From: Ignavibacteria bacterium
GTDB lineage: Bacteria; Bacteroidota; Ignavibacteria; Tepidaquicellales; Tepidaquicellaceae
Direction: 5' to 3'
Assembly: GCA_036262055.1 (NCBI GenBank)
Contig: DATAJP010000003.1
Location: 682,001 to 746,000, forward strand
DNA length: 64,000 bases
The stretch's first letter is position 1, and every line of letters starts with the position of its first letter. Below are positions 1 to 64,000 of the stretch, piece after piece. The position numbers and the translations under genes were made by a program. The notes below the pieces were generated by a model, which saw only the letters and a list, made by a program, of their open reading frames with translations, did not search any database and was not told the origin of the DNA.

Positions 1-1311
1 TTTCTTTCTGTTTTCTTTCATCCAGTTCTCGACATATTCATAAATCAAATTTACTCTCCTCATTTGAACTGTATAAAGGGCTAATGTATCTAATCTGACA
101 ACAAAGTCAGGTGTAATTCCACCGCCGCCGTAAACTGTTCTTCCGCCAAAAGTTTTGAATACAGGTCTTGTTGAATCAGCATTATCATTATTATGGAAAA
201 TATTTTCGCCTTCTGTTAATTCTTCAAGCAATTGGTTTTTATATGTTCCGCCGTCATAAGGCTTTTGAATCAATCTTCCGACAGGAGTGTAATATCTTGC
301 CGTAGTTACTCTGAATGCAGAACCATCCGATAGGTCGAATTGTCTCTGAACCAAACCTTTCCCGAAAGTATTTTCACCAACTATCAAACCCCTGTCCCAA
401 TCCTGCATTGCACCGGAAACAATCTCGCTTGCTGATGCTGAACCGCCGTTTACAAGAACAATTAACGGAATATCGGCATAAGGTCCACCTTGGGAATCAT
501 ACTGCTCATTAAACTCAGGAACTCTACTCTTTGTATAAACAATTTTCTTTCCTTTTGGGATAAACAAACTTGCCATTTTAAATGACTGGTCGAGATACCC
601 GCCGGGATTACCGCGCAAATCAAGAAGAAGTTTTTTCATTCCCTGAGAACTTAGCTTATTCATTGCCTGAACAAACTCATCGTAAGTGGTTGCAGAAAAC
701 TTCGATACTTTTATATATCCGATTTCGTTGTCATACATAAATGATGCATCAACACTGTAAAGCGGAATTTTATCTCTTGTAATTTCAAACTCAAGCGGCT
801 GCGCAGTTCCTGCTCTTTTTATTGTAACATTAACTTTTGTGCCTTTTTGACCGCGAAGCTTTTTAGGAACATCCTCACGAGTCATTTTTATTGCATTTGT
901 GCCGTCAATTTTTATGATTTTATCACCTGCTTGGATGCCAAGTTTTTCGGAAGGACCTCCGCTGATTGGAGAAACAATTGTAATTGTATCATTAATTATA
1001 TCAAACTCAACTCCGATTCCTTCAAAACTTCCCTGAAAATCTTCGTTAACTCTTTTTAACTGCTCGGGAGTAATATAAACTGAGTGCGGGTCTAAATCCT
1101 GAAGCATTCCTTTTATTGCTTCCTCGGTCAGCTTCTGAGAATCAACTTCATCAACATAATATCTTGAAGTAATATTAAGAACTTCATTAAATTTTCTTAC
1201 TTGTCCGCCTATTTTATCATCAGATTGAGCAACCTGAATTTTCATTCCAACAAAAATGCTCAGTCCGATAAGAATTATTATAAAGGGAATTAAAATTTTT
1301 TTATTTGTCAT
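1..1311 (-). CDS. S41-family C-terminal processing protease (partial, 3' end outside window)
   Basis: This is a periplasmic serine protease of the CtpA/Prc family; the reading frame stays open to the window edge, so the C-terminus is missing (437 codons seen). The N-terminus has one membrane-anchor segment (residues about 5-23, rich in I/L/F). A PDZ domain follows at about 90-170 (FEGIGVEFDI, then GIQAGDKI), then the S41 catalytic domain. The motif NGGSASASEI near residue 289 carries the catalytic Ser, and FGKG near 316 carries the general-base Lys. Such proteases trim C-termini of secreted or membrane proteins. The ATG at 1311 is the only good start before the hydrophobic segment. The gene is read in the same direction as nuoM and lies 57 bases after it. 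Family assignment is firm; the substrate is unknown. Confidence 0.93.
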   Translation of the reverse strand, partial: MTNKKILIPFIIILIGLSIFVGMKIQVAQSDDKIGGQVRKFNEVLNITSRYYVDEVDSQKLTEEAIKGMLQDLDPHSVYITPEQLKRVNEDFQGSFEGIGVEFDIINDTITIVSPISGGPSEKLGIQAGDKIIKIDGTNAIKMTREDVPKKLRGQKGTKVNVTIKRAGTAQPLEFEITRDKIPLYSVDASFMYDNEIGYIKVSKFSATTYDEFVQAMNKLSSQGMKKLLLDLRGNPGGYLDQSFKMASLFIPKGKKIVYTKSRVPEFNEQYDSQGGPYADIPLIVLVNGGSASASEIVSGAMQDWDRGLIVGENTFGKGLVQRQFDLSDGSAFRVTTARYYTPVGRLIQKPYDGGTYKNQLLEELTEGENIFHNNDNADSTRPVFKTFGGRTVYGGGGITPDFVVRLDTLALYTVQMRRVNLIYEYVENWMKENRKK

Positions 1312-1368
1312 AAAATTCCATATATTATTTAACTTATTATTAAACATAAAAATATCTTATTTGTTTCA

Positions 1369-2907
1369 TTATTTACCTGAATTCGTATTTTCAGATACCA
1401 TTCTTGTCTTTGCCTGCTCAAAATTAACTAAAATATTTTTAACACTGTTTTCGGTAATTTTTAAGAAAGTATTCGGAGAAACTCCAATCCATACTATAAA
1501 AACAATAATCGGGATAATCGATGCAAGCTCCATTTTTGAAATATCTTTTAAGCCCTTGTTCTCTTCTTTATCAACCGGTCCCAACATAACACGCTGGTAT
1601 AACCATAACAAATATACGGCAGATAAAATTACCGCGGTTGTAGATATAATTACGTAAACATTGGTTCCAAGGTTAGGGGCATTGAACGCGCCAATGAGAA
1701 CCAAAAATTCTCCTATGAAACCGTTTAAACCGGGCAAACCAATTGAGGAAAATACAACGACAAGAAATATTATTGAAAAAATCGGCATAACTTTCATTAA
1801 TCCGCCGAATTGTGCGATTTCTTTGGTATGTCTGCGTTCATAGATCATTCCCACAATTAAGAACAGAGCACCCGTAGATAAACCGTGGTTTATCATCTGG
1901 ATTACACCTCCCTGAACTGCCTCAGTGGTCAAAGCAAAAATTCCCAAAACTATAAACCCAAGGTGGCTGACGGATGAATAAGCAACCAACTTTTTCATGT
2001 CTTTTTGGACAATTGAAAGTAGGGCACCATAAACAATTCCGATTACTGCCAGAACTACTATATATGGAGTAAGAACAATAAACCCTGCCGGGAAAAGCGT
2101 GAGTGAAAATCTTATTAAACCATAAGTTCCCATTTTTAAAAGCAACGCAGCAAGAATTACGCTGCCTGCAGTCGGTGCCTGAACGTGAGCATCGGGAAGC
2201 CACGTGTGAAACGGAAAAAGCGGGACTTTAATGAGAAAGCTTAATGTAAATAATATGAATAAATATGTCTGAATGTTTACAGGTAAATTCATGGAAACTG
2301 ATTTCAGTGCAATAAGGTCGGTGCTAAATGAACCTAACAATGGCGTACACAAAAACCCTAACCATACAATTCCTATAAGCAGAAGAACACTACCGAACAT
2401 CGTATATAAGAAAAATTTAACCGTAGCATAAATTCTGTTTTCACCGCCCCAAACACCGATGAGGAAATACATTGGAATGAGAATGAATTCCCAGAAAACA
2501 TAAAACAAAACCAAGTCAAGCGCGCAAAAAACTCCAATTAATCCCCCAAGCAGAATTAAAAGCAAGAAATAATAATTCTTTAAATTCTTATTAACTGTAT
2601 TCCACGATGCGAGAATGCAGAGCGGCATTATGAAGGTCGAGAGAACAATTAATAAAAGCGATATCCCATCGATTCCCAGGAAGTAATATGTATTGAAAAG
2701 TGAAATCCATAAAGTCTTTTCAACAAATTGGAAGTCACCATTTGCGGGATTGAAAGAGAAATACAAGAAAAGCGATGCAATGAAAGTTATGATAGTAACT
2801 GCCAGAGCATACGTCTTAATTAAGGTTGCATTTTCTTTTTTAAAAAATAAAATCGGAAGTGATAAAATTATCGGTAAAAAGATGAGTATGGAAAGTATGT
2901 TATTCAA
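1369..2907 (-). CDS. nuoM: NADH-quinone oxidoreductase subunit M
   Basis: This 512-residue polytopic membrane protein is an antiporter-like proton-pumping subunit of respiratory complex I. The proton-antiporter core is recognisable: VFWEFILIPMYFLIG near residue 135 holds the conserved Glu of TM5. FHTWLPDAHVQAPTAGSV near 233 and KKLVAYSSVSHLG near 305 are NuoM/NuoL hallmarks. The length matches NuoM (about 500) rather than NuoL (over 600), and there is no long C-terminal lateral helix. No other nuo gene is in the window. The upstream neighbour is an unrelated Rossmann protein 21 bases away, so nuoM here is either detached from its operon or at the end of a unit continuing elsewhere. The assignment is strong. 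Confidence 0.95.
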   Translation of the reverse strand: MNNILSILIFLPIILSLPILFFKKENATLIKTYALAVTIITFIASLFLYFSFNPANGDFQFVEKTLWISLFNTYYFLGIDGISLLLIVLSTFIMPLCILASWNTVNKNLKNYYFLLLILLGGLIGVFCALDLVLFYVFWEFILIPMYFLIGVWGGENRIYATVKFFLYTMFGSVLLLIGIVWLGFLCTPLLGSFSTDLIALKSVSMNLPVNIQTYLFILFTLSFLIKVPLFPFHTWLPDAHVQAPTAGSVILAALLLKMGTYGLIRFSLTLFPAGFIVLTPYIVVLAVIGIVYGALLSIVQKDMKKLVAYSSVSHLGFIVLGIFALTTEAVQGGVIQMINHGLSTGALFLIVGMIYERRHTKEIAQFGGLMKVMPIFSIIFLVVVFSSIGLPGLNGFIGEFLVLIGAFNAPNLGTNVYVIISTTAVILSAVYLLWLYQRVMLGPVDKEENKGLKDISKMELASIIPIIVFIVWIGVSPNTFLKITENSVKNILVNFEQAKTRMVSENTNSGK

Positions 2908-2928
2908 TGTGTTAAATGTGTTATTAGT

Positions 2929-4629
2929 TTATCTTTTTATTCTTAATCCTTTTTCTTCGTTGATGAAAAGCCATCCGACGACTTTTCCTATGTTGATTGA
3001 TTCGAAATTATCCCAGTAATCATTATTGAACAAATGTCTTGAGCTCAGAAATTCTTCATTGTGTTTTTCTGCATCTTTCATAATGTCCTTAAATCTCTTT
3101 TCCCACTTCTTCCAGTTATCATCACGCAAATCAACCCATCCTTCTTCAGCCCATTTATTGATTTTTTTCTTATCGATGGTGATTAAATCACCTTCGTTTG
3201 CGGAAGGAATTATGACTTGAGGACCTCTCAACAATGTTTTTCCGTCGGGTAAAAGAACAGGCAGACCAAGCGATAAAATCTCATTTCTTAAAGCATCATT
3301 CTGCTTTACTAAATTCAAGATTTTTTTCGTTCGACTGCTATTTAGCTTTGAAATATAATCATTGAAATTTTTATAAATAAGTCTAATTAAATGAATTTCG
3401 TAAAGTAATTTTGAGAGTTTCGGAGGTCCGAGCATCTCAAAAGCAACCGAATTAGTCTTGTTTTTCTTTTCAAGCTCTTTGATTTTTGAAACAGCATACT
3501 GTTTTAGAATACCCGCGCGATATGTCGGGCCCATCTCCGACTGGTCCAGGGCAGTTACAACGTCATGTCCGGTGTTTCCACCAAGAATTTCGGTTACAAC
3601 ATTTTCTGCAATTTCTTCGGGAGTCACAAATTCCATCTGTCCCAAAGTCGAAATCGTTTCAAACTCTCCTGCCGAAAAAATTCCGTTTTCTCCTGTGTCA
3701 ATGAAAACCGTTTTAAGATTTCTTATGGGTTTAAAATCCTTCTTAAGCTTTCTCTCGAATATTCCATTTAGATTAACAGTATCATTAAACTTTATATCAT
3801 AAACCTGAACAGATTTACCCTGTTTTTTTATGTCGCCGTAAGAAATTTTCTTCCATGCAATCGATGCGGTTGGTTTTACTTCTTTCACGATTGGTCCGTC
3901 AGGTGTTCGCGCCATTAAAAATAATAATAACGTATGCGCGCCAGCAACTGCTGCTTTGCTGAGCAATACACGCGAGGGTTTTTCTTCACTGTGAGTGTAA
4001 GGAATATTCAGCCCCATTCCGCCCGTGCCGCTCGTACCGACTTTGACATAAATTTTCGTTTTAAACTCAGCCATTGCATTATTCAGAATCTGAACGTGAC
4101 GAATAAGCTGTGGTATATAAGAAGATGAAATTGATTTTTCAACTGAGCTTTTTAATCGTTCGTAATCAGTATTTTTCTTATCAGAGGTCTGTCTGAAAAT
4201 ATCCTTGTAAGCGCTGTAAGTGTTTTGATATGCTATTGCGGTTGCGGTGTTGATGCAATCGATAATTACATGCGGCTTGAATTGCTTTATTAAAGCATAA
4301 AGAGATGAACTTTTATAAATTTTATCATCAAGCTCGTCAATTATATCTTGTATTAAAATACTACGTTTGTTTTCATCATCGAGATATTTATTTCGGGGTA
4401 AATCTTTGAAAATATTGCGGACAAAAATATTTCCCCACCACGGAAGAAAATAATTTTTTGGCTTTTTAAATTCTTTGGACAGCTCTGCGCAAATTTCCTT
4501 TGCTTCGTTTTCTTTGAGCGAAGTGAGAATTATTTGCTTTGGTTTTTCTTCAACTATCTTTCTTGCAATTGCAGAACCGACAAGTCCCCACCCGCCTAAA
4601 ATCAAAACTTTTTTATTTCGTATGTCCAT
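2929..4629 (-). CDS. NAD(P)-binding Rossmann-fold protein of unknown function
   Basis: The 566-residue protein opens with a Rossmann nucleotide-binding segment (KVLILGGWGLVGSAIARKI, residues about 8-26), as in the extended short-chain dehydrogenase/epimerase superfamily. A second conserved-looking block near residue 205 (VGTSGTGGMGLNIPYTHSE) has a Gly-rich loop and a Tyr near the position where SDR enzymes place the catalytic Tyr, but no clear YxxxK. The C-terminal 200 residues have no feature I recognise; they are charged and end in a Trp-rich stretch (WAEEGWVDLRDDNWKKWEKRF). The size is about twice that of a plain SDR, so extra domains are present. It sits 13 bases after the GNAT gene and 21 before nuoM. 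I cannot name substrate or pathway. Confidence 0.7.
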   Translation of the reverse strand: MDIRNKKVLILGGWGLVGSAIARKIVEEKPKQIILTSLKENEAKEICAELSKEFKKPKNYFLPWWGNIFVRNIFKDLPRNKYLDDENKRSILIQDIIDELDDKIYKSSSLYALIKQFKPHVIIDCINTATAIAYQNTYSAYKDIFRQTSDKKNTDYERLKSSVEKSISSSYIPQLIRHVQILNNAMAEFKTKIYVKVGTSGTGGMGLNIPYTHSEEKPSRVLLSKAAVAGAHTLLLFLMARTPDGPIVKEVKPTASIAWKKISYGDIKKQGKSVQVYDIKFNDTVNLNGIFERKLKKDFKPIRNLKTVFIDTGENGIFSAGEFETISTLGQMEFVTPEEIAENVVTEILGGNTGHDVVTALDQSEMGPTYRAGILKQYAVSKIKELEKKNKTNSVAFEMLGPPKLSKLLYEIHLIRLIYKNFNDYISKLNSSRTKKILNLVKQNDALRNEILSLGLPVLLPDGKTLLRGPQVIIPSANEGDLITIDKKKINKWAEEGWVDLRDDNWKKWEKRFKDIMKDAEKHNEEFLSSRHLFNNDYWDNFESINIGKVVGWLFINEEKGLRIKR

Positions 4630-4641
4630 TAAACTTTTTTC

Positions 4642-5214
4642 TTAACGATTAAAATTATATGCAAGAAGAATGTATTTACTGTCGTGTGGATTGGGTTCAT
4701 TTTCATTATAAAATTCTTTTTCTATAACCTTAAATAATCTTTTTGACTTTCTGAAACCAATTTTTCTAAGATTGTTCTGGGCTTTTTTATTGTTTTTGCT
4801 TGAAAAAGCTACTGCATAATCGAATTTGCCAAGTGTGCCGATATAATCAACTAGTATTTTCGAAGACTCAAATCCTAATTTTAACCCTCTGAATTCACTT
4901 AGCATTGCAGTTGAAACTTCACACGCCTTATCATAATGCTTCTTCCACTTGAAGCAAACGTAACCAATATAGGTTCTTCCTGAAAGAATTGCATACCAGT
5001 ATTCGACGGGGTTCTCCACACACTTTCTTATCCATGCAGAAACTTTTCTTTTATTTGATTGCAAAGGATATGCAGGATTTAGTAACCCGGTTATATTTTC
5101 ATCGTGAAAAACCTTGTTAATACATTCTAAAAGATTTTTATCATCTTTCTCAAACAGCTTTAAAGAACAATTTTTTCCTTTTATGGTTTTTGCAATTTTC
5201 ATTTTAAGCAACAT
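4642..5214 (-). CDS. GNAT-family N-acetyltransferase
   Basis: The 190-residue protein looks like a RimJ/RimL-type GNAT acetyltransferase. Seen features are an N-terminal strand, a central core reading GYVCFKWKKHYDKACEVS, and the acetyl-CoA region around STAMLSEFRGLKLGFESSK. After that comes FSSKNNKKAQNNLRKIGFRK, the typical motif in which an Asn precedes a helix and a Gly-Phe. The canonical Q/RxxGxG/A pyrophosphate loop is degenerate (RGLKLG). The start MLLKMKI has a second in-frame ATG four codons later (MKIAKTIKGK), which may be the true start. It lies immediately upstream of the Rossmann gene in the same direction, suggesting cotranscription. The acceptor substrate is unknown. Confidence 0.7.
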   Translation of the reverse strand: MLLKMKIAKTIKGKNCSLKLFEKDDKNLLECINKVFHDENITGLLNPAYPLQSNKRKVSAWIRKCVENPVEYWYAILSGRTYIGYVCFKWKKHYDKACEVSTAMLSEFRGLKLGFESSKILVDYIGTLGKFDYAVAFSSKNNKKAQNNLRKIGFRKSKRLFKVIEKEFYNENEPNPHDSKYILLAYNFNR

Positions 5215-5220
5215 AAAAAT

Positions 5221-5296
5221 TTACAACACGAAATCACAAAAACACAAACAAAATTTATCTTTTAAATTTTGTGATTTGGTGGTTTTGTGTTAAGGC
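5221..5296. repeat. Dispersed imperfect palindromic repeat, copy 1
   Basis: This AT-rich intergenic block begins with AACACGAAATCACAAAAACA and ends with TTTTGTGTTAAGGC, so its two ends are roughly inverted copies that could form a long hairpin. A close relative in reverse orientation lies at 28566-28638; the two share an exact 23-base stretch plus the other end. It fills the gap between the GNAT and aldehyde dehydrogenase genes. Confidence 0.75.
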
Positions 5297-5329
5297 TTTC
5301 TTTTTTACGCTTTTGCGTCTTCGTGGCAA

Positions 5330-6811
5330 TTAACTCGGTACGACCGTTCCGTACCAGAACTTTTTACTTCTGTCTTTTACTTCATCAATATGAATATGCT
5401 TCGTTTCGGTATATTCTTTTATGCCTTCTAAACCAAACTCGCGACCGATCCCGCTTTGTTTGTATCCACCGAACGGAACACGTTCGCTCAATAAATGATA
5501 TTCGTTAATCCAGACCGTTCCTGTTCTTAGTCTCTTTGCAATGTTCAATGCACGCTCGTCATTCTTTGACCAGACTGCGCCTGCAAGTCCGAAGATGGAA
5601 TCATTTGCAATTGAGATTGCTTCCTCATCTGTTTTGAATTTAATAACAGAAATCACCGGACCAAAAATTTCTTCCTGAACGTGACGCATGTCATTTTTCG
5701 CATCGATGAATACGGTAGGCTTTATAAAAAATCCTTTATCACCAACTCTCTCACCGCCTGTTAAAATTTTTGCGCCTTCATTCTTTGCAATGTTGATATA
5801 TTCCATAACCGAATCAAATTGCGTCTGCGAAACAACAGGACCAACATCAGTCTTTTTATCTTTCGGGTCGCCGACAGTCATCTTTTCCATTTTTTCTTTC
5901 ATTCGTTTTATGAACTCATCATAAATTCCCTCCTGAACAAGTAGTCTTGTTCCGCCTTCACAGCACTGTCCCTGATGATAAAATCCTGCATAGATTGCTC
6001 CGTCAACTGCCATTTCCAAATCAGCATCATCGAGAACGATGTTAGCAGATTTTCCTCCGCACTCAAGTGTAAGTTTTTTTAAAGTCGGCGCTGCATTTTT
6101 CATGATTGTTCTTCCGACTTCAGTCGAACCTGTGAAAGCAACTTTATCGACTTTCGGATTCGTAACCATTTCAGTTCCGACCTCAGAGCTTCCGGTAATA
6201 AAATTAATGACACCCTTTGGCAAATCAGTTTGGTCAATAAGTTTTGCAAGCTCCATTGCAGTAACAGGAGTCATCGAAGCAGGTTTAATAACAATCGTGC
6301 AGCCTGCAGCAAGTGCAGGACCAATTTTCCATATTATCATTTTAAGCGGAAAATTCCACGGAACGATTTGCGATACAACACCAACCGGTTCGCGAACTAT
6401 TAAGTTTTTGCTGATGCCTTCTTTTGATATATCAGAAACTTCATTCAAATCAACAAGCGCAAGCTTAACAAATCCATTCAGATTTTTTGCAGAAAGAAAT
6501 ATATCTTCTGAAGCTTTCTTGAAAGTCGAACCGCTGTCAGCAATTTCAAGCTGTGTTAACCTATCTTTGTTCTCGTTAATCTTTTCAACAATTTGCTTTA
6601 TAATTCTGCTTCGTTCTTCTTTCGGCATATCGCTCCATACGCCGCTGTCAAAAGTTTTACGAGCTACATCGATTGCATCTTTTGCATCCTGAACAGTTGC
6701 AAGCGCAAGCTCGGCAACTTCCGAACCATCGGCAGGATTATAAGAAATAAATGTCTTTTTATCGGAAGATTCCCTGAATTTTCCGTCTATATACAATAAA
6801 TATTTTTCCAT
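5330..6811 (-). CDS. NAD(P)-dependent aldehyde dehydrogenase
   Basis: At 493 residues this is a full-length member of the aldehyde dehydrogenase superfamily, oxidising an aldehyde to the acid through a thioester on cysteine. Visible motifs are the NAD-binding VPWNFPLKM near 150 with the cofactor Lys in TIVIKPASMTP, the loop AFTGSTEVGR near 227, the general-base Glu in LECGGKSAN near 251, and the nucleophile in QGQCCEGGTR near 285. EEIFGPV and PFGGYKQSGIGRE complete the C-terminal part. The overall pattern resembles betaine- or phenylacetaldehyde-type enzymes of family 1/2, but the substrate cannot be read from sequence. It stands alone between a repeat and the HNH gene. Confidence 0.93.
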   Translation of the reverse strand: MEKYLLYIDGKFRESSDKKTFISYNPADGSEVAELALATVQDAKDAIDVARKTFDSGVWSDMPKEERSRIIKQIVEKINENKDRLTQLEIADSGSTFKKASEDIFLSAKNLNGFVKLALVDLNEVSDISKEGISKNLIVREPVGVVSQIVPWNFPLKMIIWKIGPALAAGCTIVIKPASMTPVTAMELAKLIDQTDLPKGVINFITGSSEVGTEMVTNPKVDKVAFTGSTEVGRTIMKNAAPTLKKLTLECGGKSANIVLDDADLEMAVDGAIYAGFYHQGQCCEGGTRLLVQEGIYDEFIKRMKEKMEKMTVGDPKDKKTDVGPVVSQTQFDSVMEYINIAKNEGAKILTGGERVGDKGFFIKPTVFIDAKNDMRHVQEEIFGPVISVIKFKTDEEAISIANDSIFGLAGAVWSKNDERALNIAKRLRTGTVWINEYHLLSERVPFGGYKQSGIGREFGLEGIKEYTETKHIHIDEVKDRSKKFWYGTVVPS

Positions 6812-6903
6812 GAAATAATTTGAATTTTTAGAATGTTAGAAATGCGTAATTACAAATTTACTGATTTTGGGGGATTTTATAAATGGAAATGGGTATATCT
6901 TTA

Positions 6904-7386
6904 TTACATATAAAGATACGGCTTCCAGTCTTCGTCAACGTTGCCAGCGAAGTTCTTGATGAAAGTGATATGAGAAGGACGTTTCGGTATCGTATGCAAA
7001 GTCATTTTTGCATCTTCAGGCGAGCGGTCGCCTTTTTTATTGTTGCACTTTATGCAGGCAGTCGTGAGATTTTCCCATGAATCCTCACCGCCTTTTGATT
7101 TCGGCACGACGTGGTCAACAGTCAGATTTTGCGTTGTATGACAGTATTGGCATCTGTGGCCGTCACGGCGAAGAATATTTTTCCTTGAAAGAATGATTTT
7201 CTTGTAAGGTATGCGGATGAAATACACAAGACGGACTATACTGGGATATTCAAATGTATGGAATACAGATTTAACGAACTTTGTATTAATCTTGCTTACA
7301 ACTTCAGCTTTACCTAAATATGTGAGAATTATTGCACGACGGACGTTACAGATAGTAAGCGGCTCATAGTTCTGGTTAAGCACCAA
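6904..7386 (-). CDS. HNH endonuclease
   Basis: The protein carries a classical HNH nuclease domain: RRDGHRCQYCHTTQNLTVDHVVPKSKGGEDSW, then LTTACIKCNNKKGDRSPEDA. The two CxxC pairs bind structural zinc and the DH of VDHVVP starts the active site. The N-terminal part (VLNQNYEPLTICNVRRAI, YLGKAEVV) matches the chromosomal HNH family common in Bacteroidota, usually about 160-180 residues and of unknown function. The start is uncertain. No in-frame ATG exists; translation may begin at TTG 7386 or GTG 7383, although the family usually includes the preceding KVLVLNQ. The frame upstream stays open to a stop about 90 bases away with only an ATT preceded by GAGGAG. The domain call is strong, the start weak. 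Confidence 0.88.
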   Translation of the reverse strand: MVLNQNYEPLTICNVRRAIILTYLGKAEVVSKINTKFVKSVFHTFEYPSIVRLVYFIRIPYKKIILSRKNILRRDGHRCQYCHTTQNLTVDHVVPKSKGGEDSWENLTTACIKCNNKKGDRSPEDAKMTLHTIPKRPSHITFIKNFAGNVDEDWKPYLYM

Positions 7387-7518
7387 AACCTTGCCGTTTA
7401 AAGATACGGGTTTACCGTTGCTATGGAATTTTTTATCATTGTCGAAGGAACTAATCTCCTCTCTAGTATTTTACCACTATCATTAAAATTAGAGAGAATA
7501 GAAGTGAATAGCAATAGC

Positions 7519-7550
7519 TTAAAAGAGATTAAATTTAAAAGAGATTAAAT
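7519..7550. repeat. 16-bp perfect tandem duplication
   Basis: The unit TTAAAAGAGATTAAAT occurs twice head to tail without mismatch, ending six bases before the stop codon of the DUF3800 gene (read on the minus strand). It could be a slippage product or a target-site-like duplication at the edge of an inserted gene. Confidence 0.8.
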
Positions 7551-7555
7551 TTAAT

Positions 7556-8461
7556 TTAAACTTTTGTAGTAGGGGTTTTATGACTTGCACAGATTTGACA
7601 TTTACAAGAAGAGTTTGAGAAATGTCTAATACCTACAACAACACCATTTTTCTTTCTGTCAGCACGCTTATATATCTCATCAAACAATTCAGTTTCATCA
7701 TTTTCTAAATATCTGCGTATTGAATACGCGCAGACATCTGCAATCTGAATCATACTTGTTAACTCAGAATTAACAAATAGAGGAGTTTCGATTATCTTTT
7801 CTATATTTGTCCATAGAGTTCCTTTTGAATAAAATTGTTTCATTAACTCTGTATGCTTCCTTGCTACAGTTTCGTTATTATCGTGAATTAAAATACCAAG
7901 ATGCTCTCCTCCAGAATTATTAAGAAATTGCTCAAATCTAGATACTACCTGCTCGAAAGCTTGTTCGTCGATTGTTGAGGGAGCAATAGTCGGATTAAAA
8001 AATGTTTTATCAATGCATTCAGCAAAGAGTCTTGCAAAGCCCCAACTTCCTACTTTGACGACAACTTCTTTTACAAATGATTTTCTCTCATCAAAAGTTA
8101 AATGAATATACGAAGCAGTTTGTTTATAATTTTTTCTAGTTTGTCTGTATTGATTTTTAGTTCTATGTGTTCGTTGAAGCCTTAATAATTCTGCATTTCT
8201 AATATTTTGAACTTCAACTTTTCTCTGAATATAGGTCATTTTATCAAAGTCAGGTATTCTATTTTGTTCAGAATATTTTCGTAATAACCATCCTGTATGA
8301 ATTTCAGCAGATTCCAATAAATATTTTTTCTTTATAAAGTTAATTTCTTTTTCGCAATTCTTCCAAAAATGGTTAGGAATTGCTAAACCTGCTAAAATAA
8401 AATGTTGAGAGTTACCTGGAATATCTGAAGTTCCAGATTCATCTAAATAACAAAAATACAT
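7556..8461 (-). CDS. DUF3800 domain protein
   Basis: The 301-residue protein starts MYFCYLDESGTSD, the diagnostic DUF3800 opening in which Asp and Glu are thought to be part of an RNase H-like active site. Later acidic and polar residues fit the fold: LIHDNNETVARKH near 193 and QIADVCAYSIRRYLEN near 243, the latter giving the conserved Asp of the C-terminal helix. A Cys cluster near the C-terminus (SSCKCQICASH) suggests a metal site not general to the family. DUF3800 genes are often accessory, found beside mobile or defence genes. Here it stands alone between the HNH gene and coaE, with a tandem duplication at its 3' side and a palindromic structure at its 5' side. Function is unknown. Confidence 0.85.
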   Translation of the reverse strand: MYFCYLDESGTSDIPGNSQHFILAGLAIPNHFWKNCEKEINFIKKKYLLESAEIHTGWLLRKYSEQNRIPDFDKMTYIQRKVEVQNIRNAELLRLQRTHRTKNQYRQTRKNYKQTASYIHLTFDERKSFVKEVVVKVGSWGFARLFAECIDKTFFNPTIAPSTIDEQAFEQVVSRFEQFLNNSGGEHLGILIHDNNETVARKHTELMKQFYSKGTLWTNIEKIIETPLFVNSELTSMIQIADVCAYSIRRYLENDETELFDEIYKRADRKKNGVVVGIRHFSNSSCKCQICASHKTPTTKV

Positions 8462-8484
8462 GGGATAATTGGCTTATATAAGAA

Positions 8485-8552
8485 AAATGCGACTGGAGAT
8501 GAGGGTTAAACCCTCTCTTTGAGGCGCTAAGCGACTCGTTCCAGACGCATTT
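8485..8552. other. Palindromic three-way-junction structure (possible RNA or cruciform)
   Basis: AAATGCG at 8485-8491 pairs with CGCATTT at 8546-8552. After an A:A mismatch the stem continues CTGGA/TCCAG. Inside are two further hairpins, GAGGGT-TAA-ACCCTC and GAG-G-CGC-TAA-GCG-A-CTC, both with a TAA triloop on the plus strand. The element lies 24-91 bases upstream of the DUF3800 start. Read on the minus strand it is followed by TTTTTCTT, so it could be a leader or attenuator of that gene. It is not a tRNA: there is no T-loop consensus. Nothing else is seen in 8462-8707. Confidence 0.6.
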
Positions 8553-8707
8553 AATAATACTACAGACTTATTTAATAATCAAGTCTTAAAATCAAATTGC
8601 ATTACATTATAATATATTAGACAATTATTTATCTTATATAGTTCCATAAAATCGCTAATATCCTGTATTAATAAAAGTTTAGATAGATTAATTTGTCAAA
8701 ACTAACC

Positions 8708-9316
8708 TTATTTCAAAGCGTTTAAAACTTTTATTAAAAAATCTGCTTGTTCACCAAGATGTTCTATATCTTTATTATTAACAAGAACAAAATCGCATTT
8801 CTCAATTTTGGTTTTGTCATCATCCTGATATTTCATTATTCTTTCTACATCAGCTTTTTTTGCACCGTCACGCTCCATAATTCTCTGAATACGGTTCTTT
8901 TTATTTGCATAAACAAGAATAACATAACTCATTTCCTTATCAAGCCCGCTTTCAAATAAGACTGCAGACTCAACTATAATCATTTTTTCTTTGCTTCTCG
9001 AAATCTGGCGTTTGATATAATCAATAACAACAGGATGAACGATTTTGTTTATTTTATTATAGTTAGCATCATTCTTAAAAATTTCTTCTCTAAGCTTTGC
9101 AAGATTAATAAGTCCTTTATAGTTAAGAATCCCTTTCCCGAATTCCTTTACCATTTCTACTGCAAGATTTTTATTCTTATGGTATAATTCTTTGGCAATA
9201 AGGTCGGAGTATAACACTTTAAATCCCGCATCGGCAAGTTTTCTGCATACTTCGGTTTTGCCCGAACCCATTCCGCCGGTTATTCCGATTATTAATTTAT
9301 TTTTGAGGGTTTTCAT
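8708..9316 (-). CDS. coaE: Dephospho-CoA kinase
   Basis: CoaE phosphorylates the 3'-hydroxyl of dephospho-CoA, the last step of coenzyme A synthesis, in the cytoplasm. The 202-residue length is standard. The P-loop is GITGGMGSGKTEV (residues 11-23). The CoaE pattern continues with VLYSDLIAKELY (conserved Asp), HPVVIDYIKRQ, and VIVESAVLFESGLD, where family members read PLLFE. The lid region RIQRIMERDG is also typical. It lies 45 bases downstream of rny in the same direction. The assignment is firm. Confidence 0.95.
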   Translation of the reverse strand: MKTLKNKLIIGITGGMGSGKTEVCRKLADAGFKVLYSDLIAKELYHKNKNLAVEMVKEFGKGILNYKGLINLAKLREEIFKNDANYNKINKIVHPVVIDYIKRQISRSKEKMIIVESAVLFESGLDKEMSYVILVYANKKNRIQRIMERDGAKKADVERIMKYQDDDKTKIEKCDFVLVNNKDIEHLGEQADFLIKVLNALK

Positions 9317-9361
9317 CTATAGATTCTTCTCAGGTTACAGGTGTTAACAATGATAGTAATA

Positions 9362-11050
9362 TTATTTAGCATATGCAATAGACCTTCGTTCTCTGATGAC
9401 ATTCACCTTTATTTGACCCGGATATTCCATTTCTTCCTGTATTTTATGTGCAATGTCAGATGCTAGTTGGTCCTGAAGAATATCTGTTATCGAATCCGGT
9501 TCGACTATAACGCGGACTTCCCTGCCCGCCTGAATTGCAAATGTTTTTGATACACCGTCAAAGTTATTTCCGATTGATTCAAGTTTTTCAAGTCGTTTTG
9601 AGTATGCCTCCACTGATTCACGTCTTGCTCCGGGTCTTGCTCCGCTGATTGCATCTGCTGCCTGAACAAGCACTGCGATGGGGTGTTCCATAGGCATTTC
9701 ATCATGGTGTGCGCCGATTGAGTTGCAGACAATCCAGTTTTCTTTACAGCGCTTTGCAACTTCATAACCGAGAATTGCATGAGGTCCTTCGATGTTTCTG
9801 TCGATTGTCTTACCCATGTCATGCAAGAGACCTGCGCGTTTTGCAATATTTGCATCGAGTCCAAGCTCTGCCGCCATTATTCCTGCAATATGTCCAACTT
9901 CTATTGAGTGATTAAGAACATTCTGTCCATAACTCGAACGATATTTCATTCTACCGATAAGAGTTATGATGTCGCGATGAACACCGGTTACTCCCATTTC
10001 GATCAAAGTCTGTTCACCGACTTTTATAATTTCTTCATAAAGTTCTTTCTGAACTTTCTCGACAATTTCTTCAATTCTTGACGGGTGAATTCTACCGTCT
10101 GCAATCAAGCGTTCCATTGCTATTCTTGCAACTTCACGTCTGAACGGATCAAATCCCGAAATGATAATCGCTTCAGGAGTATCATCTACGATTATATCAA
10201 CACCTGTGCATGCTTCAAATGCTCGGATGTTTCTTCCTTCTTTACCAATGATACGTCCTTTTAACTCATCTGAATTTATTTGTAATACAGAAACAGTTGT
10301 TTCGACCGAATGGTCTGCTGCTGAACGCTGAATGCCCTGAATGATTATATTCTTTGCAATGCGATTGCCTTCCTGCTTCATTTCATCACGGATATCTTGA
10401 AGCTTTTGCTGGCATTCCATTTTAACTTGCTCAACTAAGTTATTGAACAATTCTTTTTTTGCTTCTTCTTCCGTATATCCTGAAATTCTCTGAAGCTTAA
10501 CTTTTTGTTCATTGACAAGATTGCTGACCTCGGTTATTTGTGTTTCTATCTCAGCCTGTTTTTTTTCAAGCTCTGTAATTTTATTATTAAGCTGGTTCTC
10601 TAATGTTTGAATTTGTTTTTCTTTCTTAACAAATTCATCTTTTTCTTTCGATAAAATTTCTTTTGCTTCTTTTAATCTTTTCTCGGATTCAACTACATCT
10701 TTTTCACGTTCTTTAACGTCTTCATCGAACTTCTGTTTTCTTTTATAAAATTCGTCCTTTACTTCAAGAAGCTTTTCTTTCTTTAAATTCTGCGAAGCTT
10801 TTTCCGCATCCGATATATAGTCTTTTGCTCTTTTTTCGGCTGCATGAATGACTTCTTTGGATTTTGCTTCCGCTTCTTTTAATTTCTTTTCGGCTTCTGA
10901 TAAAAGTTTGCCGGCAACTGATTCGGCATCTGAGATTTTCGATTTATTAATTTTGGATTGTATATACCATCCTAAGAAAAACATCGCTAAACACAACACA
11001 ACAATGACGGGTATAAATATGAATAGTTCGATTTCCTGTAATGCTCCCAT
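9362..11050 (-). CDS. rny: Ribonuclease Y
   Basis: RNase Y is a membrane-anchored endoribonuclease that starts mRNA decay. The 562-residue protein has the expected order: an N-terminal membrane helix (IFIPVIVVLCLAMFFLGWYI, residues 11-30), a long Lys/Glu-rich coiled coil (about 35-210), and a KH domain with GRIIGKEGRNIRAFE near 265. The HD domain follows, with LLHDMGK near 408 and AHHDE near 445 as the metal-binding residues. The C-terminus ends in a typical RNase Y tail (PGQIKVNVIRERRS). Position downstream of zapA, with the structured RNA candidate between them, is a familiar gene order in related bacteria. The assignment is firm. Confidence 0.96.
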   Translation of the reverse strand: MGALQEIELFIFIPVIVVLCLAMFFLGWYIQSKINKSKISDAESVAGKLLSEAEKKLKEAEAKSKEVIHAAEKRAKDYISDAEKASQNLKKEKLLEVKDEFYKRKQKFDEDVKEREKDVVESEKRLKEAKEILSKEKDEFVKKEKQIQTLENQLNNKITELEKKQAEIETQITEVSNLVNEQKVKLQRISGYTEEEAKKELFNNLVEQVKMECQQKLQDIRDEMKQEGNRIAKNIIIQGIQRSAADHSVETTVSVLQINSDELKGRIIGKEGRNIRAFEACTGVDIIVDDTPEAIIISGFDPFRREVARIAMERLIADGRIHPSRIEEIVEKVQKELYEEIIKVGEQTLIEMGVTGVHRDIITLIGRMKYRSSYGQNVLNHSIEVGHIAGIMAAELGLDANIAKRAGLLHDMGKTIDRNIEGPHAILGYEVAKRCKENWIVCNSIGAHHDEMPMEHPIAVLVQAADAISGARPGARRESVEAYSKRLEKLESIGNNFDGVSKTFAIQAGREVRVIVEPDSITDILQDQLASDIAHKIQEEMEYPGQIKVNVIRERRSIAYAK

Positions 11051-11136
11051 TTTATTCTTCCTTCAGCTCATAATCATATTCGGATGATTATATTGAGCTT
11101 ATATATATAATATTTATTTAGTTATTAATTTTAAAT

Positions 11137-11185
11137 CTTGGGATGACCCAAAGGGTAACCCCCCGTTTTCACGGGAATGACTCCC
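11137..11185. repeat. Dispersed repeat with CGGGAATGAC core, copy 1
   Basis: The block from CTTGGGATGACCCAAAGGGT to GGGAATGACTCCC contains two short palindromes: CTTTGGGTCATCCCAAG-like at the left and CCCCGTTTTCACGGGA at the right. It matches 17876-17924 with only a few differences, and its right half belongs to the same family as 29740-29770 and 60405-60437. Confidence 0.8.
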
Positions 11186-11208
11186 TAAAAAATTTCAAAA
11201 ATGCAAAT

Positions 11209-11445
11209 AAAAAAACCGCAACGGAACATCCCTCTTCAAAGGTTATAAGAAAACCTCTTTTGAAATACGGTGGGTGGTGCCAAAATGTCGTTTACTTCCA
11301 CTGTTCGTTACCCGGTGATACACCGGGACTCATTCTCAAGAAGTGAGACGAGGCCTGTAATTGACATCTGCGAAAGCTTGCCTCCCAATAACTATAGTAA
11401 TTGGTTTTTTATAATGTTTGACCGTAGGGAGTCCGTGCGGTTAGA
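11209..11445 (-). ncRNA. Structured non-coding RNA candidate between zapA and rny (6S-like position)
   Basis: The 420-base gap between zapA and rny has no credible gene but holds a highly structured minus-strand segment. Its ends pair over a long closing stem: AACCGCA (11442-11436) with TGCGGTT (11220-11214), then CGGA/TCCG, TCCCT/AGGGA and ACGGT/ACCGT. A side hairpin (11235-11264, TTCAAA...TTTGAA) is inserted only on the 3' arm. The interior has further hairpins, including CCCGGTGTATCACCGGG and CCAATTACTATAGTTATTGG. The 3' end runs into seven U, as in an intrinsic terminator. 6S RNA often lies beside zapA, and a closing stem with a 3'-arm hairpin is compatible. However, the interior is not one continuous rod, so the 6S identity is only a hypothesis. 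RNase P, tmRNA and SRP motifs are absent. Confidence 0.5.
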
Positions 11446-11471
11446 CTCTGAGCTATTTATGTAAAGAACGA

Positions 11472-11771
11472 TTACAAATTCTCATCTATTAATCTGGAAA
11501 TCTCATCAATTTTATCAGAACATTTGTCGATATGTGAAAGCTGTTCATGTTCAATCTTTTTCGCATTATCCTTTTCCTTAAACATAGTCTCTGCTGCATT
11601 TAATGCAGAAACCACCGCAATTGTTTCAACTGACTGATTGGGTGATTCGTAATTTATTTTCTGCATCATGTTATCAACATAATTTGCCAATCTTTCGACC
11701 TCAGCGGCATTTTCCCCCTGGAGATTGTACTCGCTGTTAAATATTCTGACCTTGATTCCCTGATTTTGCAT
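11472..11771 (-). CDS. zapA: Cell division protein ZapA
   Basis: ZapA binds and bundles FtsZ filaments at the division site. The 99-residue protein begins with the ZapA globular head (VRIFNSEYNLQGENAAEVERLANYVDNMM), continues with a helix containing VVSALNAAETMF, and ends in a Lys/Glu-rich coiled coil. This is the usual small two-part architecture. It is downstream of pheT and the coiled-coil gene, a common order in this group, and directly upstream of the structured RNA candidate. The assignment is good. Confidence 0.9.
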   Translation of the reverse strand: MQNQGIKVRIFNSEYNLQGENAAEVERLANYVDNMMQKINYESPNQSVETIAVVSALNAAETMFKEKDNAKKIEHEQLSHIDKCSDKIDEISRLIDENL

Positions 11772-11808
11772 TAAGTTGTTTAAATTTGATTTTTAAACGG
11801 TCAAACTA

Positions 11809-12198
11809 CTACTCATCGTACTCACGATTATTACCATAACTATCAAGATGTACATCAATTCTTGATATTAATTCTTTAATTCTTGACTTAATTACGTCTT
11901 TGTCTTGTGAATAACCCGTACTTGTATTGGTTTTCAATAACAAACTCTTTAATTCGGATAATTCTTTATCCTTTAATACCAACGATGAATTCAGTTTCGT
12001 CAGCTGTAATTTCAAATCGTTGATTTTTATGTTCAACTCCTTGTTCGCATCTGCAAGATTGAAATTTTCCTGCTTGCTTTCGTTAAGCCGTCCAATCAAA
12101 AGCTTAACTTTATTATAAAGATTATCCAATGCGCTTAACTCAACTTCCTTTAAGTAGCTGAGATTATCACGATTGGAATCGAACAAGTTATTTTTCAT
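11809..12198 (-). CDS. Small coiled-coil protein, possible division partner of ZapA
   Basis: The 129-residue protein is almost wholly coiled coil: heptad-like stretches run from about residue 17 to 90 (LSALDNLYNKVKLLIGRL, then LNIKINDLKLQLTKLNSSL). A short acidic C-terminus follows. It has no enzyme motif, signal or membrane segment. It lies three bases after pheT and 37 before zapA, an order in which related bacteria also carry a short coiled-coil gene. A role like ZapB is a guess from size, coil content and neighbour, not from recognisable homology. Confidence 0.7.
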   Translation of the reverse strand: MKNNLFDSNRDNLSYLKEVELSALDNLYNKVKLLIGRLNESKQENFNLADANKELNIKINDLKLQLTKLNSSLVLKDKELSELKSLLLKTNTSTGYSQDKDVIKSRIKELISRIDVHLDSYGNNREYDE

Positions 12199-12201
12199 AT
12201 T

Positions 12202-14607
12202 TTAGTTTCTTAAAACAGCTCCTGTTTCACTCTCAAGTTTTTTAACCAGCTTTTTTATCTGGGCATTAACTTCTTCATCGCTTAAAGTTTTGTCTTTAGA
12301 TAAAAACTCCAATGAAAATGCCAGACTTTTTTTATCTTTACCAAGCTTATCATCTTCATATATGTCAAATAACTCAACCGATTTCAGATTTTCAGCATTT
12401 TTGCTATTCAAAATCTTCACCAGTTCTTCATACTTCGTCTTTTTGTCAACCACAATTGCCAGGTCACGCTTAACAACAGGGAATTTTGATATTTCCCGGT
12501 AATAATTCTTCCTAAAGCTTGGTGGAATTATCAAATCTAAATTCAAAGAACCTATGAATACATCACCTTCAATCTCAAATTTATTCAGTAAATCAGCGTT
12601 AGCTTTGTAAATTTTTCCTATCGTCCTGTCAGAAATCCTAACTTCAATGAAATTAGAACTATAAGCTAAGTCATTATAATAAAATAATTTAACATTTTCA
12701 ATATTCATTCTTTGCAAGAACATTTCGATTTCACCTTTAACATCGAATATATCATACCGTCTTTTCTGCAACTTATGTGTTTTAAAGTCATAAAGTCCAT
12801 AAAATGCCATTGTTAACTCATTATTCTCAATGTACTTATTTCCATTTCTGAATATCTTCCCGGCTTCATAAAGCTTAAGTGAAATCTCTTTACCTGAATG
12901 ATTTATGTTATTCTTAACAACTCTAAGCAATCCTATATCAAGATTTACTCTAAGTGCATTAAGCTCTGCTGATTGCGGATTTTCCAAAAGCACAGGGTTG
13001 ATACCAAAAATTTTTATCAACTCGCTGTTCTGGATTGTCTGTGTAATTATCTCATTAAATCCACGACCTGTGAGGTAATCTTTAATGTCCAACGTCTTTA
13101 AATACTCTTCGGTGTATTTATCATCTGAAGAAAAACTCATTGTCACCCGTTCTTCTGCCCGAACGGTATTGTAACCTTTTAATCGCATAACTTCTTCTAT
13201 AAGGTCATATTCTCTTTCAATATCATATCTTCGGAATTCAGGAATAGCAAAAATTAAGTTGTCACCGTCTTTCTTGATGAACTTAATTTCGATTTTCTCA
13301 AGCAAGCTTTTAATTTCATCTTCGGTTATATCAACTCCAATAACTTTTGATGCCATTTGCGCTCTTATGCCGATTTCAATAGAAGCAAATTTTTCAGGGT
13401 AAACATCATATAAGTCATCCGATACTTTCCCGTTTGCAAGTTCTTTTATTAAGTGTGTTGCCCGTAGTGAAGCTTGTTCAACTCCGTTTATGTCAACACC
13501 TTTCTCGAATCTTGTCGAAGCATCTGTCAGCATTCCCAAGCGTTTTGCATTCTTGCGGATGCTGATTGGATTGAAATAAGCTACTTCAAGAAAGAAATTC
13601 TTTGTGTCACTTGTGATTTCAGAGTTTTCCCCGCCCATTATTCCTGCAATGCCTACATAACCGTTTTTATCGCAAATCATAAGCGAGTTTTCATTTAACT
13701 CACGCTGTTTTGAGTCAAGAGTCGTGAATTTATCGCCTTTGTTTGCGCGTTTAACGATTATTTCTTTACCGCGAATTTTATCGTAATCGAATGCATGAAG
13801 CGGCTGACCTGTTTCAAACATTACATAGTTCGTGATATCAACAATATTATTTATAGGACGAAGTCCGACTGCAATAAGTTTTTTCTTGAGCCAGTCGGGA
13901 GATTCACCGACTTTAATATCTTTGATTAACCTGCCTGTAAATCTTTTGCAATTTTCTTTGTCCTCAATTGAGATTTTTATAAAGTCTTGAGTCTGACCAA
14001 CACCGTCTTTATAATTTTTATCAGTTTTAGGAATATTAAGCTTTAAATTATACAATGCGGCAATTTCGCGAGCCATGCCGATATGAGAAGAAAGGTCACC
14101 GCGATTTGGGGGAACCCAGATATCGAATATATAATCGTTCTTATCTAAAAAATCTGAAAATGGAGTCCCGGGTTTTGCGTTAGCATCAAGCACCATTATT
14201 CCCGAATGGTCGTCGGTTAAGTTAAGCTCTTTTGCAGAGCAAATCATTCCTTCAGAAACTGCTCCGCGGATTTTGGATTTTTTGATTTCAAACTGTCCGT
14301 TCGGCACAATTGCGCCAATCATAGCAACACAGACCTTTTGTCCGGCTTCAACGTTCGGAGCGCCGCAAACGATGTTCAAAAGTTCGCTCCCGCCCACATT
14401 TACCTTGCATAAGCTCAATTTATCTGCATCAGGATGCTTAGCTTTTTCAATAACTTCCCCAACGACGAAATTCTTGAAAATATCGCCTTCATTCTCAATT
14501 GATTCTATGTCAAAACCCAATTCGACAAGGTCATCAACGAATTTATCGAGGTTATCAAGCTTTAAATCCGGTATGTAATCTTTAAGCCAGTTTAAACTTA
14601 TCTTCAC
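12202..14607 (-). CDS. pheT: Phenylalanine--tRNA ligase beta subunit
   Basis: PheT forms the alpha2-beta2 enzyme that charges tRNA-Phe. The 801 residues match the bacterial beta subunit. The order is an N-terminal tRNA-binding OB-fold (FVVGEVIEKAKHPDADKLSLCKVNVG, about 46-71), then the B3/B4 editing domain with RPINNIVDITNYVMFETGQPLHAFD near 253. B5 follows with IGVDITEDEI, then the catalytic-like core and a C-terminal anticodon-binding FDX-ACB domain (REISKFPVVKRDLAIVVD near 707). The pheS partner is not adjacent in this window. The gene heads the run pheT, coiled coil, zapA. The assignment is firm. Confidence 0.97.
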   Translation of the reverse strand: MKISLNWLKDYIPDLKLDNLDKFVDDLVELGFDIESIENEGDIFKNFVVGEVIEKAKHPDADKLSLCKVNVGGSELLNIVCGAPNVEAGQKVCVAMIGAIVPNGQFEIKKSKIRGAVSEGMICSAKELNLTDDHSGIMVLDANAKPGTPFSDFLDKNDYIFDIWVPPNRGDLSSHIGMAREIAALYNLKLNIPKTDKNYKDGVGQTQDFIKISIEDKENCKRFTGRLIKDIKVGESPDWLKKKLIAVGLRPINNIVDITNYVMFETGQPLHAFDYDKIRGKEIIVKRANKGDKFTTLDSKQRELNENSLMICDKNGYVGIAGIMGGENSEITSDTKNFFLEVAYFNPISIRKNAKRLGMLTDASTRFEKGVDINGVEQASLRATHLIKELANGKVSDDLYDVYPEKFASIEIGIRAQMASKVIGVDITEDEIKSLLEKIEIKFIKKDGDNLIFAIPEFRRYDIEREYDLIEEVMRLKGYNTVRAEERVTMSFSSDDKYTEEYLKTLDIKDYLTGRGFNEIITQTIQNSELIKIFGINPVLLENPQSAELNALRVNLDIGLLRVVKNNINHSGKEISLKLYEAGKIFRNGNKYIENNELTMAFYGLYDFKTHKLQKRRYDIFDVKGEIEMFLQRMNIENVKLFYYNDLAYSSNFIEVRISDRTIGKIYKANADLLNKFEIEGDVFIGSLNLDLIIPPSFRKNYYREISKFPVVKRDLAIVVDKKTKYEELVKILNSKNAENLKSVELFDIYEDDKLGKDKKSLAFSLEFLSKDKTLSDEEVNAQIKKLVKKLESETGAVLRN

Positions 14608-14674
14608 TTATTTCTATTATCTTAATATTTATTTAACAAATATACTTAATCGGTTTGACAGATTAAATTTAAAT

Positions 14675-14710
14675 AAAAAAAGGTTATCCCGATTTCTCAG
14701 GATAACCTTT
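14675..14710 (-). terminator. Intrinsic terminator after the lysine-rich protein gene
   Basis: GGTTATCC (14682-14689) pairs with GGATAACC (14700-14707). Read on the minus strand the stem is followed by seven T, giving a textbook rho-independent terminator between the lysine-rich gene and pheT. Confidence 0.88.
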
Positions 14711-14736
14711 TCTGTAAAATCATCACACCAAATTAA

Positions 14737-15228
14737 TTAATCGTCTTTCTTTGGTTCTTTTTTGAAACCGCTTTCATCAGAACTTCTCTGATATTCTCTT
14801 CCTACATTACTATTGTCATCTGACCCGTAAGTTTTTGGAGGAGTGTATGTGTTTGGTCCTGAAGTTGTGTTTGAATATCTCGGTGTATAGCTTCTTGAAG
14901 TGTATTTTCTTGAACTTTTTCTTTTCTTAGAAGCGTATCTTTTTCCTTTTTTCTTTTTGGAAGTGTATTTCTTCTTTCCGGAATATTTCTTTTTACCCGT
15001 GTATTTTTTTCCGGTTTTCTTCTTTGAGGAATATTTTTTCTTTCCTGTAGATTTCTTTTTTCCTGAAGATTTTTTGGTTTTTTTCTTGCTGCTTTTCTTT
15101 TTCTTTCTTCTGTTAGTCTGCTCGGTTTTATTCTCATTCTTAGCAAACGCCTCTGAGAAATCTGCGAGCACACTGCCGAACGAAAAAGCAAACGCAAGAG
15201 AGAAAATTACTAATAGTTTTTTGATCAT
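14737..15228 (-). CDS. Secreted lysine-rich low-complexity protein
   Basis: The 163-residue protein has a Sec signal peptide (MIKKLLVIFSLAFAFSFGSVLADF, cleavage likely near 22-30). A strongly basic repeat region follows from about residue 40 to 112, built of units such as GKKKYSGKKKYT and SSKKKTGKK. The last 50 residues are Ser/Thr/Pro/Tyr-rich and turn acidic (SDESGFKKEPKKDD). Histone H1-like proteins share the Lys-rich composition but lack a signal, so binding to an anionic surface polymer or extracellular DNA seems more likely; this is inference. It has its own terminator. No family is recognised. Confidence 0.8.
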   Translation of the reverse strand: MIKKLLVIFSLAFAFSFGSVLADFSEAFAKNENKTEQTNRRKKKKSSKKKTKKSSGKKKSTGKKKYSSKKKTGKKYTGKKKYSGKKKYTSKKKKGKRYASKKRKSSRKYTSRSYTPRYSNTTSGPNTYTPPKTYGSDDNSNVGREYQRSSDESGFKKEPKKDD

Positions 15229-15338
15229 TTTTTAGCTCCCTGTAGCTTTATTTAAAAAATTAGCTTAAAATTAAGGTATTCAAGAAGTAAAAACAATGTT
15301 AATTTTCATCCTAATTTATTGAATAAATGGAATTTAAG

Positions 15339-16562
15339 CTATTTTGTTAGCATCATTTTCTTAGTTTCGACAAAATCCCCTGCCTGAATCCTGTAAAAAT
15401 AAATTCCGCTTGCAGAATTGCTGCCGTCGAATATTGCTTCAAAAGTCCCTGCCTGATGATTTTCATTAACGAGTGTGACTATTTCTTTACCGTTAATATC
15501 ATAAACTTTGATACTCACAAATCCGGATTTAGGAATTTGATATTGAATTTTAGTAATAGGGTTAAATGGATTTGGATAGTTTTGAGAGAGATGGTATTGA
15601 GAAGGAATTTCGTTTGAAATCAAATTAATACTGACACTACCTCCGTTATCTGTATAAAACAATTTATTTTTTGATGCAACCCATCCGGTTTTTCCACTTA
15701 CAAATTGAAAATCTGAATGATAATATCCAAAGTATGGAAATTCAAATAATGTCCAGTTAACTCCAGAGTTATATGTTCTTAAAATTTTATTTTCAGATGC
15801 AACCCAAACTGTATCAGATGAAATCGACTGAAGTTTTGCGTATTGAATTTGAGGACTTTTAATTAGTGTCCAGCTTTCTCCACCATTTATGGTTTTATAA
15901 ATATGTTGTGTGCTTGAATGGCCACCAATAGCCCATCCTGATGTATTATTTATAAACCAACCCTGCGTTAGTGGAGGAATTGTTACTGAATTAATCCAAT
16001 TGCTTCCATTGTCTGTTGATTTATAACTATTATAACTGAATAACCAATCATTATATAGCGGATGGAAAAATCCAAATAAAGCATTAGGCACCTCAGGAAT
16101 TTTATACCAATTATTACCAGCATCTACTGTTTTATAAAGAGAACCTCCGGGTGCAAAACCTGTGTTTTCATTTATGAAAATAACTTGAAGAAAATCATCT
16201 TCAGTCCCGCATTCAATACAGCTTGATAAAAACCAATCATCTCCTCCATTAGTTGTTTTATAAATTTTACCGCTATTACAGGCAATAAATCCCGTATTAA
16301 TATTAATAAAGTAAATATCTTCCGGTGTATAGCTAGATTGTATTAAACTTGTGTCCCAATTTTTACCGTTATCATACGTTTTTAAAACTTTTATGTGAGA
16401 ATTTGCATCTGCGCATACCCAGCCTGTATCATTATTTAAAAAATGAATGCCAGTAATATTAACTGTAGTTTCTAAATTTAAAATTTCATTCCAGTTAGAT
16501 TGGGGAAATATTGCTTTGGGTAATAATGAACAAAATAATAATATGATTAAAAATCTCATCAA
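15339..16562 (-). CDS. Secreted YCF48/BNR-repeat protein with T9SS sorting domain
   Basis: This 407-residue exported protein has a signal peptide (FLIILLFCSLLPKAIFPQS). A beta-propeller-like series of YCF48/BNR repeats follows, each with a pattern such as TYDNGKNWDTS, TTNGGDDWF, TVDAGNNWY and STDNGSNWI, alternating with DTGWV or NTGF strands. The C-terminal 80 residues form a type A sorting domain: QNYPNPFNPITKIQYQIP, VYDINGKEIVTLVN, ASGIYFYRI, ending KKMMLTK. Such proteins cross the outer membrane through the type IX (Por) secretion system and are anchored or released at the surface. It is monocistronic and divergent from mnmA. Its ligand is unknown. Confidence 0.9.
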   Translation of the reverse strand: MMRFLIILLFCSLLPKAIFPQSNWNEILNLETTVNITGIHFLNNDTGWVCADANSHIKVLKTYDNGKNWDTSLIQSSYTPEDIYFININTGFIACNSGKIYKTTNGGDDWFLSSCIECGTEDDFLQVIFINENTGFAPGGSLYKTVDAGNNWYKIPEVPNALFGFFHPLYNDWLFSYNSYKSTDNGSNWINSVTIPPLTQGWFINNTSGWAIGGHSSTQHIYKTINGGESWTLIKSPQIQYAKLQSISSDTVWVASENKILRTYNSGVNWTLFEFPYFGYYHSDFQFVSGKTGWVASKNKLFYTDNGGSVSINLISNEIPSQYHLSQNYPNPFNPITKIQYQIPKSGFVSIKVYDINGKEIVTLVNENHQAGTFEAIFDGSNSASGIYFYRIQAGDFVETKKMMLTK

Positions 16563-16670
16563 TTAGTGCTTTTTATAAAAATAATACATTAATTCTTATC
16601 TTCAAAAGACAAATTTCCTTATTTGTGAATTAACGCATTTTTCTGCCTCAAAATAAAACTTAATTATGAG

Positions 16671-16678
16671 TATTTTTG
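16671..16678 (+). promoter_or_regulatory. Candidate -7 promoter element of mnmA (TATTTTTG)
   Basis: TATTTTTG fits the Bacteroidota-type -7 consensus TAnnTTTG. It lies 12 bases before the mnmA ATG and sits in a 15-base block, ATGAGTATTTTTGTA, that also stands directly before alaS. Because the element is so close to the start, the transcript would have a very short leader. I see no clear -33 element. Confidence 0.5.
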
Positions 16679-16690
16679 TATAATCAGTAA

Positions 16691-17836
16691 ATGACAGAAA
16701 AGAATAAAAATATTACACACCCCGTCCCTGCGGGACACCCTTCTCAAAAGGGGATTACTGTAGTAGTGGCGATGAGCGGTGGGGTTGATTCTTCCGTTGC
16801 GGCTTATTTATTGAAGGAGCAGGGTTATAACCTTATCGGGATTACTATGAAGACCTGGGGATATGATGACATTCCCGAAAAAGATTCAGGATGCTGTTCG
16901 CTTGAAACTATTTATAGTGCGCGAAACGTTGCAACTGAGCTTGGCTTTCCGCATTATACTCTGGATTTTACTGATACTTTTAATGATATAGTTATAAGTA
17001 ATTTTGTCGATGAATATATGAAAGGTAATACTCCAAACCCTTGTGTCCTTTGCAACAAAGAAATCAAGTGGGGTGCGCTTTTGAGAAAAGCAGAATCACT
17101 CGGCGCTTCATATATTGCAACGGGACATTATGCAAAACTGGATTACGACGAAAACACAAAAAGACATTTTGTGAGTGTTGCAGTCGATAAACAAAAAGAC
17201 CAGTCTTATGCATTGTGGAGAGTTTCACAGGAAGCATTGAGCAAGACACTCTTCCCTCTCGGCGGATACACAAAACCTGAAATAAGGAAAATTGCCGGGG
17301 AACTTGGATTGAAGCCGGCGAATACTCCCGACTCACAGGAAATATGTTTTGTACCAAATGATAACTACCGTGAGCTTCTGCAAATCCGCATTCCTGATTT
17401 TGCAGAAAAATTTAAAGAGGGTGATTTAGTTTATAAAGATAAAAAAATTGGAACACACAAAGGATTTCCAAATTATACAATTGGTCAAAGACGCGGTCTT
17501 AATGTTGCGCTTGGCAAGCCGGTATATGTTTCTAAAATCGACCCTGAGCATAATATCGTTGTAATAGATGATGAAGAAAATTTATATAATTCTTCATTTA
17601 TTGTTCGAGAAATTAACCTGATGAAAATCGATAAATTAGATAAACCGATGGAAGTTCGTGTAAAAATCCGTTATAAAGACGACGGTGCATCTGCTATTAT
17701 AGAGCAAATTGATGATACACATATAAAAGTAACGTTTTCCGAACCGAAGAAGTCAATTACACCCGGGCAATCGGCAGTTTTTTATGACGACGATGATGTT
17801 ATTGGTGGCGGGATAATTGATAGAATTTTGAAATAG
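16691..17836 (+). CDS. mnmA: tRNA-specific 2-thiouridylase MnmA
   Basis: MnmA adds sulfur to U34 of tRNA-Lys, -Glu and -Gln using ATP and a persulfide. The 381 residues include the PP-loop VAMSGGVDSSVAAYLL (near 27), the first catalytic Cys in NPCVLCNKEIKWG (near 117), the second in PDSQEICFV (near 216), and the C-terminal beta-barrel with SITPGQSAVFYDDD. The first 22 residues are unusual. Codons 9-22 are supplied by a palindromic repeat (16717-16755) and read THPVPAGHPSQKG before the normal family start at GITVVVAMSGG. Translation from the ATG at 16691 fits the nearby promoter-like element, so the repeat appears to be truly translated. Confidence 0.95.
   Translation: MTEKNKNITHPVPAGHPSQKGITVVVAMSGGVDSSVAAYLLKEQGYNLIGITMKTWGYDDIPEKDSGCCSLETIYSARNVATELGFPHYTLDFTDTFNDIVISNFVDEYMKGNTPNPCVLCNKEIKWGALLRKAESLGASYIATGHYAKLDYDENTKRHFVSVAVDKQKDQSYALWRVSQEALSKTLFPLGGYTKPEIRKIAGELGLKPANTPDSQEICFVPNDNYRELLQIRIPDFAEKFKEGDLVYKDKKIGTHKGFPNYTIGQRRGLNVALGKPVYVSKIDPEHNIVVIDDEENLYNSSFIVREINLMKIDKLDKPMEVRVKIRYKDDGASAIIEQIDDTHIKVTFSEPKKSITPGQSAVFYDDDDVIGGGIIDRILK
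16717..16755. repeat. Palindromic repeat inside the 5' end of mnmA
   Basis: CACCCCGTCCCTGCGGGACACCC followed by TTCTCAAAAGGGG is a GC-rich hairpin block (GTCCC-TGC-GGGAC within it) in an AT-rich genome. Its composition is like an intergenic repeat, but it lies in frame within codons 9-22 of mnmA. Confidence 0.65.
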
Positions 17837-17844
17837 TTCAAATT

Positions 17845-17924
17845 TTGTCACCCTGAACTTTATTCAGGGTCAACGCTTGGGATGACCCAAAGGGTTCCCC
17901 CCGCGCTTTCGCGGGAATGACTTC
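17845..17924. repeat. Composite dispersed repeat before pta
   Basis: Two repeat units abut. 17845-17875 has the hairpin ACCCTGAA-CTTTA-TTCAGGGT. 17876-17924 is a second copy of the 11137-11185 block (CTTGGGATGACCCAAAGGGT to GCGGGAATGACTTC). The end of this unit supplies an in-frame ATG (17917) that lengthens the pta frame artificially. Confidence 0.8.
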
Positions 17925-17931
17925 AATTTTT

Positions 17932-18903
17932 ATGACTCTTAAAAACATACTTCATCTTAAATCCGGTAGAAAAATTAAGACGATAATCTTTCCCGAATCG
18001 TATGATGAAAGAATTATCTGGGCTACGAGAGTTATATTAAAAGAGAAATCTGCAAAGGTCATTTTAATAAATACCGGGAAAGATTTATCAAAGCATTTCA
18101 ATGATTCTGAGTTATTAGATATAATAGACATTAATTTTAATGAACAGTTTTTAGATGATTATTTTGCCTTAAAGAAAGCAAAAAGACCTGAGATTACTAT
18201 TGAACAATGCAAACGAGATTTGAGCGACCCGCTGATTTTTTCATGCATGCTTTTGAGAAACGGCTATGCTGATGGAGTGATTGCAGGAAGCATTTATTCT
18301 ACCACTGATGTTTTGAGGGCATCGATTTCGGTTGTCGGGCTTGCTGAAAACAACAAAACAGTTTCATCATTTTTTCTTTTTCATTTTCCGAAGACTAGTC
18401 CGCATAAAGATAAAATTCTTGCTTATGCTGACAGCGGGGTGATTCCAAATCCGACGGTTGAGCAGTTGTCAGATATTGCAATTCAAACCGCAAAGAATTA
18501 TAAGAAATTAACATCGATAACTCCAAAAATTGCATTTCTTTCTTTCTCAACAAAAGGAAGTGCAAAAGATGCAAGTCTTGATAAAATCCTTCAAGCTTAT
18601 GAACTGACTAAAAAGCGTGAACCGAAATTGATTGCAGATGCAGAGCTCCAGTTCGATGCGGCGTTTGTTCCAAATGTTGCGAAGAGAAAAAATCCAAAGG
18701 GATCAATTAAAGGTGACGCAAATGTATTTATATTTCCTGATTTGAATGCAGGTAATATCGCATATAAAATTACAGAAAGAATCGGAGGAGCCATCGCAAC
18801 AGGACCTATTGTTCAGGGGCTTGCAAAACCTGTTATGGACTTATCAAGAGGTTGTGAAGTTAGCGACATAGTGAATATGTCATATGTAATTTCGAAGTTC
18901 TGA
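17932..18903 (+). CDS. pta: Phosphate acetyltransferase
   Basis: Pta interconverts acetyl-CoA and acetyl phosphate. The 323-residue protein is the single-domain PTA/PTB type without the regulatory N-terminus of the long form. Typical segments are IIFPESYDERI near the N-terminus, DPLIFSCMLLRNGYADGVIAG near 100, SVVGLAENNKTVSSFFLF near 133, FADSGVIPNPT-like AYADSGVIPNPT near 162, and the C-terminal IFPDLNAGNIAYKITERIGGA. The ATG at 17917 lies in a dispersed repeat, so the next one (17932, MTLKNILHLKSGRK) is preferred. Acetate kinase is not adjacent. The gene abuts the converging ABC ATPase gene with no spacer. A phosphate butyryltransferase activity cannot be excluded. Confidence 0.88.
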   Translation: MTLKNILHLKSGRKIKTIIFPESYDERIIWATRVILKEKSAKVILINTGKDLSKHFNDSELLDIIDINFNEQFLDDYFALKKAKRPEITIEQCKRDLSDPLIFSCMLLRNGYADGVIAGSIYSTTDVLRASISVVGLAENNKTVSSFFLFHFPKTSPHKDKILAYADSGVIPNPTVEQLSDIAIQTAKNYKKLTSITPKIAFLSFSTKGSAKDASLDKILQAYELTKKREPKLIADAELQFDAAFVPNVAKRKNPKGSIKGDANVFIFPDLNAGNIAYKITERIGGAIATGPIVQGLAKPVMDLSRGCEVSDIVNMSYVISKF

Positions 18904-19638
18904 TTAAAGAGTTTTCTTTGTTCTATGGAGGAAATTTCTAATTAGTTCATCTTTCGAATCCGTAAGTTCCTGCGGAGTTCCCTCAAAATAAATCTTTCCT
19001 TCATGCATCATTGCTACCCTATCCGCAACGTCATATACGCTGAAGATATCATGTGTTACTACAATAGAAGTTACTTTAAGTTTTTCAGCAAGGTCTTTAA
19101 TAAGGTCGTCAATCTGGTCGCTCATGACCGGATCGAGTCCAGTAGTCGGTTCATCATAAAGAATATATTCCGGGTCAGAAGCAAGCGAGCGAGCCAAGGA
19201 AACTCTTTTTTTCATACCGCCTGATAAATCAGCAGGCATCATATGTTCTATTTTTTTTAAGCCCACAATATCAAGCTTTTCCTCGATTACTTTTTCTATT
19301 TCATCAGGAGACATGCTTGTATTTTCTTTAAGAAATAACCCTACGTTTTCACCAACTGACATTGAGTCAAAAAGAGCAGCTCCCTGAAAAAGAAAACCGA
19401 ATTTTTTTCTTACGGCATATAATTCTTTTTCGCCCATCGTAACGATATTTTTTCCTTCTATGAGGACTTCACCTTCATCAGGTTTTAACAACCCTATTAT
19501 ATGCTTTAACAGAACAGATTTTCCGCATCCGCTTCTTCCGATAATTACCAGGGTTTCCCCATCAGTAATCTTAAGGTTCACTCCATCCAGAACTTTATTT
19601 TTACCGAAGCTTTTTTTGAGATTTTTAATTTCAATCAT
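18904..19638 (-). CDS. ABC transporter ATP-binding protein, MlaF-like
   Basis: The 244-residue ATPase has Walker A GRSGCGKSVLLKH near 34, Q-loop FLFQGAALFDSMSVGENV near 83, signature LSGGMKKRVSLARSLA near 139, Walker B ILYDEPTTGLDPVMS near 159 and the H-loop in VVTHDI. The phrase LFQGAALFDSMSV and DEPTTGLDPV are typical of the Mla/Mkl phospholipid-transport subfamily. The expected MlaE permease and MlaD are not adjacent; an MlaD-type gene lies 28 kb away (47294-48205). Its 3' end touches the 3' end of pta with no intervening base. Confidence 0.88.
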   Translation of the reverse strand: MIEIKNLKKSFGKNKVLDGVNLKITDGETLVIIGRSGCGKSVLLKHIIGLLKPDEGEVLIEGKNIVTMGEKELYAVRKKFGFLFQGAALFDSMSVGENVGLFLKENTSMSPDEIEKVIEEKLDIVGLKKIEHMMPADLSGGMKKRVSLARSLASDPEYILYDEPTTGLDPVMSDQIDDLIKDLAEKLKVTSIVVTHDIFSVYDVADRVAMMHEGKIYFEGTPQELTDSKDELIRNFLHRTKKTL

Positions 19639-19740
19639 GATGCAATTTAGGGTTTTGAAGTCCTAAATAAAATTTAAAAACAAATCTTTGTTATGAAAGA
19701 GTGGAGGAAATAAAGTAATAAAATGGAGGTGTGAATAAGA

Positions 19741-20007
19741 TTAATCTGCTAATTGTGTGCGGCGGTTCAGTTCGCTCGTGCGTTCTGAAACAGTGTAGAG
19801 ATAACCATATTGCCAGTCAATATGATTTTGTTCACCTATGCTGTAATTCATCTTCAGCATTGTTCTTATCCAGGATTTGGCGATTTTTTGAGAGTTAAAT
19901 TTAAATACAGTAAAATCAGACGGATTATTATGCAATTGTTTTTCGGACTGAATATCATTTGTCAGACCGCAATATGTATAACCGATATATTTTTTTAAAT
20001 CTCTCAA
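19741..20007 (-). CDS. Small uncharacterised protein
   Basis: The 88-residue protein begins MRDLKKYIGYTYCGLTNDIQ and continues with a helix FNSQKIAKSWIRTMLKM, then WQYGYLYTV. The first part has a faint resemblance to the GIY-YIG opening (two short strands followed by a turn), but the catalytic Arg and Glu are not evident, so I do not assign it. There is no signal peptide or membrane segment. It stands alone between the ABC ATPase and the small secreted-protein array. Coding status rests on an uninterrupted frame with natural composition. Confidence 0.5.
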   Translation of the reverse strand: MRDLKKYIGYTYCGLTNDIQSEKQLHNNPSDFTVFKFNSQKIAKSWIRTMLKMNYSIGEQNHIDWQYGYLYTVSERTSELNRRTQLAD

Positions 20008-20145
20008 TTCAATAATTCTTTAAAAAACGGCATTAGACACAAAATCCCTGTCTCCATTATACATCATATTATAGAGTGCAGGGTGAAGTATATTTTATTT
20101 ATTTTTGTTTCGTTTTGAATATGTTGCCTTTCAAAATAAAAATAT

Positions 20146-20173
20146 CCCCTCTTTTTGCTCTAAAAAAGAGGGG
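20146..20173. repeat. Perfect 11-bp hairpin repeat downstream of the small secreted-protein array
   Basis: CCCCTCTTTTT (20146-20156) pairs perfectly with AAAAAGAGGGG (20163-20173) around a six-base loop, and is flanked by TTGGGGG. It lies just after the last gene of the array on the minus strand and could end its transcription. Its GC-rich ends resemble a dispersed intergenic repeat. The rest of 20008-20235 shows nothing else. Confidence 0.7.
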
Positions 20174-20235
20174 TTGGGGGTTATCACGGTTACATTAAAT
20201 AACTGTGAAAAGCTTATTCAATTAACTAATTTGAA

Positions 20236-20415
20236 TTACGGATTTTCAACAATCTCAACATCAACCAATGTCATATCTTGTTCTTCATAAGTAAGAATCA
20301 TGGTTGTATCATTGCCGAGGTCTCTGTACTCATAAATATATTGAGTAGCAAAAGAACTTTTAATGCCGACTAATGAGATGATTGTCAAGAGTAATGAGAA
20401 TAATAGAGTTTTCAT
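20236..20415 (-). CDS. Small secreted protein, array member 4
   Basis: This 59-residue protein was found by reading the minus strand from the ATG at 20415 to TAA at 20236. It has a signal peptide (MKTLLFSLLLTIISLVGIKSSFA) and a mature part of about 36 residues: TQYIYEYRDLGND, then LTYEEQDMTLVDVEIVENP. The mature part aligns with the next three genes, especially the QYIYEYRD(L/I)GND stretch, but its tail is VENP where the others end HEDN. It is the most diverged copy. Function is unknown. Confidence 0.8.
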   Translation of the reverse strand: MKTLLFSLLLTIISLVGIKSSFATQYIYEYRDLGNDTTMILTYEEQDMTLVDVEIVENP

Positions 20416-20460
20416 TTTTGCCCTTTCTTAATTTATAAACTTTTTAGTTTTATATACGAA

Positions 20461-20649
20461 TTAATTGTCTTCGTGGATTATGTCAACAGCGATTAATCTA
20501 TCATCGGAACATCTGTATGTTTTCACCAAAACTCTATCATTTCCAATCGGATGATATGTATAGTAACAATCCTCAGCATAGCTGTTATTTAAGCCAATGC
20601 CTGTTACTGAAATTATTGTTAAGATTAAACCTAATATTATTTTTTTCAT
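20461..20649 (-). CDS. Small secreted protein, array member 3
   Basis: The 62-residue protein has a signal peptide MKKIILGLILTIISVTGIGLNNSYA and a mature part of some 37 residues beginning EDCYYTYHPIGND and ending RLIAVDIIHEDN. Compared with its paralogues it has two Cys (in DCYY and RCSD), which could form a disulfide after export; the others lack them. The signal peptide is nearly identical to that of member 2. It is co-directional with the array, with 45 bases to member 4 and 19 to member 2. Confidence 0.82.
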   Translation of the reverse strand: MKKIILGLILTIISVTGIGLNNSYAEDCYYTYHPIGNDRVLVKTYRCSDDRLIAVDIIHEDN

Positions 20650-20668
20650 GGCTTTAAACTTTTAAGAT

Positions 20669-20860
20669 TTAATTATCCTCATGGATAATTTCAACTTCAA
20701 CTATTCTCATATCATCTTCTGAATCATAAGTGGTCTTCAATACCATATCATTTCCTATATCTCTGTATTCATAAATATATTGGTCTGCATAGCCGGTGTT
20801 TAATCCGAAACCGGTTACTGAGATAATTGTTAAAACTATTCCTAATATTACTTTTTTCAT
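20669..20860 (-). CDS. Small secreted protein, array member 2
   Basis: I place the start at the ATG at 20860 (MKKVILGIVLTIISVTG) because it aligns with member 3; an ATG at 20878 would add six residues. The signal peptide ends near GYA, leaving DQYIYEYRDIGNDMVLKTTYD and a tail RIVEVEIIHEDN. The mature chain is about 38 residues, with alternating polar/aromatic pattern suggestive of a small beta-sheet. It has no Cys. Its repeated tail motif VxIIHEDN is shared with members 1 and 3. Confidence 0.82.
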   Translation of the reverse strand: MKKVILGIVLTIISVTGFGLNTGYADQYIYEYRDIGNDMVLKTTYDSEDDMRIVEVEIIHEDN

Positions 20861-20900
20861 TTTTGTGATGCTTTTCATTTAATTTTAAATTGTGTGTTAA

Positions 20901-21128
20901 TTAGTTATCCTCGTGGATTATATCGATGTCAACTAATCTGTTATCAGATTCTCTGTAAGTCATTCTTAACACCCATTGGCTGTTAAGTCTTTTGTATTCA
21001 TATCTGTATTGAGAAACAGTATTAACAACTGAAGTAGTTGTTTCTGCTGCAGTAGCAGTATTCACGAATCCGGTTAAACCGCTGATTGAAACTACAGTTA
21101 AGATTAAACCTAATATTAAATTTTTCAT
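20901..21128 (-). CDS. Small secreted protein, array member 1
   Basis: This is the first gene of the array. The ATG at 21128 (MKNLILGLILTVVSISG) is preferred over one at 21179 because it aligns with the paralogues and has a purine-rich GGGGG seven bases upstream. The signal peptide ends near ATAAE, followed by a linker TTTSVVNTVS not present in the other copies. The conserved part is QYRYEYKRLNSQWVLRMTY, then RLVDIDIIHEDN. The 75-residue precursor is the longest member. Function is unknown. Confidence 0.82.
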   Translation of the reverse strand: MKNLILGLILTVVSISGLTGFVNTATAAETTTSVVNTVSQYRYEYKRLNSQWVLRMTYRESDNRLVDIDIIHEDN

Positions 21129-21360
21129 TTTGATAGCCCCCGCTTTTTTAATGATTTTATTTTTAAAATTTTGTTTCATTTAATAAACTTATACAAAGTT
21201 AAAGATACTGAAATATCAAAGCAAAGGAAAAAAAACCTGAAATGCTCCTCGTTTTCCAACAAAAAAAGTTTCTGAAAGCTGCATTTTTCTATTGCTTTTT
21301 TAAATAATTATGCTGAATTTCATAAAGGTTTTTAATTAAAATGCTCCTTGTAGCAAAACT

Positions 21361-22875
21361 ATGAAAAATCAATTTATTGACATCCTCAGAACTTTAAACA
21401 AAGACGAGGTAAAAAACCTGCTTTTATTCGTCGATTCGCCATATTTCAACAAAAGCGAACGTTTAATCAAACTTTTCAGAGAGCTTGTTAAAATCCACCC
21501 TGATTATAACAACATAACCTCCGAAGAAATTCACAAACGGGTCTTTCCTCATTTAGAATATAATGATTCTACGATGAGAAGGTTATTTTCCGATTGCGAT
21601 AAAGTTCTTAAGGAATTCCTTAAATATGTAAATTACGAGAAAAATGCCTTCAGAGTTAATGAAATTTACAGGGAAGAGTTAACCGGAAGAGCATTATCAG
21701 AGCTCCAAGCTGCAAATACGTTCGAAATGGAGAATATGTTTAACCAAAATGGGATGTTCGAAGACCTTTACTTCTTATATCGTTCGAATTTTGAAGCCGA
21801 TAATTCCGTATTCTCATATATAAATAAAAAGCTTATAAAAACAGGTAAAGTTCGCTCTGAAATTGAAAACCTCTCCAATTCAGCAAATTATTTATTTATT
21901 TATTTTCTTATAAGAAATATAAAGTTATTTATTAACATAAAAAACTACCAATCTTTATATTCAACAAGCACAAATGCTGATGATATTAAAGCTACAATAG
22001 AAAGAATTTTCAATCTATATGGTGAGGAAGAAATTAAGAAATACTTCATCATCAAAAATTATGATTATTCTTTCATTTACACTATATATTTGCACTTATT
22101 CAAAGCTTTTGCATATCCGAACGAAAAAGGACATTATTTTGAGCTGAAATCCTTACTTAATAAGAACATCGATAAATTTATCATTTATGAACGACAATAT
22201 TTAGTCAAATCTTTAATCGCATATTGCGACGTAATGAGGAACCATCCTGATAATCCTAAAATGAAAGAGCAGTTTGATGATGAACTGATATATTTATATG
22301 AGCTTACTCTTAAGAAAAAGTACTATGCAACAGGTGCTTCACCTTATTTATCATTGAACATATTCAGAAATATTTTAATCATTGCAATAAATTCCGGAAA
22401 AATAAAATGGGCGCAGAAGTTTATCAAGATTTACTCGGACAAGCTTAATCCAAAACAAAAAGAAGACGCTGTTAATTATTCTTACGGAAGATTGCATTTT
22501 GCACAAAAAGACTATGCAAAAGCATTGACTTATTTTAATCAGCTGCAGACAAACGATGCTAACTTAAGAAACGATGAAAAGAATATGGCTCTCATAATCA
22601 ACTATGAACTTGGAAACTTTCAGAATCTTGATTATTTATTACCGGCTCACAAAAAATATTTCAAGCGCAATACACTTCTTTCAAAAGACAGGAAGAAATT
22701 CTACCTTACATTCAATTCTTTCTTAGACAGGCTGAACAAACTTAACGGCTACAGAAACTTTATTTATATCAACAGGTTCATTGAGGATATAAAAGCGACT
22801 CCGACTTTGCTATATGGCAGCTGGTTTAAGGAAAAGGCAAACGAACTTTTAGTCGAAAGAAGAAAAACAGCATAA
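21361..22875 (+). CDS. Uncharacterised all-helical protein
   Basis: The 504-residue cytoplasmic protein has no signal, membrane span or enzyme motif. It begins MKNQFIDILRTLNKDEVKNLLLFVDSPYFNKS. The sequence looks entirely alpha-helical, with TPR-like segments near the C-terminus (YSYGRLHFAQKDYAKALTYFNQLQ near 375, then NMALIINYELGNFQNLDYLL). It starts after a 180-base gap that divides it from the secreted-protein array and precedes murI. I do not recognise a named family; a scaffold or regulatory role is only a guess from the repeats. Confidence 0.8.
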   Translation: MKNQFIDILRTLNKDEVKNLLLFVDSPYFNKSERLIKLFRELVKIHPDYNNITSEEIHKRVFPHLEYNDSTMRRLFSDCDKVLKEFLKYVNYEKNAFRVNEIYREELTGRALSELQAANTFEMENMFNQNGMFEDLYFLYRSNFEADNSVFSYINKKLIKTGKVRSEIENLSNSANYLFIYFLIRNIKLFINIKNYQSLYSTSTNADDIKATIERIFNLYGEEEIKKYFIIKNYDYSFIYTIYLHLFKAFAYPNEKGHYFELKSLLNKNIDKFIIYERQYLVKSLIAYCDVMRNHPDNPKMKEQFDDELIYLYELTLKKKYYATGASPYLSLNIFRNILIIAINSGKIKWAQKFIKIYSDKLNPKQKEDAVNYSYGRLHFAQKDYAKALTYFNQLQTNDANLRNDEKNMALIINYELGNFQNLDYLLPAHKKYFKRNTLLSKDRKKFYLTFNSFLDRLNKLNGYRNFIYINRFIEDIKATPTLLYGSWFKEKANELLVERRKTA

Positions 22876-22907
22876 TTTTAAACCCTCATTTTAGTAAAAT
22901 ATCACTT

Positions 22908-22935
22908 TAAAATAAGCATGCAAATGCTTATTTTA
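22908..22935 (+). promoter_or_regulatory. Perfect 12-bp hairpin with GCAA loop before murI
   Basis: TAAAATAAGCAT (22908-22919) pairs exactly with ATGCTTATTTTA (22924-22935), closed by a GCAA (GNRA-type) tetraloop. It ends seven bases before the TTG start of murI and about 30 bases after the upstream stop codon. It could end the upstream transcript, although no long U run follows, or mask the weak ribosome site AGAGTG of murI. Confidence 0.6.
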
Positions 22936-22942
22936 GAGTGTT

Positions 22943-23758
22943 TTGATAGACAATATCTCTCCTAAAAATCCCATTGGAATATTCGACTCAGGAATCGGCG
23001 GTTTGACCGTTGCAAAAGCTGTTTTTGAACAACTCCCGTCTGAAAATATCATATATCTTGGCGACACAGCACGTCTTCCGTATGGAACAAAATCACGCGA
23101 GACAATAATACTTTACTCCATAGAGTGTGTAAAATTTCTGCTTAAGAAAAAAGTTAAGATGATAGTTGTTGCCTGCAATACGGCTTCTTCCGTTGCGCTG
23201 CCTTTTATTAGCAAGATAACAAAGATTCCGGTTATCGGTGTAATAGAGCCGGGCTCAAAAGCAGCATCCGAAAACACGCGCAATAACAAAATAGGAGTCA
23301 TCGGAACTTTAGGAACGGTCAAAAGCAAAGCATATGATAAATTTATTCAGCGGTATAATAAAAAAGCGGATATAAAATCACAGGCATGCAGTTTGTTTGT
23401 GCAGCTAGCTGAAGACGGCTGGACCGATAACAAAATTGCAGAGATGGTAGCAAACGAATATCTTGCGGATTTTAAAAAATCAAAAATCGATACTGTGATT
23501 CTCGGATGCACGCATTATCCGGTGCTTAAAAATACAATTTCAAAAGTTCTCGGTAAAAACATAAAATTGATTGACTCAGGAAACGAAGCGGCAAAAGAAG
23601 TGAAAAAAATTCTTGAGAAAACCAATATACAGAACCCAAGCAAAAAAATCGGCTATCATAAATTTTATGTTACTGACTTCCCCAATAAATTCAAAGAAAT
23701 TTCCGAAAGATTTTTAGGAAAAAATATTCGAGACGTTAAAAAAATCAAACTAAACTAA
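22943..23758 (+). CDS. murI: Glutamate racemase
   Basis: MurI converts L- to D-glutamate for peptidoglycan. The 271-residue protein has both catalytic Cys regions: VVACNTASSVALP near 75 and LGCTHYPVL near 188. The N-terminal GIFDSGIGGLTVAKA and YLGDTARLPYGTKS complete the signature. The only suitable start is TTG at 22943, as no ATG lies before the conserved PIGIFDSG, and a 12-bp hairpin lies immediately upstream. It is followed five bases later by pyrE. The assignment is firm. Confidence 0.96.
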   Translation: MIDNISPKNPIGIFDSGIGGLTVAKAVFEQLPSENIIYLGDTARLPYGTKSRETIILYSIECVKFLLKKKVKMIVVACNTASSVALPFISKITKIPVIGVIEPGSKAASENTRNNKIGVIGTLGTVKSKAYDKFIQRYNKKADIKSQACSLFVQLAEDGWTDNKIAEMVANEYLADFKKSKIDTVILGCTHYPVLKNTISKVLGKNIKLIDSGNEAAKEVKKILEKTNIQNPSKKIGYHKFYVTDFPNKFKEISERFLGKNIRDVKKIKLN

Positions 23759-23763
23759 ATAAA

Positions 23764-24339
23764 ATGCAAGAGGAAGAAGTATTAAAAATCTTCAGGCAAA
23801 CGGGAGCGTTTCTTGAGGGTCATTTCATTCTTACTTCCGGACACCACAGTCCACATTATTTTCAATGCGCGAAAGTTCTTCAGTACCCTGAATACAATTC
23901 TTTATTTGCATCTCACATCGCTCAGAATTTCAAAGACAAAAAAATTAACGTTGTCGTTACACCCGCGGTTGGAGGAATTGTTCTCGGAACTGAAGTCGGA
24001 AGACAGCTAAATTGCAGAAGTATTTTTGCCGAACGAGAAAATGGAAAAATGAAGCTTCGCCGCGGATTTGAAATAAACAAAGGTGATAATGTGCTTGTCT
24101 GCGAAGATGTTGTAACAACCGGAGGAAGCGTATTTGAAGTAATCGACTGCGTTAAAGAAGCAGGAGGCAAACTAACAGGAGTGGGTTACATTATTGACAG
24201 AAGCAATGGTAAAGTAAACTTCGGTGTTGAACAGTTTTCGCTTACAAAAATAGATGTGATAAAATACAAAGAAGATGAAATACCTGACTGGTTGAAAGAA
24301 ATTCCTGTAACGAAACCGGGCAGCAGAAGCCTGAAATAA
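23764..24339 (+). CDS. pyrE: Orotate phosphoribosyltransferase
   Basis: PyrE joins orotate and PRPP to make orotidine monophosphate in pyrimidine synthesis. The 191-residue protein shows FILTSGHHSPHYFQCAKVLQ near the N-terminus, VTPAVGGIVLGTEVGRQL near 61, FAERENGKMKLRRGF near 84 (active-site loop) and the PRPP-binding motif VLVCEDVVTTGGSV near 113. Length and motifs are typical of the short bacterial PyrE. It lies five bases after murI, likely cotranscribed. A dispersed palindromic repeat follows at once. Confidence 0.96.
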   Translation: MQEEEVLKIFRQTGAFLEGHFILTSGHHSPHYFQCAKVLQYPEYNSLFASHIAQNFKDKKINVVVTPAVGGIVLGTEVGRQLNCRSIFAERENGKMKLRRGFEINKGDNVLVCEDVVTTGGSVFEVIDCVKEAGGKLTGVGYIIDRSNGKVNFGVEQFSLTKIDVIKYKEDEIPDWLKEIPVTKPGSRSLK

Positions 24340-24345
24340 CGTCAT

Positions 24346-24423
24346 CGTGTCATCCTGAACGCAGTGAAGGATCCCATTATTTTTTAAAAAAAGAGATTCT
24401 TCGCATAGCTCAGAATGACACGG
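24346..24423. repeat. Dispersed inverted repeat (CGTGTCATCCTGA type)
   Basis: CGTGTCAT-C-CTGA at the left end pairs with TCAG-A-ATGACACG at the right end, giving perfect 8-bp termini and a longer stem. Internal arms GAAGGATC and GATTCTTCGC also resemble repeated units widespread in related genomes. It follows pyrE and may act as a transcript 3' end. Confidence 0.8.
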
Positions 24424-24509
24424 AAATATTTCTCAAAAATTTGAGTTTTTAATCACGTCTTAATTAATTAATTTATAATCCTTACTATAATCGTTAACAT
24501 AACAGCATA

Positions 24510-25655
24510 ATGGATTTTAAACTTTCAGAAAGAGAGCTTGAAGTAAAGAAGCTTGCGCGTGATTTTGCGGAAAATGAGATTGCTCCCGTAATAATGCAAT
24601 ATGATGAATCGCAGGAATTTCCCATGGACATTGCAAATAAACTCGGTGAGATGGGATTTCTTGGAATTATTTTTCCCGAGGAATATGGCGGAGCAAATTT
24701 TTCACCGCTCGAGTATTGCATCATAATAGAAGAGATTTCAAGAATTGACCCGTCAATGGGATTAACAATTGCCGCTCATAACGGCTTATGTACAAACCAT
24801 ATTTACAGTTTCGCAAATGATGAGTTAAAGAAAAAATATTTACCTGATTTAACTTCTGGTAAAAAACTTGGTGCATGGGGTTTGACTGAAAACGTTTCGG
24901 GCAGCGATGCAGGCGGAATGGCAACAACAGCGGCTAAGAAAGACGGACATTATGTAATCAACGGCAGCAAATTATTTATTACTCACGGAAGCGTCGGCGA
25001 AACTGCAGTTGTTACTGCGGTAACCGATAAATCAAAAGGCAACAATGGTATTTCAGCTTTTATTTTAGAAAAAGGATGGAAAGGTTTTAATGTCGGGAAA
25101 AAAGAAAACAAGCTTGGAATGCGTTCATCTGATACAGCGGAGTTGATTTTTGAAAACGTGGAAGTTCCTGCAGAAAATTTAATCGGTGAAGAAGGTCAAG
25201 GTTACAAACAAGCATTGCAGATTCTTGACGGCGGAAGAATTGCAATTGCAGCTTTATCAGTCGGTATTGCGCAAGGTGCTTTTGATGCATCAATTAAATA
25301 TGCAAAAGAAAGAAAACAGTTTGGCAAGCCGCTTTCGGATTTTCAGGGAATACAATTCAAGCTTTCAGACATGGCTACTGAAATCGATGCAGCAAGATTG
25401 CTTACTTACCGGGCAGCCTGGCTTAGAGAGCAGGGACAAGATATTTCACTCGCCGCATCAATGGCAAAGTATTTTGCAAGTGAGATTGCTACGAAAGCAA
25501 CTAACGAAGCAATCCAGATTCACGGCGGATATGGGTTTATCAAAGAGTTCCCGGTTGAAAAACTTTACCGTGATGTTAAGCTTATGACAATCGGAGAAGG
25601 GACTTCGGAAGTTCAGAAAATGGTTATTGCAAGAAAAATTCTGACGATGTTTTAA
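24510..25655 (+). CDS. Acyl-CoA dehydrogenase
   Basis: The 381-residue flavoenzyme has the acyl-CoA dehydrogenase order: an N-terminal helical domain, a beta-domain with AWGLTENVSGSDAGGM near 129 (FAD contact), and a C-terminal helical domain. The last contains RKQFGKPLSDFQGIQFKLSDMA near 270, AIQIHGGYGFIKEFPVEKLYRDVKLMTIGEGTSEVQ near 336, and the catalytic-base Glu in IGEGTSE. It most resembles short-chain (butyryl-CoA) enzymes, which introduce the first double bond in beta-oxidation and pass electrons to ETF. No ETF genes are in the window. A strong terminator follows. Confidence 0.93.
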   Translation: MDFKLSERELEVKKLARDFAENEIAPVIMQYDESQEFPMDIANKLGEMGFLGIIFPEEYGGANFSPLEYCIIIEEISRIDPSMGLTIAAHNGLCTNHIYSFANDELKKKYLPDLTSGKKLGAWGLTENVSGSDAGGMATTAAKKDGHYVINGSKLFITHGSVGETAVVTAVTDKSKGNNGISAFILEKGWKGFNVGKKENKLGMRSSDTAELIFENVEVPAENLIGEEGQGYKQALQILDGGRIAIAALSVGIAQGAFDASIKYAKERKQFGKPLSDFQGIQFKLSDMATEIDAARLLTYRAAWLREQGQDISLAASMAKYFASEIATKATNEAIQIHGGYGFIKEFPVEKLYRDVKLMTIGEGTSEVQKMVIARKILTMF

Positions 25656-25674
25656 TAGAGATTTTATTTTTTAG

Positions 25675-25706
25675 AAGCCCGTCAGATGTTTCACGGGCTT
25701 TTTTTA
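25675..25706 (+). terminator. Intrinsic terminator after acyl-CoA dehydrogenase gene
   Basis: AAGCCCGT (25675-25682) pairs with ACGGGCTT (25693-25700), followed by a run of T to about 25706. It ends the acyl-CoA dehydrogenase transcript before ftsY. Confidence 0.9.
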
Positions 25707-25734
25707 TTTATATTATTAACACAGAAAATATATA

Positions 25735-26682
25735 ATGGCTTTTTTTGATAAGTTTAAAAAATTAAAAGATTCACTAACTAAAACGAAGGACGATTTATTC
25801 GGAAAAGTTAACCGTTTAGTTAATGCAAAACGGACTATTGATGACGAGTTTCTGCAGGAACTTGAAGCGATTTTTATTTCTTCGGATATCGGGTATGATA
25901 CAACAGAAAAATTAATTGAAAACATTAAAGAACGCGCAAAGAAAGAAAGATACGATTCTGATGAAGAGCTTAATGCATTGATTAATAATGCCATCAAAGA
26001 TGTTTTTGCAGAAAATCTTTCGGACTTTAAAACATTTGATTTTAATACAGATAAAAAACCTTATGTAATAATGATTGTAGGAGTGAACGGAGTCGGCAAA
26101 ACAACTTCAATAGGAAAGCTTGCTTATAATTTTAAGAATGCAGGAAAATCGGTTGTGATTGGTTCTGCAGATACATTCCGTGCGGCAGCAAATGACCAGC
26201 TTGATGTTTGGGCTAAGCGCGCAGGAGTTGAGATTGTTCAGAAACCGCAGACAAAAGATCCTGCATCGGTTGCATTTGATACGGTTAAAGAAGCAATCGA
26301 TAAAAATACTGATGTTGCGATTATTGATACTGCAGGACGATTGCATAACAAATCACATTTAATGGAAGAGTTGAAAAAAGTTAAGCGTGTCATGCAAAAA
26401 TTAATTCCCGATGCTCCGCACGAGACGTTTTTGGTTATCGATGCAACGACAGGACAAAATGGTTTGAACCAGGCAAAAGAATTTTCACAGGCACTCGGCG
26501 GTTTGACAGGAATTATTCTTACAAAACTCGATGGCACTGCAAAAGGCGGCATAGTAATAAAAATAAATCACGATTTGAAAATTCCAGTTCGGTTTATCGG
26601 TGTCGGTGAACAGATTGACGATTTACAGTTATTTGACCATGATAATTACGTGAATGCATTATTCGAAAAACAAGAAGCTTGA
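25735..26682 (+). CDS. ftsY: Signal recognition particle receptor FtsY
   Basis: FtsY is the membrane-associated GTPase that receives SRP-ribosome complexes for cotranslational membrane insertion. At 315 residues it is the short form with a small N-terminal A-region. The NG domain shows the helical N part and then GTPase motifs GVNGVGKTTSIGKLA (about 113), DTFRAAANDQLDVW (about 143), DTAGRLHNKSHLMEEL (about 194), TKLDGTAKGG (about 258) and the closing GVGEQIDDLQLFD. The gene starts 29 bases after a terminator and runs nine bases into mutL, implying cotranscription. The assignment is firm. Confidence 0.96.
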   Translation: MAFFDKFKKLKDSLTKTKDDLFGKVNRLVNAKRTIDDEFLQELEAIFISSDIGYDTTEKLIENIKERAKKERYDSDEELNALINNAIKDVFAENLSDFKTFDFNTDKKPYVIMIVGVNGVGKTTSIGKLAYNFKNAGKSVVIGSADTFRAAANDQLDVWAKRAGVEIVQKPQTKDPASVAFDTVKEAIDKNTDVAIIDTAGRLHNKSHLMEELKKVKRVMQKLIPDAPHETFLVIDATTGQNGLNQAKEFSQALGGLTGIILTKLDGTAKGGIVIKINHDLKIPVRFIGVGEQIDDLQLFDHDNYVNALFEKQEA

Positions 26683-26691
26683 TAGAAATAT

Positions 26692-28536
26692 TTGGAAAAC
26701 AAAATAAAAATATTATCCCAGTCTTTATCAAATAAAATTGCTGCCGGAGAGGTTGTGAACAGACCTGAGTCAGTTGTAAAAGAACTTATTGAAAACTCTC
26801 TTGATGCAGGCGCAACTGAAATCACTCTGGTTATAAAAGAAGCGGGTAAATCTTTAATTCAGATTATCGACAACGGCTCGGGAATGAGTGAAGAAGATGC
26901 GTTGATGGCTTTCCAAAGGCATTCTACTTCAAAGATTTCTGCTTATGAAGATTTGGAAAATCTTTTATCGTTCGGCTTCAGGGGCGAAGCGCTTGCATCG
27001 ATTTGCTCTGTTTCACAGGTTGAGCTAAAAACAAAAACTGCAGAGCAGGAACTTGGAACAATTATAAAAATCGATGGTAATGAAATTGTTGAAACTACAA
27101 AAGTTTCATGTGAAAACGGAACATCGATTTCGATTAAGAATTTATTTTTTAATACACCCGGCAGAAGAAATTTTTTAAAGTCCAACCAGACTGAGTTTAA
27201 ACATATTTATGAGTCATTCATTAAGCTCGCGATTTCAAAACCGCAGGTGGCGTTTCAGTTTATAAATAACGACGACGTTTTATTTGACTTAAAACCATCG
27301 ATTTTAATTGAAAGACTCGAAAATATTTTCACGAAGAATCTTACAAACGAGTTAATTCCCGTTGAGAATAATCATTCCATAATCAAAGTAAACGGGTTTA
27401 TTTCAAAACCAAACTTCACAAAAAAAGCAAAGCAGGACCAGTATTTTTATCTCAATAACAGAATTATAAACAGCAAAAATTTGAATTTTGCAGTTTATTC
27501 TGGATACGATGACTTGATTGAAAAAGGAGATTATCCTTCTTTCTTTTTGTTTATTGATATAATTCCATCCAAGGTTGATGTAAATGTCCATCCATCGAAG
27601 CTCGAAGTAAAATTTGATAATGAAGGAGCGGTATTTGGCTTCATAAGAAACTCAGTGAAAGAAGCTTTGCGAAAAGCGGATTTGGTTTTTGAAGTTAAGT
27701 TCGATGATACATTGAATTTACAAAATTCGAATGAGGTTTTATCGAAACAAAATTCAGGTTTTAAACCTGCAAATGATTTTACTGAATCGCGATTTACTTT
27801 TGCAAAAACATCGTCGCAGCCTGCTGAAAATTTTTCAAATAAAAAATCAGGTGTAAATATTCATTCCATTTTTGACGCAACAAAGAAGTTTGAAGAAAAA
27901 CCGGATACTTTTACCGAACAGCCGCTTGATGAAAACACAAAAATTCATCAAAGAAAACCTGAAGAAGAAGCATTTAATATCTGGCAGTATCAGTTAAAGT
28001 ATGTTATGTGCCAGACTGAAACGGGATTAATGATAATCGACCAACACGCGGCACATGAAAGAGTCTTATATGAAAAAGCGTTGCTTTGGCTGGAATCGCA
28101 GTCGTCGTTTTCACAGCAATTGCTGATTCCCATTAAAGTTGAACTGACAAAAATTGATTATCAAATTGCGCAAGAATTGAAATACGAGTTACAAAATCTT
28201 GGATTTAATTTTAATTCACTTAAAAATGATGTCATTGAATTAATCGGTTTGCCTTCTGACGTTCGACTTGGCGACGAAAGAAAGATTTTTCAGGAATTGC
28301 TTGACCAATATAAAGACTACGAACTAAAATTAAATCTCGAGAAACGTGATAATCTTGCGAAATCATTTTCTTGCAGAAGCGCGATAAAAACGGGAGATAG
28401 ACTCACGGTTCCCGAAATGACAACCCTTGTAGATAATCTTTTTGCATGCAAAATGCCATACGTATGCCCCCACGGAAGACCCACGGTCATCAGAATCACC
28501 ACGGACGAATTAGACAGACGTTTTAGTCGCACATAA
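26692..28536 (+). CDS. mutL: DNA mismatch repair protein MutL
   Basis: MutL links mismatch recognition by MutS to strand incision. The 614 residues start with the GHKL ATPase (AAGEVVNRPESVVKELIENSLDAGA, DNGSGMSEEDA, SFGFRGEALASI). A poorly conserved linker follows (about 330-420). The C-terminal domain carries DQHAAHERVLYEKA, the metal-binding endonuclease motif, and PYVCPHGRPTVI. This marks the nicking type of MutL, used in bacteria without MutH. The start codon is TTG at 26692. It follows ftsY by nine bases. The assignment is firm. Confidence 0.96.
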   Translation: MENKIKILSQSLSNKIAAGEVVNRPESVVKELIENSLDAGATEITLVIKEAGKSLIQIIDNGSGMSEEDALMAFQRHSTSKISAYEDLENLLSFGFRGEALASICSVSQVELKTKTAEQELGTIIKIDGNEIVETTKVSCENGTSISIKNLFFNTPGRRNFLKSNQTEFKHIYESFIKLAISKPQVAFQFINNDDVLFDLKPSILIERLENIFTKNLTNELIPVENNHSIIKVNGFISKPNFTKKAKQDQYFYLNNRIINSKNLNFAVYSGYDDLIEKGDYPSFFLFIDIIPSKVDVNVHPSKLEVKFDNEGAVFGFIRNSVKEALRKADLVFEVKFDDTLNLQNSNEVLSKQNSGFKPANDFTESRFTFAKTSSQPAENFSNKKSGVNIHSIFDATKKFEEKPDTFTEQPLDENTKIHQRKPEEEAFNIWQYQLKYVMCQTETGLMIIDQHAAHERVLYEKALLWLESQSSFSQQLLIPIKVELTKIDYQIAQELKYELQNLGFNFNSLKNDVIELIGLPSDVRLGDERKIFQELLDQYKDYELKLNLEKRDNLAKSFSCRSAIKTGDRLTVPEMTTLVDNLFACKMPYVCPHGRPTVIRITTDELDRRFSRT

Positions 28537-28565
28537 TTTAAAGTTATTACAAAAAGTAAATATTT

Positions 28566-28638
28566 GCTTTTAACACAAAAGCACTAAACCACAAATCTTT
28601 TAAACTTATTTTGTGTTTTTGTGATTTCGTGTTTAACC
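28566..28638. repeat. Dispersed imperfect palindromic repeat, copy 2 (inverted relative to copy 1)
   Basis: Read on the minus strand this block carries ACACGAAATCACAAAAACAC and ends in TTTTGTGTTAA, matching 5221-5296 along both ends with a diverged middle. It fills most of the gap between mutL and the Rieske oxygenase gene. Confidence 0.75.
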
Positions 28639-28653
28639 TTTTAATTCACAACT

Positions 28654-29739
28654 ATGCTTGATTTAAAAATTGATGCGGACATAACACTTGCCGAGACTTT
28701 GCCTGCTGAGTTTTACAGAAGCAAAGAGATTTTTGATTTGTCAAAAGAAAAAATCTTTGCACGAACCTGGCAGTTTGTTGGTGATACCGAGATGATAAAA
28801 ATCCCGGGTCAATGTCATCCTGTGAGTTTGCTTGAAGAATACCTCAATGAACCGATTTTGCTTACTCGAGATTATGACGACAAGCTTCATTGCATTTCAA
28901 ATGTCTGCACGCATAGAGGTAATTTATTGATAGAAGCTCCATCGAATTTAAAAGCATTGAAATGCCGTTATCATGGACGCAGGTTTGACTTAGACGGCAA
29001 ATTCAGATTCATGCCTGAATTCGATGAATGCAAAAATTTTCCAAGCGAAAAGGATAACCTCAATCAAATTCCCTTCGATATCTGGCAGAATTTTATTTTT
29101 GTTTCGCTTAATCCAAGCGCGCCTATGAAAAGCTTTATTAATGACATGCAAATGAAAGTTCATTGGTTTGATTTTGACAGGTTAATTTTCGAACCTTCAC
29201 GCTCAAAAGATTATATTGTTCGTGCTAATTGGGCATTGTATGTGGAAAATTATTTAGAAGGATTTCATATTCCGTTTGTTCATAGCTCTTTGAATGATGT
29301 TTTGAATTACGGGGAATATTATAGCGAGCTTTATCCATTAAGCAATCTTCAGCTTGGCATCGGCAAAGCAAGCGGAGAGAATTTTAAGCTTCCGGATTCA
29401 AGTGAAGACAAAGATAAAAATGTTTCCGCTTATTATTTCTGGGTATTCCCTAATATGATGTTTAATTTTTATCCTTGGGGACTTTCTATTAACATAATCC
29501 GGCCTCTGGCAGTGGATTTGACTAAGGTTTCGTTCCTTACTTATGTATCAGATCCGTCGAAATTGGAGAAAGGTGCCGGTTCAGGATTGGATAGAGTTGA
29601 AAGAGAGGATGAATCTATAGTCGAGGCAGTTCAGAAAGGAATGAATTCGAGTTTTTATTCAAGAGGAAGATACTCACCAAAACGCGAAAAAGGCGTGCAT
29701 CATTTTCATAGGTTGTTGTGTGAGTTTTTGAACAACTGA
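28654..29739 (+). CDS. Rieske [2Fe-2S] ring-hydroxylating-type oxygenase, alpha subunit
   Basis: The 361-residue protein has a Rieske domain with cluster ligands C85-x-H87 in CTHRG and C104-x2-H107 in CRYHG. A catalytic domain follows, in which ENYLEGFHIPFVHSSL near 205 supplies the two mononuclear-iron His. Members hydroxylate aromatic acids, choline or similar small molecules with a reductase partner. The overall size and sequence type resemble choline monooxygenase-like or uncharacterised branches, and no reductase or beta-subunit gene is adjacent. Substrate unknown. A GC-rich palindromic repeat begins directly at its stop codon. Confidence 0.88.
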   Translation: MLDLKIDADITLAETLPAEFYRSKEIFDLSKEKIFARTWQFVGDTEMIKIPGQCHPVSLLEEYLNEPILLTRDYDDKLHCISNVCTHRGNLLIEAPSNLKALKCRYHGRRFDLDGKFRFMPEFDECKNFPSEKDNLNQIPFDIWQNFIFVSLNPSAPMKSFINDMQMKVHWFDFDRLIFEPSRSKDYIVRANWALYVENYLEGFHIPFVHSSLNDVLNYGEYYSELYPLSNLQLGIGKASGENFKLPDSSEDKDKNVSAYYFWVFPNMMFNFYPWGLSINIIRPLAVDLTKVSFLTYVSDPSKLEKGAGSGLDRVEREDESIVEAVQKGMNSSFYSRGRYSPKREKGVHHFHRLLCEFLNN

Positions 29740-29770
29740 AGTCATTCCCGCGAAGGCGGGAATCCCCGGT
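29740..29770. repeat. GTCATTCCCGC palindromic repeat between convergent genes
   Basis: ATTCCCGC (29744-29751) pairs perfectly with GCGGGAAT (29756-29763) around GAAG. It begins one base after the oxygenase stop codon and reaches the stop codon of the converging DinB-like gene. The same core recurs at 60405-60437, 11137-11185 and 17876-17924. It may serve as a two-way terminator. Confidence 0.85.
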
Positions 29771-30213
29771 CACGCATCGAGCAGTCTTCGATGATAATTT
29801 ATTTGTCCGATGTGATATGCAAGGTGCGCAATTAGTATGCTTGTAACATAACCAATGTCTTTATGCTCACCAAAATAATCCTTGGGATAAACCGTAAACA
29901 GAATCTCAACATCAGTCTTAGTAAAAAAATCATTCAGCATAGATTTCGTATCATTGATTTTCTTTATCAGCTCTTCCCTGCTAACTCCCTTATCAGAAAA
30001 TTCATTATCACGCTTTCTTTCATAATCTGTATGCATTAAAGTAGCGCCGATATAATGGTTGAGATTACCGCAGATGTGCAATGTTAGATTACCGGGAGAG
30101 TTTTTGATATCGCCTTTTACCAACCATAAATTTTCCTCATTTTTGTATGCATTTATTTCTTCAACTAATTGTTCTAAGTGCTTTTCGAATAAGGATGTTA
30201 AGTCAGCTATCAT
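29770..30213 (-). CDS. DinB-like (DUF1572 type) protein
   Basis: The 147-residue protein fits the DinB/YfiT four-helix fold. Metal-binding His candidates are in LTLHICGNLNHYIGA near 45 and LIAHLAYHIGQINYHRRLL near 126. This family includes thiol transferases using bacillithiol or mycothiol, and many members of unknown activity. The version with LHxxGNLxHYIG is the DUF1572 branch. It is convergent with the Rieske gene and lies 11 bases after the E1 gene that is read the same way from 30225. No specific reaction can be assigned. Confidence 0.82.
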   Translation of the reverse strand: MIADLTSLFEKHLEQLVEEINAYKNEENLWLVKGDIKNSPGNLTLHICGNLNHYIGATLMHTDYERKRDNEFSDKGVSREELIKKINDTKSMLNDFFTKTDVEILFTVYPKDYFGEHKDIGYVTSILIAHLAYHIGQINYHRRLLDA

Positions 30214-30224
30214 AAAATTTTATT

Positions 30225-32651
30225 TTAATAAAACTTAGGGTATGAATGAGGGGCTGTTTCGTTCATGATTTCATAAACTGCCTTGAACACATCTTCAGAG
30301 CTTGGCTTAGAGAAATAATCTCCGTCTGTTCCATAAGCCGGACGATGCGCCTGAGCTGCAAGACATTTCGGAGGTGAATCCAGATATTGATAACCTCCCT
30401 GCTCGTCGATTATCTGCTGCATCATAAAAGCAGATGAACCTCCGGGAACGTCTTCATCAAAGAATAAAACTCTGTTGGTTTTCTTTAATGATTCTATGAT
30501 AACCCCGAATCTATCAAACGGAATTAAGGTCTGAACGTCGATTAGCTCGACTGATATATCAACTTCTTTTAGCTTTTCGATTGCAGCTTTAGCAATGTCC
30601 ACACATGCACCGTAAGTAACGAGAGTAATATCCGTTCCCTGCTCAAGAACTTCAGGCATTCCGAGCGGAATTGTCATCTCGGAAATGTTTTCAGGTAACC
30701 TTTCTTTCAAACGGTAAGCGTTTAATCTCTCTACAATAAGTCCGGGTTCATCGGATTGTAAAAGTGTATTATAAAATCCTGCTGCTTGCGTCATGTTTCT
30801 CGGAACGCATACATACATTCCGCGCAGACAGTTAATCACTGTTCCCATTGGCGAGCCGGAGTGCCAGATACCTTCGAGACGATGCCCGCGGGTCCGCACG
30901 ATTAACGGAGCTTTTTGTCCTCCTTTGGTTCTATATTGAAGACACGCAACATCATCACTTAATATTTGAAGAGCATAAAATAAATAATCAAGATACTGAA
31001 TTTCAGCAATCGGTCTTAAACCGCGTTCAGCAGCTCCGATACCCTGACCTATGATTGTAGCTTCACGAATTCCCGTATCTGTAATCCGCAAATCACCATA
31101 TTTCTTTTGCATACCCATCATACCCTGATTAACGTCGCCGATGTTTCCTATGTCTTCGCCAATTGCAAAAACATTCGGATACTTTGCAAACATTCCGTCA
31201 AAAAATTTATTCAAAATTTCATAACCGTTTAAAACAGGAGAATCATCTTTATATACCGGCTTTACCTCATTAACTTTTAAAGCATTCTCAGAAGATTCGC
31301 TGTATAAGTATGAGCTATATTTTTCAAAATTTGCTTCAGCATATTTTTTATTCCATTCAATCAATTCATTTCGTGATTCGGTATCTTGATTTCTCGTGAT
31401 TCTCAGAACATCATATATCGCCTGAACAATCGGCTTTCTGTTAAAATCGAGACTTTTTTCCAAAGAAGTTTTTATTGATAAAATCTTTTCAGATTCGGAA
31501 CTTGATGAAGCAATCCTCTCGAACAAAGCACATACTTGTTTTTTCTCATCATTAATAGGAGTAATATATTCTTTCCATGCTTCCTCCTGCATTTTCTTAA
31601 CATACTTTTTCGCATCATCTTCGATTTTAGCAAGCTCTTCTTCGGTTGCAATTGCATTTGCAAGAATCCATAACCGCATCTGTCGAATACAGCAATATTC
31701 ATTTTCCCAATCGAGACGCACTTTATCTTTATAACGCTCATGTGAACCGGAAGTTGAATGTCCCTGTGGTTGTGTCACTTCATATATGTGGAACAAGGCA
31801 GGTATGTGATTTTTGCGAACAAGCTCGATTCCTTCAGTGTACATTTTTACAAGACCTTCATAATCCCAACCTTTGCATTTAAAAATATAATATCCCTGCT
31901 TTGATACATCATCATATTCAAAGCCCTTGAGAATTTCTGAAATATTTTGCTTCGTAATCTGATATGAGTTTGGAACTGAAATTCCGTAACCGTCATCCCA
32001 AACAGAAATCGCCATCGGAATCATCAAAACTCCCGCTGCGTTTATTGCTTCGAAGAACATTCCTTCGGCACAGCTTGCATTTCCGATTGTTCCGAATGCA
32101 ACTTCGTTTCCTTTATTTGAAAATTGTTTATATTGATGAAGCTCTGGATTGTTTCTATATAATTTAGAAGCGTATGCCAATCCGACTAATCTCTGCATCT
32201 GGCTTCCGGTAGGTGAAATATCAGCCGATGAGTTTTTCATCTGCATTAAATTCTTCCAGTTACCGTTTTCATCAAGCAAGCGTGTTGAAAAATGCCCGTT
32301 CATCGAACGCCCTGCAGATGACGGCTCAAGCTCAACATCGGGAGTTGCATAAAGCTGCGCAAAAAAATCTTTAACGCTTGACTGCCCGATTGCGAACATA
32401 AATGTCTGGTCACGGTAATATCCGGAACGGAAATCTCCGTTCTTGAATGCCTTTGCCATTGCAATCTGAGGCACTTCCTTTCCGTCGCCGAAAATTCCGA
32501 ACTTTGCTTTACCTGTAAGCACTTCTTTTCTTCCGAGCAAAGATGCCTGACGGCTTTCATTTGCAAGCTTGAAATCGGCAAGAACTTCCTTTTTATAATC
32601 TTCGAACGAAACTTTTTTCTTTGTAGATTTAGCTTTAGTTTCTTTTTTCAT
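30225..32651 (-). CDS. 2-oxo acid dehydrogenase E1 component, fused alpha and beta subunits
   Basis: At 808 residues the protein joins an E1-alpha domain (about 1-400) and an E1-beta domain (about 460-800). It makes the thiamine-diphosphate enzyme that decarboxylates pyruvate or branched-chain 2-oxo acids. The alpha half has SGYYRDQTFM near 76 and a TPP region GNASCAEGMFFEAINAAGV near 190, closing with WDDGYGISV near 218. The usual GDG...NN signature reads GNA...DD. The beta half has IGEDIGNIGDVNQG, TDTGIREATIIGQGIGAA, QYLDYLFYALQ and FFDEDVPGG. E2 and E3 genes are absent here. Fused E1 enzymes of this kind are common in Bacteroidota. Confidence 0.92.
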   Translation of the reverse strand: MKKETKAKSTKKKVSFEDYKKEVLADFKLANESRQASLLGRKEVLTGKAKFGIFGDGKEVPQIAMAKAFKNGDFRSGYYRDQTFMFAIGQSSVKDFFAQLYATPDVELEPSSAGRSMNGHFSTRLLDENGNWKNLMQMKNSSADISPTGSQMQRLVGLAYASKLYRNNPELHQYKQFSNKGNEVAFGTIGNASCAEGMFFEAINAAGVLMIPMAISVWDDGYGISVPNSYQITKQNISEILKGFEYDDVSKQGYYIFKCKGWDYEGLVKMYTEGIELVRKNHIPALFHIYEVTQPQGHSTSGSHERYKDKVRLDWENEYCCIRQMRLWILANAIATEEELAKIEDDAKKYVKKMQEEAWKEYITPINDEKKQVCALFERIASSSSESEKILSIKTSLEKSLDFNRKPIVQAIYDVLRITRNQDTESRNELIEWNKKYAEANFEKYSSYLYSESSENALKVNEVKPVYKDDSPVLNGYEILNKFFDGMFAKYPNVFAIGEDIGNIGDVNQGMMGMQKKYGDLRITDTGIREATIIGQGIGAAERGLRPIAEIQYLDYLFYALQILSDDVACLQYRTKGGQKAPLIVRTRGHRLEGIWHSGSPMGTVINCLRGMYVCVPRNMTQAAGFYNTLLQSDEPGLIVERLNAYRLKERLPENISEMTIPLGMPEVLEQGTDITLVTYGACVDIAKAAIEKLKEVDISVELIDVQTLIPFDRFGVIIESLKKTNRVLFFDEDVPGGSSAFMMQQIIDEQGGYQYLDSPPKCLAAQAHRPAYGTDGDYFSKPSSEDVFKAVYEIMNETAPHSYPKFY

Positions 32652-32719
32652 TAATATTAATCAAAATAAATTCAGTCAAAATTGATGTAGAACTAAAGAT
32701 ACGAAAATTAAAAGAGTGG

Positions 32720-33493
32720 TTAAATGGCAATTGGAAGGGAAATTCTTTTTATTCGATGTGTATTTTTAATATAATTAGTTAAAACATCTGCAAATATTTT
32801 ATGTCCTTTTTCATTTACATGAGTTAAATCACCGCAATAATAACTTAAAGTATCTTCGTTAAAGAGTGACATAAAATCAACAAAGGTAATATTTTCTTTC
32901 TGCAGTTTTTTCATGACAAATGCATTAAATTTTTTTGCAAGCATATCTTCAAAAAAATTATTAGGACGCGGAACAGCGCCGGCAACTATAAGCCGTATAT
33001 TTTTCTGAAAACAATACTCATTAATTTTTTTTATAAGATTCAAATATCGTTTCATCGAAAAATATGCATTGCCTAAAGCAACCCCAACAATATAATTGAG
33101 GTTGCTCAAATTAAGCAATGAATTATTAACCTGGCGGGGTTTGTTTGATATTTTATGAACAACTTTCAATTCCGTTTCATCGGCATCAGACATTCCTGCA
33201 ATAAAAAGATTAATTCTTTTCTCTATCTTATTTTCCGATTCAAACTTATAATATAATTTGCACAAGTGGATAAAGGGTTCGGCTCGCAGATGAAAAATCA
33301 GAATATCAGGATTTGCTTCAAGTGCTGAGATAATTATTTTGTTAAAACAGCTTGAAAGTCTCTCATATCTTATCAAATCTATATTTACTTCCTGTTGAAG
33401 CTCACTTTGAAGCCGTGTTTTTAACATTGAATGATATAATTCATCAACATTTTGCTGAAATAAAAAACATCCACCCGCAATAGATATATTCAT
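32720..33493 (-). CDS. SGNH-hydrolase-like protein
   Basis: The 257-residue protein has the last SGNH block, GDLTHVNEKGHKIFADVL (Asp and His of a catalytic triad), near the C-terminus. It also has a block II/III-like region (IVGVALGNAYFSMKRYLNLI, then IRLIVAGAVPRP). Block I, usually GDS, reads IAGGCFLFQ at residues 5-13, so Cys takes the place of Ser. There is no signal peptide. It begins two bases after the CitE-like gene, so the two are probably translated together. Family members act on acyl or glycan ester bonds; the substrate here is unknown and the enzyme could be inactive. Confidence 0.7.
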   Translation of the reverse strand: MNISIAGGCFLFQQNVDELYHSMLKTRLQSELQQEVNIDLIRYERLSSCFNKIIISALEANPDILIFHLRAEPFIHLCKLYYKFESENKIEKRINLFIAGMSDADETELKVVHKISNKPRQVNNSLLNLSNLNYIVGVALGNAYFSMKRYLNLIKKINEYCFQKNIRLIVAGAVPRPNNFFEDMLAKKFNAFVMKKLQKENITFVDFMSLFNEDTLSYYCGDLTHVNEKGHKIFADVLTNYIKNTHRIKRISLPIAI

Positions 33494-33495
33494 AG

Positions 33496-34428
33496 CTAAT
33501 AATTTACATTCATAAATTTTTTTGCCGCAATGTATTCCTGAGGGGAAATTAACTCGCCAAAATTATTTTTGATAGAAAAACCTTTCCGGATATTAAAATC
33601 TTTTTTGAAATTATTCAATAATGATTTAGCAAATACACCTCTGTTAAGTTTTTTAGATTTTGTAAAGGATATATCTTCCGATTTATGATTGTTTAAATTA
33701 AGACACAAATTAATCTGTGCGGTGGTTAGCGTGATTTGTCCTTTCTGGGAAAAATTATATCCGGTAAATCTTTTCAAATTTCTTATGAATCCATAGTTAT
33801 GTTCAAGTTTAAGGTATGGGGAATTAATAAATCCTAATTCAGTGTTTTTCAAAGTATCATAAAAATTATTAACCCATTTCCAGTATTGTTCGTCCTCCTG
33901 ATGTTTAAAAGGAAAAATATTTTGATTAAGATTATAATCACAATGTCCGAACGCAATCATTTTAACTTTGGGATTTTTTTTCGATACTATGTCATTAAGA
34001 TTTTGCAATCCCTCCGAACATTCGATTATCGGAATAAAATTATTCACGCCTATTTTATTTTTTTCAAATTCAAAAATAGTTGCGGATACCTCATCATGGC
34101 TCTTACATTTAGGAACGAATACCGAATTAAATTTATTTCTGAGACTTGTCAATAATTCCAAATCTTCATTAAATTCCGGACTTAATATAGAGTTTACTCT
34201 AATACCGAACTTTAATTTTGAATTAAAAGAAGAAAAGAAAGAATACAGCAAACGCCTGTACTCTTTCTTTATATTGAAGGAATTTTGAGGGTTAAAAAAA
34301 TCCGTAATACTGTCTTCTATATCCACGCAAACAGTCAATCTTTCAGACAAAGGGATTCTATCAAGAAATAATCCGAAATCAGAATCCCTTAGCTTTGTGA
34401 AATGAAATATGGAAATTTCGTTGCTCAA
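33496..34428 (-). CDS. HpcH/HpaI aldolase / citrate lyase beta-like protein
   Basis: The 310-residue protein carries the CitE-type TIM-barrel signatures in order: CVDIEDSI near 34, GIRVNS near 74, VFVPKCKSHDEV near 102, IPIIECSEGLQN near 131, IAFGHCDYN near 158 and FINSPY near 200. The Arg, Lys, Glu and Asp of these motifs bind Mg and an oxaloacetate- or CoA-thioester-like substrate in known lyases. The C-terminal third is less conserved. It lies ten bases after a T9SS cargo gene and two before the SGNH-like gene. The location suggests a modification role linked to the cargo rather than central metabolism; that is inference. Confidence 0.8.
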   Translation of the reverse strand: MSNEISIFHFTKLRDSDFGLFLDRIPLSERLTVCVDIEDSITDFFNPQNSFNIKKEYRRLLYSFFSSFNSKLKFGIRVNSILSPEFNEDLELLTSLRNKFNSVFVPKCKSHDEVSATIFEFEKNKIGVNNFIPIIECSEGLQNLNDIVSKKNPKVKMIAFGHCDYNLNQNIFPFKHQEDEQYWKWVNNFYDTLKNTELGFINSPYLKLEHNYGFIRNLKRFTGYNFSQKGQITLTTAQINLCLNLNNHKSEDISFTKSKKLNRGVFAKSLLNNFKKDFNIRKGFSIKNNFGELISPQEYIAAKKFMNVNY

Positions 34429-34438
34429 ATTATTTACA

Positions 34439-35944
34439 TTATTTGATAAGCAGCATTCTCATTGTTTTTAAATAATCACCTGCAGTCATTCTGCAAAAAT
34501 ATATACCTGACGGGGTATGATTTGCATTCCATGTAACGTTGAACCTTCCGTTTCTCATTTCCTGATTTACCAGAACTGCTATTTCCCTTCCGAGTAAATC
34601 AAAAACCGTTATATTAACAAATCCCGTTTTGGGAACGTCAAACTCAATATTAGTTGATGGATTGAATGGGTTCGGGAAGTTTTGATATAAATTATATCTA
34701 TTCGGATTGATTAAACCGAGTTGCTCGATTCTGTTTGTATAGATAACGGTTCTTTTAGCGCATATATTAGAAAATGTCAGACTATCCTTTGAATAAACAA
34801 CCCACATTGCCATAGAATAAGGTGAATTATAAATTCCATTATTAATGGTTAAAGTTGTATTCTTTGATGAATCGCCCAAAGTAACGGAATCAGATGCAGA
34901 ATTAAAATTGCCTCTTAATAATTTTAGTTTGAGGCTATCATTTGTTTTATATGAATAGGAGCCAAGATTATAAATTGCTGCCTCACCCATATTATCGGTA
35001 ATGATAGGATAAAAATAATTATCGAAATTTTGAGTAGCATATGGAGATTGAGGTACAATCTCTGTTTCTTTCTGCGAAGCAGAATTATTGTACATATTAA
35101 TAATTGTTCCTCTTATATGTGATTTGCCATTTTCAATTCTTTCATATACTGCTACAAGATTTCCCCAATGATTTCCGAAAATAATTGAAGTTTTATTATC
35201 ATAAGTTGCAGAAACAGTATCGGGACCTAACCACACAGAATAAGCGAGCATTCTATGACAATAAACATCATTCTGATTGTTTGCCTTTCTGCGGTTATAC
35301 GAGATAAGAATTTTTGAACCGCTGCCCTCAGCTTTTCCACCAATTCTCGGGGCAGAACAATAAGCTGTGTCAGCTTGTGTAAGATTAAATGAATATGTTG
35401 TTTGTAAATTCTGAACATTTATATGCTTATACTGTATATCGCCGTTATTTTCATATACAACCGCAAATAAATCAGCACCATAATTATAAACATCTGGTTT
35501 ATACTTATTACCTTCCGAAGTATCGATAGCAAAGACTTCACTCCACCCTGCAGAGTTAAAAGCTTTTGCATATATCCAGGATTTTCCATTTCGAAATGAT
35601 TCCCAAACAATTAATGCTCTTGCTATTGTGTCCCCAAAAGAAGAAACCCTTGTGTATGCAATTGCAGGGTTCGTGTTCATGTATGAATCGTTTGTTACAT
35701 AAGTTACTTGTGTGCTAATGGTGTCACTTCCTGCTCTTAGCATACAAATGTTTGAACCTGACGGAATATGTCTCTCAAAAACAATCAACTCATATCTTAA
35801 TGGAAAATTATTAAAAAATCTTTTATTTCCGAAACGAGGGTTCAAATCTGTAAAACCACTTGTCACGGTATATTGAGGCGACAAGGGCTGTGCCCCCAGA
35901 CTGCTGCTGAAAAAAATTAATATAAAAAGAAAAATTTTTCTCAT
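34439..35944 (-). CDS. Secreted protein with T9SS type A sorting domain
   Basis: The 501-residue protein has a signal peptide (KIFLFILIFFSSSLGAQ). A beta-rich region follows (about 20-410) with repeats such as ALIVWESFRNGKSWIYAKAF and LVAVYERIENGKSHIRG, suggesting a propeller-like fold. The C-terminal sorting domain reads YQNFPNPFNPSTNIEFDVP, FDLLGREIAVLVNQ, SGIYFCRM and MRMLLIK. It would be exported by Sec and then the type IX system. It lies 15 bases after another cargo gene and ten before the CitE-like gene, giving a tight co-directional run. No enzyme motif is seen. Confidence 0.88.
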   Translation of the reverse strand: MRKIFLFILIFFSSSLGAQPLSPQYTVTSGFTDLNPRFGNKRFFNNFPLRYELIVFERHIPSGSNICMLRAGSDTISTQVTYVTNDSYMNTNPAIAYTRVSSFGDTIARALIVWESFRNGKSWIYAKAFNSAGWSEVFAIDTSEGNKYKPDVYNYGADLFAVVYENNGDIQYKHINVQNLQTTYSFNLTQADTAYCSAPRIGGKAEGSGSKILISYNRRKANNQNDVYCHRMLAYSVWLGPDTVSATYDNKTSIIFGNHWGNLVAVYERIENGKSHIRGTIINMYNNSASQKETEIVPQSPYATQNFDNYFYPIITDNMGEAAIYNLGSYSYKTNDSLKLKLLRGNFNSASDSVTLGDSSKNTTLTINNGIYNSPYSMAMWVVYSKDSLTFSNICAKRTVIYTNRIEQLGLINPNRYNLYQNFPNPFNPSTNIEFDVPKTGFVNITVFDLLGREIAVLVNQEMRNGRFNVTWNANHTPSGIYFCRMTAGDYLKTMRMLLIK

Positions 35945-35959
35945 CCTATAGCGGGGTTT

Positions 35960-38647
35960 TTATTTTAACAGCAACATTTTCTTTACTGATGAGTATCCTT
36001 CGGTTTGCATTCTGCAAAAATATATACCTGACGGGGTATTAATTGCATTCCATGAGTAAGCGTACTTACCGCGGGTTAACTCTTTATTTATTAATACTGA
36101 AACTTCTCTTCCGAGAATATCATATACTGCAAGTTTCACAAAGCTAAGTTCAGGAAGGTCAAATTCAATTTTTGTTACCGGGTTGAAGGGATTTGGATAA
36201 TTCTGATAAAGCATATACTCTGTCGGCACTAAAGTTCCTGTCAGACTTGTTATGGCATTATTCAAATTAATATTGACCGTAACATTTTGGTGCTGCGTTA
36301 AAGAGACATAAATGCTGTCGTTTTTATATCCGAGCTTGTCAAAATATATTTTATAATTTCCTGATGAAAGCTGATTTAATGTATAAGTTCCCTGAACAGT
36401 TGAATAATCCATTTTGGAAAAACTATTATTCAGTTTTGCAGCAATCGTAACATCCGGAACGGGGTTAGACAAAAATGTATAAAAAACATTTCCAGTTATA
36501 GACGCCGAACCTTCAGTTGCTACAATACGGTGCGCATCTATGTTTATGTTCTCCAGATTTGTTGTCGGATATAAAAGAACGGCTTGCATCCACATTATAG
36601 ATGACGGATAGTAAGTCGGAATAAAATCATGTACCAATTCCGAATTCGGATACGCTACGATATACGAACTGTCAGCCCGCACATTTGCCAAAAAATATGA
36701 GCCGTCACTGCTGATATTACTTGAATCGAATAAAGTTGTTATTCCTGAATTATAATCAAAATTGAGTGCTTTAACATGTCCGGATGTAACAGGTTTACCG
36801 TTATCTTTATAAAAAACTTTTCCCGATATTGATATGCTTTCAGCATCTGTTACATTTTCATTTTTCATCACTAAGCCATTATCGCCATAAATCATGCAAG
36901 CTCTCCAATTTAAAATCTCGATATCGGAGATATTACTGGCAGAATAAAACATCTGCTGAACCCAGCTTTCACCACCTGTTTTTGTATAATAAAATCTTCC
37001 ATTATTACCCGCACAATACCCTGTCTGTGCATTTACAAATACTATTTTATTGAGCTTAATATTCGGAGTGTTGTTATTATCTACAATTTTTTTATTCCAG
37101 CTTAAACCTCCATTTGTTGTTTTATATATAGTTCCGGAATCCGATGCAATGAATCCGATATTTTCATTCAGAAAGTTTATATCATAAAAATTTCGTCCGT
37201 TATCCATGGGAAAGCTAACCCAATTATTACCGTTATTGCTGGATTTATAAAATAAATCCGAAACACCCGCAATAAGATTATTATTAATATATTTGAATAT
37301 TCCATTCACTTGTGACGCGCTTTTATCAAACCATATGCGTCCGCCGTCGGTAGTGGTTTTTAGTTGTCCTCCTTCTGCGCAAATTATACCAGATAATTCA
37401 TTTAGAAAATTAATACTATGGATGTTATTATTCCTCGACTGGAATATCAACCGGGACTTTGTCCATGTGCTGCCGAGATCGTTGCTGTAAATATATACTC
37501 CTGAATCACCTGCGATATGAATATGATTTCCTTTGATAACAATTGAAGACAGATTTGCCTTAGTGTTCAGATTTATTTTGTTCCAGGTCGTTCCGCCGTC
37601 AATAGTTTTCATCAACAAACCTTTATTGCCAACCGCAAAGCTTGTGTTGACATTCACCGATTTGCCTGCTTTAATATTGTTTCTGATTCCGGGTAGCAAT
37701 GGCTGGAATGCCCCCGATTGAGGTATGAATGAATATAAACTGTTTCCTGCAAGTATAAGCTTATCATTTATAAATTCACCATCAACAAAACTTGCTTCAT
37801 ACTCATTTTCCACAAGGACAGAAGTCCAACTTGTACCGTTGTCAATTGACTTATAAATTACATTATTGAAAAATAAAAACAGCATATCACCATAAGCTCT
37901 TATTTTCGATGAAATGTTTGAAGTAAAGCTGAGCTCTTTGCTTGCCCAGTTATGTCCGAAGTTTGAGGATACATAACAATTATTATTGCTAACCGCATAT
38001 AAATTATCACCGTTATAATATATGCTTGTTAATCCTCCCGGAGCATTTTTAAGCTTAGACCATGTGTTACCGCTATTAGTTGTCTTGAGGACTCCTGATT
38101 GAGTATTAATAAAGCCGGTCGCATTATCTGCAAAAATTATCTCGCTGTTGTAATTGAAATCATACCGCTCAGGGTAAGTATTCCATGACTGGCATCTATC
38201 GTTTGTTTTTAAAATTGAACCTGAAGAAGATAAAATAAATCCTGTCCAGCTATTTATAAACTTCATTCCTAAATAATTCTGGCTTTTTAAATTATTGCTA
38301 AATGTTTTCCAGTTTTGCCCGAGATTGTCTGAAAGCAATATTGAACCTATATTGTTTGAACTGTAGGTAACTGCGACTATCAAATTTGAGTCTATAAAAG
38401 AAACATCTTTAATTGCAGACTCAATTTTCACTAAGCTTTTTTTCCAGGTTAAACCTCCATCAGTAGTTAAAAGGACAGTTCCGCCGGAACTTCCGGCGAC
38501 ACCTTTCATGCCATCGAAAAAATTTAGATTACAATAAACGTTAGACTCGGGTTTGGGATTTAACCACTGCCAGCCGGATTGCGAAAAGGCAAAATTTGAA
38601 AAGATAAGAAGTAAAACTGCGCTCGATAATATTCTATTCGGTTTCAT
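35960..38647 (-). CDS. Large secreted YCF48/BNR-repeat protein with T9SS sorting domain
   Basis: The 895-residue protein has a signal peptide (ILSSAVLLLIFSNFAFSQS). Many YCF48/BNR repeats follow (TTDGGLTWKK, TTNSGNTWSK, TIDGGTTWNK, TTDGGRIWF, SSNNGNNWVSF, TTNGGLSWNKK and others, about 40-600), enough for two seven-bladed propellers. Then come two carboxypeptidase-regulatory-like beta-sandwiches (ISGKVFYKDNGKPVTSGHV near 615; ITGNVFYTFLSNPVPDVTI near 725). It ends with a type A sorting domain (NYPNPFNPVTKIEFDLP, SGIYFCRMQ, KKMLLLK). It is the second gene of a minus-strand run behind a TrmB-type regulator. Confidence 0.92.
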   Translation of the reverse strand: MKPNRILSSAVLLLIFSNFAFSQSGWQWLNPKPESNVYCNLNFFDGMKGVAGSSGGTVLLTTDGGLTWKKSLVKIESAIKDVSFIDSNLIVAVTYSSNNIGSILLSDNLGQNWKTFSNNLKSQNYLGMKFINSWTGFILSSSGSILKTNDRCQSWNTYPERYDFNYNSEIIFADNATGFINTQSGVLKTTNSGNTWSKLKNAPGGLTSIYYNGDNLYAVSNNNCYVSSNFGHNWASKELSFTSNISSKIRAYGDMLFLFFNNVIYKSIDNGTSWTSVLVENEYEASFVDGEFINDKLILAGNSLYSFIPQSGAFQPLLPGIRNNIKAGKSVNVNTSFAVGNKGLLMKTIDGGTTWNKINLNTKANLSSIVIKGNHIHIAGDSGVYIYSNDLGSTWTKSRLIFQSRNNNIHSINFLNELSGIICAEGGQLKTTTDGGRIWFDKSASQVNGIFKYINNNLIAGVSDLFYKSSNNGNNWVSFPMDNGRNFYDINFLNENIGFIASDSGTIYKTTNGGLSWNKKIVDNNNTPNIKLNKIVFVNAQTGYCAGNNGRFYYTKTGGESWVQQMFYSASNISDIEILNWRACMIYGDNGLVMKNENVTDAESISISGKVFYKDNGKPVTSGHVKALNFDYNSGITTLFDSSNISSDGSYFLANVRADSSYIVAYPNSELVHDFIPTYYPSSIMWMQAVLLYPTTNLENINIDAHRIVATEGSASITGNVFYTFLSNPVPDVTIAAKLNNSFSKMDYSTVQGTYTLNQLSSGNYKIYFDKLGYKNDSIYVSLTQHQNVTVNINLNNAITSLTGTLVPTEYMLYQNYPNPFNPVTKIEFDLPELSFVKLAVYDILGREVSVLINKELTRGKYAYSWNAINTPSGIYFCRMQTEGYSSVKKMLLLK

Positions 38648-38683
38648 TCTCCAATTTGTTTATAGTTTAACAAATGGCGGGTT

Positions 38684-39577
38684 TTAATTTACCGATAAAC
38701 TTTTTTCTAATGTTTTTTTAAGAGACTTCTTCTTAAAATCTTTTATTGTTGATGAAGTATTCCAATATTTTTCGAATACGAACTTCATGTTATTTGCAAA
38801 ATCTTTACTGCGGATTATAATGTCGGCTTCGTTATGTTTCGGCACTGTTTTGTCGTTGATGTTCATGAAAACTATTTCATCATCGAAAACAGTAACATTA
38901 GGCACCTGTTCCTCACTCAGGCGAATCTGCTCACCGTAGCCCTCAAATTTTTCTACGGTGCTGATTAAATCTTCAAGAGTTCCGTTTCCCCACGAATTTC
39001 CTTTCTTAACTCTGAAGTTTAAGCTTGTTTCATAAACGGATTTAATCACTCCTCCGTTTTTGAAAAACTTTCTGGCTGTTTCATCTATTTCATCGGAAAC
39101 ATAATGCTCCAGCCTGACCATAAATAAAATCTCCTTCTTGGCATTTTTTAGCAACTCAATAAATTTTGCCTCCCGATGCTGATTGTAACCGCGGATTAGC
39201 TCCACGTTTACAATCTTGCTTTTCTCGGATTCCTTAGTCTTATGCAGGGGTTTTAAGGATTTAAATGTATCCTTTAGATTATCAAGCTCTTTCTGGCGGG
39301 ATAAGAGAATGTTTTTTTCTATTTTGTCGAGAATTATGTCAGGGTCAATCATTTCATACTTCGTGACGGAATTGGTTTCGATTTCGTTTACATAACCTTT
39401 ATCAACAAATGACTTTAAAATATTGTAAACATCTGTTCTTCTGATTCCGGCATCGTCAGCAATTTCCGAAGCACTTAAAAGATTACCCTTGAGAACGGCA
39501 AGAAATACACGAGATTCATATTCGGTGAATCCTAACAACCTCAGTTTAAGAATTATGTCGTTTGGCTTTATCTCCAA
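38684..39577 (-). CDS. TrmB-family transcriptional regulator
   Basis: The 297-residue protein begins with a winged-helix domain: LRLLGFTEYESRVFLAVLKGNLLSASEIADDAGIRRTDVYNILKSFVDKGYV, residues about 13-64. This is the TrmB type, followed by a coiled-coil linker (about 75-115). A C-terminal domain follows, related to the TrmB sensor or PLD-like fold (LLKNAKKEILFMVRLEH near 143). TrmB proteins mostly regulate sugar uptake in archaea and are less usual in bacteria. It lies 36 bases upstream of the large T9SS cargo gene in the same direction and probably controls that unit. The effector is unknown. Confidence 0.82.
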   Translation of the reverse strand: MEIKPNDIILKLRLLGFTEYESRVFLAVLKGNLLSASEIADDAGIRRTDVYNILKSFVDKGYVNEIETNSVTKYEMIDPDIILDKIEKNILLSRQKELDNLKDTFKSLKPLHKTKESEKSKIVNVELIRGYNQHREAKFIELLKNAKKEILFMVRLEHYVSDEIDETARKFFKNGGVIKSVYETSLNFRVKKGNSWGNGTLEDLISTVEKFEGYGEQIRLSEEQVPNVTVFDDEIVFMNINDKTVPKHNEADIIIRSKDFANNMKFVFEKYWNTSSTIKDFKKKSLKKTLEKSLSVN

Positions 39578-39652
39578 AATTGTATTAGGTTGAATCTAAG
39601 ACAATATTTATTATTTTATTTTAAATGTCAAGAGTCAATTTCGGGGTAAAAA

Positions 39653-39682
39653 CAAAAAAAGCCACTGCGAAGATGGCTTTTG
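39653..39682 (-). terminator. Intrinsic terminator after the lipoprotein gene
   Basis: Read on the minus strand, AAAAGCCATCTTCGCAGTGGC forms a hairpin (GCCA/TGGC extended by flanking A/T pairs) followed by TTTTTTTG. It ends the lipoprotein transcript before the TrmB gene. Confidence 0.85.
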
Positions 39683-39713
39683 AATTAAGAAAATTATAAT
39701 CTTAAAAAGTTTA

Positions 39714-40748
39714 TTACTTTTTAATACCTCTATGTATATAGGTTTGAAGTCCAAATAAAGATTGGTCTACAGCATAAAGTAATTGTGGGTTTATATATTT
39801 TACATAAGATATATCTAAGTGAAGATGATGAAGTTCTTTGCTCCATTTTATATTATTCCAGTTATACAAAAGACAGTTATTTTCAGATGAGGTTCCAAAA
39901 GTTGTAAAATTATCTAACGAAGTTGCATCAGGTGTATGATAAAAATTAAAATTATTAGATTTAAAAAGTTCAACAAAAGAACCGTTTTCATATCTATAAA
40001 TTTGATTTTGTAGAGCACCCACTAATAGACCATTTAGTATAATTAATTTTTCATTGGATGAAGTGTAGGTATAAAATAATTCTTTATTCCAATTTTTATC
40101 TAAAAATTTATATAGGCGATATTTAACGTCTGTGAATACAATAAAATCTTCAGAAAAGTAATATGGAAGCCCATTATATAGATAAAATTTAAGTGCAGAT
40201 GTATTTGGATCATTTCTATCAAAAGATTCTAAATTTTTATTTATCAAATTAATTTTTAAAATTTTTGTTGTAGTAATAACCCATAAGTAGTTATTTTCAA
40301 TTACTGAATTTTGTGTAAACTCACCAGGGTAATTTTTAAAATCAGAGATATTTAATTCTTCATAAGTAAAACCATTCCATTTATATATAGACACATAAAA
40401 ATTACCATTTATCACTTTATTACCCGAAAAATAAATATCAGAATTACTGTTACCTGAAATAGTGACAGGGATAAAGTTGGTTATAGTTATTATTTCTTGA
40501 AATCCATCATAATTTACTTTTAAAATATTACCCTCTCCAATATTTACAAGATACATAACGTTTGTATCTACTGCGAAAATTTTATTTATTGTTGAGAACC
40601 CACTATTTTTAATCTCGTAAGTCTTCCAATTATACCTTGCCGAATCAAAGCCTAACACATTATTGGGATTGTTTGGACTTTCGGAGCAAGAATAGAAAGA
40701 GAATAAACAAACAATTAAAATAAATAAATTATAAAGAAATTTTTTCAT
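39714..40748 (-). CDS. Uncharacterised lipoprotein
   Basis: I start this at 40748, giving MKKFLYNLFILIVCLFSFYSCSES, a clear lipoprotein signal with lipobox FYSC (Cys at residue 21). An upstream ATG at 40796 would add 16 residues before it. The mature part (about 320 residues) is rich in Asn, Tyr and beta-strand patterns, such as YKFLDKNWNKELFYTYTSS and IYKWNGFTYEELN. It resembles a single propeller-like surface protein without recognised repeats. It is monocistronic with its own terminator. Base composition is more AT-rich than in neighbouring genes, which could hint at recent gain. Confidence 0.78.
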   Translation of the reverse strand: MKKFLYNLFILIVCLFSFYSCSESPNNPNNVLGFDSARYNWKTYEIKNSGFSTINKIFAVDTNVMYLVNIGEGNILKVNYDGFQEIITITNFIPVTISGNSNSDIYFSGNKVINGNFYVSIYKWNGFTYEELNISDFKNYPGEFTQNSVIENNYLWVITTTKILKINLINKNLESFDRNDPNTSALKFYLYNGLPYYFSEDFIVFTDVKYRLYKFLDKNWNKELFYTYTSSNEKLIILNGLLVGALQNQIYRYENGSFVELFKSNNFNFYHTPDATSLDNFTTFGTSSENNCLLYNWNNIKWSKELHHLHLDISYVKYINPQLLYAVDQSLFGLQTYIHRGIKK

Positions 40749-40939
40749 TTTCGGCAGGATATATTTTATTATCCTTTCGCTAACTAAAATTCTCAAACAA
40801 AGTTTCCAAAATCAATGTTTAAAGTATTTCAATTAAGGGTATTATATCCTTTTTATTGAATTTTTTTTGCGGGTTTATTGTAATATATTATTAAATAGTT
40901 ATAAAAGCTTAAATTAAACAATAATTTAATTATACCTTT

Positions 40940-42598
40940 ATGAGCACGGAACCAAAGAAAAGCACTTCCAAAAAAGAGTGGATGATGGATGCGGAGAAAG
41001 TGAAAACTTCAGGAATGAAGTTCACTTCTCTAAGCGGTAAAGAACTTGATATATGCTATACACCTGAAGATATAAAAGAGCTTAATTATTATAAGGAAGT
41101 CGGATATCCGGGCGAATATCCTTACACAAGAGGCATTCACCACAATATGTACCGCGGGAAAATATGGACAATGCGACAGTTCGCGGGATTTGGAACTCCA
41201 GAGGATACAAATCAGCGTTTCAAATATTTATTAGAGCACGGGCAGACAGGTCTCTCGACTGCATTCGATATGCCAACCCTAATGGGCTGGGATGCAGATG
41301 CACCACTTTCAGAAGGTGAAGTCGGAATCTGCGGTGTATCTATTTCATCTCTTCAAGATATGGAGCTTTTGTTCAGTGGAATTCCGCTCGATAAAGTCTC
41401 TACTTCGATGACAATCAACTCCCCTGCTTTTGTAGTTTTTGCATATTACTTAGCAGTTGCAGAAAAACAGGGAGTGCCTTTCAATAAGCTTCGTGGAACA
41501 TTACAGAATGATATTTTAAAAGAATACATTGCGCAAAAAGAATTTATTTATCCTCCGAAGGAGTCGATGAGAATTATAACCGACATGATTGAGTTCTGCA
41601 CAAACGAAGTTCCGCAGTTCAATCCTGTCAGCGTAAGCGGATATCATATTCGTGAAGCAGGTTCGACTGCTGCGCAGGAGCTTGCATTCACTCTTGCAGA
41701 TGGTTTTGCTTATGTTGAAGATTGTATTAAACGAGGAATGGACGTCGATTCGTTTGCTCCGAGAATTTCTCACTTCTTTAATGCTCATTTAGATTTCTTT
41801 GAAGAGATTGCAAAGTATAGAGCTGCAAGAAGAATTTATGCAAAGAGAATGAAGAACAAATACGGCGCGAAAAACCCTAAGAGCTGGACATTGAGATTCC
41901 ACACACAGACCGCAGGATGCTCATTGACAGCACAACAGCCGGAAAATAATATTGTTAGAACAGCCATCGAAGCACTTGCAGCGGTTCTTGGCGGAACACA
42001 AAGCTTGCATACGAACTCAATGGATGAAACTCTTGCATTGCCATCGGACAAAGCTGTTAAAATTGCTTTAAGAACTCAGCAGATTTTGGCTTATGAACAC
42101 GGAGTTATCAACGTAGCCGACCCGCTTGGCGGAAGCTATTATGTTGAGAAGCTTACCGATGACATGGAAGCCGAAGCAGAGAGATATTTTGAGATGATTG
42201 ATTCACAAGGCGGAGTTGTGGCTTGTATCGAGAACGGTTTCTTCCAGAGAGAGATTGCAGATTCAGCTTATAAGTATCAGCAGGAACTTGACAGAAAAGA
42301 AAAAATAGTTGTTGGTGTAAATGATTTTGTTGAAGAAGAAGAAAAAATTGATATTCCGATTTTATTGATTTCAAAAGAAGTTGAAGAGAAACAAGTAAAG
42401 AGATTGAAAGAAATGAAAGCTTCAAGAAATCAGGATGATGTTAAAAATGCGCTTAAAGAATTACGCAAAGCTGCAGAAGACGGAACGAATTTGATGCCGA
42501 GAGCTCTTGAATGCGCGAGGAAATATGTAACGCTTGGAGAAATGTGCAACGAACTGAAAGTTCCGTTTGGAGTTTATGAGGAACAAGCAGTTTTTTAA
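40940..42598 (+). CDS. Methylmalonyl-CoA mutase-family large subunit (catalytic part)
   Basis: The 552-residue protein matches the substrate-binding part of B12-dependent acyl-CoA mutases, which rearrange methylmalonyl-CoA or related thioesters. It lacks the cobalamin-binding domain, so a separate small subunit is expected elsewhere. Landmarks are [21 protein letters not shown] (about 63-83), [10 protein letters not shown] (Gln189), SMRIITDM (Arg211), SGYHIREAG (His236), [16 protein letters not shown] and [13 protein letters not shown]. The residue matching Tyr89 of the Propionibacterium enzyme is His67, so the exact substrate is open. A terminator follows. It fits a propionate or branched-chain oxidation route. 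Confidence 0.9.
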
Positions 42599-42623
42599 AC
42601 GTAAAATGTAAAACGTAAAATGT
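42597..42623. repeat. Short direct repeat (AAACGTAAAATGT)
   Basis: The unit AAAACGTAAAATGT occurs nearly twice in tandem, followed by a third partial copy, starting at the stop codon of the mutase gene and ending just before its terminator. Confidence 0.6.
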
Positions 42624-42630
42624 AAAATAA

Positions 42631-42656
42631 AAGGACGAGGCAATCGTCCTTTTTTG
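42631..42656 (+). terminator. Intrinsic terminator after the mutase gene
   Basis: AAGGACGA (42631-42638) pairs with TCGTCCTT (42644-42651) around GGCAA, followed by TTTTTG. Its T run overlaps a possible TTG start for the next gene, which argues for the ATG at 42678 instead. Confidence 0.9.
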
Positions 42657-42677
42657 TTTATAGTCGACATTAAACAA

Positions 42678-44186
42678 ATGTTCAGAGATAAAAATATTAT
42701 AGTACTTATAATATTAACCTGCGCAAGTCAGGTTTTATATTTAGCATCTGAGTTTTATTTTACAAACGGTCAGCTTGGATTTCCGCTCGATGACTCTTGG
42801 ATTCATTTACAGTTCGTAAAAACTTTCCATCAGGGGTATTTCTTTCAATATAATATCGGCGATCCAACCGCAGGCACGACTTCCCCGTTATGGGTTGTGC
42901 TTATAAGCGGGTTATTCTTTATCATTCCCAATTTAATCTTTAATGCAATCTTTCTTTCGTTTATTTCATTTTTATTTGTTGTTGTCTACTCATATAAGCT
43001 ATTCCAATTTTCATTTAATACACTTCAATTTGAAAATGCAAAGTTCCTGATTTTTGTTTCCTCGCTGTTGGTTGTCTTTTCAGGAAGATTAAACTGGGCA
43101 GCGCTATCGGGAATGGAAACAAATTTATTCTGTTTGTTTTGCCTGACGGCGGTTTATTATTTCTTGACAAAACCCGACAACAAAATTTTAATTTTTGTTT
43201 TGCTGGGACTTGCTTCAGCAACAAGACCTGAAGGCTATTTGCTGTCTTTGATAATGCTGAGTTACATATTATTTAAAGAAAGGAAGATTTCTGCTAATCT
43301 CCTCATCGGTATATTTTTGTTTTTAATAATTTCTGCACCATATCTTTTATTTTCTTATTTAATCAGAGGAAATATTTTACCGAATACATTCGAAGGGCAT
43401 GGAGGAGGAAGAAGTTATTTACCGAATTTAAATTATTTGAGGATTGTTGGGGTTTATTTCTTCCGGGATAATGCAGTGCTTGGAGTCTTATGGCTTGCCG
43501 GACTTATTGTTTACATCATTAACTTTAAAAAATTCAGGGAAAAGCTGGGAGATTTAAATTTAATTTTCATCTGGGTATATTTGCTGCCTCTGGTCTATTC
43601 TATTGCAATCCCAAATCACAGACATCATCTAAGATATTTAATTCCTCTTATACCTTTTTTTACTTTAATAGGAATAATAACATTAAATTTTTTAGCCGTC
43701 TCGATTAAGCAGAATAAATTCACTTCATTCTTAAAATCAAAAACGATTTATTATATTATATTATTTTTCAGTCTGCCTTACTATTTTGTATATATGGCTT
43801 ATATCGGTCTTAACACACAAAACATTAACGACCAGCAGGTAAAACTTGCAATGTGGGTTAAGGAAAATGTTCCGGAAAACGAAGCAATTGCGATAAATGA
43901 CATAGGAGCAATAAAATATTTTAACGGAAATAAAATTATCGATATGGAAGGACTTGTGAATTCGGATATTTTAAGATTCAGGAAGTATGATATTAATACG
44001 CGGTTAGATTCAACAATTAACCTGCTTAAAAAAAATAACGTTTCTCATTTGGTTATTTATGATGAATGGTATCCTGATTTTATCAATAAGTATAAAGATA
44101 AATTGACATTTATAACTTCGGCAAAACTTGAGCGAAATACGATTTGCGGAGGAGATGAAATGAAAGTGTACAAGATTACATATTAA
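42678..44186 (+). CDS. GT-C type membrane glycosyltransferase (putative)
   Basis: The 502-residue polytopic protein (10 or more membrane spans) has the GT-C mark near the N-terminus: an acidic pair in the first outer loop (GFPLDDSWIHLQF). A later Arg-rich loop, SATRPEGYLLSLIML, is also typical of dolichyl/undecaprenyl-phosphate sugar transferases (PMT/ArnT type). A soluble C-terminal part follows (about 385-500). The ATG at 42678 is preferred to a TTG at 42654 inside the upstream terminator. It is followed after 17 bases by a UbiA-type prenyltransferase gene, together suggesting polyprenyl-phosphate-linked sugar chemistry. The sugar and acceptor are unknown. Confidence 0.75.
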   Translation: MFRDKNIIVLIILTCASQVLYLASEFYFTNGQLGFPLDDSWIHLQFVKTFHQGYFFQYNIGDPTAGTTSPLWVVLISGLFFIIPNLIFNAIFLSFISFLFVVVYSYKLFQFSFNTLQFENAKFLIFVSSLLVVFSGRLNWAALSGMETNLFCLFCLTAVYYFLTKPDNKILIFVLLGLASATRPEGYLLSLIMLSYILFKERKISANLLIGIFLFLIISAPYLLFSYLIRGNILPNTFEGHGGGRSYLPNLNYLRIVGVYFFRDNAVLGVLWLAGLIVYIINFKKFREKLGDLNLIFIWVYLLPLVYSIAIPNHRHHLRYLIPLIPFFTLIGIITLNFLAVSIKQNKFTSFLKSKTIYYIILFFSLPYYFVYMAYIGLNTQNINDQQVKLAMWVKENVPENEAIAINDIGAIKYFNGNKIIDMEGLVNSDILRFRKYDINTRLDSTINLLKKNNVSHLVIYDEWYPDFINKYKDKLTFITSAKLERNTICGGDEMKVYKITY

Positions 44187-44203
44187 TTGATTAAAACTAT
44201 TTA

Positions 44204-45097
44204 ATGAAATTAATAAAACTGATTCAGTTATGCAGACCGAAGCAATGGGTTAAAAACCTTTTTTGTTTTGCAGCTATTCTTTTTGCACTTCAGCTTACAA
44301 ATAAATATCTCCTATCATTAAATATTCTCGCATTCGCTGCATTTTGTTTCATTTCGAGTATTGTTTACATAATAAATGACATTGCAGACATTGAAGCGGA
44401 TAAAGTTCATAAACGAAAAAGATTCCGTCCGCTCGCAGCCGGCGACGTTACTAAAAAAGAGGCAATAATACTCGCTGTTGTTTTATTTATTATAACTGTT
44501 GGTATCTGTTTATTTTTAAATGACCGCTTTAAAATCGTAATACTTCTTTATCTTATTACTAATTTGATTTATACATTTAAGATAAAAAACATAGTATTAC
44601 TTGATGTGTTTTTTATTTCATTCGGATTTATACTCCGTGTAGTCGGGGGCGCAGTTGCAATTGATGTTTCAGTCTCAAGCTGGATGCTTTTAACTACTAT
44701 TTTCATTTCACTTTTTCTTGCAATCTCAAAACGAAGAGCAGAGCTTTCACAGACACATGATATTGAACGCATCGGCAAACAGAGAAAAGTACTTCACCAT
44801 TATTCAATTGCATTCACAGACCAGCTTAATACCATTGCTGCTACCGGAACCATAATTGCATATGCCTTATATACTGTTGCAGGGACAACTATTAATACTT
44901 TCAATACAGATAAGCTGATATATACGACACCATTTGTTATTTACGGCATTTTCCGTTACATGTACCTGATTCACAAAAAGAATCTGGGAGAAAGCCCTAC
45001 TCAAATTGTAACAAAAGACCCTCCAATCATCATTAACTCAATACTCTGGCTTATAATATCGTTTTTGATAATTTATAAATCGAGGATAGGTTTTTAA
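44204..45097 (+). CDS. UbiA-family prenyltransferase, decaprenyl-phosphate phosphoribosyltransferase-like
   Basis: The 297-residue protein has about eight membrane spans. The first UbiA motif is NDIADIEADKVHKRKRFRP (near 58-76), with the Asp residues that bind Mg-diphosphate. RPKQWVKNLFCF at the N-terminus is typical of the branch that transfers phosphoribose to polyprenyl phosphate (as in mycobacterial DPPR synthase), rather than menaquinone or heme UbiA enzymes. The second Asp-rich motif is less clear. It lies downstream of the GT-C gene, consistent with making lipid-linked pentose donors. Confidence 0.8.
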   Translation: MKLIKLIQLCRPKQWVKNLFCFAAILFALQLTNKYLLSLNILAFAAFCFISSIVYIINDIADIEADKVHKRKRFRPLAAGDVTKKEAIILAVVLFIITVGICLFLNDRFKIVILLYLITNLIYTFKIKNIVLLDVFFISFGFILRVVGGAVAIDVSVSSWMLLTTIFISLFLAISKRRAELSQTHDIERIGKQRKVLHHYSIAFTDQLNTIAATGTIIAYALYTVAGTTINTFNTDKLIYTTPFVIYGIFRYMYLIHKKNLGESPTQIVTKDPPIIINSILWLIISFLIIYKSRIGF

Positions 45098-45136
45098 GTC
45101 ATCAAAAATCCGACTTATAAATATGAATTTATTTTA

Positions 45137-46000
45137 TTGTTCGTTACGATAAGCTGGGGGCTGTCATTTCCTTTATCAAAATTCGTTTTCGAAGGTTATT
45201 CACCTCAATTTTCCGTAGTCATAAGATTTCTAATCACAATAGTTTTATTTGTGGTTTTTTGTTTTAATAAACTTAAAACAATTCAAAAGCGTGATTACTA
45301 TTACGGATTAATCTTATCTTCATTTTTATATATTGGATTTATAACTCAGACTGTCGGACTTGTTTATACATCAGCTTCTACTTCTGCATTTATTACCGGT
45401 GCATATATTGTTCTGCTTCCGTTTGCTCAATATTTTATTGTAAGAAAGTTACCAACAAAGATTAATATTCTTGCGATACTTATTGTAACTGCCGGCATGG
45501 CGCTTTTAACAGGTGTGCACGAACTAAGAGGTAACATAGGCGATTTGCTCACGATTATCTGCGCAGCAGCTTTTGCAATGCATATAGTTTTTATTGATTT
45601 ATATACAAACGAGAAAAAAGCTGATTTTCACTCTCTTGTATTCGGACAGTTTACCGGAGCGGCAGTATTATGTTTGATTTCAACATTTATATTTGAATGG
45701 TCGCCTGATAAGTTTTTATTTCAACCGACGTTTTCATCAACAATATCGTTACTGATTAATTCAATATTCTCAACATTTATGGGAATATTTTTAATCAACA
45801 AATATCAGAAATATACAACCCCTGTGAGAGCGGGATTGATATACAGCATGGAACAGGTTTTCGCTGTAATTTTTTCTTTTATTTTACTAAGCGAATCGTT
45901 AAGTTTTATACAGATTATCGGTGCATGCATTATGCTAACAGGATTTATTCTGACGGAATTAATAAAACCCAAAAATGAAGCGATACGCAATAACGGTTAA
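45137..46000 (+). CDS. EamA/DMT-family membrane transporter
   Basis: The 287-residue protein has ten predicted membrane spans in two EamA repeats: TISWGLSFPLSKFVFEG near the start, YTSASTSAFITGAYIVLLPF near 75, and a second repeat with GDLLTIICAAAFAMHIVFI near 132 and MEQVFAVIFSFILLSE near 236. Members export amino acids, nucleosides or metabolites. The start is uncertain. The family usually begins a few residues earlier, and the frame runs back to the preceding gene's stop with only non-standard codons, so TTG 45137 is provisional. Its 3' end overlaps the acylphosphatase start by 26 bases. Confidence 0.85.
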   Translation: MFVTISWGLSFPLSKFVFEGYSPQFSVVIRFLITIVLFVVFCFNKLKTIQKRDYYYGLILSSFLYIGFITQTVGLVYTSASTSAFITGAYIVLLPFAQYFIVRKLPTKINILAILIVTAGMALLTGVHELRGNIGDLLTIICAAAFAMHIVFIDLYTNEKKADFHSLVFGQFTGAAVLCLISTFIFEWSPDKFLFQPTFSSTISLLINSIFSTFMGIFLINKYQKYTTPVRAGLIYSMEQVFAVIFSFILLSESLSFIQIIGACIMLTGFILTELIKPKNEAIRNNG

Positions 46001-46244
46001 AGGATTAGTGCAGGGAGTTGGCTTCAGATATTTTACTTTGAAAAAAGCCGTAAGTTACGGATTGAAAGGTTATGTCAGGAATCTGCACAACGGAAACGTC
46101 GAAATCGAAGTTGAGGGAGATGAAGGTTTAATAAACGATTTTATGAAAGATTTGAAAATAGGTCCGAGAAGCTCAAAGGTGGCGGATTTGGTTGTCCTGG
46201 AGCTTGAGTTGACCGGAAAATATGAAGAATTTGAAATCAAATAG
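45975..46244 (+). CDS. acyP: Acylphosphatase
   Basis: AcyP hydrolyses acyl phosphates such as acetyl or carbamoyl phosphate. The 89-residue protein has both motifs: VQGVGFRYFTLKKA (residues 12-25, with the catalytic Arg of GFRYF) and GYVRNLHNGNVEIEVEG (32-48, with the catalytic Asn of RNLHNG). It overlaps the 3' end of the transporter gene by 26 bases. The assignment is firm. Confidence 0.94.
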   Translation: MKRYAITVKGLVQGVGFRYFTLKKAVSYGLKGYVRNLHNGNVEIEVEGDEGLINDFMKDLKIGPRSSKVADLVVLELELTGKYEEFEIK

Positions 46245-46351
46245 GGATTATTTTTTCCTTTTTGAAATGCTGTTCATCGGCTATTTTACATAAACTTTAA
46301 AAGGAGACGGAACAAAATACTTAGGTTACGATTTTAAACTAAAAATTATCT

Positions 46352-47293
46352 ATGCGACTCCAAAGAATATTTTTAACGCTTGTTTTATGCAGTTTTTTTT
46401 CACCCGCTTTTTCCCAATCAGATAAAATCTATAATTTCCTGAATCTTGGTGTTGATGCACGGTCATCCGCCCTTGCAAACAGCTTTGTCTCAGCGCAAGA
46501 TGACGTAAATTCGATTTTTTATAATCCTGCAGGACTAAGCACCATTACAACTTCTCAGGCATCAGTAGGATTTTTCAAATATCTGCTCGACATAAATTCC
46601 GGCAATGCCGCATACGGACAACAATACAAAGACATCGGATACGTCGGTGTTGGCGTGCGATATGTTAATTACGGAAACTTTAAAAAGTTCGATGAGCAAT
46701 CAAATGAAGTAGGAACATTTGGAGCAAATGACCTTGCACTCTCTTTAGGTTTTGCAAAAAACTTTACCGAGAAATTAAGTTATGGAGTAAATCTAAAATT
46801 TATTTATTCGAACATAGATGAGTTTAGCTCAACCGCAATTGCAACAGATTTAGGAATGCTTTATAACTCACCGCTGGATAAATTAAGCGCAGGAATCAGC
46901 ATAATGAATCTCGGAACGCAGCTCAGTAAATATGCATCTACAAAAGAAGATTTGCCTTTGAATCTTACAGTCGGAGCGTCAAAAGCTCTTGATTACCTTC
47001 CTTTAACAGTAAGTGTTGCATTCGTAAATCTTACAGAAGAACAGGATAATTTTTTTGACAGGTTCAAAAACTTCGCTGTTGGGGGTGAATTTGTTTTAAA
47101 TGATTATGTTAATTTAAGGGTAGGTTACAGCAATCAGCAGCGGCAGGATTTAAAAACCGGAAGCGGTATAGGTCTTGCAGGTTTTTCAGCAGGTTTAGGA
47201 ATAAAAGTTAACAGATACCGTCTTGATTATGGATTTAACTCGATGGGTAATATCGGCTCAACACACAGAATTAACGTTAACTTCGATTTATAA
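46352..47293 (+). CDS. PorV/PorQ-family outer-membrane protein
   Basis: The 313-residue protein has a signal peptide (LTLVLCSFFSPAFSQS) and then the PorV/PorQ-like opening LNLGVDARSSALANSFVSAQDDVNSIFYNPAGLS, where ARSSALANS and YNPAGL are diagnostic. The rest is an outer-membrane beta-barrel pattern of alternating strands ending in FDL. PorV-type proteins act as shuttles or accessories for type IX secretion; this shorter version is the common UPF0164-like form, and its exact role is unknown. It converges with mlaD-like gene 47294 with no spacer. Confidence 0.85.
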   Translation: MRLQRIFLTLVLCSFFSPAFSQSDKIYNFLNLGVDARSSALANSFVSAQDDVNSIFYNPAGLSTITTSQASVGFFKYLLDINSGNAAYGQQYKDIGYVGVGVRYVNYGNFKKFDEQSNEVGTFGANDLALSLGFAKNFTEKLSYGVNLKFIYSNIDEFSSTAIATDLGMLYNSPLDKLSAGISIMNLGTQLSKYASTKEDLPLNLTVGASKALDYLPLTVSVAFVNLTEEQDNFFDRFKNFAVGGEFVLNDYVNLRVGYSNQQRQDLKTGSGIGLAGFSAGLGIKVNRYRLDYGFNSMGNIGSTHRINVNFDL

Positions 47294-48205
47294 TTAAAAT
47301 AAGTTTATCTTAACTCCGTCAGTTCTGATTTTTCTTGTCAGCTTTTCAATTTCGAGAAGAGTTTTATTTATGTTATCATAAAACTTTTCATCATAAATAA
47401 ATTTTCCCATTCCGCTCTTTTGATCTTTTACATCTGTAACGATAACGTTCAAATTATTTATTAAGCTGTCAACTTTTGCTGTAAGCGTTTCAATATTCTG
47501 GAAGGTTTGTTTGAATTCAGGACTGCTCTCATCGATTAATGTATTAACGTTGTCAATTGTATTGCCGACTTTTCCCTGAAGATTGCTTAATGAAACACGG
47601 TTTTCGTTAACAAGAACATTTAAATCTACCGAGGTTTTTTCAAAATTACGTAAAGTCGTTTTTAAACTTCCTTCTACATTTTCATCAGAAACAAGACTGT
47701 TGACATTAGTAAGTACCTGGTTAATTTTATCCGAGTTTTCCCCAAACTTAGCCACAAGCGCACGAACTTCATCCATTAAATCATTAACCTGCCTGAACAT
47801 CATTCCGACATCGGCATTTCTTCCGCCTTTTAACGGCTGATTATAATCAATTTCAACAGTTCCTTTGCCGGGGTCAATGTTAACGGCTTTTCCTCCCATT
47901 AGCTCAAGAACCGCTATTTCTATGCTATAGTCGTTTGTTATTTTTATATCTTCCGCAACACTGAAATTTATTTCAACTGAATCTCCGCGTACTTCGATGG
48001 AATTAACCTTTCCCATTTTTACGCCTTTAACGGTAACAGGGTCGCCGTTATTCAGACCTGAAACATTTTGAAAGTAAACTTTCATGTGGCGCATGTCTTT
48101 TTCTTCAATAAATCCCTTCGTCCAGAACACAACGAACAAAACAAGAATAATTGCTACCAGAACAAATATACCAACCTTAAATTCAGAGAACTTAGTTTTT
48201 GTCAT
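47294..48205 (-). CDS. MlaD-type MCE-domain protein
   Basis: The 303-residue protein has an N-terminal membrane anchor (VGIFVLVAIILVLFVVFWTKG). A single MCE domain follows (KVYFQNVSGLNNGDPVTVKGVKMGKVNSIEV, about 40-115), and a long C-terminal helical region with hydrophobic heptads (about 130-280) may build a periplasmic tunnel. MlaD-like proteins carry phospholipid between membranes with MlaE and MlaF. The only ATPase of that type here is at 18904-19638. Its start overlaps the greA stop by one base, so the two are translationally coupled. Confidence 0.88.
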   Translation of the reverse strand: MTKTKFSEFKVGIFVLVAIILVLFVVFWTKGFIEEKDMRHMKVYFQNVSGLNNGDPVTVKGVKMGKVNSIEVRGDSVEINFSVAEDIKITNDYSIEIAVLELMGGKAVNIDPGKGTVEIDYNQPLKGGRNADVGMMFRQVNDLMDEVRALVAKFGENSDKINQVLTNVNSLVSDENVEGSLKTTLRNFEKTSVDLNVLVNENRVSLSNLQGKVGNTIDNVNTLIDESSPEFKQTFQNIETLTAKVDSLINNLNVIVTDVKDQKSGMGKFIYDEKFYDNINKTLLEIEKLTRKIRTDGVKINLF

Positions 48206-48693
48206 TATATCGATTTTGTAATTTCAAGAACCTCATATTTAACTGTTCCGGCAGGAACTTCCACAATAACAACATCGCCGACTTTTTTATTCAATAAAGA
48301 TTTTCCAACAGGAGAAGTGACGGATATTTTATCCATTTCGAAATCAGCTTCCTCGGGTGAGACTAATGTATAGGTAATTTCTTCCTTTATACTCATATCT
48401 TTTATGGTAACACAAGATAATATTCTCACTTCATCGGCCGTTATATCCTCCGGATTTAAAATCGTAACTCTTGATAGAAGATTTTCAAGCTTTGCAATTT
48501 TCAACTCAAGATGTCCCTGCGCTTCTTTTGCTGCATCATATTCAGCATTTTCACTGAGGTCACCCTGTGCGCGTGCTTCAGCAATACGTTCAGCAATTGA
48601 TTTGCGGTGGTTTGTTTTTAAATCAATAAGTTCGTTTTCAATTTCTGTTAATCTCTGTCTTGTGAGATAAACTGCACCTGTATTTTGTTCCAT
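48205..48693 (-). CDS. greA: Transcription elongation factor GreA
   Basis: GreA rescues stalled RNA polymerase by stimulating transcript cleavage. The 162-residue protein has the N-terminal coiled coil with tip sequence RAQGDLSENAEYDAAKEAQG (about 39-58, two acidic residues act at the active site). The C-terminal FKBP-like domain has TYTLVSPEEADFEMDKISVTSPVGKSLLNKKVGD near 108. It lies five bases after ribBA and overlaps mlaD-like gene by one base. The assignment is firm. Confidence 0.95.
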   Translation of the reverse strand: MEQNTGAVYLTRQRLTEIENELIDLKTNHRKSIAERIAEARAQGDLSENAEYDAAKEAQGHLELKIAKLENLLSRVTILNPEDITADEVRILSCVTIKDMSIKEEITYTLVSPEEADFEMDKISVTSPVGKSLLNKKVGDVVIVEVPAGTVKYEVLEITKSI

Positions 48694-48698
48694 AATTT

Positions 48699-49925
48699 TT
48701 ACTTATTTACCAATATTAAATGACCTAACTTATCTCTCTTTGTTGCGAGATAGTTTTCGTTTTCAGGATTTGACGGCATTTCAATCGGAACACGTTCGAT
48801 TATTTCAAGTCCGTATCCTTTTAAGCCGACAACTTTTTTAGGATTATTTGTTAATAATTTTATTTTTCTTACACCCAAGTCTCTAAGTATCTGCGCACCA
48901 ATTCCATAATCTCTCAAGTCTGCCTTAAAGCCAAGTTCAAGGTTTGCCTCAACGGTGTCTTTTCCTTTTTCCTGAAGCTCATAAGCTTTCAGCTTGTTAA
49001 GCAAGCCTATTCCTCTGCCTTCCTGTCTCATGTAAAGCACAACGCCCGTTCCTTCTTTTTCAATCATTCGCATTGACTGCGCAAGCTGGTCTCTGCAATC
49101 GCATTTGAGCGAACCAAATATATCTCCTGTTAAGCATTCAGAATGAACGCGTGTAAGTACAGACTCATTAGGATTTATCTTACCTTTTACAAGAGCAATA
49201 TGTTCCTTTGAATCAACTTCGCTCTTGTACATATGAATTTTGAAATCACCGAATCTGGTCGGCAATCGTGTTTCAACTATCTTATGAACAAGATTTTCTC
49301 TTTGTAAGCGGTACTCGATTAAATCTTTAATGCTTATTAATTTTATCTTTAACTTCTTTGCGAGCTTCAAAAGTTCCGGCAAGCGAGCCATTTCACCATT
49401 ATCTTTCATTACTTCACAAAGAACTCCCGCAGGATAATGTCCTGCAAACTTTGCAAGGTCAACAACTGCTTCGGTATGACCTGCGCGTCTTAATACTCCG
49501 CCCGGAGTTGACTTCAATGGGAATATATGTCCAGGTCTTCCCAAATCAGAAGGTTTTGTATCCGGATCAATTAAAGCTTTAATTGTTTTATCCCTGTCAG
49601 CAGCAGAAATACCAGTTGTCGTCCCGAATTTATAATCCACACTCACGGTAAATGCTGTTTCGTGAAGAGCTGTATTTACACTCGTCATCATATCAAGATC
49701 AAGTTCTTTCAAGCGCTCTTCTTCCATCGGAACGCACATTAAACCGCCTGCATTTTTGCGGACAAAGTTCACAAGCTCGGGAGTGCATTTTTCTGCTGAA
49801 AAAATCATGTCCCCTTCATTCTCACGGTCTTCATCATCGACAACGATTACAACCTTTCCGGCTTTATAATCTTTTATTGCCGATTCAATTGAATCCAATT
49901 TAATATTTTCCCTTTTCGTTTTCAT
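48699..49925 (-). CDS. ribBA: Bifunctional DHBP synthase / GTP cyclohydrolase II
   Basis: RibBA makes both riboflavin precursors: DHBP from ribulose 5-phosphate and the pyrimidine from GTP. The N-terminal half has [12 protein letters not shown] near 26 and [26 protein letters not shown] near 145. The C-terminal half has the zinc cluster [17 protein letters not shown] near 261, RQEGRGIGL near 303, and [18 protein letters not shown] near 357. I begin it at ATG 49925 ([10 protein letters not shown], 408 residues). A longer frame from 49976 would run into yajC, and the extra 17 residues do not look like part of the family. Confidence 0.96.
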
Positions 49926-49941
49926 ATCAAAAAAACTAAAA

Positions 49942-50271
49942 TTATTTTTTTGCCGGGGTAACGTCTGTAACACCAATTATGGTAGAAATTGCGCTTCTAT
50001 CCATCTTAACTTTAACGCCTTCTGCAATTTTGACAAGCAATAAATTATCTTCGATGCCGTCAACGGTTCCGTAAATTCCGCCTGCAGTTACAACTTTATC
50101 ACCTTTCTTAACAGATTCAAGAAGCTTTTGTCTTTCCTTCTGTTTCTTTTGCTGAGGTCTTAAAATCAAAAAATAAAAAATCGCAATGATTAACACAAAC
50201 GGCAATATAGACGAGAGTAATGATTCCATTCCTCCGCCCGGCGCACCCTGTAACAATAATATTAATTCCAT
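49942..50271 (-). CDS. yajC: Sec translocon accessory subunit YajC
   Basis: YajC joins SecDF in the inner membrane and aids export. The 109-residue protein has one membrane helix followed by the YajC signature ([24 protein letters not shown], about 24-47) and a cytoplasmic domain with [23 protein letters not shown]. It is one base after tgt and 16 before ribBA. The tgt-yajC order is common in bacteria. The assignment is firm. Confidence 0.94.
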
Positions 50272-50272
50272 T

Positions 50273-51403
<1,131 letters not shown>

Positions 51404-51422
51404 TTATTATCAATTTATTCCG

Positions 51423-52202
51423 TTACCTAACAGGCTCCCATTCATCGGAGCTTGATTTATGTAAAAACGTAACTGCAACAGAATTTAAATACCAATCCCA
51501 GAATACCCTTGCATACCCAAATTTTCTGTATCTTCTGGGCGACTCATAAACTACCATTTCTTTTGCAAAATGAATTTTGCCATATTTTTTCAGTCGTTTA
51601 TATAAATCATAATCTTCGCCTGCAAATAACTTCTCATCATATCCGCCAATTTTATCGAATAATTTTTTTTTCACAATATGGCATTCGCCTCTTCCCATTC
51701 CCATGAAAAACTTATCAAGCAGTTCAACATATCTGTTATATGTTCCGTGAAAGAGTTTATCCATAAAAATCTCTTCTTCGGGAAAAACATATATCGGGCA
51801 TGCAATTGCTGCAATTTTTTCATCTTCGAGAACTCTCAAAGCAGTATTTATGAAAGAACCCATATCGTTCACATAAGTATCTGCATTAAAAAAAATCAGA
51901 ACATCTCCTTCTGATTCTTGGGCGCCTCTATTGCGTCCCATGGAAATGTTCTGCCTGTATTTTTCTTTGTGAACTGTAATCTTGTCGGGAACGTATTCTG
52001 TTCCCTTTATCTCATCAATTTTCTCGAGTGTGTTATCCCAGCTTCCGCCGTCACTTACGATAACTTCAAAATCGAAATTCAAACTATCTTTTAACTTCTT
52101 ATCAAACTGCGAGAGTGTTTTTTGTATTAATTTTTCCTCGTTTAAAGTAGGAATAATAATACTGACTCTTCTTTTATTCAAAGAAGATGAAGCACTCTTC
52201 AT
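51423..52202 (-). CDS. Family 2 glycosyltransferase
   Basis: The 259-residue protein has the GT-A fold opening VSIIIPTLNEEKLIQKTLSQF. Then come VIVSDGGSWDNTLE near 46, FFNADTYVN near 101 (the DxD-like metal site reads NAD) and KKLFDKIGGYDEKLFAGEDYDLYKRLKKYG near 182, with the acceptor-side acidic residue in GEDYDL. No membrane segment is obvious, so it may act on cytoplasmic lipid-linked or protein acceptors. It lies 19 bases before tgt in the same direction. Donor and acceptor cannot be read. Confidence 0.88.
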   Translation of the reverse strand: MKSASSSLNKRRVSIIIPTLNEEKLIQKTLSQFDKKLKDSLNFDFEVIVSDGGSWDNTLEKIDEIKGTEYVPDKITVHKEKYRQNISMGRNRGAQESEGDVLIFFNADTYVNDMGSFINTALRVLEDEKIAAIACPIYVFPEEEIFMDKLFHGTYNRYVELLDKFFMGMGRGECHIVKKKLFDKIGGYDEKLFAGEDYDLYKRLKKYGKIHFAKEMVVYESPRRYRKFGYARVFWDWYLNSVAVTFLHKSSSDEWEPVR

Positions 52203-52211
52203 CAGACTTAA

Positions 52212-52424
52212 TTAAATATTTTGAAGTATTTGAGTGCCTTTTTTGTTAACTGTTTTTATTGCTCTTGCTGAAAGGCGGACTGTTACCCATTTTTTCTCAC
52301 TCTCCATCCAAATCCTTTTCTTTTTAAGATTAGGTAATTGTCTTCTCTTGGTTCTGTTATTGGCGTGAGAAACGTTGTTTCCTGTTAACGGTTTTTTTCC
52401 TGTTAATGCGCAAACTTTTGACAT
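52212..52424 (-). CDS. rpmB: 50S ribosomal protein L28
   Basis: The 70-residue basic protein has the L28 pattern: [36 protein letters not shown], then [17 protein letters not shown]. It belongs to the large ribosomal subunit. Zinc-site Cys residues are largely absent (only one near residue 4), as in zinc-independent versions. It lies 12 bases after the small gene at 52437 and ten before the glycosyltransferase gene. The assignment is firm. Confidence 0.94.
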
Positions 52425-52436
52425 TTTATTCTCCTC

Positions 52437-52643
52437 TTATCCTCTGTAAGGTTTGTAAGTCGACTCGTAAACTCTCATATTTCTGTCAAGAAATTTGTAA
52501 GTTCCTTTTTCAGTTTTTACTGAATCAATGAGACGAACTGTAATAATTTTTGTTTCTTTTTTAGTATCAGGACACATTACAATTAGATCCTGCTTTTTCG
52601 AGCCCTTAGCGGCTTTGTCTATAAATGATTGCTGTTTAGCCAT
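52437..52643 (-). CDS. Small basic protein next to rpmB, unassigned
   Basis: The 68-residue basic protein lies where rpmG (L33) often stands, upstream of rpmB. The stretch KKQDLIVMCPDTKKETKIIT and the closing YKFLDRNMRVYESTYKPYRG do not match the L33 pattern I know: there is no TTKNKRNTPDKLELKKY-like run and only one Cys. It may be a very divergent L33 or a lineage-specific ribosome-associated protein. Position and basic composition support a translation role. Confidence is high that it is a gene, low on identity. Confidence 0.6.
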   Translation of the reverse strand: MAKQQSFIDKAAKGSKKQDLIVMCPDTKKETKIITVRLIDSVKTEKGTYKFLDRNMRVYESTYKPYRG

Positions 52644-52707
52644 AATTTCTAAATTTATAAAATTTAATTATTTAGTAATAAAAAATAAAGACAGAAAGAC
52701 GGCATTT

Positions 52708-53715
52708 TTAGCTAAAATCTGCTAATTCCTGCTCAATTTTCTTGTTTACATCTTTTCTAATCATTTCCTCTGCCTTAAAAATCATATTTTTAATGGCAAG
52801 AGGTGTGGATTTGCCATGCCCGATAATCGATACTCCGTTGACACCAAGCAGCGGAACACCTCCGTATTTCTGATAATCAAACTCAGATAAAATTGTTCTG
52901 AGAGTTCCCTGCATAGCTCCCATTTTGAGCTTATTGATAAAACTTTTTTCCGCAAAATCTTTAAAAGAACTTTTTAAAAATGTTAAAACACCTTCTGCGA
53001 ATTTTAAAATCACATTGCCTTCAAAACCGTCGCAGATAATTAAATTAACTTTGCCTTTTAAAATATCACTTCCTTCAACATTGCCGACAAAATTCAGCTT
53101 TGATTTTTCAAGAAACTCATAAGCTTCAAATGTTACTTCCTTGCCTTTGCTTTTTTCTTCACCGACACTCAGCAGTGCGACTTTGGGATTTTGAATGTTA
53201 TATATAATTTCCATATAAACACTTCCCATTACTGCAAACTCATAAAGATGTTTCGGCTTGCAATCAACCGATGCGCCGACATCGAACACCATGGTTGTTT
53301 CACCCGATGTCGGAAATATCGAACCGATGGTCGGTCTTCCTACTCCCTTAAGTCTTCCAAGCTTTAAAAGCGAATTGGTAAGCACAGCACCTGTATTTCC
53401 TGCGCTGATGGTTCCTTCCGCTTCTTTGTTTTTCTGAAGAGTTAACGCAACTGCAAGTGAGGAGTTTGGCTTCGTCTTATAAGTATCTGTCGGAGAGTCT
53501 TCCATCGTAATAACTTCATCAGCATTAACTACACTGATGCCTGAAGGAACGTTCTTTCTTTTGGAAAGCTCGTTTTTTATTACGTCTTCTTTTCCGACGA
53601 GAATTATTTCAAGCGAGGGGGTTTCGGTAACTGCTAAAATCGAGCCGTCAATTTCATTTCCCGGTGCAAAATCACCGCCCATAGCGTCAACAGATATTCT
53701 AATCTTTCCGCTCAT
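52708..53715 (-). CDS. plsX: Phosphate acyltransferase PlsX
   Basis: PlsX makes acyl-phosphate from acyl-ACP for phospholipid synthesis. The 335-residue protein begins IRISVDAMGGDFAPGNEIDGS and includes TISAGNTGAVLTNSLLKLGRLKGVGRPTIG near 111, VFDVGASVDCKPKHLYEFAVMGSVYME near 147, CDGFEGNVILKFAEGV near 226 and PLLGVNGVSIIGHGKS near 291. These are standard PlsX signatures. It follows rpmF by 21 bases, the classic rpmF-plsX order. The assignment is firm. Confidence 0.96.
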   Translation of the reverse strand: MSGKIRISVDAMGGDFAPGNEIDGSILAVTETPSLEIILVGKEDVIKNELSKRKNVPSGISVVNADEVITMEDSPTDTYKTKPNSSLAVALTLQKNKEAEGTISAGNTGAVLTNSLLKLGRLKGVGRPTIGSIFPTSGETTMVFDVGASVDCKPKHLYEFAVMGSVYMEIIYNIQNPKVALLSVGEEKSKGKEVTFEAYEFLEKSKLNFVGNVEGSDILKGKVNLIICDGFEGNVILKFAEGVLTFLKSSFKDFAEKSFINKLKMGAMQGTLRTILSEFDYQKYGGVPLLGVNGVSIIGHGKSTPLAIKNMIFKAEEMIRKDVNKKIEQELADFS

Positions 53716-53736
53716 AATATATAAACAAAACCGGAA

Positions 53737-53916
53737 TTATTTTTTGGGGATAGTTACACTCTTACCGTCATAAAAACCGCATGAAGAACATACTCTGTGA
53801 GTAAGCTTAAGCTCACCGCAATTAGGACAAGCCATCATGCCCGGTGTAGCGGCTTTGTAATGAGTTCTTCTTTTTCTTCCGCGCGTTTTAGAGTGTCTGC
53901 GTTTTGGATTTGGCAT
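53737..53916 (-). CDS. rpmF: 50S ribosomal protein L32
   Basis: Reading the minus strand from ATG 53916 to TAA 53737 gives a 59-residue basic protein: [20 protein letters not shown], then [26 protein letters not shown]. The [11 protein letters not shown] opening and the CxxC-x10-CxxC zinc ribbon are diagnostic of L32. It sits between the YceD-type gene (six bases away) and plsX, the standard order. The assignment is firm. Confidence 0.96.
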
Positions 53917-53922
53917 ATTGTT

Positions 53923-54426
53923 TTAATTATTTTTATTCTTTGTTAATTTTTCCCAGACAGGATTTATTTCTTTGTTTTCATTTGGATCTGTGGAATCCGG
54001 CTTTCCTATCTGCTTGCAATTTTCATCATTTTCATCGTGTGTCCGTTTCATAGGCACGTTTAATATCAAATAATCCCGCACATCATTTGTTATGTCAATC
54101 TTGTGTGTATGAGGGTCTATGTATTTTATGTTATCCTCATTGATTTCATCGGAGTTTATTAATTCCCCCGAGTAATCATATCTGTAAATCAGCTCGAAGC
54201 TTACATCGAACGGCTGTCTCATTTCTTCAAGGCATCTTTCACATTCAAATACAAATGTTCCTTTGAGATTTACATCGAGGTTAAGCTGTGTTCCGACTTT
54301 GTTCAAAACAACTTTGACTTTTATATTACCGTCAAAGTTTAAATCAGGAATTTCAAGCTCTTCTACATTAGTATCGAATTCATAAATGCGTTCACCTTCA
54401 CCAAGATTTGATATTTTGATTTCCAT
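53923..54426 (-). CDS. YceD/DUF177 family protein
   Basis: The 167-residue protein has the YceD hallmark FECERCLEEMRQPFDVSFELIYRYD (about 76-100) with its CxxC-L core, and DVRDYLILNVPMKRTHDENDENCK near 128 with a further Cys. YceD proteins are linked to large ribosomal RNA accumulation and are commonly cotranscribed with rpmF, as here (six bases upstream). A highly charged Asn-rich tail ends the protein. Biochemical function is not settled for the family. Confidence 0.88.
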   Translation of the reverse strand: MEIKISNLGEGERIYEFDTNVEELEIPDLNFDGNIKVKVVLNKVGTQLNLDVNLKGTFVFECERCLEEMRQPFDVSFELIYRYDYSGELINSDEINEDNIKYIDPHTHKIDITNDVRDYLILNVPMKRTHDENDENCKQIGKPDSTDPNENKEINPVWEKLTKNKNN

Positions 54427-54483
54427 TTTCGTAAAAGAACGTTTCGAAAAAAACTTAAAACTTTATTAACTTATAATAATGTA

Positions 54484-54870
54484 TTACTCTCCGATTAATT
54501 GCTTATAAGCAGCTTCATCAAGAAGCTCATCAAGTTCAGCAGTATTATCAGGCTTAATTTTTATGAGCCATCCCTTGCCATAAGGGTCAACATTTGCATC
54601 AGACGGATTGTCATTCAATCCGATGTTTATATCATAAATCGATCCTGATACGGGACTGAAAATTTCAGCAACTGTTTTCACCGCCTCGATTGTTCCTATA
54701 ACCTCGCCTTTTGCAACCTGACCGCCTAAAGAGTAATTGATTTCAACATATATTACGTCTCCAAGCTCTCCCTGCGCATAATCGGTAACTCCAATTTCTA
54801 CAATTCCTTCGCTGTCAACTCTGATCCATTCGTGCTCTTTGGTATATTTTAAATCGGCTGGTATATTCAT
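54484..54870 (-). CDS. gcvH: Glycine cleavage system H protein
   Basis: GcvH carries the aminomethyl group on lipoyl-lysine between the P, T and L proteins. The 128-residue protein has LKYTKEHEWIRVDSEG at the N-terminus, ITDYAQGELGDVIYVE-like VTDYAQGELGDVIYVE near 29, and the lipoylation site GTIEAVKTVAEIFSPVSG near 60 (Lys is the attachment site; the usual ESVKA reads EAVKT). The end KPDNTAELDELLDEAAYKQLIG is typical. No other gcv gene is adjacent. The assignment is firm. Confidence 0.95.
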   Translation of the reverse strand: MNIPADLKYTKEHEWIRVDSEGIVEIGVTDYAQGELGDVIYVEINYSLGGQVAKGEVIGTIEAVKTVAEIFSPVSGSIYDINIGLNDNPSDANVDPYGKGWLIKIKPDNTAELDELLDEAAYKQLIGE

Positions 54871-54900
54871 TATAAAATTATGGTTTAAAATTGAACATTA

Positions 54901-54927
54901 AAAATACCTAAAATTTAGGTTTTTTTC
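54901..54927. terminator. Weak bidirectional terminator-like hairpin
   Basis: ACCTAAA and TTTAGGT form a short AT-rich hairpin at 54906-54920, flanked by T runs in both directions. It lies between the methyltransferase stop and gcvH. The stem is weak, so the call is tentative. Confidence 0.4.
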
Positions 54928-54949
54928 AATTGGATTTATGATGGCTATT

Positions 54950-55678
54950 CTAAACTTTCTTACAAACTATATAGCACATCCCGTTAATTGTTTCCTCATT
55001 TAACACCTCAAAGTCTGTGTTTTTGAGAATGTCAATCATTAATTGTTTCTTAACGCGGTATTTGGAATATGAACTTAGGCTGAATTTCCATTCACCATTT
55101 ATGTTTTCATAAATCATATCCGAAGTAATTATTTTGTCCGGCTGGTAGTCCAGATAACAAGTGAGAATTCTATCTTTATCGCTTTTTACAGGGATAAACC
55201 TTTGCTCTGCGGAAGGTTCATCCGTATAATCCCTGAACGAGAGAACAAGTTTCCCATTCTCAATAAGGATCTCGTATGAATCTTCAATTAATTTTTCTAT
55301 TTCATTTAAGGTTTCCAGATGAGAAATCGTATCTCCAACGCAGACAATTAATTCAGGTTTATAGCTTTCATAATTTTTAATTGTCTTAATGTCATCGTAA
55401 ATAATTTTGATGTTTCTGTTTCCTGCTTTTTCGTGTAATTCGTTAAGCAAAGTGTCGTTGGAATCTATTGCAAATACGTCAAAACCCAAGTCTGATAAAG
55501 CAATTGTGTGCACACCATTAGCCGCACCCAAATCAATTGCGAGTTTTGTGCTTTGGGGAACAATTCCCTTTCTTAAATAAAATTCTTTATGAAAATCAAC
55601 CAATGTTTGGAAATCACCAATCATCCAGGAATAAAATCTTCCGAGATGGTTATCATAATGTTCTTTTACTTTATTCAT
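54950..55678 (-). CDS. SAM-dependent methyltransferase (class I)
   Basis: The 242-residue protein has the class I Rossmann methyltransferase signature: LAIDLGAANGVHTIALSDLGFDVFAIDSNDTLL (about 46-78). It contains motif I (DLGAANG) and the acidic residue ending strand 2 (AID), then PELIVCVGDTISHL near 109 (motif IV region) and NGKLVLSFRDYT near 141. The substrate cannot be told; it resembles small-molecule methyltransferases of the type-11/25 group. It lies 16 bases downstream of the class D beta-lactamase gene in the same direction. Confidence 0.85.
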   Translation of the reverse strand: MNKVKEHYDNHLGRFYSWMIGDFQTLVDFHKEFYLRKGIVPQSTKLAIDLGAANGVHTIALSDLGFDVFAIDSNDTLLNELHEKAGNRNIKIIYDDIKTIKNYESYKPELIVCVGDTISHLETLNEIEKLIEDSYEILIENGKLVLSFRDYTDEPSAEQRFIPVKSDKDRILTCYLDYQPDKIITSDMIYENINGEWKFSLSSYSKYRVKKQLMIDILKNTDFEVLNEETINGMCYIVCKKV

Positions 55679-55694
55679 AATTTTGCTTTATAAT

Positions 55695-56540
55695 TTATTT
55701 TATTATTCCTTCCGCTTTAAGAATATCTTTAGTTATCTCAATGCGGTATTTTATATTTTCTTCATTATCAACGACCATATTATTAACAAAGAAATAGACA
55801 TTATCGTTTGTTTCGACAAAACCCACAAACCAGCCGACTGACGGCTGCACCCTGATTGACCAGCCGGTCTTTGCATATATTTTATAACCATCCCCTTCTT
55901 CGAACAACATAATGCCTTTTACTTTATCCATAACGCTTTGGTCAAAAGGTAAATTGTTACTTTGAAATCTCTTGAGGAAATCAATTTGCTCATAAGGAGA
56001 AATCGCAATATCGCCCTGAAGCCAGAAGTCATCGACCTTAGAACCGGTCTTCATATTTCCATATCGAATTTTCTCAAGCCATTCTTCATATTTTTCTTTT
56101 GTCCCGACTCTTCGTGCAAGTTCCTGATAAAACCAAACGGTTGAATATTTAAAAGCTGATTTAAGAGTCTGGTCCTGATTCCAATTTGGATTTTTTCTGT
56201 CAACTCCATCCCATTTTATAATTTCATTTTCATCAGCAATAGCTTTTTCCTGCAATGCAATGAGCGAGTTTGGAATTTTGAAAGTTGAAGCAGGAGTGAA
56301 CTGCATTTCTGCTCTACCGGGATTGAAGACTTTGTATTTATTATTATTCAAATCATACAATACAAAACATCCGTCAAAGCCATTTCCGCGGTAATACATA
56401 TCCCATTCTTTTACTACTTCAAGAGTGTCATCTGATTTAATTGACGTATTTGTTTTTGAATCTTGAACAGGTGTATTTGAGCTGTGATTTGATTTGCAGA
56501 ATAAAAAAGAGAACCCAAGAATTAAAAATAAAATTTTCAT
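55695..56540 (-). CDS. Class D (OXA-type) beta-lactamase, lipoprotein form
   Basis: All OXA landmarks are present: the S85-T-F-K88 active site in PASTFKIPNSL, S133-T-V135 (the SxV motif), Y160-G-N162, the Trp of DFWLQGDIAISPYEQ near 173, and K224-T-G226 in YAKTGWS. K88 is the Lys that is carboxylated in class D enzymes. I start at ATG 56540, giving a lipoprotein signal ILFLILGFSFLFC with lipobox Cys15; a longer frame from 56618 adds 26 residues that spoil the signal. The 281-residue length is normal. It hydrolyses beta-lactams in known relatives; the spectrum is unknown. Confidence 0.93.
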   Translation of the reverse strand: MKILFLILGFSFLFCKSNHSSNTPVQDSKTNTSIKSDDTLEVVKEWDMYYRGNGFDGCFVLYDLNNNKYKVFNPGRAEMQFTPASTFKIPNSLIALQEKAIADENEIIKWDGVDRKNPNWNQDQTLKSAFKYSTVWFYQELARRVGTKEKYEEWLEKIRYGNMKTGSKVDDFWLQGDIAISPYEQIDFLKRFQSNNLPFDQSVMDKVKGIMLFEEGDGYKIYAKTGWSIRVQPSVGWFVGFVETNDNVYFFVNNMVVDNEENIKYRIEITKDILKAEGIIK

Positions 56541-56640
56541 TAATATAAAAGTAAGATTTATCTTAAAATAACATTTATAAAAATTTTTAAACAGATAATT
56601 ATGTCCAATTTTCGACACATAAATTAAATTTTATAATGAG

Positions 56641-56648
56641 TATTTTTG
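56641..56648 (+). promoter_or_regulatory. Candidate -7 promoter element of alaS (TATTTTTG)
   Basis: TATTTTTG lies five bases before the ATG at 56654, inside the 15-base block ATGAGTATTTTTGTA that also precedes mnmA. If used, the transcript would be leaderless or nearly so, which supports the 56654 start over 56636. Confidence 0.45.
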
Positions 56649-56653
56649 TAAAT

Positions 56654-59389
56654 ATGAATTCATCAGAAATTAGACAATCATTTTTAGACTTTTTTAAGGA
56701 ACGCGAGCATAAAATCGTGCCTTCGGCACCGACTGTGCCGTTTGAAGACCCAACTTTGCTTTTTACCAACGCGGGAATGAACCAGTTCAAGGATGTTTTC
56801 CTAGGGACAGGAACACGTGACTATACACGCGCCGCGGACACGCAGAAATGCATTCGCGCAGGCGGCAAGCATAACGATTTGGAAGACGTCGGTCGTGATG
56901 GCACGCATCACACTTTTTTTGAGATGCTTGGCAACTGGTCGTTTGGAGATTACTATAAAAAAGAAGCAATCACATGGGCATGGGAACTGCTGACAAAAAA
57001 ATGGAAGCTTGACAAAAATCGTTTATGGGTTACAGTTTACAGAGATGATGATGAAGCATATAATTTATGGAAAACTGAAACCGATATTGATCATAGCCAT
57101 ATTTTAAGATTTGACGAAAAAGATAATTTCTGGGAAATGGGTGAAACGGGGCCGTGCGGTCCGTGCTCGGAGATTCATTATGACTTTACCGAAATGGGAT
57201 GCAAGCCGGAAGATGTGAACGCAGGAATCGATGACGTTATGGAAATTTGGAATTTGGTTTTCATTCAATATAACAGAAACGAAAAAGGCGAGCTTGAGCC
57301 GCTTCCGAAAAAACATATAGATACAGGAATGGGCTTTGAGCGAATGGTTCGCGTGATGCAGAACAAGAAATCGAATTATGATACAGATGTTTTCGAGGAG
57401 ATTATAAAAAAGATATGTGAAATTTCAGGGAAGAAGCATGAAGGCGAAAATATTTCTGCCATCAATGCTATAGCTGATCATATAAGAACGCTTGTGTTTG
57501 CGATAAGTGATGGAGCAATTCCTTCAAACGAAGGACGCGGCTATGTTCTTCGCAGAATTTTGCGCCGCGCTTCGCGACTTGCAAGAAAGCTTGATTTAAA
57601 AGAACCGTTTTTATATAAACTTATCGATGTAGTTGTCGAGAAAAACGGCAAAGTTTTTCCTGAGATTGTCGATAAGAAAGATTATGTTTCAAAAATCATA
57701 AAAGCAGAAGAAGAAAGCTTTAACGTAACGCTCGATAAGGGTATTGAGCTGTTTAATAATGTTTATGAGAAGATAAAGAATAACAAAGATAAAATTTTTC
57801 CCGGTGAAGATGCGTTTAAGCTTTATGATACTTACGGCTTCCCTCTTGATTTGACAGAGGTAATAGCTGAGGAAAAAGGTTTTAAAGTTGATACGAATAT
57901 TTTCAATTCTGAAATGGAGAATCAGAAAGAACGTGCAAGAAGCGCAAGAAAAAGTGAGCTTGTTCTTGCAGAAGACGGTGATGATTCTTTGAATGAGTTG
58001 ATTGCAGGTAAAAATATTATTTATAATCCTTACGATTTAAGTCCCAAAGGAATTGCAACGGAGATTCTATCAGTTAAGAGAATTCCGAGCTCGGATATTG
58101 ATTTAATTGTGCTTAAAGAAAATCCTTTTTATTCGGAGTCGGGCGGGCAGATTAGCGATACAGGTAAATTAATTTTTAATGGCAGTGAGCTTGAAGTCAT
58201 CGACAGCAAGAATAAATATTTTATTTATGTAAAAGATTATGATGGCAATAGAATTATAGATAAAAATCCAAAGGCAATAATTGATTTGGAAAGACGCTTA
58301 GCGATTCAACGCAATCACTCTGCCACACATATTGTGCACGAAGTTTTGAAAAGAGTTTTGGGAAGCCACATAAAACAAATGGGTTCTCTTGTATCGGATG
58401 AATATCTGCGGTTTGATTTTCCACACTTTCAAAAAGTTACTGATGATGAACTGAGAAGAATTGAAGATGAAGTGAATGATAAGATATTCCAGAATATTCT
58501 TGTTAATACGCTTGTTGATATTCCGATTGAAGAAGCAAATGAAATTCCAAATGTTAAAAAATTCTTTGGTGAGAAATACGGAGAGAAAGTCCGTGTTGTT
58601 ATTATAGATGAGAATTTTAGTGTTGAGTTCTGCGGAGGAACACATGTAAAAAAGACCGATGAAATTGGGTTGTTTAAGATTACAAAAGAAGAAAGTATTT
58701 CATCGGGTGTTCGCAGAATTTTTGCTGCGACAGGTGAAGGAACAAAGAAATGGCTGAATGAGCAAAATGAAAAAGTAAAAGCTATTTATACTGCTTGGCC
58801 TGAGCCTTTTAAGAAAAATATTCCTGAGAATTTATCAGTTGATAAAATTGCAGACAAAATTAATAAAACTTCATACGATGACGGCAAAGCTTTGAAAGAC
58901 GCTTCAAAAACATTAGATGAAGCTCTTGAAATTTACAATAAAGTAAATGATGAATACCTTGAGTCAAAGAAAAAAGAAGAAAAAGAAAATTTAAAGAAGA
59001 ACCTATCAGTAATATTCGAAAAAATTAAAAATGAAATTGATTCTGCGAAGTCGATTAATGATGTGAAATATCTTATTTCTGAAGAAAAGATTTATTCAAA
59101 AGATGAATTGAAAGAGATAAGTGATTTTGTGAATTCAAATTTCAAAGACGGTGTTGCATTTATGATTTTAAATCAAGATGATAAGGTTAATTTATTATTA
59201 TATGTCGGTGATATTGTTTCTTCAAATCATGGTTTAAATGCGGGAAAGCTTGTCGGTGAATATGCAAAGAAATTCGGCGGAGGAGGCGGCGGTAAAGCGA
59301 ATGTTGCGACCGCGGGATTGAAAGATGCTTCAAAAGTTGAAGAAGTTAAGAACGGTTTTGAAGAGTTTTTAAAAGAAAAACTAAAATGA
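56654..59389 (+). CDS. alaS: Alanine--tRNA ligase
   Basis: AlaS charges tRNA-Ala and edits misattached Ser and Gly. The start MNSSEIRQSFLDFFKEREHKIV aligns with the family; an upstream in-frame ATG at 56636 adds six residues. The 911-residue protein has the class II core (PTLLFTNAGMNQFKDVFLG, HTFFEMLGNWSFGDY), the tRNA-recognition region with GRGYVLRRILRRASR, and the editing domain with zinc motifs HSATH near 560 and CGGTH near 660. The C-terminal C-Ala domain holds GGGGGGKANVATAG. It overlaps the next gene by four bases. The assignment is firm. Confidence 0.97.
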   Translation: MNSSEIRQSFLDFFKEREHKIVPSAPTVPFEDPTLLFTNAGMNQFKDVFLGTGTRDYTRAADTQKCIRAGGKHNDLEDVGRDGTHHTFFEMLGNWSFGDYYKKEAITWAWELLTKKWKLDKNRLWVTVYRDDDEAYNLWKTETDIDHSHILRFDEKDNFWEMGETGPCGPCSEIHYDFTEMGCKPEDVNAGIDDVMEIWNLVFIQYNRNEKGELEPLPKKHIDTGMGFERMVRVMQNKKSNYDTDVFEEIIKKICEISGKKHEGENISAINAIADHIRTLVFAISDGAIPSNEGRGYVLRRILRRASRLARKLDLKEPFLYKLIDVVVEKNGKVFPEIVDKKDYVSKIIKAEEESFNVTLDKGIELFNNVYEKIKNNKDKIFPGEDAFKLYDTYGFPLDLTEVIAEEKGFKVDTNIFNSEMENQKERARSARKSELVLAEDGDDSLNELIAGKNIIYNPYDLSPKGIATEILSVKRIPSSDIDLIVLKENPFYSESGGQISDTGKLIFNGSELEVIDSKNKYFIYVKDYDGNRIIDKNPKAIIDLERRLAIQRNHSATHIVHEVLKRVLGSHIKQMGSLVSDEYLRFDFPHFQKVTDDELRRIEDEVNDKIFQNILVNTLVDIPIEEANEIPNVKKFFGEKYGEKVRVVIIDENFSVEFCGGTHVKKTDEIGLFKITKEESISSGVRRIFAATGEGTKKWLNEQNEKVKAIYTAWPEPFKKNIPENLSVDKIADKINKTSYDDGKALKDASKTLDEALEIYNKVNDEYLESKKKEEKENLKKNLSVIFEKIKNEIDSAKSINDVKYLISEEKIYSKDELKEISDFVNSNFKDGVAFMILNQDDKVNLLLYVGDIVSSNHGLNAGKLVGEYAKKFGGGGGGKANVATAGLKDASKVEEVKNGFEEFLKEKLK

Positions 59390-60390
59390 AAGTAATCATA
59401 CCTGTTGCGGGATTTGGGACGCGGCTGCGACCGCATACGCTGCTTCATCCGAAAGTTTTAATGACTGTTGCAGGCAAGCCGATGATTTATTTTATCGTCG
59501 AGCAAATCATCAAAGAAAAAATTTCCAATCACATAGTTTTTGTTGTTGGATATCTCGGTGATAGAATTGAAAAATATATTTTAAAAGAGTTTGTTCATAA
59601 TAAAGACATCAAGTTTGAGTTTTTAGTCCAGGATGAACCGAAAGGACTCGGACATGCTGTTCATTGCGCAAAGCCCGCGTTCACGGATGATGATAAGGAA
59701 GCTTTTATCATTCTTGGCGATACATTGTTCGATGTTGATTTGAAGAAGTTAGTTTCTAATGATTTATCCGTAATCGGTGTAAAGAAAGTCGATGACCCGA
59801 GAAGATTCGGTGTTGTTGAAACTAATAATGATAAAATTATTACAAGACTCGTTGAAAAACCCGCTTCAAAGGAAGTTTCACCGTCGAACGATGCAATTGT
59901 CGGATTGTATTACATAAAAAATTCAGATAATCTTTTCGGAGCGCTTGAATATATTTTTAAGAATGAAATAAAAACTAAAGATGAATACCAGCTCACCGAT
60001 GCACTTGCAAAAATGATTGCTGATGGTAAAAAGATGACGACTTATGATGTTCAAGGGTGGCTTGACTGCGGAAAAATCGAGACGATTTTAGAAACAAATG
60101 CTTACCTACTTGATAAATTATATGCCAATAAGAACTATGAGTTTGAAAATACAATTATTATGGCTCCGGTTTATATAGCTGACGGATGCAAAATAAAAAA
60201 TTGCACGATTGGCCCTAATGTTTCGATTTCGAAAGATTGCATCATTGAAAATACGATTATAAAAAATTCAATCGTGAATGATAAATGCGAAATTGATAAT
60301 TCCGAGATTAACGATTCGCTGGTTGGATTTAACTGTAAGGTGAAAAATTACAAAGGAACTATGACGCTGGGTGATTATAGTGAAGTGTGA
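59386..60390 (+). CDS. Sugar-phosphate nucleotidylyltransferase
   Basis: The 334-residue protein has the nucleotidyltransferase opening VIIPVAGFGTRLRPHTLLHPKVLMTVAGKPMI, with GxGTRLRPxT as the NTP-binding loop. Then come QDEPKGLGHAVHCAK near 82, ILGDTLFDVDLKKL near 108, GVVETNNDKIITRLVEKP near 142 and GWLDCGKIETILE near 226. A C-terminal left-handed beta-helix follows (repeats such as IIENTIIKNSIVNDKCEI). It resembles glucose-1-phosphate thymidylyl- or uridylyltransferases. The donor product feeds envelope sugars; the exact sugar is unclear. It starts within the last codons of alaS, implying cotranscription. Confidence 0.9.
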   Translation: MKVIIPVAGFGTRLRPHTLLHPKVLMTVAGKPMIYFIVEQIIKEKISNHIVFVVGYLGDRIEKYILKEFVHNKDIKFEFLVQDEPKGLGHAVHCAKPAFTDDDKEAFIILGDTLFDVDLKKLVSNDLSVIGVKKVDDPRRFGVVETNNDKIITRLVEKPASKEVSPSNDAIVGLYYIKNSDNLFGALEYIFKNEIKTKDEYQLTDALAKMIADGKKMTTYDVQGWLDCGKIETILETNAYLLDKLYANKNYEFENTIIMAPVYIADGCKIKNCTIGPNVSISKDCIIENTIIKNSIVNDKCEIDNSEINDSLVGFNCKVKNYKGTMTLGDYSEV

Positions 60391-60404
60391 TTTTTATTTA
60401 ATAG

Positions 60405-60437
60405 ACTGGGATTCCCGCCTGCGCGGGAATGACTTCC
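60405..60437. repeat. GTCATTCCCGC-type palindromic repeat between convergent genes
   Basis: ATTCCCGC (60411-60418) pairs with GCGGGAAT (60423-60430) around CTGC, flanked by ACTGGG and GACTTCC. It is the same family as 29740-29770, and like that copy it lies between converging genes. Confidence 0.85.
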
Positions 60438-60456
60438 TATTATTAGGAATTAATTT

Positions 60457-62562
60457 TCAACTCTCCTCAATATTTTTTGATAAAAAATATTCCACTCCTA
60501 TTAAAAGCAAAGCAAGGATTAAGAAATAGCTCCAGAGTTCCATTCCTGTTCCGGCTTGCTGGATTTTAAATGAAATTGCTTCCCCCTCGTTGATTGAAGT
60601 TACATTATTGATACCCGCATTATTAAAATAATCCTCAACAGAACTTTCTTCCGTAAAAGATAAATTACTCTCAACTGAATTTTTGTTTAAAGCAAATGAA
60701 GTTACCAAATTGTTTGCCGAGTCAAGAACTTCATAGTTCCCTATCATCGCAGTTTCTTTTGAGAACGGAACCATAAGATAACCTGAGCCTGAAGAATTAT
60801 TTATGTTTAAAATATTTTGCTGTGATGATTTAATATTTAATTGTGTCGATGTAGATTGCAAAGGAATGATATTAACCTTCCCGACTTCATAATATGTATT
60901 AGGATTGAACTCTGAACTTAGATATAATAAGCTTCTCATCATAAGTGGGGCAAAAATTGAGTTCATCGGAAAATTTGATTTAACTAAATCTGCCGGAACC
61001 GATGACACAATAATTTTTCCTTCTCCTGTTATCGACTCAATCAGAAAATCTTTCTGGTTGTTCAGAGTTATGAGAGCATTTGAGTTTTCCGATTTTAAAA
61101 TTTCATAAAAGCTCCTGATTGACGGTGACTCAACCTGATTTGATTCATCTCTGAAAATTCCCGTTAATGCGGGATGACTGTAATTTAGATTTTCAAATTT
61201 CAATTCAGGATTACCGCTGATTTCCTGATTAATTTTTATGTTATTGAATCTTGAAAAATAATTTGAGTTGAGATTATTTAAATCAGGAGAATTTCCCGGA
61301 AAAACAAAAAAACCGCCTCCTTTAATTGCATAATCATATAAAGCATTTGCATCGCTTTCATTTATATTATTTACGCCTGTTAAAATAACAGCATCAAAAT
61401 TATTCAAGTTCTGACTAAGATTATTTGTCTTATTAAAATTTATAGCATAAGTATTTTTAAGTGAATCAGCGCTCAATTGATTTACTGAATTCAGTACTAA
61501 CTCAACGTACTTACTACTTCCTGGTTCCTGTTCATAAATCAAAAAATTATAATTTTCAGGAACATCGAGCGTGAAATAAATATAATTATCTTCTTTTAAC
61601 TCATCTTCCGAAAAATCATTTTGCACAAGTTCAAGATAACCTGAGTTTATACCCGATTGATTAACCGGAAAAGAAAACTCGACGGACTGAGTTGAACCCG
61701 ATATAACATCAGCATAACGCTCTGCGACTCTTTGATTATTTAGGAACAAATTTATTTGTTTGTTCTTAACATCAATATTAGAATTATTTTTAAAATCTAT
61801 TTTGAGCTTTACACTGCTTCCCTTTTCGATTACAGGCGAAGAAAATTTTAAGTTTTCAATACTGAGATTATTTGCCTGTCTTCTGTCAAAACTCAGCAAA
61901 TACAAATTTGCATTTTTAAATTTATCGCTTAATGTTTGTTCTGCGTTTGCTGAAAAATTAACATCCTGAAAATCAGAGATAACAAAAACGTCGTTGTTCA
62001 CAGTATTGGAGTTACTTAAAATTTCATTTGCAAAATTCATCATTGCGGGAAAATCTGTTTTCACATAAGAATAATTTATATTTGCGAGATTATCATTAAA
62101 CTCTTTAAAGCTCGAAAAAATAAAATTTTTGTCTTTGAGATAAATATTAGATGCAGGAATTAAATAAACGTTGTCGGTTTCTTTGTAATTTGCAAGAATA
62201 TTACTAACATATGTTTTTGCCTGGTCGAGATATGTTCCATTTGCATTTTTTATGTTCATGCTGAACGAATCATCTATGAATATCAAAGCAGTTTTAGTTG
62301 CGGATGAATTTCCTGCAGAAAGGTTATTAACAACAGGTTTTGCAAAAGCAAGAACGGCAAATGTAATAATCAAAATGCGGCATGCAAGAAGCAGCAACTG
62401 TTTCAGTTTTATTCTTCGGAGCTTGGATTTTTGCAGTTCTTTGAGGAACATTAATGTCGAGAACTCAACTTTTTTAACTTTGCGCAGATTAAAAAGATGA
62501 ATTAATATGGGAATGCTGACCGCAATTAACCCCCACAAAGCCGCAACGTTAAGGAAAGACAT
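60457..62562 (-). CDS. BatA-type membrane protein with von Willebrand-like region
   Basis: The 701-residue protein begins with the BatA N-terminal double-membrane domain (ALWGLIAVSIPILIHLFNLRKVKKVEFSTLMFLKELQKSKLRRIKLKQLLLLACRILIITFAVLAFAKP in segments, about residues 8-75). A VWA-like segment follows (TALIFIDDSFSMNI near 92, the DxSxS metal site). A long periplasmic beta-rich region runs to a C-terminal helix (YFLILALLLIGVEYFL near 680). Such proteins are often encoded beside MoxR ATPases, but none is near. It is divergent from the thiamine pyrophosphokinase gene across 44 bases. Role: envelope-associated, otherwise unknown. Confidence 0.85.
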   Translation of the reverse strand: MSFLNVAALWGLIAVSIPILIHLFNLRKVKKVEFSTLMFLKELQKSKLRRIKLKQLLLLACRILIITFAVLAFAKPVVNNLSAGNSSATKTALIFIDDSFSMNIKNANGTYLDQAKTYVSNILANYKETDNVYLIPASNIYLKDKNFIFSSFKEFNDNLANINYSYVKTDFPAMMNFANEILSNSNTVNNDVFVISDFQDVNFSANAEQTLSDKFKNANLYLLSFDRRQANNLSIENLKFSSPVIEKGSSVKLKIDFKNNSNIDVKNKQINLFLNNQRVAERYADVISGSTQSVEFSFPVNQSGINSGYLELVQNDFSEDELKEDNYIYFTLDVPENYNFLIYEQEPGSSKYVELVLNSVNQLSADSLKNTYAINFNKTNNLSQNLNNFDAVILTGVNNINESDANALYDYAIKGGGFFVFPGNSPDLNNLNSNYFSRFNNIKINQEISGNPELKFENLNYSHPALTGIFRDESNQVESPSIRSFYEILKSENSNALITLNNQKDFLIESITGEGKIIVSSVPADLVKSNFPMNSIFAPLMMRSLLYLSSEFNPNTYYEVGKVNIIPLQSTSTQLNIKSSQQNILNINNSSGSGYLMVPFSKETAMIGNYEVLDSANNLVTSFALNKNSVESNLSFTEESSVEDYFNNAGINNVTSINEGEAISFKIQQAGTGMELWSYFLILALLLIGVEYFLSKNIEES

Positions 62563-62606
62563 TAATTTGAATTTTATTAGTTTATTTTTTTCACAAAATT
62601 ATTCAG

Positions 62607-63248
62607 ATGAGCAAAAATTCTGCTGTTTTATTCCTCAACGGTAATAAAACGAATATCAAAATTATCAATAAGTTTTTAAGTAAAAAGTCATTAAAAGTCA
62701 GTGCCGACGGTGCTTCGAACTATCTTAGGAAGCTAAAAATCATTCCCGATATTATCATAGGTGACCTTGATTCTATCACTGCGAAAAACTTAAAATATTT
62801 TTCCAAAAAAAAAGTTAAAATTATTAAGCTTGAAGAACAAGAAACGACCGATTTTGAAAAAGCTTTAAATTATATTATTAGTCTAAAAATTAAAAAAATC
62901 TCGGTTTTTGGTGCAATGAGCCGACGTTATGACCATACTTTGAACAATCTTAGCGTTCTAAAACGATATTACAAAAATAGCAGTATAACTTTATACGATA
63001 ATAAATACGAATCGTTTTACTGTGGCAAATCCTTATCCTTTAAATACAAAAAAAATAAGATAGTTTCATTTTTGGGCATACCTTATGCAACGGATGTAAC
63101 AACAGAAGGCTTAAAGTATCCTCTTAAAAATGAAACTCTGTATTTTGGAATTCGTGAAGGAACTTTAAATGAATCTGTTTCAGATGAAGTGAAGATTAAA
63201 TTTAAGAAAGGTGATTTATTGTTGTTTAAAAGACATTTTTGGGAATGA
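62607..63248 (+). CDS. Thiamine pyrophosphokinase
   Basis: The enzyme transfers diphosphate from ATP to thiamine, giving the ThDP used for instance by the E1 enzyme at 30225-32651. The 213-residue protein has the catalytic-domain motifs VSADGASNYLRKL near 31, IIIGDLDSI near 50, EQETTDFEKALNYI near 76, FGAMSRRYDHTLNNL near 99, and a C-terminal thiamine-binding beta-domain with TEGLKYPL near 168 and NESVSDE near 190. The stop overlaps the next start (ATGA). The assignment is good. Confidence 0.92.
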   Translation: MSKNSAVLFLNGNKTNIKIINKFLSKKSLKVSADGASNYLRKLKIIPDIIIGDLDSITAKNLKYFSKKKVKIIKLEEQETTDFEKALNYIISLKIKKISVFGAMSRRYDHTLNNLSVLKRYYKNSSITLYDNKYESFYCGKSLSFKYKKNKIVSFLGIPYATDVTTEGLKYPLKNETLYFGIREGTLNESVSDEVKIKFKKGDLLLFKRHFWE

Positions 63249-64000
63249 TGATTCAATTCACGATATTAGATTACATTATAATTGTTGTATATTTTTTAAT
63301 CGCTATATACATTGGTTTAAAATCCAAGAACACTGAAAATTCCAAAGTTGATTATTTAGTTGCGGGAAGAACTTTGACTCTGCCTGCGTTTGTGGCGACA
63401 TTAGTTTCGACTTTTTACGGAGGTGTTTTAGGAGTTGGTGAATTTGTTTACACATTCGGGATTTCAAGCTGGTTTCTGAACGCATTCCCGTATTATTTTT
63501 TTATAATAATATTTGCTTTGTTCTTTGCATCCAAAATTAAAAAGACAAATATGTTCACAATTCCTGACAAGCTCGAAGCTACATATGGGAAAAGCGTGAG
63601 CTTGCTCGGAGCGTTTTTTATTTTTTTACTTACAACACCTGCCCCGTATATTTTCATGATGGGGATTTTGATGCAATTAATTTTTGGATGGTCTTTATTG
63701 CTTTCGGTAATTGTGTCGCTGCTGGTATCAATATTATTTTTGTTTAAGGGTGGACTGAAAGCAGATGTGAACGTAAATAAATTTGAATTCATACTAATGT
63801 ATGTCGGGTTTGCGGTCATCATACCTTTTTGTTTCGCAAATATCGGCGGCTTAAACTATTTGAGTGAAAATTTGTCAGACTTGCATCTTGATTTAACAGG
63901 GGGAAATTCACTTCAATATATTTTGGTTTGGTTTTTTATAGGGGCATGGGCAATCGTTGACCCGTCTTTTCATCAAAGATGTTATGCAGCAAAGACAGAA
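63245..64000 (+). CDS. Sodium:solute symporter family protein (partial, 3' end outside window)
   Basis: The frame runs to the window edge (252 codons). It is polytopic with at least six membrane spans. The opening YIIIVVYFLIAIYIGLKSKNTENSKVDYLVAGRTL is typical of the SSS/SLC5 family, which uses a sodium gradient to import sugars, amino acids, proline or pantothenate. The later GAWAIVDPSFHQRCYAAKT matches the conserved loop near TM6-7. The ATGATG start overlaps the thiamine pyrophosphokinase stop, so coupling is likely. Substrate unknown. Confidence 0.9.
   Translation, partial: MMIQFTILDYIIIVVYFLIAIYIGLKSKNTENSKVDYLVAGRTLTLPAFVATLVSTFYGGVLGVGEFVYTFGISSWFLNAFPYYFFIIIFALFFASKIKKTNMFTIPDKLEATYGKSVSLLGAFFIFLLTTPAPYIFMMGILMQLIFGWSLLLSVIVSLLVSILFLFKGGLKADVNVNKFEFILMYVGFAVIIPFCFANIGGLNYLSENLSDLHLDLTGGNSLQYILVWFFIGAWAIVDPSFHQRCYAAKTE

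Follow-up and report, generated by a model that had tools for sequence, protein, structure and literature searches.

A predicted HTH-TPR protein gene divergent from an operon of four small, probably exported proteins in Ignavibacteria

Introduction

In the RRNPP(A) systems (Rap-Phr, NprR-NprX, PlcR-PapR, Rgg-SHP, and AimR-AimP), the gene for a small Sec-type exported peptide lies beside the gene for a cytoplasmic TPR-like protein, and the exported product is a propeptide that carries a short pheromone. The receptors are about 250-500 amino acids long, and a size of 10-100 amino acids has been used as the criterion for the propeptide in a study (RRNPP_detector) that covered only complete Firmicutes genomes and mobile elements (PMC10075063). 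A second related architecture is that of the SARP/AfsR-type regulators, in which an OmpR-like winged helix is followed by a TPR-like BTAD domain. Direct-repeat operators are typical of the OmpR-like fold. We know of no SARP that has been linked to a divergently transcribed exported peptide.

Here we analyze a locus in a 64,000-nucleotide stretch of an Ignavibacteria genome (the window). Its four peptides fall within the RRNPP propeptide size range and have Sec-type signals as judged by a simple rule and by eye. The neighboring TPR-like protein has 504 amino acids and its relatives mostly 478-509, which places the family at the limit of the RRNPP receptor range. The peptide operon and the TPR gene are divergent and 232 nt apart. 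We consider it probable that the locus is a divergent module formed by a sequence-specific HTH-TPR regulator and its own exported-peptide operon. The conserved unit comprises the peptide operon, the divergent TPR gene, and a phased pair of direct repeats, and is thus larger than first reported in an earlier note, which had described the peptide genes.

Results

Four open reading frames on the minus strand, supported by alignment and profile matches, make up the peptide array. Copy 1 (20901-21128, 75 residues, profile E 1e-31) is nearest to the divergent promoter region and is followed by copy 2 (20669-20860, 63 residues, or 69 from an upstream ATG), copy 3 (20461-20649, 62 residues), and copy 4 (20236-20415, 59 residues). 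The gaps between them are only 45, 19, and 40 nt, and we thus read the four frames as one operon. A hairpin resembling an intrinsic terminator is found downstream on the same strand (20146-20173; 11-bp stem, T-rich tail, -15.9 kcal/mol, z -4.8). An 88-residue open reading frame with a TTG start and no Pfam match (19741-20007, minus strand) is located between the operon and an ABC transporter gene.

The earlier note had recognized four tandem small secreted paralogues, and this view holds, together with its local duplication, which the alignment of the copies supports. Its left boundary at 20236 is correct, whereas its right boundary at 21179 is the upstream ATG of a 92-residue reading; the MKN start at 21128 lines up with the starts of the other copies, and the array ends there. 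The other three peptides are 50, 50, and 39% identical to the copy at 20901-21128. Their signal peptides, previously called near-identical, are merely similar (8-17 of 22 residues identical between pairs); all four have a basic start, a hydrophobic core, and a small-x-Ala end, so that export, also part of the earlier description, is supported by sequence. Of the proposed (Q/Y)YxYEYRxxGND core, YxYEY is shared by the copies, and the full YxYEYRxxGND is present in just two of the four. The C-terminal (D/E)IIHEDN tail is indeed found in three copies, with the 59-residue copy lacking IIHEDN and ending in VENP, and the two cysteines are located in the mature part of the 62-residue copy, again as described.

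Among the four peptides, the measurable pairwise dN/dS values are 0.17-0.47, several pairs being almost saturated at synonymous sites; between relatives at other loci the values are 0.06-0.43. These values argue for constraint at the protein level, in line with the selection suggested in the earlier note and not with the neutral decay it had named as a refutation. A search of the 2.87-Mb genome with their own profile gives strong matches (E 1e-30 to 1e-35) to these four peptides alone, and a genome from another genus of the same family has two diverged copies at the syntenic place (E 8e-13 and 2e-11); the array is thus not a chance occurrence. In that genome the two copies are followed by the same TPR-like gene and by three further genes, which we take from their sequences to be murI, pyrE, and an acyl-CoA dehydrogenase gene.

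Searches of related genomes with the peptide profile, an experiment proposed in the earlier note, recovered the family in 34 of the 44 genomes of the order (22 of 29 in the family of the window and 12 of 15 in a second family); about 200 genomes from elsewhere in the class yielded none, with 24 candidates scored per genome. Weak matches in the second family are also back to back with a relative of the TPR-like gene. In many subclades the mature peptides follow the approximate pattern Y.Y..V...G.WW.YVYD.DG.L...Y.EE, which may correspond to three short β-strands. Across subclades they are conserved along their whole length, as would be expected of a small folded domain. The best-preserved part within arrays is the last 12 residues (68 of 120 pooled positions identical versus 113 of 281 in the middle, counted over pairs that are not independent), and tails are alike within arrays and unlike between loci. 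At one locus, two tandem peptides (L055, 809-1003 and 1048-1269) have identical C-terminal 12 residues, ending in RVITQPIG, and a strongly different remaining mature part. At two loci of the second family the peptide gene (L020, 1732-1953; L033, 1755-1976) is followed by a codirectional 73-residue frame that lacks a signal peptide and resembles a type IX sorting domain (FlgD-like) standing by itself.

No match above cut-off was obtained for the peptides in Pfam or NCBIfam, and the previous statement that they belong to no named family thus stands. StcE_b-sandwich, heme o synthase, and NprX_fam were rejected as identities, all being far below cut-off. With one of the four copies as query, we found no match among PDB sequences and no relative among viral contigs, and a viral origin was set aside. 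The type IX sorting domain TIGR04183 has no match in the four peptides at E up to 10. A pattern scan of named genome contigs returned no peptide relatives; we do not count this as absence, because the profile searches later recovered many. A literature search, largely limited to openly accessible papers, returned no description of the peptide or of its TPR partner.

The TPR gene (21361-22875, plus strand) encodes the 504-residue protein and is separated from the peptide operon by a putative shared promoter and operator region (21129-21360), a layout that is kept in relatives. An iterated profile identified 54 distinct peptide frames in the fetched loci, many of which had also trained it. Four of these are at contig ends, and of the 50 whose flanks are long enough, 47 have a TPR-family gene as divergent neighbor. 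Of the other three, one is alone (L125), one is a match of 18 bits that we take as chance (L212), and one faces a TPR-like gene missed by the TPR profile (L139). In the latter case the peptide gene (1654-1884, plus strand) and the gene for a 485-residue protein (NLIHSLTSDERGYFRK..., 3-1454, minus strand) have starts 200 nt apart, and the protein is possibly a distant branch of the TPR superfamily. When the pairs in G012, G013, G021, and at two places in G016 were detected, their peptides were not yet part of the profile. The pairing is near-obligate and extends across two families.

We compared these frequencies with those for 221 other genes from 20 stretches of 20 kb in this one genome. A divergent frame for an exported product of 50-100 residues, starting 130-300 nt away, is found next to 23 of 93 TPR genes versus 2 of the 221 controls, and any divergent signal-peptide frame within 400 nt next to 55 of 93 versus 19 of 221. 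The 93 TPR genes had been fetched through the TPR search, and both counts rest on crude gene calls and a simple signal-peptide rule that missed the window's own locus, where the longer reading had been taken.

The TPR-like proteins form a family of paralogues. This genome encodes 12 of them (the window copy and L069-L079), and other genomes of the same taxonomic family have as many as 46 matches. Five closer sequences, used because the family profile varied too much to serve in a pattern scan, retrieved named relatives that are nearly all from Ignavibacteria assemblies. The TPR family corresponds to no named Pfam or NCBIfam family. In a tree of 119 TPR proteins, rooted by midpoint only, all 38 peptide-paired members fall into one clade of 45 (SH-aLRT 100), and none is found among the 74 others. 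The remaining seven members of the peptide clade face a small exported frame (two), a larger exported protein (one), or no partner by our rule (four). Outside this clade, most of the divergent neighbors that are present are larger exported proteins, of 130-1000 residues. Ten non-peptide partners, taken from this genome and from more distant ones, were examined, and seven of them carry the type IX sorting domain TIGR04183; one of these seven (L262) is codirectional. As far as a midpoint-rooted tree can suggest, the older role of the TPR family may have been to control or serve a neighboring exported protein, with the peptide as a specialization. Elsewhere in the window (15339-16562, minus strand), a 407-residue exported protein with YCF48-like repeats has a C-terminal end that reads as a type IX sorting domain, and the genome thus probably uses type IX secretion.

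The predicted structure of the 504-residue protein is all helical (pLDDT 85). For residues 99-504 the top VIA-align chains are RapI (Z 13.0), a phage Rap, and NprR (Z 12.5), and LGN and other TPR proteins tie with them; we thus assign a TPR-like fold and nothing more specific. Distant common descent with the RRNPP receptors is possible. TPR matches in Pfam are below cut-off, and a profile of 15 sequences found no relative among PDB sequences. The N-terminal 110 residues, modeled alone from 54 sequences (pLDDT 91), match CadC (Z 6.4, rmsd 3.2, 74 residues aligned), CovR (6.3), SaeR (5.8), ToxR (5.2), Fur-family proteins, and sigma region 4. These matches are modest (Z below 8, Foldseek E above 1), and the upper part of the list consists mostly of DNA-binding domains. 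No Pfam HTH domain was recognized in the family, searches of 15 members with winged-helix and BTAD models at E up to 1 were negative, and the N-terminal model has no wing strands. The predicted DNA-binding-like fold of residues ~1-95 is consistent with the repeats found in the intergenic region.

These are two direct repeats, AAATGCTCCTcGT and AAATGCTCCTtGT, located 99 nt apart. As candidate operators they are placed on the plus strand at 21240-21252 (AAATGCTCCTCGT) and 21339-21351 (AAATGCTCCTTGT), and AAATGCTCCTNGT occurs exactly twice in this genome, both times in the peptide-TPR intergenic region. The spacing class is common to unrelated motifs: other subclades have repeats of different sequence at 97 nt (TTGTCGCA, GTTGCTTAT, AATGTTGCT), 98 nt (ACGTAAT, TGTTAC), and 99 nt (TTTGTCGCT, CTGAATyGCTCG). 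Of the 20 subclade representatives, one per subclade, 8 have a pair at 97-99 nt, whereas dinucleotide shuffles gave 0.24 such cases on average and no more than 2 in any of 500. This contrast is to be read with the caution that representatives and spacing range were picked after viewing the data and that subclades share ancestry, so that it is not a formal probability. No spacing window outside this range exceeds 3 of the 20. About half of the representatives of the peptide clade have no repeat at 97-99 nt, and further cases are found at 86-88 and 77-79 nt; judged from these few cases, the spacing would shift by about 10 nt at a time, the length of one helical turn.

Constant spacing combined with changing sequence would be expected of two operators whose regulator changes its specificity. 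In the predicted recognition helix (residues ~69-82; for example in L041, L044, L226, and the window protein), subclades with TTGTCGC repeats have STxRN, and those with TGCT-containing repeats tend to have TMRRL, a possible specificity code. We rejected two other explanations for the repeats. A σ54 reading of the TTGC-containing repeat, made by eye, finds GG-N10-GC in only some members, and the other motifs lack it. The repeats are also not promoter elements of both genes, as their copies have the same direction although the genes diverge. A factor other than the TPR protein could bind them.

Discussion

In the mechanism we propose, the 504-residue protein would act as a cytoplasmic, sequence-specific regulator. 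Its HTH-like domain (residues ~1-95) would bind both direct repeats as phased operators within the shared promoter region. The TPR-like superhelix (residues ~96-504) would serve as a sensor or an oligomerization platform. The protein would thereby control the operon of four Sec-exported mini-proteins and probably also itself. The peptides would be dedicated partners of a single regulator clade, with sister clades facing larger exported proteins.

An extension of the regulator reading, which it would not contradict, is RRNPP-like feedback, on the model of PlcR-PapR or NprR-NprX: either the whole exported peptide or a fragment from its C terminus would re-enter the cell, bind the concave TPR surface, and switch the DNA-binding state. 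A small exported peptide encoded next to a TPR protein with an HTH-like N terminus fits most published criteria (PMC10075063; PMC9765709). The best-ranked structural matches are RapI, phage Rap, and NprR, and the peptide tails are best preserved within arrays and differ between loci. However, generic TPR chains match equally well, and conservation throughout the mature peptide is rather that of a small folded domain. In addition, the large exported partners in the sister clades cannot be imported ligands, and an outer membrane lies in the way of re-entry, which would also need an importer. We regard this feedback as possible but doubtful. We are similarly tentative about its broader form, a peptide-sensing TPR transcription-factor system in diderm Ignavibacteria with the peptide as ligand, in which regulator, operator, and tail co-diversify across paralogues, with unrelated peptides and a phased-operator grammar of its own.

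TPR proteins often serve as scaffolds or chaperones, and all across this family the partners are exported proteins, several of them type IX cargo. The 504-residue protein may thus be a dedicated cytoplasmic chaperone, targeting, or assembly factor for its exported neighbor, with the repeats belonging to another regulator. We find this unlikely: repeats that diverge in sequence and keep their spacing, as well as the DNA-binding-like N-terminal fold, fit a regulator better, and mature peptides of 35-50 residues with Sec signals hardly need a chaperone of 500 residues. Least probable of all, and in our estimate very improbable, are independently evolving peptides for antagonism or surface binding beside an unrelated TPR gene. 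Such peptides could well be small, apparently exported, duplicated, and constrained, as they are here, but their near-obligate pairing with one TPR clade in two families speaks against it; we also noticed no immunity-like gene and found no antimicrobial family match in Pfam or NCBIfam. Among the functions raised in the earlier note, signaling now belongs to one of the two leading readings and has a concrete partner gene, whereas antagonism and surface binding have gained no specific support.

Although no named family covers the peptide or the regulator, genomes of this group can carry dozens of TPR-family genes, which adjoin genes for exported proteins, often ones secreted by the type IX system. 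The operator reading, if true, suggests how the group regulates individual secreted products and offers ready regulator-operator-peptide triples for the study of specificity evolution. Should the peptides also be ligands, cytoplasmic TPR receptors would serve in peptide quorum sensing outside Firmicutes as well.

The module shares features with three known arrangements. As in type IX cargo neighborhoods, TPR-family members from sister clades have exported proteins next to them, most of those examined with a sorting domain; the peptides themselves are far smaller than such cargo and have no sorting-domain match. Like the SARP/AfsR-type regulators, the 504-residue protein is predicted to have a TPR-like domain after an OmpR-like HTH fold, and it is accompanied by direct-repeat candidate operators, but it lacks Pfam winged-helix and BTAD matches as well as predicted wing strands. 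The RRNPP(A) systems differ in that the 504-residue protein has no detectable sequence relation to their receptors, its HTH-like part resembles OmpR-type domains, the host belongs to the Ignavibacteria, the peptide is a conserved unit of 35-50 residues instead of a propeptide with a short pheromone, and sister-clade partners are large exported proteins. We thus do not file the module under RRNPP, since no common descent was found and ligand binding is putative. The likeness is one of layout: a small, probably Sec-exported peptide encoded, here in tandem copies, beside a TPR-like protein whose best structural matches include Rap and NprR and which, like NprR and PlcR, is predicted to begin with an HTH-like domain.
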